Notes under the pieces: model-generated
Database searches by the model: none
Seen by the model: only the letters and a program-made list of their open reading frames with translations
What the model was told of the DNA's origin: nothing
Shown here: positions 1-34,184 of the stretch, in pieces
Position numbering within the stretch: the stretch's first letter is position 1
How the letters are laid out: every line of letters starts with the position of its first letter
Position numbers and translations under genes: made by a program
DNA from: Cyanobacteria bacterium J069
GTDB taxonomy: Bacteria > Cyanobacteriota > Cyanobacteriia > Elainellales > Elainellaceae
DNA: 34,184 nt
Assembly (NCBI GenBank): GCA_003695655.1
Contig: RFIF01000614.1
Location: forward strand, 1-34,184
Direction of reading: 5' to 3'

Positions 1-181
1 GGCGTGGGAGGTGGGAAGGGTTGGGGGGGAGGGCTTAGGGTTAACGCACTACCCGCCCTGACACAAACCCGACCCGGCAAACAAAAAGCAGGGACAACAT
101 TCAAGTTTCCCTGCCTCAGAGTCTACCAAGACCTGCATCCCTGCGATGCAGCAAATTGGTCACCGATCCTAAAACACCTGG

Positions 182-412
182 CTAAAACACCTGCTCCACT
201 TCGACAATTTCGGGAATGGTTTCGCGCAGCTTGCGCTCAATGCCCATCTTTAGCGTCATTGCCGAGCTGGGGCAAGAGCCGCACGCGCCTTGGAGCCGCA
301 GTTTCACAATGGGCCCATCGAGTTCTACCAGTTCTACGTTGCCCCCATCCGACATGAGGTACGGACGCAGCTCATCCAAAACTTTTTCTACGTTGTCAGT
401 CGTCAGTTCCAT
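182..412 (-). CDS. nfu: NifU C-terminal-domain Fe-S scaffold protein (Nfu-like)
   Basis: 76 aa ORF with [19 protein letters not shown]...[25 protein letters not shown]; CxxC of the NifU C-terminal domain. Confidence 0.93.
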
Positions 413-603
413 ATGTTGTTACCCGTTTTTACCTGAAGATGCGATCGCACAGAGGTATTTACTTTATTGTAAGTGACTGTAAGTGGCAGCTTCCGTCTTC
501 TCTCCAGGGTTCACCTCCGCGACAGCCTCCCAGTCCCGTGAGGGGTCTTAGCCCTATCCCCGTAGATTCCCAGAGGCTTTATACCCCCTGGGTTATCTAA
601 AAC

Positions 604-627
604 ATTAATAAACAGATTAATAAACAG
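604..627. repeat. Perfect 12 bp x2 tandem duplication (ATTAATAAACAG) upstream of the SLOG gene
   Basis: Read directly: attaataaacag|attaataaacag. Confidence 0.95.
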
Positions 628-675
628 AGCGATCGCAACGTCTAAATGCGATAGTAAACACGGAGCCTGCCAGCA

Positions 676-1431
676 ATGATCCTCAGCACATGCAAGATGG
701 ACAACCGCTTTGATATTCAGTTTGAAGGGGGTGCTGTGGCGGTGGCACTCCGGGCTGAGGCCGGCAGTCCGTTACCCCAGGTGCTGGATCAGTTGGGTCT
801 GGTTAAAAAACAGCCTGTGCTGGTCGTTGTGGGGGGCGCAGGCAAGCTGAGTCGCGAAGACCAGGCGCAAGTGCGATCGCTCTTTGTCAAAGTGCTGGCT
901 CCTCTGGCAGAAGCCCTCGGCGCAGCGGTAATTGACGGCGGCACAGATGCGGGCATTATGCGGATGATGGGGCAGGCGCGGCGGCGGACGCGATCGCGGT
1001 TTCCCTTGGTCGGGGTTGCGCCAGAATGCATGGCCATCCTGCCTGGCAGCAGCGCTGCCCATGCCGACGCTGCGCCCCTCGAACCAAACCACACCCATTT
1101 TGTGCTGGTGCCGGGCACCTATTGGGGCGATGAATCAATCTGGATTGCTCAGCTCGCCAGCGTCCTGTCGGACGGGTTGCCGTCGCTAACGGTGTTGATC
1201 AACGGCGGCGAAGTCACCTGGAACGATGCCTCTCAAAATGTGGGGCAGGGACGCCCGCTGCTGGTGATCGCGGGCAGCGGCCGCACGGCTGATGCGCTGG
1301 CGGCGGCGCTGGAGGGTAAAATAACCGATGAGCGTGCCCGCCGCATTGTCGCTTCGGGGTTGATGCAGTCAGTGGATCTACGCAGTTCCGAAGACCTGGC
1401 GCGGATCATTCATGAAATGCTGTCGGCGTAA
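676..1431 (+). CDS. SLOG-superfamily protein, LSDAT/TRPM-like (predicted nucleotide-sensing Rossmannoid)
   Basis: Motifs VVVGGAGKLS, AAVIDGGTDAGIMRMMG, HTHFVLVPGTYWGDESIWI, SLTVLINGGEVTW, RPLLVIAGSGRTAD typical of LSDAT_prok/TRPM SLOG domains. Confidence 0.82.
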   Translation: MILSTCKMDNRFDIQFEGGAVAVALRAEAGSPLPQVLDQLGLVKKQPVLVVVGGAGKLSREDQAQVRSLFVKVLAPLAEALGAAVIDGGTDAGIMRMMGQARRRTRSRFPLVGVAPECMAILPGSSAAHADAAPLEPNHTHFVLVPGTYWGDESIWIAQLASVLSDGLPSLTVLINGGEVTWNDASQNVGQGRPLLVIAGSGRTADALAAALEGKITDERARRIVASGLMQSVDLRSSEDLARIIHEMLSA

Positions 1432-1622
1432 GTGGCCCTCTCGATTGGATCTTCCTGACTGGGCCCGATCATCTTAAATTTTGTGGATGTAAATTTCGTC
1501 CTGTGTAAAATTCTGCCTAGAATTAGGGCTGAATTGACAGGTCTGCCATCTAATTTTACTTAGGTTTTACTTAAGACTTGAGGGGGCGACCCCCGACTTC
1601 TCATAATTTTTTAGGGTGAGTC

Positions 1623-2174
1623 ATGTCCAAAGATCCTTACCGTGACCAGCTTAAGCAAGAGTTTGGAACGCTGTTTGACACGCTCAAGCTGGATGAAACT
1701 CAGCGACACTACCTGCGATCGCGCTGGTTAGACCAGGTGCTGTGGATGGAAGGCAAGGCTGGCAAAGCCCGCGATCGCTACTATCGGCTGCGGCTGACGA
1801 CGATTATCGGTGGGGTGCTGGTGCCTGTGCTGGTCAGCTTAAACAACATCGGCAATCGCAATCTGGATGTGACCGTCCGCTGGTCTACCGTCGGCATCAG
1901 CACCGTCGTTGCCGCCTGCGCCGCCGTCGAGGAATTCTTTAAGTATGGCGAGCGCTGGCGACACTATCGCCGCAGTGTCGAATCGCTCAAAACCCAGGGC
2001 TGGCAGTTTTCACAGCTCACCGGGCTATACACCCAATATCCCAACCACGAAGACGCCTTCGACTTTTTTGCCAGTCAGATCGAAGACATCATTCAAAAAG
2101 ACGTGGAAATCTACTCCACAACCGTCGCTCTGGCGCAAAAGCATGAGGAAGGGGCGAAGCAGGGGCAATTCTAA
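1623..2174 (+). CDS. DUF4231/SLATT-type two-TM membrane protein
   Basis: 183 aa; charged N-terminus, hydrophobic segments TTIIGGVLVPVLVSLN and WSTVGISTVVAACAAVEEFF, then WRHYRRSVESLKTQGWQF typical of DUF4231/SLATT. Confidence 0.8.
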   Translation: MSKDPYRDQLKQEFGTLFDTLKLDETQRHYLRSRWLDQVLWMEGKAGKARDRYYRLRLTTIIGGVLVPVLVSLNNIGNRNLDVTVRWSTVGISTVVAACAAVEEFFKYGERWRHYRRSVESLKTQGWQFSQLTGLYTQYPNHEDAFDFFASQIEDIIQKDVEIYSTTVALAQKHEEGAKQGQF

Positions 2175-2204
2175 AATATCTAACGCCGGAGTGCCCTCCT
2201 GCCG

Positions 2205-2849
2205 CTACTCTCGCTTTAGCCAGATGCCCCGCAGGCCTGCCTGCGTCGCGCCTTCATAGTCTTCGCGGAAGCTGTCGCCGACGTGCCAGGCGGCGGCTGG
2301 TGAGCATTCATGCTTTTTGAGCGCCAGATGAAAGATTTGGGCATCAGGCTTAGAGACGCCTGCCTCGGTAGAAATCGTTACTGAAGAAAAATAGTCTGCC
2401 AGATCCAATGCTGCCAAGACGCTGTGAATCCGCGAGTCAAAGTTGGACAGCACGCCCAGTTCCACACCGCGATCGCGCCACTGGTTTAGCGTGTTGAGTG
2501 TATCGGCATAGACAAACCACGGATCAGCCGCCGCAAAGTGGTCATATAGCGCGCTGAAAAATGCGGAGAAATCCCCAAACTGGTTTAGCACTCCGACTTC
2601 TTGAAACGTCTCAGCGGCGATCGCCCACCACCAGGCATATTCTCGGTCGGCAATTTCCGTTGGGTCAGTCCCCGGAAACGCCATCGGCGTCGCGGCCTTA
2701 AAGCTTTTGAAAAACGCCCGATCCACAGCCGTCGGCTCCACTGCTACGCCAAACCGTTTGGCCAGGTCAGCATACACCGCACCCACACTGCCCCGCACAC
2801 CAAACAGCGTACCAACTGCATCGAAGAAGATCACTTTGGGAAGGGGCAT
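2205..2849 (-). CDS. HAD-superfamily hydrolase (HAD-IA)
   Basis: FFDAVGTLFGVRG motif I, LGVLSNFDSR motif II, SKPDAQIF and HVGDSFREDYEGATQAGLRGIWL motifs III/IV. Confidence 0.9.
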   Translation of the reverse strand: MPLPKVIFFDAVGTLFGVRGSVGAVYADLAKRFGVAVEPTAVDRAFFKSFKAATPMAFPGTDPTEIADREYAWWWAIAAETFQEVGVLNQFGDFSAFFSALYDHFAAADPWFVYADTLNTLNQWRDRGVELGVLSNFDSRIHSVLAALDLADYFSSVTISTEAGVSKPDAQIFHLALKKHECSPAAAWHVGDSFREDYEGATQAGLRGIWLKRE

Positions 2850-3052
2850 TGGAGGGGTTAGGGGCTAGGGTTGGGGGTTAGGGGTGGTGCAGAGCGGCGG
2901 TAAAGAGAAAAGACATCATACATAGAGTTGGGAAACTGGACTGATTGGTTCAGAATCAGGAATCAGGAACCAGCAACCCCCAACCCCTTGCGCGCTAGTG
3001 TTGCGGAGCATCAGTTCTCAACTTCTAACCCCCAATCCCTAATCCCCACCCC

Positions 3053-4243
3053 CTAATTCGCCAGCAGATCGCGAATCGGCTTGGTTACCCAGTTCAGCCC
3101 GACTTTAATCTGGTGGTCAAAGGTGGGCATCCGGTAGAGATAGGCCAGGCGGCGAAACAGGTGCGCGGTCGGGCCATCGAGGGAAACGCCCAGTCCCGTA
3201 AGGGTGGCTTCAGAGGTGCCCAGGGAGAGCATTTCGCCGAGGTGCTGATAGCGAAACGGCAGCAGGGGGCGATCGCTCATCGAGGCCCAGAGATTCCACC
3301 CGGCATAGTCTGCCGCCTGAAACGCAGCCTGAGCAGTTGCGGGAACCCGCTGCCCGTCGGCATCTTGACACTCGGCCAGGTCGCCCAGCGCAAACACCTC
3401 CGGGTAGTCTACCACTTGCAGCGTCGGGGCTACGAGGATCTGCCCGCGCTCGTTTTGCGGCAGGGGCAGCGTTTTAACAAAGTCAGGAACTTTAGTACCC
3501 ACCGTCCACAGGACAATATCGACCGGAATGGTGTCCACCTTGCCTTTATAGTCAAGCGCGATGCTGTCGGCGTTTACACTCTCGACCTGAGTTTCCAGAT
3601 CAATCCAAACGCCTCGTTTCTCTAGCGCTTTGGTAGCGGCATCGCGATTAAAGCTGGGGGAGTTGCGGAGAATCTGATCGCCCAGCTCCACCAGGCGCAA
3701 CCGGCCGCGATCGCCCAGTCGGTCGGCTAGCTTGCAGGCGAGTTCTACGCCGCTGTAGCCCGCGCCCACGATCGCCACGCGAATCCGGTCGGCGGGTGAA
3801 GCTTCTAAGAGCCGCAGCTTTTCTTGGAGACGATAGGCATCTTCGATCGTGCGAAAGGCGATCGCGTGCTCTGCCACACCCGGAGCCATCGTCAGCGGTG
3901 TCTCGCCGCCCAGCGCCAGCACCAGCCGATCGTAGGATAGCGTCGTGCCGTCTTGCAGGTGCACCTGGTGTGCCGTTACGTCTACTTGGGCGATCGCCCC
4001 CTGGTGAAACTGTACGCCCGTATTGGCTAGCAGCTCCGAAAACGGTGGAGCCACCTCCCAGGTTTGCAGTTCCCCCGTGACCAGCTCATAGAGTAAGGGC
4101 AAAAACAAAAAGCGATCGCGCTGATCAATCAGCACAATCTCTGGCTTGGCACCAGCCCAGGGCAACTGGCTGAGGCGCAGGGCGGTGTAGAGTCCGCCAA
4201 ACCCGCCGCCCAAAATGCAAATACGGTCAGAACGCTGGGTCAT
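3053..4243 (-). CDS. NAD(P)/FAD-dependent oxidoreductase, type II NADH dehydrogenase family (NdbB-like)
   Basis: N-terminal ICILGGGFGGLYTALRL dinucleotide fold, AIVGAGYSGVELACKLAD, VFALGDLAEC...PATAQAAFQ NDH-2 motifs. Confidence 0.88.
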   Translation of the reverse strand: MTQRSDRICILGGGFGGLYTALRLSQLPWAGAKPEIVLIDQRDRFLFLPLLYELVTGELQTWEVAPPFSELLANTGVQFHQGAIAQVDVTAHQVHLQDGTTLSYDRLVLALGGETPLTMAPGVAEHAIAFRTIEDAYRLQEKLRLLEASPADRIRVAIVGAGYSGVELACKLADRLGDRGRLRLVELGDQILRNSPSFNRDAATKALEKRGVWIDLETQVESVNADSIALDYKGKVDTIPVDIVLWTVGTKVPDFVKTLPLPQNERGQILVAPTLQVVDYPEVFALGDLAECQDADGQRVPATAQAAFQAADYAGWNLWASMSDRPLLPFRYQHLGEMLSLGTSEATLTGLGVSLDGPTAHLFRRLAYLYRMPTFDHQIKVGLNWVTKPIRDLLAN

Positions 4244-4336
4244 ACAAAAAGTTGAAAGCGGGCATCCCCTTTAGGATATCGCAGGTTTTGGGGGGCAGGT
4301 TTCAGGAGTCAGGGGTAAGGTTTCAGGTTTCAGGGG

Positions 4337-4669
4337 TCAGGATTTCCAGCCAGCGGCGGCGCGATCGAGCACATAGGCGGCGACCGATGCAATTTCCTCA
4401 GCCGTTAGTTTGTCCTGATAGGCAGACATGTTGGCCTTGCCATTGGCGACAATTTGGGCGATCGCCTCTGCGGTGGCATACCCGTTTTTCTCCAGAGCAG
4501 GCTGCTTTAAATTCTTACCCCGGCGAATGATGTTTCCCCCGTTGACATGACAGCCCGCGCAATGCACGTCGAACACCTTTGCACCAGTTTCCAGATTGGC
4601 AGCGTGAACTGGAAATGACACGCTAAAGGTGAGCAAAAATGAGAGAATTACGATGAAAAAAAGACGCAT
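4337..4669 (-). CDS. Cytochrome c6-family protein (possibly c6B/C-type paralog)
   Basis: Signal peptide, CAGCH haem motif, GGNIIRRGKNLKQPAL, NMSAY, C-terminal VAAYVLDRAAAGW. Confidence 0.88.
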   Translation of the reverse strand: MRLFFIVILSFLLTFSVSFPVHAANLETGAKVFDVHCAGCHVNGGNIIRRGKNLKQPALEKNGYATAEAIAQIVANGKANMSAYQDKLTAEEIASVAAYVLDRAAAGWKS

Positions 4670-4768
4670 TTTTGGATTTTAGATTTAGCTTGACCCCCGA
4701 CTCTTGCCCTCCTGTATCTGCCCCCTCATATCTCTTGCATCTTCTTGTATCTTATGAAAACTTTCCGG

Positions 4769-4908
4769 TAAACCACGCAGGCTAAACCACGCAGGCAGGT
4801 TTTGTTTATATCACTGCGGTTTTAACCGCCTATTTTAACCGCCTAGGGTAAAAGATCGGTCAATTAGCTGCACCGTGTCAATCAATTAACCTTTGTCTAA
4901 CCTTTGTC
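4769..4908. repeat. Cluster of short tandem duplications: 14 bp x2 (4769-4796), 13 bp x2 (4820-4845), 11 bp x2 (4887-4908)
   Basis: taaacc acgcaggc x2; ttttaaccgccta x2; taacctttgtc x2, all perfect. Confidence 0.93.
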
Positions 4909-5043
4909 AACCAATTAACCTTTCAGCTAACCATTTTGAAAACGCGGTGTTTTCTAGGCACTAGCTGGGCTGCCTGGTTTCGATTGAAGCAGGTTTCTAG
5001 AAGGATTGGGTTCTTGCGACCTGGCACCGATTGCCTAAAACCT

Positions 5044-5085
5044 GTATCCGCTTCTACGGAACCGCCCATCCAAATCCGTTAAGGT
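5044..5085 (+). promoter_or_regulatory. NtcA-activated class II-type promoter: GTA-N8-TAC (5044-5057), 22 nt, TAAGGT (5080-5085)
   Basis: GTAtccgcttcTAC followed after exactly 22 nt by a TAN3T -10 box; upstream of a NtcB-like gene. Confidence 0.75.
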
Positions 5086-5159
5086 CAAAACAACTTAGGA
5101 TAATGTCATCTGAATTACATTACCTAGAGACTCCTTAGGCAAAACCGGGAATTAATGCA

Positions 5160-6113
5160 ATGCGCCTAGAGCAGTTGAGGGCATTTTTGGCGGTGGCAGA
5201 TACGGGTAGCTTTCAGCAGGCAGCGTTGCGGTGTCATGTGACGCAATCAACCGTGAGTCGCCAGATTCAGTCTCTGGAGGCAGATCTGGGAATTACCCTG
5301 TTTCACCGCAGCACCCAGGCGAAGCTGACGGTGGCGGGCGATCGCCTGCTGCCGCGCGTCCGCAAAATCTGTCAAGAATGGGCGACTGCCTCCCAAGAAC
5401 TGGAAGAGTTGCGGGCCGGTAAGCAGCCAGAGCTGTGTGTGGCGGCGATTCACTCGCTGTGTGCCTATGCGCTGCCGCCTGTGCTCCAACAATTCTGCCA
5501 GGACTATCCAGAGGTGCAGCTCCGGGTGACGGCGCTGGGCAGCGATCGCGCTCTCAAGGTGCTGCGCGACGGCCTGGTCGATTTGGCAATTGTGATGAAT
5601 AATCGCTTCGTTGCCAGCAGTCCCGAAGTCGTTGTGGAAGTGCTGTATGACGAGCCGATTAAGCTCCTGATGGCGGCAGATCATCCGCTGGCAGGCTACA
5701 ATGCGGTGCCCTGGGCAGAACTGGCCCGCTATCCCCAGGTTGTATTCAAAGACGGCTATGGGATGCAGCGGATTGTGCAGGAGCAGTTTATCCGCCGGGG
5801 CACACCGCTGCGGACGGCGCTTGAGCTAAATACGCCCGATGCTTTTCGCGGCGTGGTGCGCCAGGGTGAAATGCTGGCGCTGCTGCCGGAGTCGGCCCTG
5901 ATTGAAGCGTATGACGATCCGGCTCTGGCCATTCGGCCCGTCGCTTCGGATGACGGGTCATCGCTGAGCGACCCGCCTCTGACGCGCCAGGTGGTGATGG
6001 TGACGACGAGCGATCGCCTGCAAATTCCGCCGATCCGCCATTTCTACAACCTCATCCTGTCGCAATTGCCGCAGTCTATCCGCCAGCAGTCACTCTCAAC
6101 TGTGGCGCATTAA
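5160..6113 (+). CDS. ntcB: LysR-family transcriptional regulator, NtcB-like (nitrogen assimilation activator)
   Basis: MRLEQLRAFLAVADTGSFQQAALRCHVTQSTVSRQIQSLEADLGITLFHR LysR HTH; upstream NtcA-type promoter; followed by a CnaT-like gene. Confidence 0.78.
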   Translation: MRLEQLRAFLAVADTGSFQQAALRCHVTQSTVSRQIQSLEADLGITLFHRSTQAKLTVAGDRLLPRVRKICQEWATASQELEELRAGKQPELCVAAIHSLCAYALPPVLQQFCQDYPEVQLRVTALGSDRALKVLRDGLVDLAIVMNNRFVASSPEVVVEVLYDEPIKLLMAADHPLAGYNAVPWAELARYPQVVFKDGYGMQRIVQEQFIRRGTPLRTALELNTPDAFRGVVRQGEMLALLPESALIEAYDDPALAIRPVASDDGSSLSDPPLTRQVVMVTTSDRLQIPPIRHFYNLILSQLPQSIRQQSLSTVAH

Positions 6114-6187
6114 GGGTTTCCCGGTTTCATGCAAGACTTGACCAAAGTCATTCTTCCTGTTTGCCCCCATGTTTCTCCTTTTCTGGC

Positions 6188-7282
6188 ATGAGCTACGCCT
6201 TTAGAACCCTGCTGCGAAAGGTAGGCAGCGGCCCCCACACTAGCCAAGACCTGACTCGCGAAGAAGCGGCAGCCGCGACGCGCATGATGCTGCTGCAAGA
6301 GGCAACGCCGGCCCAGATCGGCGCGTTTATGATTGCCCACCGCATCAAGCGACCGACCGGAACCGAGCTGGCGGGAATGCTGGATGCCTACGACGAGCTG
6401 GCACCCCGGCTCCAGTCCATTGGCGATCGCCCCGTACTCATCCTCAACGCACCCTATGACGGGCGCGATCGCACGCTGCCCCTGAGTTTGGTCACTGCGC
6501 TGCTGCTGGTTGCTGCTGGCCAGCCCGTGATTCAGCATGGCGGCGGCATCATGCCCACCAAAGAAGGAGTTCCGCTGGCGGCGCTGTGGGCCGGGCTAGG
6601 CGTCGATTGGATGACACTTTCTCTGGCTCAGGTGCAGGGTGTCCTGGAGACCACAGGCATCGGCTTTGTTTACATGCCCGGCCACTTTCCACTAGGGCAA
6701 GCGCTGGTCGAATATCGCGACCAAATCGGCAAACGCCCACCCTTTGCCACGCTGGAGCTGATGTGGTCGCCCTACGCCGGGTCTGGCCATGTAGTAGTGG
6801 GATTTGTCCATCCGCCGACGGAGGGCATGGCCCGGTCAGCCTTTGCCCTGCGTGGCACCGCCGTCTACACCACAGTCAAAGGACTGGAAGGAAGCTGCGA
6901 CCTGCCGCGTGAGCGCACCGCCATCATTGGGCTGGGTGCAACTGGGCTGGGTGCGGGTGTCCCGGCGCTGGGTGCGGGTGTCCCGGCGGGCGAAATAGAG
7001 CGGCTGCATCTCCATCCTTATGACTATGGCATGGGTGGCAAAAATGTGCCGCTGGCTAGTCCTGCGGCGGCGGTCGAAGATATGTTAGAAGTCTTGCAGG
7101 GCAAGCCATGTGAGCTGCGCGAGTCGGTGCTATGGAATGCGGGCTTTTATCTGTGGCGCTGTGGCAAAGCTGGAGAGATGCATGAGGCGATCGCTCTCGC
7201 TGCCCATCTGCTCGACCAGGGTGCCGCCTGGCAAGCCCTCGTTCGCCTCCGCCAAGCCACCAGCACGCCTTGCCCGGTCTAG
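6188..7282 (+). CDS. Anthranilate phosphoribosyltransferase-family protein (CnaT-like)
   Basis: GPHTSQDLTREEAAAATRMMLLQEATPAQIGAFMIAHRIKRPTGTELAGMLDAY and VIQHGGGIMPTKEGV; position directly after ntcB matches cnaT of Anabaena. Confidence 0.78.
   Translation: MSYAFRTLLRKVGSGPHTSQDLTREEAAAATRMMLLQEATPAQIGAFMIAHRIKRPTGTELAGMLDAYDELAPRLQSIGDRPVLILNAPYDGRDRTLPLSLVTALLLVAAGQPVIQHGGGIMPTKEGVPLAALWAGLGVDWMTLSLAQVQGVLETTGIGFVYMPGHFPLGQALVEYRDQIGKRPPFATLELMWSPYAGSGHVVVGFVHPPTEGMARSAFALRGTAVYTTVKGLEGSCDLPRERTAIIGLGATGLGAGVPALGAGVPAGEIERLHLHPYDYGMGGKNVPLASPAAAVEDMLEVLQGKPCELRESVLWNAGFYLWRCGKAGEMHEAIALAAHLLDQGAAWQALVRLRQATSTPCPV
6946..6987 (+). repeat. Perfect 21 bp x2 in-frame tandem duplication (LGAGVPA x2) within the CnaT-like gene
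   Basis: gctgggtgcgggtgtcccggc repeated twice contiguously. Confidence 0.95.
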
Positions 7283-7337
7283 TCCCTGTCTAGACCGACC
7301 TAAGTGAGCAACGGCCTTCCTCCTTCATCCCCTCTCC

Positions 7338-7506
7338 TGCCCCAACCCGGTGGGGGGTCTGACTCTCGTGCGGGTCACTCCTCAACCGGTCTATGCTCGA
7401 AGCACAGCCCCGCTCCGGTATCCGTTAGCCTGCCCAGGCTGCTTTCATCCGTACTTTCACGCAGGACTATCTTAACTAGGGATGTAGTCCAACAGGGTCG
7501 TGACTG
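7338..7506 (+). ncRNA. Candidate structured noncoding RNA (several short stems; HEARO/omegaRNA-like is a hypothesis only; strand assumed from neighbouring genes)
   Basis: No convincing ORF; ordered hairpins: CCCC/GGGG, ACCGG(7385)/CCGGT(7415) enclosing CTATGCT-CGA-AGCACAG, AGCCT-gccc-AGGCT (7427-7440), GGACTATC...GATGTAGTCC (7464-7490). Confidence 0.4.
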
Positions 7507-7554
7507 ATGCCGATAGCGGGTGCGGGGGATGAGGAGTTATTGACAGGATTGAAA

Positions 7555-8118
7555 ATGCCTAAACTGCAACCAATACAGCTTGAAGATGGTAGCGTGATCT
7601 ACGTCGAGGCGACGGATGACATACAGGCCGTTTCACCATCTCCGTATGACAGCGGGAATGGTGCTGCGTATCCATCTGAACCGACTGAAGAAACGACTCG
7701 CACGTCCAAAGGATGGCATCGACCCAACCCAAACAACCAAATGGCGCAAAGCTTTCAGGCGATCGAAAGCACGATTAAAACCTACACACAGTACACGCTC
7801 AATGCCTTTCGTGATGCCGCAATGGCTGATGTAAAGCGGGTCACGCTGGAGTTTGGGGTGAATGTTAGTGGTGTGGGCGGTGTGCCTTACATCGCCACTG
7901 GCACGGCGGGCTGCAATATCAAAGTCGTCGTCGAATGTGCCTTTCCTGAGCGGACAGCACCTGAAGCGATCGCCTCTCAGGTGGCCCCATCGCCAGCAGC
8001 CATACCCCCCGCTCCAGCCTCCCAACCATTCAGAGAACCCTCGCTCGCCGCAGGGCATCACGCTGCACATCCCCCAAACGGGGTGAAACCACCGCCACCG
8101 CCGCGATCGCCCTCATAG
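7555..8118 (+). CDS. Trypco1-like (trypsin-co-occurring domain / CU044_2847 family) protein with Pro-rich tail
   Basis: MPKLQPIQLEDGSVIYVEATDD...AMADVKRVTLEFGVNVSGVGGVPYIATGTAGCNIKVVVEC matches the Trypco1 pattern; start M at 7555 preferred over 7507. Confidence 0.72.
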   Translation: MPKLQPIQLEDGSVIYVEATDDIQAVSPSPYDSGNGAAYPSEPTEETTRTSKGWHRPNPNNQMAQSFQAIESTIKTYTQYTLNAFRDAAMADVKRVTLEFGVNVSGVGGVPYIATGTAGCNIKVVVECAFPERTAPEAIASQVAPSPAAIPPAPASQPFREPSLAAGHHAAHPPNGVKPPPPPRSPS

Positions 8119-8225
8119 ACCCTAAACGGCGATCGATTTTTAGAATGATCTAAAGCGGGATGACTGGGAACTTTATGCCAAATCATTCCGCTGTTTTCGC
8201 AGCACCACTTGCGGTTCTGAAATGC

Positions 8226-9245
8226 TTAAACGGCAGCCTTTTCTGACGGCTTCACTTCATCTTTGAGGGGATTGCCCTGCTCAAAATCGCTGATGCTGGC
8301 GATCGTCGTCGTGGTGATATCGTTCAGCGCTTCGCGGGTGAAAAACGCCTGATGTGCTGTTATAACCACGTTTGGAAAAGACTGCAAAAGCTGAAATGTA
8401 TCGTCTTGGATCACTGTATCCGACAGGTCGCGGAAAAATAAATTCGCCTCTTCTTCGTAAACATCAATACCCAGATAGCCGATTTTGCCAGATTTGATGC
8501 CGTGGATGGCCGCTTTGGTGTCGATCAGCTTTCCCCGGCTGGTGTTGATCAGCATTACGCCATTTTTCATCTGCTCAACGGTAGTGGCATTAATCAAATG
8601 ATCATTTTCTGGGGTCAGCGGACAGTGCAGCGAGATAATATCCGACTGGGACAGCAACTCTGGCAGGTCTACATACCGAGCACCGTCTAAGGCTTCAAAC
8701 TTAGGACTTGGGTAAGGGTCATAGCCCAGCAGACGACAGCCAAAGCCCTGCATAATTTGGGCAAAGATGATCCCAATTTTGCCCGTGCCCACCACGCCCA
8801 CGGTCTTGCCATGCAGGTCAAAGCCCAGTAGACCATTGAGAGAAAAATTGTCGTCTCGCACCCGACTGTAGGCTCGATAGAGCTTACGGTTGAGCATTTG
8901 AATCAGCCCAACCGCGTGTTCGGCGACGGAATAGGGCGAGTAGACAACCACTCGCACGATTTTGATGCCCAGTGCGTCTGCGGCTGCTAGGTCAACATTG
9001 TTATATCCGGTGCAGCGGAGTGCAATTAGTCGAGTTCCCTGGGATGCCAAGACATCGAGGGTTTCAGCGTTTACCTCATCGTTCACAAACACGCAGACAG
9101 CAGGAAAGCCAGCCGCCAGCACCGCGGTTTTGAGTTCCAGGCGGACATCAAAATAAACCAGTTCGTGGGGCGCTCCTGCCGCCGCGTTGGCAGCCGTTAA
9201 AAATTGACGATCGTAAGGCTCGGTACTAAAAACAGCGACCTTCAT
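8226..9245 (-). CDS. D-2-hydroxyacid dehydrogenase (D-lactate dehydrogenase-like)
   Basis: GKTVGVVGTGKIGIIFAQIMQGFGCRLLGYDPYP NAD motif; LINTSRGKLIDTKA; FPNVVITAHQAFFT. Confidence 0.93.
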   Translation of the reverse strand: MKVAVFSTEPYDRQFLTAANAAAGAPHELVYFDVRLELKTAVLAAGFPAVCVFVNDEVNAETLDVLASQGTRLIALRCTGYNNVDLAAADALGIKIVRVVVYSPYSVAEHAVGLIQMLNRKLYRAYSRVRDDNFSLNGLLGFDLHGKTVGVVGTGKIGIIFAQIMQGFGCRLLGYDPYPSPKFEALDGARYVDLPELLSQSDIISLHCPLTPENDHLINATTVEQMKNGVMLINTSRGKLIDTKAAIHGIKSGKIGYLGIDVYEEEANLFFRDLSDTVIQDDTFQLLQSFPNVVITAHQAFFTREALNDITTTTIASISDFEQGNPLKDEVKPSEKAAV

Positions 9246-9312
9246 GCGGGTGCTCCTCGAGATGAAGTGTCTTTCGACGCCAGAATAGGCATGAGGTGTA
9301 CGATGCGTATTC

Positions 9313-9444
9313 TGGGTGATCCATTGGGCGATCTTATGGGCGATCCATTGGGAAACCCACTGGGTAATTCATTGGGAAACCCGCTGGGTGATCTACTGGG
9401 AAATCCACTGGGTGATTCATTGGGAAACCCACTGGGCGATCGCT
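9313..9444 (+). repeat. 12 bp minisatellite, 11 units, TGGGNRAYYYRY-like (GDPL/GNPL tetrapeptide if translated)
   Basis: TGGGTGATCCAT TGGGCGATCTTA TGGGCGATCCAT TGGGAAACCCAC TGGGTAATTCAT TGGGAAACCCGC TGGGTGATCTAC TGGGAAATCCAC TGGGTGATTCAT TGGGAAACCCAC TGGGCGATCGCT. Confidence 0.95.
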
Positions 9445-9628
9445 CAACCGACTCTTTAGGCGTTGACTCGCTGCCTAAAGTTTGCAGCCTAATAATATCT
9501 GCAAAACAGGGAACTCAACGCTATTCTGCGATACATTGGCAGCTAGACGGGTGGTCGCCAGACAAGCAGCCAGATCAGTTGAGCTGCTTGAGGCTCGCCG
9601 TTTTGACCGAGGCACCGTAGGGAAATCT

Positions 9629-11578
9629 ATGAAAACATCGCAAACTGCTCCTTTTGGCTCCTGGAAGTCACCAATTAGCTCAGACCTGATTGTGGCAGGC
9701 AGCATTCGACTGGGTGAGGTGCGGCTAGATGGAGAAGCGATCTACTGGAGTGAAGGACGACCGACGGAGGGCGGGCGCAGCGTGGTTGTGCGGCGATCGC
9801 CCAGCGGTTCAACCACCGATCTAACGCCTATGCCGTTCAACGTTCGCACTCGCGTGCATGAATATGGCGGCGGTGCATACATCGTCCAAGACGGCATTGT
9901 GTATTTTTCAAACTTTGCTGACCAGCGATTGTATCAGCAGCGCCAGGAGCAAGCGCCTCAACCACTGACGCCAGCCGGTGAATTTCGCTATGCCGATGCC
10001 GTGTTTGATCCGGTGCGAAATCGACTGATCTGCGTGCGCGAAGATCATTCTGCGGATGATCATGAACCCGTGAATGCTATCGTCTCGATTGACCTCTCAT
10101 CTGCGGGCGAAGCGCTGGACGCAGGAACAGTGCTGGTGTCGGGGCGAGACTTCTACGCCTATCCCCGACTCAGTCCCGACGGCTCTCGGCTGTGTTGGAT
10201 TGATTGGAATCATCCCAACATGCCGTGGGACGGAACAACGCTGTGGGTGACAACGGTCAACGCAGACGGCAGCCTGGGCGAACCGCAAAACCTCATCGGC
10301 AGTGAGGCGGAGTCGATCTTTCAGCCGGAGTGGTCGCCCGATGGTGAACTGTACTTTGTAAGCGATCGCACGAATTGGTGGAACCTCTACCGCTGGAACT
10401 TTGACACGGCCACGCCAGAGCCGCTGTGCCCTAAAGCGTCAGAATTTGGCTTGCCGCTGTGGGTGTTTGGCATGACTACTTACGGCTTTGAGTCGGCAGA
10501 CTCGCTAATTTGCACCTACAGCGAAGGTGGTGTTTCAAAACTGGCGCGGCTGCACCCCCGCACGCTAGTCCTCACCGAAATTCCAACCCCTTACACCAGC
10601 ATTGGTGGGATTCAGGTTTCCGGTTCTGCGGTGGTGTTTGGGGCCGGTTCGCCCACGACGCCAGGGGCGATCGCCCATCTCGATCTATCCACTGGGCAAA
10701 TCACCGAACTGCGCCGCTCCAGCACGCTAGCGATCGACGCGGGCTACATTTCTGTACCCCAGGCCATCGAGTTCCCCACCACAAACGGACTCACCGCCCA
10801 CGGCTTTTTCTATCCACCGCAAAATCAGGACTTTACTGCGCCCGCAGGCGAAAAACCGCCCCTGCTGGTGAAAATTCACGGCGGCCCCACCGCCGCCACC
10901 AGTGCCACCTTTAGCCCCAGCATTCAATATTGGACGAGTCGGGGCATCGCCATTTTGGACGTGAACTATGGCGGCAGCACGGGCTACGGGCGCGACTATC
11001 GCGAACGGCTAAAGGGCAACTGGGGCATCGTGGACGTGGATGACTGCGTGAATGGGGCGAAGTATCTGGCAGAACAAGGGCTGGTGGATGGCGATCGCCT
11101 CTGCATCGACGGCGGCAGCGCGGGCGGCTACACCACACTGGCGGCGCTGGCCTTCCGCGATCTGTTCAAAGCTGGGGCTAGCCACTACGGCGTCAGCGAT
11201 TTAGAAGCTCTAGCCAAAGACACCCACAAGTTTGAATCGCGCTATCTCGACGGGCTAATTGGCCCCTATCCGGCACGGCGCGATCTGTATATCGAGCGAT
11301 CGCCCATCCATGCCATCGATCGGCTCAACTGCCCACTAATTTTCTTCCAGGGCGACGAAGACAAAATCGTGCCGCCCAACCAGGCAGAGATGATGGTTAA
11401 TGCGCTTCAGGAAAAAGGCTTGCCTGTGGCCTACGTCTTGTTTAAAGGAGAGCAGCACGGCTTCCGCAAAGCCGAGAATATCAAACGAGCGCTAGATGGC
11501 GAACTCTATTTCTATGCGCGGGTGTTTGGTTTTCCGCTGGCGGAGCAGATGGAAAGTGTGGCGATCGCCAATTTATAG
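9629..11578 (+). CDS. S9-family peptidase (prolyl oligopeptidase / dipeptidyl aminopeptidase type)
   Basis: Beta-propeller N-terminus, [54 protein letters not shown] nucleophile, [19 protein letters not shown]. Confidence 0.93.
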
Positions 11579-11710
11579 TCCATCTGTAAAAGCCGGTAAA
11601 AGCCTGATAAAAGTCAGGGTTTCTTAAACAGCCAGCCGCAGCCTCACAAAGCTGATGGCTTCCAACGATACAGCAAACCGGGAAAAAGCGGGTTAACTGA
11701 CCAACCCGTT

Positions 11711-11810
11711 CCCTCATCCCCTTCTGCCAGAGCAGCAAAAGGGAAACCGGAGCATAAAACTAGACCTGAAGCCCTTCTCTCCCGCTCTGGAAGAGGGGTT
11801 GGCATGAGGG
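11711..11810. repeat. Imperfect ~100 bp inverted repeat (CCCTCAT...CCAGAGC / GCTCTGG...ATGAGGG)
   Basis: Left arm 11711-11733 is complementary, with gaps, to right arm 11784-11810; intergenic. Confidence 0.6.
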
Positions 11811-12018
11811 CGATTCGAGGTTTGATAGTCAATCAGGAAGAAAAGTTTGGACAAACCAGGGTTTAAGTGTCGTTATTCCTGGAAAAAAGGCATTTAAAAA
11901 AGTCCGTATAATTTCCCTAGACTTTATTTTATCTTCATCACAAACCCCTGAAATTTTACGAGCATTCAGAAAGGACTACTTAAGAATAGGACTTAGGTAA
12001 GTTTAGCAGGGTAACCCT

Positions 12019-12792
12019 ATGAAGGCAGTCATCTTAGCTGGAGGTTTGGGGACTCGCTTGAGCGAGGAAACATCTATCAAGCCCAAGCCGATGGTCGAGG
12101 TGGGCGGACAGCCCATTCTCTGGCACATCATGAAGATCTATGCTGCCCACGGCATTAACGACTTCATTATTTGTTGCGGCTATAAGGGTTACGTGATTAA
12201 AGAATATTTTGCCAACTATTTTCTGCGGATGTCGGATGTCACATTTGACATGCGATTTAACCAGATGAATATTCACTCCGGCTATGCCGAACCCTGGCGG
12301 GTGACGCTAGTAGACACAGGCGAAAACTCCATGACTGGCGGTCGTCTGCGGCGCGTGCGAGAGCACATTGGTAATGAAACTTTTTGCTTTACTTACGGAG
12401 ATGGTGTAAGCAATGTCAACATCACCGAACTCGTTGAGTTTCATAAGCAGCAATCTACTCTCGCAACGCTAACTGCCGTACAGCCACAGGGTCGTTTTGG
12501 GGCGATCGCCCTCAGCGAAGAGCAAACCAAAATCGCCCAGTTTCACGAAAAGCCCGTCGGCGACGGAGCCTGGATCAATGGCGGCTACTTTGTGCTAGAA
12601 CCGCAAGTGATTGACTACGTTGAAGATGATTCCACCGTATGGGAGCAAGAGCCGCTGCAAAAGCTAGCGCACATGTCCCAACTCTCCGCCTACAGGCACG
12701 AAGGCTTTTGGCAGCCCATGGACACCCTGCGCGACAAGAAATACCTTGAAGACCTATGGTTTAGCGGGAATGCGCCCTGGAAAACCTGGTAA
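12019..12792 (+). CDS. rfbF: Glucose-1-phosphate cytidylyltransferase
   Basis: [57 protein letters not shown]; 257 aa. Confidence 0.95.
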
Positions 12793-12948
12793 GTCTGTTT
12801 GAAAGAATTCGCAAATGCTGAAAGAGCGATCCATAAAAACCTACAAAAACTAAAACAGGGCTGACAAGACTTTTGCTTACTTTCACTGGTTGATCGGTCT
12901 GCATCGTGGGTTTATTTAAGTCCATCCAATCCAGTTGATTAATCAGTT

Positions 12949-13041
12949 GGTGACTTACGGATTTGACGCATGAAATGCTGAAAGCGGGTTGAATTTGCGC
13001 AAGTGTTTCCTGTGCAAATTCAACCAACTGCGTAAGTTCTA
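12949..13041 (-). mobile_element. Decayed third copy of the palindromic MITE-like element, opposite orientation
   Basis: gacttacg...caactgcgtaagttct ends; internal hairpin GGTTGAATTTGCgCA/TGtGCAAATTCAACC next to the right end; flanks CAGTT/AAGTT (4/5). Confidence 0.55.
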
Positions 13042-13100
13042 AAGTTCCTTAAGTAGAGGATTGCAGCCCTCTCACGCAGTCTACGAACCTGAGAGGCGAA

Positions 13101-14225
13101 ATGGAGCCAAAATTCTGGAACGGTAAGAAAGTTTTGCTGACGGGGCATACCGGCTTTAAGGGAAGCTGGCTTTCGCTTTGGCTGCGACGCTTAGGGGCAA
13201 CGGTCATCGGCTACTCGCAGCCAGCACCTACCCATCCGAGTTTGTTTGAAGCCGCCCATGTCGCTGATGGTATGACCTCGATCATTGGCGATATCTGTGA
13301 GCTTGAAAAGCTTCAGCATGTCATGGTGGAACATCAGCCGCAGATTGTCATCCACATGGCGGCTCAGCCTTTGGTGCGCTACTCCTATGCCAACCCGGTC
13401 GAGACTTATGCCGTCAACGTGATGGGCACAGTCAACCTGCTAGAGGCAGTCCGCCATACCGAGAGCGTGCGTTCTGTGGTCGTGATTACGACCGACAAGT
13501 GCTACGAAAATCGGGAGTGGGTCTGGGGCTACCGAGAAGACGAGCCGATGGGCGGACGCGACCCCTACTCTAGCAGCAAGGGATGCGCCGAACTGGTCAC
13601 TGCTGCCTACCGCTCTTCGTTTTTCCCACCTGAGGAATACGATCGCCATCGGGTGGCGGTGGCTAGCGTTCGGGCCGGCAACGTGATTGGCGGCGGCGAC
13701 TGGGCGAGCGATCGCCTGATTCCCGATATTCTGAGGGCGATTCAGGCTCGGCAGCCGGTTCTCATTCGCAGTCCCCACGCCATTCGTCCCTGGCAGCATG
13801 TCCTGGAACCGTTAAGCGGTTACTTAACTTTGGCGGAGCGACTTTGGCAGGAAGGGCCGAAGTACGCAGAAGGCTGGAACTTCGGCCCCAATGACGAAGA
13901 TGCGCGGCCCGTTTCCTGGATTGTCGATCATCTGACTGCACTTTGGGGCGAGGGCGCATCCTGGGAAGTCGATGTTGCACACCATCCCCACGAAGCGCAT
14001 TATCTAAAGCTCGACTGCTCTAAAGCCAAAGCTCGGCTCAACTGGTATCCCCAGCTAAACTTGGCGACGGCGCTGGAGTGGATTGTTGAGTTCTATCGGG
14101 CGTACATTCAAAGCCCAGACATTCGTCCGGTCGTAGAAGCCCAAATTAATCGCTATCAAACCCTTGTCGCGCCACCACCCCCGACTGATTGTGCAGACGT
14201 TGCACCGCTGACAGCAACCCATTAA
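13101..14225 (+). CDS. rfbG: CDP-glucose 4,6-dehydratase
   Basis: SDR fold KVLLTGHTGFKGSWLSLWLRRLGATVIGYS, YENREWVWGYREDEPMGGRDPYSSSKGCAELVTAAY, ASVRAGNVIGGGDWASDRLIPD. Confidence 0.95.
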   Translation: MEPKFWNGKKVLLTGHTGFKGSWLSLWLRRLGATVIGYSQPAPTHPSLFEAAHVADGMTSIIGDICELEKLQHVMVEHQPQIVIHMAAQPLVRYSYANPVETYAVNVMGTVNLLEAVRHTESVRSVVVITTDKCYENREWVWGYREDEPMGGRDPYSSSKGCAELVTAAYRSSFFPPEEYDRHRVAVASVRAGNVIGGGDWASDRLIPDILRAIQARQPVLIRSPHAIRPWQHVLEPLSGYLTLAERLWQEGPKYAEGWNFGPNDEDARPVSWIVDHLTALWGEGASWEVDVAHHPHEAHYLKLDCSKAKARLNWYPQLNLATALEWIVEFYRAYIQSPDIRPVVEAQINRYQTLVAPPPPTDCADVAPLTATH

Positions 14226-14246
14226 CACCATCAGAGAGGTCTGTTC

Positions 14247-14792
14247 ATGCTGTTTACCGAAACGCACCTAAAAGGTGCTTTCATTGTCGACCTGGATCGC
14301 AAGTCCGATGACCGGGGATATTTTGCCAGAGCCTTTTGTGGCAAGGAATTTGAAGACCACGGACTGAAGCCGTTTGTGGCTCAGTGCAACCTGTCGTTTA
14401 ACCAAGCGAAAGGAACGCTGAGAGGAATGCACTACCAAGTGGCACCTGCAACGGAAACCAAGCTGATTCGCTGCATTCGAGGCGCAGTTTATGATGTCAT
14501 CATCGACATGCGTCCTGACTCGGCAACCTATTTGCAGCATGTGGGCGTGGAGCTGACGCCAGATAATGGTAGGGCGCTATATGTGCCGGAGATGTTTGCC
14601 CACGGCTATCAAACGCTGACGGATGATGCCGAAGTGATGTACGCCGTCAGCGAGTTTTATACGCCAGGATGCGAGCGCGGAGCTAGATATAACGATCCGA
14701 TTTTTGGAATTCGCTGGCCGCTGCCCGTCGCGGTGATTTCGGAGAAGGATGCGTCCTGGGCATTACTTGAAACTGCGCCTGTAGGAGTTTAA
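14247..14792 (+). CDS. dTDP-4-dehydrorhamnose 3,5-epimerase-family protein
   Basis: DDRGYFARAFCGKEFEDHGL, QCNLSFNQAKGTLRGMHYQ, VYDVIIDMRPDS, YVPEMFAHGYQTLTDDAEVMYAVSEFYTPG. Confidence 0.93.
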   Translation: MLFTETHLKGAFIVDLDRKSDDRGYFARAFCGKEFEDHGLKPFVAQCNLSFNQAKGTLRGMHYQVAPATETKLIRCIRGAVYDVIIDMRPDSATYLQHVGVELTPDNGRALYVPEMFAHGYQTLTDDAEVMYAVSEFYTPGCERGARYNDPIFGIRWPLPVAVISEKDASWALLETAPVGV

Positions 14793-14794
14793 CC

Positions 14795-16105
14795 ATGTTT
14801 ATTGTAGACACGGCTTTGAAGGCAAGGGCTGAAGCTGGCAATCCTGTGCGGGTTGGCATGATTGGCTCTGGCTTTATGGGTTGGGGCATTGCCAATCAGA
14901 TGATTAATTCTGTGCCAGGGATGGATCTGGTGGCTGTGTTTAGCCGCGATTTGGAGAATGCTAAACGGGCCTATGACGAGTCTGGTGTAGAGAACGTCTG
15001 CGTGGTAAACACCGTTGAGCAGCTAGAAGGGGCGATCGCCAGCGGGCAGTACGCTATTACCGATGACGCATCCTTACTGTGCAAAGCGCAAGGCATTGAT
15101 GCCCTCATTGAGGTGACGGGCACCATTGAGTTTGCTGCGGGCGCAGTGCTGGAGGCGATTCAGCATGGAAAGCACGTCGTGCTGATGAACGCAGAGCTGG
15201 ATAGTACGATTGGCCCCATCTTAAAGGTCTATGCCGATCGCGCTGGCGTGATTCTCTCCGCCTGTGATGGCGATCAGCCAGGCGTGGAAATGAATCTCTA
15301 TCGCTTTGTCAAAAGCATTGGCATGACGCCACTTGTCTGCGGCAATATCAAAGGTTTGCAAGACCCCTATCGCAATCCCACCACCCAGGCAGGGTTTGCT
15401 CAAAAGTGGGGACAGAAGGCACATATGGTGACGAGTTTTGCTGACGGGACTAAGATTTCCTTTGAGCAGGCGATCGTCGCGAATGCCACCGGGATGACCA
15501 TCGCCAAACGAGGAATGCTGGGCTACGACTTCACGGGGCACGTAGATGAAGCCACCCACCTCTATGACATCGACCAGCTCAAGGAATTGGGCGGCATTGT
15601 CGATTATGTGGTGGGTGCCAAACCGGGGCCGGGCGTGTTCGTGTTTGCGACGCAAGAAGATAAGTATCACAAGCACTATCTAAGCTATTACAAGCTGGGG
15701 GATGGCCCGCTCTACAGCTTCTACACGCCGTATCACCTCTGTCATTTTGAGGTGCCGCTGTCGGTGGCGCGGGTGGTGCTGTTCCAGGATGCGGTCTTGG
15801 CTCCGATTGCTGGGCCCAAAGTGGAAGTAGTGACGACTGCCAAGATCGACCTGAAGGCGGGCGAAACGCTGGACGGCATCGGCTACTACATGACCTATGG
15901 GCAGTGCGAAACGGCGGAAATTACTCAGGCGGAGCGGTTGCTGCCGATGGGCTTGGCCGAAGGCTGTCGCCTCAAGCGAGATATCCCTCGCGATCAGGTG
16001 TTGACCTACGACGATGTAGAAATTCCGGCGGGTCGCCTGTGCGACAAGCTGCGGGCTGAGCAAGATGCCTACTTTGCTCCGGCAAAGGTTCCCGCTTTGA
16101 TCTAG
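14795..16105 (+). CDS. NAD(P)-dependent oxidoreductase with C-terminal SAF domain (homoserine dehydrogenase-like)
   Basis: VRVGMIGSGFMGWGIANQM Rossmann motif, LIEVTGTIEFAAGAVLEAIQHGKHVVLMNAELDSTIGPIL, C-terminal LKRDIPRDQVLTYDDVEIP SAF-like segment. Confidence 0.85.
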   Translation: MFIVDTALKARAEAGNPVRVGMIGSGFMGWGIANQMINSVPGMDLVAVFSRDLENAKRAYDESGVENVCVVNTVEQLEGAIASGQYAITDDASLLCKAQGIDALIEVTGTIEFAAGAVLEAIQHGKHVVLMNAELDSTIGPILKVYADRAGVILSACDGDQPGVEMNLYRFVKSIGMTPLVCGNIKGLQDPYRNPTTQAGFAQKWGQKAHMVTSFADGTKISFEQAIVANATGMTIAKRGMLGYDFTGHVDEATHLYDIDQLKELGGIVDYVVGAKPGPGVFVFATQEDKYHKHYLSYYKLGDGPLYSFYTPYHLCHFEVPLSVARVVLFQDAVLAPIAGPKVEVVTTAKIDLKAGETLDGIGYYMTYGQCETAEITQAERLLPMGLAEGCRLKRDIPRDQVLTYDDVEIPAGRLCDKLRAEQDAYFAPAKVPALI

Positions 16106-16153
16106 CCCCTGAGCTGGGTCACTCCGATTCGATTAATTGAGGGTGGAACGGGC

Positions 16154-16185
16154 CGGGTAGAAGAGCCAGCAATGGCTCATACCCG
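16154..16185 (+). terminator. Hairpin with GCAA tetraloop just downstream of the sugar operon; possible terminator
   Basis: CGGGTA-gaa-GAGCCA-gcaa-TGGCTC-a-TACCCG; 49 bp after the stop codon at 16105; no U-tract. Confidence 0.5.
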
Positions 16186-16313
16186 CCCAAGCTCTTGAAG
16201 GTTGCAACATTTTGGGTAGCTCTGCGGTAAGCGGGGTTACCCAGTTTTATTGGGGGGCGAAAGCGGGGCGGCCGGTGGTGATTTTGCTCTTTCAAAAGCA
16301 CTGCTATATTAAT

Positions 16314-16405
16314 TAGGACTTACGCAGTTGGATGATTTTTCGCGGGCGCAGCCCGCGAAAAATCATCCAGAATCTACAGAACTCGTTTCAACTGCGTAAG
16401 TCCTG
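16314..16405 (+). mobile_element. Palindromic MITE-like element, copy 1 (92 bp), TSD TTAAT
   Basis: 16 bp perfect TIR aggacttacgcagttg/caactgcgtaagtcct; internal perfect 18 bp-stem hairpin with loop GCA; TTAAT at 16309-16313 and 16406-16410. Confidence 0.88.
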
Positions 16406-16561
16406 TTAATGTTGCAACAGCGCTTTGCAATGCCGTTATCTATCGCTGTTGGGCAATGAGCCATTGCCGTTAATTGCTTGACGGTTGCGGCGATCGCCCT
16501 TCTAAATCCGCCCCATAGCCCTTAATGCCCCCTCCTGGCTCTTGGAAGCGTCAGGTTTACT

Positions 16562-17824
16562 ATGAGGTCTAAACAAGCCATGTTTTTCGTAGTTCCTGAA
16601 AGTTCGTCAATATCTTCAATATCAATATCTTCAATATCTAGAGATCGGGTGCTTGCTCAACGAACCTCTCGTCAATGGGTCAGGGCGATCGCCTCTGGAT
16701 TGGTCATGCTCTATGCCGCCCCTGTCCTGGCTCAAACGGCGGCTCCTGTAAACACAGGTGCTGTGCCTGCTCAGGAGTCTGTCCCCTTGCAGCCAGGGGG
16801 CCGTCCCTTGCCGCCCAACTACGAATCAGATTATGTGCTGGGCGCAGGCGATGCGGTGCAGATCGACATCTTTAACGTGCCCAACCTGAGCGGCGAAAAT
16901 GCCCGCTACTCGGTGCTGGTGGATGGTTCGCTGAATCTGCCGTGGATTGGCAAAGTCAACGTGCGCGGACTGAGCCTGCAAGAATCGTCGGATGCGATCG
17001 CCGCCCGCTATGCCGAGTTTATTCGAGAGCCGATTGTGACGGTGACGCTGCTGACGCCGCGCCCCATGCGAGTGGCGATCGTGGGCGAGGTGAATCGTCC
17101 GGGAGCCTATACCACGGGGCAAAGCGTGGGCACGGGCCCGGCCGGGCAAGCCACCCAGGAGACGCGAGGCGAGGCGCGAGCGGGGGAACTGCGTACCGTG
17201 ATCGAGGCGATTCAAACCGCTGGCGGCATTACGCAACTGGCAGATGTGCGGAGCGTGGAGGTGCGTCGCCCGCGAATTAACGGCACAGAAGAAGTGATTT
17301 TAGTAGACCTGTGGGCGTTTTTGCAGTCGGGAAATTTGCAGCAAAACGTCACCCTGCGGGATGGTGATACGGTGATTGTGCCCACAGCGACAGCGCTAGA
17401 TCCGGGTGAAAGTCAGCGTCTCGCCGCCGCCAGCTTTTCCCCCGACACAATTAGCGTCAACGTGGTCGGCGAGGTTGTCCGCCCTGGCGCGGTGTCGGTC
17501 GCGCCCAATACCTCACTGAATCAGGCAATTTTGGCGGCCGGCGGATTTGACAACGTGCGCGCTTCCACGGGCAAGGTCACGTTGATTCGGCTCAACTCAG
17601 ACGGCAGCGTGGCCCGCCGCGAGATTCCCGTCGATCTGTCCGCCAACCTCAGCGAGGAGACGAATCCGATCCTCCGCAGCAACGACATTGTGGTGGTCAG
17701 CCCCTCACAGCGTTCCAGAACGACCGACGTGCTGGGGGTGATTGGTGGCGCTGCAAACGCAATTCTGAATCCCTTAAGCGCCCTATTCAACATCTTTCGG
17801 TCAGCCGATGAAATCAACCGCTAG
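16562..17824 (+). CDS. Polysaccharide export (Wza-like) outer membrane protein
   Basis: [48 protein letters not shown] and two SLBB-like segments ([30 protein letters not shown]). Exact start uncertain. Confidence 0.93.
16607..16639 (+). repeat. TCAATATCT short tandem repeat (Ser/Ile-rich) in the N-terminal codons of the polysaccharide export protein
   Basis: tcaatatct tcaata tcaatatct tcaatatct, encoding [11 protein letters not shown]. Confidence 0.9.
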
Positions 17825-18009
17825 CTAGCCGCTGGGCAATTCGGGTGGGTCTGTCCCTATCATGTGGGGCGGTAATTCGGTCGTGGGCGATCGCTAGGAT
17901 TGGCCGTTGGGGTGGTCCACCCTACGGTAAGCTGGTAGTTGGCTCAAAAATGCCTCAAATCTACGGCCTGCTTAACATTTCGCAGTTTTTTGTATACATT
18001 TCTTCGCAC

Positions 18010-18969
18010 ATGATCGCCAGTCCTCCCCGTACCATTCGCATCGGTTCCCGCAAAAGTCAGCTTGCCCTGGTGCAGACCCACTGGGTGCAGTCCGAGCTAC
18101 AAAAGGCCTTCCCCGATCGCACCTTTGAAGTGCACACTATGAGCACTCAGGGCGACAAGATTCTGGACGTGGCGCTGGCCAAAATTGGCGACAAGGGCTT
18201 GTTTACCAAAGAGCTAGAAGTGGGGATGCTCAGCGGCGACATTGACTTTGCCGTGCATTCGCTCAAAGACTTGCCGACAAACCTGCCGGAGGGGCTGATG
18301 CTGGGCTGCGTGACCGAGCGCGAAGACCCTGCCGATGCGCTGGTGGTGCATGAAAATCACAAAGACAAGCAGCTAGCCACGCTGCCCAAAGGCGCAGTGA
18401 TTGGCACTTCATCGCTGCGACGACTGGCGCAACTGCGACACCACTATCCCCACCTGGCGTTCAAAGACGTGCGGGGCAACCTGAACACGCGGCTGGCAAA
18501 GCTAGACGCCGGCGAATATGACGCGCTGATCCTGGCAGTGGCCGGGCTAAAGCGGCTGGGCATGGGCGATCGCATTCATCAAAATATTCCCAGTGATGTG
18601 TCGCTGCACGCGGTGGGGCAGGGCGCTTTGGGCATCGAATGCCGCACCGAAGACCCCGATATTCTCAGCGTGCTGAAGGTGCTGGAGCATACGCCTACGG
18701 CCCAGCGCTGCCATGCCGAACGTGCCTTCTTGCGGGAACTCGAAGGAGGCTGTCAGGTGCCCATCGGCGTTAACACCGTGATCGAGGGCGACACACTGAC
18801 GCTCACCGGACTAGTGGCAAGCCTAGATGGGCAAACTCTGATCAAAGACACTGTTTCGGGTGCTACAGACACGGCCGAACAGCTTGGGGTTGAGCTGGCC
18901 CACCGCCTCAAAGACCAGGGCGCACAGGCCGTGCTAGACGAAATCTTCGCCACGATTCAGCGGGGTTAG
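18010..18969 (+). CDS. hemC: Hydroxymethylbilane synthase (porphobilinogen deaminase)
   Basis: [56 protein letters not shown]; start M at 18010 preferred. Confidence 0.97.
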
Positions 18970-19076
18970 GGATTAAGGGTTAGGGGTTAGGGGTTGTCAG
19001 GCTCGAAACCCTAAACCCCGATTTCTGAAACCTCATCCCTAAACCCTGATCCCCAATCCTTAATCCCTACTCCTCT
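18964..19076. repeat. G/C-rich heptamer-type repeats (GGGTTAG / CCCTAAN), both orientations
   Basis: ggggttagggattaagggttaggggttaggggtt ... aaaccctaaaccccgatttctgaaacctcatccctaaaccctgatccccaatccttaatcccta. Confidence 0.8.
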
Positions 19077-19164
19077 AGATAGAGTTTGGGCAAACCAGGA
19101 CGCAACTCAGGAACTTGCGAAATGGGCAATGCATCATGAGACGTAGCGCATTGCCCCATTTTGT

Positions 19165-19851
19165 GTGCATATTTCTAGTGCATGTTTAAGGGGCGATCGC
19201 CAGTTCTCCTTAGTCATGGGCCAGGATATACCTGGAAAAATCATGGATAAACGACTGCAAACTGGCTTCGCTGGATTAACCGGACTGCTGCTCTTGCTGG
19301 GCATGGGCTGGCTCAATCGACAGGCAACGGCCACCGAGCAGGCACTGGGCCATTTCGAGCGATCGCCCCAGTCCGCTGCGGTTGAAGTCGCCCAGCGTCG
19401 GGCTAATCGCTCCGCCGACGCTTTTGTGGACACCCTGCTGGCTTCCCACAATCGCTATCGCGCCGAGCTAAACCTGCCCCCGCTGGAATGGTCGGCCGAT
19501 CTGGCGCAAAACGCCCAGGGCTGGGCAGATGAGCTAGCCGAGCGAGGCGGTCGCCGCCTGGAGCATAGCCAGGGCACAGGCGAAGGCGAAAACCTCTGGA
19601 TGGGCACCGCGGGCTACTTTTCCTACGACGACATGGTGACGGGCTGGGGGGACGAGCAGCAGTATTTCCGCCCTGGCATCTTCCCCAACGTCAGCACGAC
19701 AGGCAACTGGGCCGACGTGGGCCACTACACCCAAATCATCTGGCGCGACACGACCCACGTCGGCTGCGCCCTCTCCACTGCTGGCGGCAACGATATTTTG
19801 GTATGTCGCTACAGCCCGCCCGGTAATTACTCCGGCCGCCGCGTTTATTAA
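19165..19851 (+). CDS. CAP/SCP (PR-1-like) domain secreted protein
   Basis: Hydrophobic signal segment; LLASHNRYRAELNLPPLEWSADLAQNAQGWADELA, GHYTQIIWRDTTHVGCA, LVCRYSPPGNY. Start may be 19243. Confidence 0.92.
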   Translation: MHISSACLRGDRQFSLVMGQDIPGKIMDKRLQTGFAGLTGLLLLLGMGWLNRQATATEQALGHFERSPQSAAVEVAQRRANRSADAFVDTLLASHNRYRAELNLPPLEWSADLAQNAQGWADELAERGGRRLEHSQGTGEGENLWMGTAGYFSYDDMVTGWGDEQQYFRPGIFPNVSTTGNWADVGHYTQIIWRDTTHVGCALSTAGGNDILVCRYSPPGNYSGRRVY

Positions 19852-19865
19852 TCTCTCCTGGGGAC

Positions 19866-19911
19866 GTAAAGTTGCCTAACTCCTAACCCCTAACCCCTGA
19901 CCCCTAACTCT
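19866..19911. repeat. CCCCTAA heptamer-type repeat tract
   Basis: cctaactcctaacccctaacccctgacccctaact. Confidence 0.8.
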
Positions 19912-20042
19912 GGCGATCGCCCCCAAGTTCCGTTCAAATAATTACGAAAACGTTACCGAAACTTGCTAGGGTTTAGGTGTTGTGCGTCGCGCTAGAGCAT
20001 GGATGCACAACCGAGACGTTCGGGAGACTCAGGGGGGTCACG

Positions 20043-21527
20043 ATGCGGATTTTGTTTGTAGCTGCCGAGGCGGCTCCAGTGGCAAAGGCAGGCGGCATGG
20101 GCGACGTGGTCGGCGCTCTGCCCAAAGTATTGCGACAGATGGGGCACGATGTGCGCATCTTCATGCCCTACTACGGCTTTATGCCGGACAAAATGGACGT
20201 GCCCAAAAAGCCCGTCTGGACGGGCACGGCGATGTTCCAGAATTTCAAGATTTTTGAGAGCAAGCTGCCCAAAACCGACGTGCCCGTTTACCTGTTTGGG
20301 CATCCTGCCTTTACCCCTCGCCGCATTTACTACGGGGAAGATGAAGACTGGCGGTTCACGCTGTTTGCCAACGCCGCCTCGGAATTTGCCTGGAACTATT
20401 GGCGACCGGACGTGATTCACTGCCACGACTGGCACGCGGGCATGATTCCGGTCTGGATGCACGAAACGCCCGACATCAAGACCGTTTTCACGATTCACAA
20501 CCTGGCCTATCAGGGGCCGTGGCGCTGGCGACTGGAGCAAATGACCTGGTGCCCGTGGTATATGCAGGGGCACAACACGATGGCGGCAGCGGTGCAGTTT
20601 GCCGACATGGTGACGACGGTTTCGCCCACCTACGCCGAGCAGATCAAAACGCCGGAGTATGGCGAACAGCTAGAAGGGCTGCTGTCTTATATCAGCGGCA
20701 AGCTGACGGGAATTTTGAACGGCATTGACCTGGGTCTGTTTGACCCCGCGATCGATCGCCAGATTCCCCAAAATTTCACCGCTGACACCCTGGAAAATCG
20801 CCGTGAAAACAAAATTGCGCTTCAGGAAGAGCTAGGGCTAGAAGTAAATTCCAAAGCCTTTTTGCTGGGCATGGTAACGCGCCTGGTGGAGCAAAAAGGG
20901 CTGGATCTGGTGATCCAGATGCTCGATCGGTTCATTTCCTACACCGATGGGCAGGTCGTGGTGCTGGGCACGGGCGATCGCTATTACGAAACCGAGCTGT
21001 GGCATATTGCATCCCGTCACCCCGGTCGCGTCGCCGTCTACCTGCTGCACAACGACACCCTGGCCCGCCGCATCTACGCGGGCACCGATGCTTTCCTCAT
21101 GCCCTCCCGGTTTGAACCCTGTGGCATCAGCCAGATGATTGCTATGCGCTATGGCTCGATTCCCATCGTGCGGCGCACGGGCGGACTGGTAGACACAGTG
21201 CAGCATCATGTCCCGTCGGAAAATGAAGGCACGGGCTACTGCTTTGACCGCTACGAGCCGCTGGATCTATACACCTGTATGATCCGCGCCTGGGAAGGCT
21301 TCCAGTACAAAGACCAGTGGCGATCGCTCCAGCAGCGCGCCATGCATCAAAACTTCGCCTGGGATCACTCCGCCCGCGAATACGAAAAAATCTACCGCCG
21401 TATCAAGGGCCTGCCCGAAACGGATGACCAACCCGAAACACCGGTAGACCCAGCACTTGGGGACTCAGAACTGGCGACCCCAACAGAGGTGAATCCAGAC
21501 TCATCCTCCAAGGAAAAGGTCGCCTAA
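20043..21527 (+). CDS. glgA: Glycogen synthase
   Basis: [96 protein letters not shown]. Confidence 0.96.
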
Positions 21528-21562
21528 GGGTTTGGCTGAATTGTGGAACAGCCGTGGAGCTT

Positions 21563-21588
21563 GGGGCAGTCTGCTGAAGGACTGCCCC
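21563..21588. terminator. Perfect 9 bp-stem hairpin between convergent glgA and M4 peptidase genes
   Basis: GGGGCAGTC-tgctgaag-GACTGCCCC; no U-tract. Confidence 0.55.
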
Positions 21589-21651
21589 AGAATTAACCTA
21601 CTCTGATGCTTTTTCCCAGTTGGGGGGCGAGTCTGGAGCGGGCGATCGCCC

Positions 21652-22710
21652 TTAAACGCTGGCTCCAATCGGCAGTCCAACCGCTTTGAATGCAGCCCGC
21701 ACCACCTGCGGCGAGCCGAGGGGCACTTTGCCATCACGGGTCAACTCGCGGGCCGCCGTCACGATTACGGCGACGGCATCGTCAAACTGGGCTGTGGGCC
21801 AAAGTTTTTGCAACGCCTCAAACCAAATCAGCGCCGCGCTGTCGGTGCCAATTTCGATCGCGGTCAGATAAAACGCCTTGTTGGGAATGCCGCTATTAAT
21901 ATGCACACCAAAGTTATCTTCTGGCCCGCTGAAATAGTCGCGCATGTGGCTGGGCTGCGGGTCTTTGCCCAGAAGTTCGTTGTCGTAGGCCGTGCCCGGC
22001 TCCTTCATCGACCGCAGCGCCTCGCCATACAGAGTCGGGCCCATGATTTCGTCGCCAATCAGCCAATCCGCAGTGCTGGCAGTTTGCCCTTGAGCATATT
22101 GAGTAATAGCCGTGCCAAACACATCAGCAAAGTGCTCGTTCAGCGCGCCCGATTGACCTTTATATTCTAGATTGGCGGTGAACTGGATCACGCCGTGGGT
22201 TAGCTCGTGGGCCACCACATCCAGAGAGTTGGCAAAACTGCTGAAAATTTTGCCGTCGCCGTCGCCGAAGGTCATCTCGTCACCATCCCAAAAGGCGTTG
22301 AGATAGCGCACGCCAAAATGCACGTTCAGAATCAAATCCATGCCTAGATTGTCGATGGAGTTGCGCCCCATGACGGTCTGGAAATATTCGCGGACAATGC
22401 CTGCGTATTTGTGAATCACATCCACATCGGCATCGCTAGTGTCGGGATCGACTTCCCCACGCACCAGCTTCAGCCGCTGCTGCCAGGTTTGTTTGCAGTC
22501 GTAGACGAGGCGATCGCCCTTCCCCACCGGAGCCGCCCCCGTAAAGGTGGCCATGCTGACGGCCGCCGCAGTCGCTTTTCGCTTTTCGCGCATCTTGCGG
22601 CTCTGCTGATAGCTCACGCGGGCATCGTCCACGCCTTTGCGAGCCAAGTGCTCAGCCACAACCGGGGGAATAAACGAACACTGACAGCCAGAACGACAAA
22701 GATGATGCAT
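21652..22710 (-). CDS. M4-family metallopeptidase with short protealysin-type N-terminal propeptide
   Basis: HELTHGVIQFTANLEYKGQSGALNEHFADVFG zinc motifs; N-terminal CQCSFIPPVVAEHLA typical of protealysin-like precursors; no signal peptide. Confidence 0.92.
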   Translation of the reverse strand: MHHLCRSGCQCSFIPPVVAEHLARKGVDDARVSYQQSRKMREKRKATAAAVSMATFTGAAPVGKGDRLVYDCKQTWQQRLKLVRGEVDPDTSDADVDVIHKYAGIVREYFQTVMGRNSIDNLGMDLILNVHFGVRYLNAFWDGDEMTFGDGDGKIFSSFANSLDVVAHELTHGVIQFTANLEYKGQSGALNEHFADVFGTAITQYAQGQTASTADWLIGDEIMGPTLYGEALRSMKEPGTAYDNELLGKDPQPSHMRDYFSGPEDNFGVHINSGIPNKAFYLTAIEIGTDSAALIWFEALQKLWPTAQFDDAVAVIVTAARELTRDGKVPLGSPQVVRAAFKAVGLPIGASV

Positions 22711-22950
22711 GAAGAATGGCTCCTAAAATAGATGAACTAGAGAAGACCCTCTCTAAAATCTGAGCATATGAACGGGCTTAACAGGATCAGCTCGACTTCC
22801 ATTGTGTCGGCTGCCTAAGGTATTCCTCATTCCTCTGAAGGGTACTTTCGGGATTTTGTTGCAAAAATCCACTAATGCAAGCTGGAAAATAGCGGCGATT
22901 TGTCCGCCCACATCTCCTGCGGTCTACTGTAGACTAGGGCTAGCTGGTGT

Positions 22951-23619
22951 TTGGGAAATGCCATGACCGCAGCCCTGATTCAAAGCCCAGACCGCGTTGT
23001 TTTGGGAAACATAAGCTGGCAAAGCTACCAGTCGTTGGTGAAAGACTTTGAATCTGAACCTAGAGTTCGGCTCACCTATGACCGTGGCACACTCGAAATT
23101 CGGATGCCGCTCGATCCCCATGAGACTTACAAAAAGCTGCTCGGTCGCTTAATTGAGGCCGCGACTGAAGAACTCGATTTGGAGATTCGAAGCCTAGGTT
23201 CGCGAACCTGTGGACGAGCAGATCTGGCGAAAGGGCTAGAGCCTGACCAGTGCTATTACATTCAGCATGAATCGCTGGTGCGAAACACAGACCAAATCGA
23301 TCTGGCACATTTGCCGCCGCCCGATTTGGCAGTGGAAGTCGATATTACCAGTAGCTCGATGAATCGCTTTTCAATCTACGCCGATCTGGGAGTTCCAGAA
23401 GTGTGGCGTTATGATGGGCGATCGCTCACGATGCATCAACTCTGTGACGGTCAGTACGTTGTGAGCGATCGCAGTGCAGCTTTGCCCCAACTCACCGCTG
23501 CCGACCTAAACCGCTTTTTGTCGCTGCGGTTTTCCAAAGATAAAACGCAGCCAGCCATTGGTGAAAATAACCTAGTCAAGCAGTTCCGGCTGTGGGTTCA
23601 AGCACAGCGGCAGGGATAA
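22951..23619 (+). CDS. Uma2-family (DUF820) PD-(D/E)xK nuclease-like protein
   Basis: RLTYDRGTLEIRMPLDPHE, EPDQCYYIQHE, PPDLAVEVDITSSSMNRFSIYADLGVPEVWRYDG. Confidence 0.93.
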   Translation: MGNAMTAALIQSPDRVVLGNISWQSYQSLVKDFESEPRVRLTYDRGTLEIRMPLDPHETYKKLLGRLIEAATEELDLEIRSLGSRTCGRADLAKGLEPDQCYYIQHESLVRNTDQIDLAHLPPPDLAVEVDITSSSMNRFSIYADLGVPEVWRYDGRSLTMHQLCDGQYVVSDRSAALPQLTAADLNRFLSLRFSKDKTQPAIGENNLVKQFRLWVQAQRQG

Positions 23620-23802
23620 ACCAGGGCGATCGCCTTCAGGGGTTTTAGACTAAAGGGTTTTGGGACTGCCCCAAACTGCTGCGGGTTCTGCGACGGGTCA
23701 GGTTTGGGACTGTCCTCAGGCTGGCGTGATTTTCTGGCGGTCGATTGCTATACACTCATCCCAGGATGTTGTGGTGAGTTTGCCGCAATGTGGTTATCCA
23801 GT

Positions 23803-25092
23803 ATGACCGACCTGACCGAGCCGCCGATCGACACGCCGATCAACACGCCAATCAACACGCCGATCGATACCCCAAGCGACACGATCGAGGCGATCGCCGC
23901 TGATCTTCAAAGCAGCCTGCGCGTCCAGGTTTTGCGAGCGATCGCTGAAGTTTTGCTAGCCGGACTCATTGGGCTGGCGCTGATCACGCTGGGGCTGAGC
24001 GGCGGCGCGTGGATTTTGGGCGGGGTAGGGGCGGGGGCGCTGGTGTTTTATGGCGATCGCACCTGGTTTCATCGGCCTGCTCTGCCCAACAAAACCCTCA
24101 GAAAAATCGGTCAGGTGTTGATTGGGCTGGCGATCGGCTTTTCGATTCGTCAATCGAGCCTGGCAGCGCTCTCGGCCCAAATTCCTGTGCTGGTATTGCT
24201 AGGGCTTACACTGCTGGCCAGTGGAGGCCTCATCGGCTCCCTCTATTCCCGCTTAGAAAAAGTCGATCTGCTGACGGGTGTGCTGGCCACCACCCCCGGC
24301 AACATTGGCGTCATGGCCAGCATCGCCGCCGACTATAGCAAAAACACTGCCTTTGTCTCGCTGGTGCAGCTTTTGCGCTTCACCACGATTATTGTTGTGA
24401 TTCCGCTGGTGGCGCAACTGCCCCACACCACCGACCTCAGCAGCACGCTATCCGCCCTGCTGCCCTATCCGCACTGGCCAGGGCTGGCAGATACGCTAGA
24501 GTTGGCTAGTGTGTTGGCAGCAGCCGTCTTAGCAGCCCAGCTCGGCACCCGGCTCAAGTTTCCGGTTGCCACGTTCTTTTGTCCGATTTTGGTGGGGTTA
24601 GGATTCGAGCCGCTGGGTTTTGCGGGCTGGTTTGCCGACTGGTCTGCGGGCGGGTCTATGGGGCTGCCCATTGGAGTCGATACCAGTTTTGCGCTGCCGC
24701 CGCTGCTCAAAGTCGTGGGGCAGATTTTGCTAGGCACCACCATTGGCGAATATTGGGCCAACAGCCCCCGCATTACCCTGGGCAACCTGGCGCGGGCGAT
24801 TATCCCCGTGCTGCTAACCTTTAGCGCCGGGCTGCTGACGGCGGCGATCGCCAAAGCACTAACCCCGTGGGACTGGCTCACCTGCCTGCTAATTGCCGCT
24901 CCGGGCGGCTCTCCCGAAATGATCTGGATTGCCGTCTCGCTCCAGCATGATGTGGAGCTAGTGACGGCATCCCACTTGGTGCGTCTGCTAGTGATCAACC
25001 TCAGCCTGCCGGGGCTAATCTGGCTGGCTAGCGTCGCAGACAGCCGCCTAGCTGCTCAGCAAGGCATCATCGTCCATACTGAGCATCGATGA
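23803..25092 (+). CDS. AbrB-family (AbrB-duplication) membrane protein
   Basis: Multiple TM; TGVLATTPGNIGVMASIAADY and LLIAAPGGSPEMIWIAVSLQHDVELVTASHLVRLLVI; start M at 23803 preferred. Confidence 0.82.
   Translation: MTDLTEPPIDTPINTPINTPIDTPSDTIEAIAADLQSSLRVQVLRAIAEVLLAGLIGLALITLGLSGGAWILGGVGAGALVFYGDRTWFHRPALPNKTLRKIGQVLIGLAIGFSIRQSSLAALSAQIPVLVLLGLTLLASGGLIGSLYSRLEKVDLLTGVLATTPGNIGVMASIAADYSKNTAFVSLVQLLRFTTIIVVIPLVAQLPHTTDLSSTLSALLPYPHWPGLADTLELASVLAAAVLAAQLGTRLKFPVATFFCPILVGLGFEPLGFAGWFADWSAGGSMGLPIGVDTSFALPPLLKVVGQILLGTTIGEYWANSPRITLGNLARAIIPVLLTFSAGLLTAAIAKALTPWDWLTCLLIAAPGGSPEMIWIAVSLQHDVELVTASHLVRLLVINLSLPGLIWLASVADSRLAAQQGIIVHTEHR
23824..23883 (+). repeat. 12 bp x5 coding minisatellite (DTPI/NTPI) at the N-terminus of the AbrB-type protein
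   Basis: ccgatcgacacg ccgatcaacacg ccaatcaacacg ccgatcgatacc ccaagcgacacg. Confidence 0.93.
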
Positions 25093-25338
25093 CAGTTCTT
25101 GCTGCTTGACCCAGTTAATCACCGTGTTGTGATTAATCCCAGTCAGCCGCTCAATCTCATGAAAGTTGATGCCCGAACGATGCATCCGCAGACAAATCTG
25201 CCGCACATCTTCGGAGTAGCCCCGCTGGGAATAAAACTCCACGAACTGGCGACCGCAACACTTGCAGAGATAGTTCTGCTTGCCTTGACGATGACCATTT
25301 TTCCGAATCTGATTGGAACCGCATTGGGGACATTTCAT
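25048..25338 (-). pseudogene. Remnant of an IS1-family transposase (InsA zinc-finger part)
   Basis: MKCPQCGSNQIRKNGHRQGKQNYLCKCCGRQFVE...INFHEIERLTGINHNTVINWVKQ; no InsB follows; overlaps the last codons of the AbrB-type CDS. Confidence 0.8.
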
Positions 25339-25382
25339 AGCGCAATCAATCAACCCTTTACTAAGTCTGGGCCAGGCTTCTA

Positions 25383-25417
25383 TAGCAGGGGTCAGGGGTT
25401 AGGAGTCAGAGGTTAGG
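25383..25417. repeat. G-rich heptamer-type repeat tract adjacent to the IS1 remnant
   Basis: tagcaggggtcaggggttaggagtcagaggttagg. Confidence 0.6.
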
Positions 25418-26184
25418 TCTGAAGCCCAAGCTGCATCAAGCTTTTCAGTTTGATGCTTGTCCTAGCCATTCTGTCTACCGCTATAACTGTGAAGGGGCCC
25501 AAATTTTCAGCACGATAAATCCATCGCAAACAAGCGTGGGTTCCAGAGAGAAACCCATCGCTGAACCAGTACCAAATCGCCCAAGCGACGACGTGAAAAT
25601 CGGGATCAAGATAAATTCACGCCGCTCACTCAAGCTTGCTTCAGGCAAAGCTTGAGACGATTGAACTCAGCGGGCGATCGCAGACAAACGTCTGTAATAG
25701 GTTATTGCGTATCTCGCTTGATGAAGGGGTGCGCTCTAGGGAATGTGTCTTGTTTTGCACAGACACTTCCGGCTTCTGTTTAGCCTCGAAGTCAATCCTG
25801 AATCATAAAACCTGAGACAGCGCCAACCAAACCTGCGCCTTTCTATCTAAAACACCCAGCAATCTAAAACACCCAACGACTTTGCACCCTGCGGCCGGTC
25901 GGACGAACCTAATCCCACAACAGCCGCACTTAATCCTGAACCTACACGGCCCTTAAAAGACTTGCCTGCCCCATTTGCAGACAACCCTAACTAAACCGCA
26001 ATCCTAGAATCCCATCTTTGGGCAAAAAAAAACATAGCAGTTTGGAAACTTAAGGGATACAGTCTGGATACCGCCGAAAGACGCGATGCCACCTAGTACG
26101 AATGCATTTCAGGATGATTATAGAGCAACGCAAGAATTGTAAAGGATTTGGTTCAGCCCACTGCTCTTTTTAGATTCACACTTG

Positions 26185-26277
26185 TAGGACTTACGCGGTT
26201 GGATGATTTTTCGCGGGCTGCGCCCGCGAAAAATCATCCTGAATCTATGAAAACTCGTTTCAACTGCGTAAGTCCTG
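26185..26277 (+). mobile_element. Palindromic MITE-like element, copy 2 (93 bp), TSD ACTTG
   Basis: TIRs aggacttacgcggttg / caactgcgtaagtcct; internal perfect 18 bp-stem hairpin with loop TGC; ACTTG at 26180-26184 and 26278-26282. Confidence 0.88.
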
Positions 26278-26432
26278 ACTTGTTTAGATTCACATTTGCG
26301 CTGCCTGCCCCTGATTCATCGAAACAGCGATCGCAGCAAAGAGTTAGGACAGTTAGAACATTTAGGACAGTTAGTGATGCTTTGGAGGTTCAGTCCGGCG
26401 CAGTCAAAGATAGAGCCAAGCGCTTTTACTGC

Positions 26433-27854
26433 CTATCTCAGTGCCGAAGAGAGCGCCGGATCGCCGACCGGCAAATGAATCGAGAAAATAGTATGGTCTT
26501 CGCCAGCCACAAATACAAGCTGCCCGTGATGCTGCTCTTCAATGATGCGGCGGGTTGTGACTAACCCCAGCCCCAACCCCTTGCCAGCGGGCTTGGTGCT
26601 AAAGAAGGGTTCAAACAGGCGGCTCTGCTTTTCTAGCGGGATGCCAACCCCGTTATCTTGAATCTGGAGCAGCACGCGCTGGTCTGACTCAGGCTGAATC
26701 GTAATCAATATCTCCGGCAAATAGGGACGCTGCGCTTCTAATGTCCCGCTGTGGAGGCTGTCCAGTCCCTCGCCGCCCGCTGCGTGTGAGTTTGTATGTT
26801 CCAAGCTAGACGGTTCAGCAGCCTGATATTCCAGTCTGGTCTTGATCGCATCGATCGCATTCACTAACAGATTAAAAATTGCCTGACTGAGCTGCTCGGC
26901 GTAGCAACTGACCAGAGGCGTGGCCTGATAGTTTTTCTGTACCTGAATAGTGACGCCCGTGAGCCGATTTTCCAGGCGATAGCGCAGAATGGTCAAAACC
27001 GTTTCCACCGTATCTGGCAGGCTGATGCGCTTGATCCCGGCTTCGTCCAGATGAGTAAAGCTGCGTAGGGCGGCGACTACTGTTTTGATGCGGGCGGCTC
27101 CTGTTTTGACCGATTGCAAAATATTGTTCAGGTCAGTAATCACAAAGTCCAAGTCGGCCGCTTCCTGAAAGGCCTGAATTTCCTGGGGCGGGTTGGGATA
27201 GTGCTGCTGGTAGAGCTGCACCCACTCTAGAATGGTCTGCACATGCTGGCGGGCCGGCTCGACATTGCCCGCAATAAAGCTCAGCGGATTGTTGACCTCA
27301 TGAGCAACGCCAGCTACTACTTTTTTGAGCGTGGCCATTTTTTCTTGCTGGATCAGGGTGGCCTGGGCCCGTTTCAGATCGTCTAGTGCCTGTCGCAGTT
27401 TTTGGTTTTGGATCTTTTGCGAGTCTTGCAGCGATCGCAGCGTGAGCTGAGTTTGAATCCGCACCAGCACCTCTTCTAGCTGAAACGGCTTAGTGATGTA
27501 GTCTGCACCGCCTACCTTAAACGCCTGCACCTTGTCGAGCGCGTCACTGCCTGCGCTGAGAAAGATAACGGGAATGTGCTGCGTGGCGGGGTCGGCTTTG
27601 AGCTGGGTGCAGAGTTCATAACCGCTCATTTCGCCCATATTGATGTCTAGCAACACGAGGTCGGGCGTTAGCGCGGCGATCGCCCTCAGCGCCATTGCGC
27701 CACTGGTCGCCTTGCGGACTTCGTATCCCTGTGTCATCAGAAACTTCGATAAAAAGCGAATGTTATCGGGGATGTCATCCACGATCAGTAGATCGGGCTG
27801 TTGCTTCACAGGATTGGGGTCTGGCATAGGAAGGTGCTGAGGAGACTCAGACAT
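26433..27854 (-). CDS. Response regulator receiver + histidine kinase
   Basis: REC: LLIVDDIPDNIRFL...PDLVLLDINMGEMSGYE...ADYITKPF; HisKA AGVAHEVNNPLSFI; HATPase LLQIQDNGVGIPLEKQSRLFEPFFSTKPAGKGLGLGLV. Confidence 0.95.
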   Translation of the reverse strand: MSESPQHLPMPDPNPVKQQPDLLIVDDIPDNIRFLSKFLMTQGYEVRKATSGAMALRAIAALTPDLVLLDINMGEMSGYELCTQLKADPATQHIPVIFLSAGSDALDKVQAFKVGGADYITKPFQLEEVLVRIQTQLTLRSLQDSQKIQNQKLRQALDDLKRAQATLIQQEKMATLKKVVAGVAHEVNNPLSFIAGNVEPARQHVQTILEWVQLYQQHYPNPPQEIQAFQEAADLDFVITDLNNILQSVKTGAARIKTVVAALRSFTHLDEAGIKRISLPDTVETVLTILRYRLENRLTGVTIQVQKNYQATPLVSCYAEQLSQAIFNLLVNAIDAIKTRLEYQAAEPSSLEHTNSHAAGGEGLDSLHSGTLEAQRPYLPEILITIQPESDQRVLLQIQDNGVGIPLEKQSRLFEPFFSTKPAGKGLGLGLVTTRRIIEEQHHGQLVFVAGEDHTIFSIHLPVGDPALSSALR

Positions 27855-27865
27855 GAGGCGATTAA

Positions 27866-30754
27866 TTACTGCTCGGCATTGAGAATATGCGGCTGGGCGG
27901 CTGCCAAAATCTTGTCGAACTGAAACTCTTGAGCCAGGCTATACAGCGTTTGATAAAGCTCTGCCTGCTCAGGCGGAAGCTCATTCAGCAGATCATAAAT
28001 CCGGAGATCGTTTCCCTGGAGCGCTGCCTGATAAAGGCTGTTGACCCAGGTCGCCGGGATAGACTGAAAATGGGCGGCTTCTAGCGGGGGCGAGACCGTC
28101 CCTGCTAGTGCGTGGGTAGACTGCTCGGAAGCGCTATCGTCATAAAGGTATTGCACCGAAAGATGGCGGGCGATCGCCTCAAAGATTTGCTCTCGCTTGA
28201 AGGGCTTGCTGATAAAGTCATCGCAGCCCATGTTCAAAATTTCCTGACGCTGCTCTCGAAAGGCGCTGGCCGTGAGGGCAATGATGCAAGTGCGTCTAGT
28301 CTCTACCTTCATTTCCAGGAGCGCTTGCTCTTCCTGGCGGATTCGGCGAGTGGCCTCGTAGCCGTTCATAACGGGTATTCGCATGTCCATCAGAATCAGA
28401 TGGGGTTGCCAGGCCTGCCAAAGGGCGATCGCCTCCTGGCCATTTGTCGCCTGCTGCACCTCAAAGCCGTCAATGCTGAGCAGGCGAATCAGCAAGTCCC
28501 GATTGGCCGGATGATCTTCGACCACCAGAATGCGGCAAGTTGGCTGGTCGGCTGCCAGACCCAGCACCCGTCCCCGCAAGCCCCCAGGCTCGCGGGTGCA
28601 GAGCGACTCATCGACCCCATCTGCCTGGATGCAGAAGGTAAACACACTGCCGATACCCAGCGTGCTCTGGGCCGTGATGTCGCCACCCATCATCTGGATA
28701 TACTTGCGGCTGATGGTTAGCCCTAGCCCCGTGCCCTCCGAGGAGCTGAGTCCGCTGCGGGTTTGTTTGAAGGGCTTGAATAGTTGATCGAGTTCCTCTG
28801 CGGCAATGCCATAGCCCGTGTCTTCTACCTCAAATACGAGATACATCGGCGTATACTTTTGGGCTTTTGATTCACCCAATTCGGCAGAAGAAGATGAACT
28901 AGAAGTTCCGTTGAACAGTGCGTTAAAAGATAACGATGAGGAACTGCTTTCTGAATACTTTTCTGAATGCTTTCCTGAATACTTTTCTGAATGCTTTATA
29001 GAACCAGAAGATGCACCGTGGCTAGAACTATCGGGCGAATAGAAACCTGTAAGCAACTGGGAAGGCTCTAAATCGTCAGAATAAGGCAATGCATGAACTC
29101 GCAGCGTAACGCTGCCTTGCTGTGTGAACTTGATGGCATTGCCCAGCAGATTAATCAACACCTGGCGCAGTTTGCCTTCATCAGTGGCGATCGCCACTGG
29201 GAGTTCCGAATCTTGTTCAAACGCCAGCCGCAGCCCTTTTGCTGAGGCTCTCACTTGCAGCATACTGTGCAGGCTGTCGAGCAAATCCTGGAGGTTGACA
29301 ACGTTTTCTTGAATGGTTAGGCGTCCTGCTTCGATCTTCGACATTTCCAGCACGTCGTTGATCAAATTGAGCAAGTGTTCACCGCTGCCCTGAATGGTGT
29401 CCAAGTCCTGCTGATAGTCCTGGCTCAGCGTTTGATCCAGGCTGAGCAGTTGGGTCAGTCCTAAAATCGCATTGAGCGGGGTGCGCAGTTCATGGCTCAT
29501 ATTCGCCAAAAACTCACTTTTTGCCCGGTTTGCTGCATCTGCCTGGTCTTTGGCCCGCTGCAAGTCGGCAGCCTGGGTTTGGGTTTGGGTGAGCAGTTCC
29601 GCTTGCTGCACCGCAACGCCAAGCTGGCTGCCAATTTTCAGAATCGTCTGCACCTCGTTTTCTTGCCACTGGCGGGGGGCGCTGTTTTGATAGGCCGCCA
29701 GCAGTCCCCAGAGTTGCGTTCCGCAAAAGATCGGCACAATCGTGTAGGCTCGCGCCTGCAAGGTTTCTAGAAAGCCAAGGTAGCAGGCTTCAAAACCCGC
29801 TCTATAGACATCGGGAACGCTGCAATATGCCCCAGTTTTCTGGCGATAGATGCCCCCTTCTGTATTTTGCAAATAGGTATCTTGAATCAAAGTTTCGGTG
29901 CCATCAAACTGCTTGACGACGCAGGCTGATTGATCCACAAGTACGTCTGTTTCGGTATCAGGATCGGCCGTTTGTTCTGCTTGGGTGCGCGAGTTGGGTG
30001 GCACCACAATTTTGCTCCAGCCTTCGCCGACGGATTCTGCGACGACGGCCCCACTCCAGTCGGGGTTAAACCGATAGATCAGCGTGCGATCGCAGTTCAG
30101 GATTTGTCGCAGTTCTCCGGTGGTGGTCTCAAAGATGTAGCCGAGGCTAAGGCTCTGGCGCATCTGCTGCACCACGCGGGCGATCGCCTGTTCTCGATCA
30201 ACCAATTGCTTCAGCTTGCGTTCGGCCAGGGTGCGTTCTTCAATCTCCTGGCGCATGGACTGGTTTGTTTCGAGCAGTTCGTGGGTACGCTCTTGCACGC
30301 GCACTTCCAGCATAGACTCCGCCTGCTTGCGCTGCTCGATTTCCTGCGCCAGTTGGCGGTTGAGCCGCTCTAGCTGTTCTGGGCTTTTGAGCGCCAAAAA
30401 CTGGGGCACCAGTTCCACAAGCTGGAGTGCTGTGTAGCAAGATACAAAGGCCGTCAGGGCGCGTTCTAGCCCAGATAGCCAGTAGTCAGGGTGCCACAGT
30501 GTCCAAATATCCAGCAGATGCCCGATGCCACACAGCACAATGAAGGCGCTAAACAGAAAGAACACCTTGGGAAACGGCAGATCTTCCCGCTTGCGTACGA
30601 AATAGATGAGGATCGTCGGGATAGAGAAATAGGCGATCGCCACCAGAGCATCGCTGACCACATGCAGGCTGACCAGCGGGGTCTGCCAGAGGTAGCAATG
30701 CCCGTGGGGAATATACTGCTTTGACGACACCAGCGCATTCAAAAAGTTAAACAT
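27866..30754 (-). CDS. Hybrid histidine kinase with ethylene-receptor-type (ETR1-like) membrane domain, bilin-type GAF, HK, REC (SynEtr1/UirS-like)
   Basis: N-term [55 protein letters not shown] matches ETR1 EBD incl. CxxxH; GAF ...[58 protein letters not shown]...[13 protein letters not shown]. Confidence 0.93.
28948..28995 (-). repeat. 12 bp x4 coding minisatellite (KHSE/KYSG) inside the kinase ATPase domain insert
   Basis: tttctgaatact tttctgaatgct ttcctgaatact tttctgaatgct (plus strand); encodes [16 protein letters not shown] on minus strand. Confidence 0.93.
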
Positions 30755-31170
30755 TTCAGCCGATAGGGAGCTTAACGGACAAGAAACACATCAGTTTCAC
30801 AGTAGATGCAAACTCAAGCCAGGGGGAATGGGCTGCACAAAACGTAGAAGAGACGCAGAAGGGGAAATGGTAATAGGGAAACCGGATGAGAAATACCTAA
30901 TCCCTATGAATCTTGACAAGACCTCCAAAATTTCTTGAGAAAATACCCGAAAATTTGATTTTAAGTCTATATTTTGGGAGTTTTTCCCATTAAATTCAGC
31001 ATACCCATAATCAGAGGGCGATGCTCAATCCACCATAGCTTTTCATGAAAAAAGGCTCAAATATGGCCAAATGACATAGGACAGCGGGGTTGAGGCGGCG
31101 ATCGCCAGGCTGGCAAAGCGGGATAGGGGGTTCACAGGCCTGTGGAGCAGCCGATTTTCCCTGGCTTGAA

Positions 31171-31234
31171 ATCCGGCTGGGATTCAATCTGGCGAGAGTT
31201 TCATCTGGCGGGAATTCCATCTGGCTGGAGTTCC
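31171..31234. repeat. Degenerate 16 bp x4 tandem repeat upstream of the VMAP-type NTPase gene
   Basis: atccggctgggattca atctggcgagagtttc atctggcgggaattcc atctggctggagttcc. Confidence 0.88.
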
Positions 31235-31360
31235 GACAGGATAGCTGGATCACAGCCCTATCGAGTGACTCTTTTTCCCAGTAGAACGTGGAATTGTTGT
31301 AAATTCCCAGGACAGTTAGGAGAGTTACCCAGGACTTTGTTAAAGCTTTGGAGAAGATTT

Positions 31361-31422
31361 GTGGGTAATAGTGGGTAATATTAGGTTGAGCATTCGCGCT
31401 AGAGTTGAGCATTCGCGCTAGA
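31361..31422. repeat. Perfect 10 bp x2 (31361-31380) and 19 bp x2 (31385-31422) tandem duplications
   Basis: gtgggtaata x2; gttgagcattcgcgctaga x2. Confidence 0.95.
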
Positions 31423-31625
31423 TAGGCGTTAGGCTAGGTTCTGATTGATTTCGGGCGGGCGATCGCCGTTTGACGGCGTGGATCTGGGCTACCCATCTTT
31501 GGCATTGGGGTGCATGGAAGACCTCCTCCCTGCAATCGCTGTCTCAGGGCAGGCTGAGGTAAAGGGCTGAAGCGATGGCAGATGCAGACAGGACAGTGAT
31601 AGCAAACAGGGCTAAGCAGTCGAAA

Positions 31626-33164
31626 ATGAAACGGCGGCGAGGAGTCGTGCTGACCCATGCAGGGCTACAGCGATTACAAGCAGCGATTGCCACAGCGGAA
31701 ATGGTGGAAAACAACGGCAACCGCTTCACCCTAGAAGAACTGGGCGATCGCATTCGCGTTTCTACCAAGACCCTGAGCCGGCTGTGGTCCCTCAGCTCCG
31801 GGCTAGACCGCCGGACCATCCATCTCTGCTTTAGCGCCTTTGGGCTGGATTTGCAGCCCAGTGATTATGTCGTGGTTGGTGATTTGGTCGAATCAGACGC
31901 GGGCATGGATGCTGACGATGCTCAGCCCCAGCCCAGCCCAAATGCAGCGGACTCGCCCCCAGCCCCTGCCGATTCGCCTCCCCTCGCGCCGCAAGGCGAC
32001 AGCGCTCCAAGCGTAACAAGTTTGCCCCCTACAGCTGCTCCGGTTGCCAGTCCCCACTCTGGCGAGCTGCGATCAGCCCCCAGTGTCAACCTTACGCCGG
32101 GGCTGATGGCGCTGCCCTATCCAGATGGCCCAGTGCCGCTCGACTCGCCCTTCTATATTGATCGCCCGCCAATTGAGGCGTTGGCTTACCAGGAGATCTC
32201 TCAGCCGGGGTGCGTCATCCGCATCCGCGCGCCCCGGGGCATGGGCAAGACCTCACTAACGCTACGCCTGCTGACGGTGGCGGAAGCTCAGGGCTTTCGC
32301 ACAGTGACGCTTGACTGCAACCAGTTTGATTCGGCGTTGTTAGATGATTTGGGCAAATTTTTGCGGAGCTTTTGCCTGCGGCTGGCTCAGGCGCTCAACC
32401 TGCCCCCCAAGCTCGACGATTACTGGGATGAAGAAATTGGCAGCAAGCTGAGCTGTAGCTTCTATCTCAAGACCTATCTGTTGAAGCAAATTGACGCGCC
32501 CGTCGTGCTGGTGCTGAATGAGATCGATCGCTTTTTTGAGCACCCTGCTTTCTCCCAAGATTTTTTCCCGCTGCTGCGCTCGTGGTATGAGGAATCGCGG
32601 CGGGATGCCAGTTTACAAAAGCTGCGGCTGGTCGTGGTGTATTCTACCGAAGAATATGTGGCGCTGGACATTAATCGATCGCCCTTTAATATTGGTCTAC
32701 CGCTGCGGCTGCCAGAATTTACCCCAGCGCAGGTGCTCGATCTGGCGCAGCGACATGGGCTGTCCTGGGGCCCGGACGAGGTGGAACAACTGATTGAGCT
32801 GGTGGGCGGGCATCCGGCGCTGGTGCGGGTGGCCCTTTACCACCTCTGTACCTATGGGCTGTCGCTGCCGCAGTTGGTGGAAGAGGCGATCGCCACGGGC
32901 GGCATTTTTCGGCCCCATTTGTGGCGGCATTGGGTGACGATGCAGCCATACCCCGAACTGCTAGCGGCGCTGGAGGAAGTGGTGCAGGCTGACCGCAGCA
33001 TCGTGCTCAACCCGCTTCAATCCTATCGGCTGGAAAGTCAGGGGCTGCTCTGCTATGAGGGTGATTCGCGAAGCGATCCCTGTGGGAATCGCGTGGTGTC
33101 GCGCTGTCGGCTCTATCAGCAGTATTTCCGGCAGCAGTTTGCTTCGAGGTCGTCCTCGTCATGA
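31626..33164 (+). CDS. AAA-type NTPase with N-terminal VMAP-M9-like HTH domain (conflict/signalling family)
   Basis: N-term MKRRRGVVLTHAGLQRLQAAIATAEMVENNGNRFTLEELGDRIRVSTKTLSRLWSLSSGLDRRTIHLCFSAFGLDLQPSDY; Walker A APRGMGKTSLT; Walker B VVLVLNEID; Pro-rich linker. Confidence 0.78.
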   Translation: MKRRRGVVLTHAGLQRLQAAIATAEMVENNGNRFTLEELGDRIRVSTKTLSRLWSLSSGLDRRTIHLCFSAFGLDLQPSDYVVVGDLVESDAGMDADDAQPQPSPNAADSPPAPADSPPLAPQGDSAPSVTSLPPTAAPVASPHSGELRSAPSVNLTPGLMALPYPDGPVPLDSPFYIDRPPIEALAYQEISQPGCVIRIRAPRGMGKTSLTLRLLTVAEAQGFRTVTLDCNQFDSALLDDLGKFLRSFCLRLAQALNLPPKLDDYWDEEIGSKLSCSFYLKTYLLKQIDAPVVLVLNEIDRFFEHPAFSQDFFPLLRSWYEESRRDASLQKLRLVVVYSTEEYVALDINRSPFNIGLPLRLPEFTPAQVLDLAQRHGLSWGPDEVEQLIELVGGHPALVRVALYHLCTYGLSLPQLVEEAIATGGIFRPHLWRHWVTMQPYPELLAALEEVVQADRSIVLNPLQSYRLESQGLLCYEGDSRSDPCGNRVVSRCRLYQQYFRQQFASRSSSS

Positions 33165-34184
33165 GATACCAAGTAGGCGGCAGCCTCCGTGCCACCGATC
33201 CGACCTACGTAGTGCGCCAGGCCGATGAACATCTCTACCAGGCGCTGTGTCGGGGCGAGTTTTGCTATGTGCTAAATTCGCGGCAAATGGGCAAGTCGTC
33301 GCTGCTCCAACACACCAGCGCCCGGCTGCAGCAGGCAGGCTACACCTGCATTTACCTCGACATTACCCAACTGGGCAGCGATAATCTTACGCCAATCCAG
33401 TGGTATCGCGGCATCATCACCATTCTCTATCACGGGCTGGGGCTGGACGGGCAGATCAGCCTGAAGCAGTGGCGCGACGACCATGCCGACCTGTCACCTG
33501 TGCAGCAGTTACACCAGTTTGTCGAAGAGGCTCTCGTTGCGACCCCAGCCCAGCAGCCGATTGTTGTCTTGATTGACGAAATCGACAGTTTGCTGGGTCT
33601 GCCGTTTACGATCAGCGACTTTTTCGCCTGGATTCGCCACTGCTACAACCAGCGATCGCACAATCCCCAGTTTCAACGGTTGGGATTTGCGCTGTTTGGC
33701 GTGGCTACCCCCTCCGACCTGATCGACGACAAGCGCCGCACACCGTTTAATATCGGCACGGCCATCGAGCTATTTGGGTTTCAGCCAGACGAAGTAGGGC
33801 CGCTGGTAGACGGGCTGCGCGGCAGTGTCAACCAGCCGGATGCGGTGCTGCGAGCGATCTTAAGCTGGACGAATGGCCAACCCTTTTTGACCCAAAAGCT
33901 CTGTCAACTGGTCATCCAGTCCGCGCTGGAAGCGCCTTCGGGTAGCCTTGTGCTGCCGCCGGACACCGAAGCTCTGTGGATCGACCAACTGGTGCGATCG
34001 CGCATCTTGCAACATTGGGAATCGCAGGACGAGCCAGAGCACCTCAAAACCATCCGCGATCGCCTCCTGTTTAACGAGCAGCGAGCCAGCCGCCTCCTCG
34101 GCCTTTACCAGCAAATCTTGCAGCGCGATCGCTCCGAAATTGCTGCTCTAGAAAACGACCCCGCCCACTCTAATACCCCACCAC
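33161..34184 (+). CDS. AAA_35-like ATPase-domain protein, truncated by the window edge
   Basis: Not in ORF track because open-ended; ATGA overlap with previous gene; MRYQVGGSLRATDPTYVVRQADEHLYQALCRGEFCYVLNSRQMGKSSLLQHTSARL, IVVLIDEIDSLLG. Confidence 0.88.
   Translation, partial: MRYQVGGSLRATDPTYVVRQADEHLYQALCRGEFCYVLNSRQMGKSSLLQHTSARLQQAGYTCIYLDITQLGSDNLTPIQWYRGIITILYHGLGLDGQISLKQWRDDHADLSPVQQLHQFVEEALVATPAQQPIVVLIDEIDSLLGLPFTISDFFAWIRHCYNQRSHNPQFQRLGFALFGVATPSDLIDDKRRTPFNIGTAIELFGFQPDEVGPLVDGLRGSVNQPDAVLRAILSWTNGQPFLTQKLCQLVIQSALEAPSGSLVLPPDTEALWIDQLVRSRILQHWESQDEPEHLKTIRDRLLFNEQRASRLLGLYQQILQRDRSEIAALENDPAHSNTPP

Follow-up and report, generated by a model that had tools for sequence, protein, structure and literature searches.

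The window analysed here, a 34,184 nt stretch of Cyanobacteria bacterium J069, contains two short sequences of about 92 bp, each folding into a strong hairpin, each lying between 5 bp direct repeats of its own, and neither containing a gene. The question raised by this locus is how such sequences arrived at their sites, which enzyme moved them, and by what process their hairpin has been shaped. The answer, held here with high confidence, is that they belong to a non-autonomous MITE family of Thermoleptolyngbya that was mobilised in trans by an IS701-type transposase and whose hairpin was reshaped by template switching. It is a genuine, recently active and recently expanded MITE family of an already known element type; the kind of element is ordinary, and its copies document a known DNA-copying error with unusual clarity.

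A sequence-only reading of the window had described two palindromic copies of about 92 bp with the ends TAGGACTTACGC[A/G]GTTG...CAACTGCGTAAGTCCTG, a perfect 18 bp stem and perfect 5 bp TSDs. The positions, lengths, ends and duplications stand as described (Table 1), and both copies are intact; a third, decayed copy on the opposite strand had been missed. The stem length is right for copy 2, while the stem of copy 1 is one pair longer and is also perfect. Rather than a single palindrome, the element is a series made up of a TIR, a hairpin adjoining this left TIR, an unpaired spacer of about 20 nt and a second TIR, and the hairpins of copies 1 and 2 are each closed by a loop of 3 nt. In single-strand folding, copy 1 reached -38.3 kcal/mol and copy 2 -37.2 kcal/mol, while shuffled sequences averaged near -10 (z = -12 to -13) and every shuffle folded worse. 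The stem type of copy 3 resembles that of an element of Phormidium tenue FACHB-886 (G018, locus L086), and its 13-mers are rare, with a few occurrences in each genome. Designs of TIR, hairpin and spacer with other stem sequences were found in this genome (L086) and in G016 (L082).

Table 1. Features of the three MITE copies in the window
Feature	Position	Strand	Remark
TSD of copy 1, left	16309..16313	.	TTAAT; single TTAAT at the empty congener site
MITE copy 1	16314..16405	+	92 bp; same sequence as 7 further genomic copies
Left TIR of copy 1	16314..16330	+	TAGGACTTACGCAGTTG; matches the TIR of IS701_2-type IS elements
Hairpin of copy 1	16329..16369	.	Perfect 19 bp stem, loop GCA (16348-16350)
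Spacer of copy 1	16370..16388	.	Unpaired, from hairpin to right TIR
Right TIR of copy 1	16389..16405	-	CAACTGCGTAAGTCCTG
TSD of copy 1, right	16406..16410	.	TTAAT
TSD of copy 2, left	26180..26184	.	ACTTG
MITE copy 2	26185..26277	+	93 bp
Hairpin of copy 2	26201..26239	.	Perfect 18 bp stem, loop TGC (26219-26221), the reverse of the copy 1 orientation
TSD of copy 2, right	26278..26282	.	ACTTG
MITE copy 3	12949..13041	-	Decayed, related subfamily; hairpin GGTTGAATTTGC...GCAAATTCAACC
Near-TSD of copy 3	12944-12948 / 13042-13046		CAGTT / AAGTT

The J069 genome is a draft (4.61 Mb, 626 contigs, 85.8% complete), in which the 11-mer AGGACTTACGC from the TIR has 117 + 125 exact occurrences (242), against 6 + 3 (9) for the reversed control, which corresponds to about 120 MITE copies; with these counts, and with no shuffle folding as well, a chance palindrome was rejected. 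The congener G001 is a complete genome of 5,525,100 bp in one contig, taken as Thermoleptolyngbya sichuanensis A183, whose genome was closed with PacBio and Illumina reads (PMC8461337). It contains 78 elements in 1.2 Mb, which extrapolates to 300 or more. Moreover, when 242 genomes of the class were searched for the 17-mer AGGACTTACGCAGTTGG, the two Thermoleptolyngbya genomes gave 109 and 99 exact matches and the other 240 at most 6 each, so that among the 242 the amplification is found only in Thermoleptolyngbya. The search for the TIR that the sequence-only reading had proposed returned a very high copy number in both genomes, and the MITE has settled at far more than a hundred sites in this genus of hot-spring cyanobacteria. 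No match to it was found in the plasmid collection searched, and a text search of the literature for the TIR sequence returned nothing but an unrelated Vibrio paper.

Nearly all copies are 90-93 bp long and without a gene, in keeping with the earlier claim that the element encodes no protein. The TIR measures 16 bp, or 17 when the outermost Y is counted, and all 141 elements scanned have it, the 11 bp core differing at no more than 2 positions. The copies of J069 differ from one another by 6% on average in pairwise comparison, several being identical, and those of the congener by 19%; the J069 copies are young and the congener copies older.

The process by which the copies spread is recorded at their borders. 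In J069, 66 complete copies out of about 120 were read, and 54 of them have perfect 5 bp TSDs of 49 different sequences; in the congener, 42 of 75 copies have them. When the flanks were re-paired among copies as a control, the mean number was 1.1 in J069 and 0.7 in the congener (maximum 6 and 5), that is, about one expected by chance. Positions 1 and 5 of the duplication are rich in A/T, which amounts to a weak WNNNW target preference. As for empty sites, few could be compared with the congener. At the L054 locus the congener reads AGAGCAAT-TCTGG-TAGGTTTGG, where TCTGG stands once and the element is missing, and at the site of copy 1 it reads CTGCTATATTAAT, again without the element. The site of copy 2 offers no empty site, since a decayed related element lies within the same intergenic region of the congener, and the intergenic spacer around copy 3 could not be aligned to it. 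After the insertion sites were rejoined, 16 of 75 fell within an ORF of 120 aa or longer, compared with 63% of random positions; the insertions avoid genes, and their sites are coding-poor.

In the mechanism proposed here, the two TIRs of 16-17 bp would serve as the binding and cleavage ends for a DDE transposase of the IS701 type (NCBIfam IS701_2, ISMesi2/ISPna6-like). Supplied in trans, this enzyme would excise or copy the 92 bp segment and insert it where the two target strands are cut 5 bp apart, and repair would leave the 5 bp duplication. The TSDs, the empty sites and the full-length IS elements with the same TIR all favour transposition with a 5 bp stagger, as had been claimed from the sequence. 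Copies without TSDs and loci without empty alleles, which had been named beforehand as outcomes against it, were not the pattern found; the observation is confirmed and the MITE reading supported.

A full-length IS with matching ends, which the sequence-only reading had suggested looking for, exists in other genomes. First of all, Phormidium tenue FACHB-886 carries an IS of 1047 bp whose TIR agrees with that of the MITE at 17 of 17 positions and whose TSD is TTCCA. It encodes a DDE protein of 332 aa that scores 363 bits against NCBIfam NF049921 (IS701_2; cut-off 250) and matches DDE_Tnp_1 and DDE_5 of Pfam. TIRs of the form YAGGASTTACGC(AGTTG) are common to IS elements of the IS701_2 type of about 1.05 kb from Phormidium tenue, Chroococcidiopsis, Gloeocapsa, Polaromonas and acidobacterial MAGs, mostly with 5 bp TSDs. 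Both TIRs are identical to those of the MITE (17/17) in the IS elements L074, L118 and L120, and a 5 bp TSD was found at L074, L119, L103, L105, L107, L108, L114, L275, L277, L278 and L280; at some other IS701_2 elements examined, no 5 bp TSD was found. The IS701_2 relatives with the same TIR core have 27-58% protein identity and come from several phyla, their carriers being cyanobacteria, Polaromonas (ISPna6) and Allomeiothermus (ISMesi2); closer IS701_2 relatives, of 86-88% identity and with the same TIR core, occur in acidobacterial MAGs. In genome G009, six contigs (L073, L080, L085, L089, L092 and L095) break off 85-100 bases into an element that has the same TIR and whose coding end, by eye, matches the IS701_2 C-terminus; it is probably an IS present in several copies that the assembly lacks.

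From these TIR and protein matches, the donor family can be placed outside the genus, among the IS701_2 (ISMesi2/ISPna6-like) transposases. IS701_2 elements (NF049921; ISMesi2, ISPna6 and the cyanobacterial relatives) share with the MITE the TIR YAGGASTTACGCA(GTTG) and, in most copies, the 5 bp TSD. They differ from it in being IS of about 1.05-1.14 kb with a transposase of about 330-350 aa, whereas the MITE has 92 bp, no gene and an unrelated interior; the ISMesi2 copy examined is flanked by a 7 bp repeat, unlike the 5 bp repeat of the MITE. Beyond the TIRs there is no similarity, the MITE interior matching the IS elements no better than shuffles do, and since it is unlike the subterminal parts of the IS tested, direct descent from an IS by internal deletion is not shown.

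In Thermoleptolyngbya itself, the IS701_2 transposase gave 0 matches in the J069 draft (85.8% complete) and none in the complete congener, where weak partial matches to another family only were found. The family would therefore be orphaned, or mobilised by an IS that has been lost or left unassembled; the enzyme may have been lost, may be encoded in what the draft lacks, or may have acted from outside. That a complete genome should have an estimated 300 or more decayed copies and lack the cognate transposase suggests that the MITE family has outlived its enzyme. A collapsed IS at the TIRs on J069 contig ends was also considered and rejected, all ends long enough to judge leading inward to MITE sequence.

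That absence, together with the unrelated interior, would suit a transposase of another family, with the AGGACTTACGC end shared by coincidence or ancestry. Such an enzyme is very unlikely, for it leaves unaccounted both the 17/17 TIR identity and the 5 bp TSD in common with IS701_2 elements, and the congener yields no candidate for it: the PF01609 loci that were read have no MITE TIR pair, the DDE_5 element ends in CTTTAGTTTGGACTAA, which is unrelated to the MITE TIR, and in 1.2 Mb no two long TIRs flanked by matching 5 bp duplications resemble an IS. The preferred mobiliser would thus be an IS701_2 transposase that was then lost, or not assembled, in these genomes. The DDE_5 element is an abundant IS in its own right, with 88 matches in the congener (e.g., L312), most of them near-identical, 1.5 kb in length with a transposase of 444 aa; no DDE_5 match was found in the J069 draft.

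A REP/REPIN-type or structural intergenic repeat, spread by a Y1 (RAYT) enzyme or retained for a function such as termination, is hardly tenable in the face of the perfect 5 bp TSDs, the IS-type TIRs and the empty sites, even though a strong hairpin and an intergenic location would fit it. REPINs are not known to have TSDs. An intrinsic terminator was rejected as well, the stem having T-runs on its 5' side and A-runs on its 3' side on both strands, the opposite of a terminator, and the Rfam scan of the window gave no family at the gathering threshold.

The most interesting part of the family is the dynamics of its hairpin, although the mutational mechanism is already known. With all copies read in the canonical orientation, 27 loops of J069 are GCA and 26 are TGC; in the congener 21 are GCA and 32 are TGC. 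The two are reverse complements of each other and about equally common in the family. Six haplotypes defined by the sequence outside the loop occur more than once, and five of them include both loop states; mutated loops, which are rarer, likewise come in either orientation (ACA/TGT and GTA/TAC). Moreover, the arms change together: matched double changes number 20 in J069 (about 0.4 expected) and 48 in the congener (about 2.2 expected), of 13 distinct kinds in each genome, and these counts are inflated, as they are of copies and not of events and the copies are related. Faulty assembly is an unlikely cause, since one read is longer than the 39 bp hairpin and the same pattern is seen in the genome closed with PacBio and Illumina reads (PMC8461337).

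Apart from transposition, template switching within the stem at replication would flip the 3 nt loop from GCA to TGC and would also copy mutations from one hairpin arm to the other. A passage of PMC8604942 describes how template switching between inverted repeats homogenises their arms and inverts the spacer. Both of these signatures are seen here, which points to replication template switching in the hairpin. Exchange between copies lying in opposite orientation may also play a part.

Matched arm changes far beyond chance could, on the other hand, be selected compensations, if the hairpin were under selection for folding, either for TIR juxtaposition or as RNA; the designs of TIR, hairpin and spacer built on other stems in G018 (L086) and G016 (L082) lean the same way. 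Selection for folding does not predict loop inversion, yet both orientations occur in otherwise identical copies and in the mutated loops ACA/TGT and GTA/TAC too, which leaves this explanation doubtful, with some weight of its own. A bolder proposal joins the two processes: a hairpin extruding beside one TIR would shorten the path between the ends and aid synapsis, and template switching there, renewing the stem and flipping the loop, would be part of the life cycle, so that the family would keep its structure long after transposase loss. This is a rather improbable idea.

With its many near-identical copies of a perfect hairpin, one genome supplies ready-made replicates in which to measure inversion of the loop and homogenisation of the arms by template switching, which are usually studied at single loci. 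PMC2903610, citing Kelchner and Wendel 1996, discusses minute inversions in chloroplast DNA that are associated with hairpins: the loop enclosed by perfect arms, of 18 bp in trnH-psbA, has flipped many times, homoplasiously and even among members of one species. The recurrent flipping of a loop between perfect arms is the likeness to the MITE; the chloroplast case concerns a single locus in many species, whereas the MITE offers many copies of one repeat in one genome.

Bacterial and cyanobacterial MITEs are short and without ORF, with IS-matching TIRs, TSDs, high copy number and an intergenic bias (PMC10969869). The Thermoleptolyngbya MITE shares these features and differs from other bacterial MITEs in its asymmetrically placed perfect hairpin, its recurrent loop inversion and the absence of the cognate IS from both genomes. 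A thermophilic cyanobacterial genus thereby gains a well-documented MITE family, and the link of this family to one particular transposase subgroup makes the donor testable. The small dispersed repeats of cyanobacteria (those of Elhai et al. 2008) are reportedly very small and mobile as well, and the likeness drawn here is one of description.

The window also contains repeats of other kinds. Copy 2 sits within a 16 bp tandem near-repeat, TTTAGATTCACACTTG / TTTAGATTCACATTTG (26169-26298). Eight overlapping copies of a repeat with a 12 bp period occupy 9312-9460, near the starts of the ORFs 9204-9620 and 9482-11578, and repeats of the TTAGGGGTTAGGGGTT type lie in both orientations at 18965-19069, 19875-19908 and 25386-25417.
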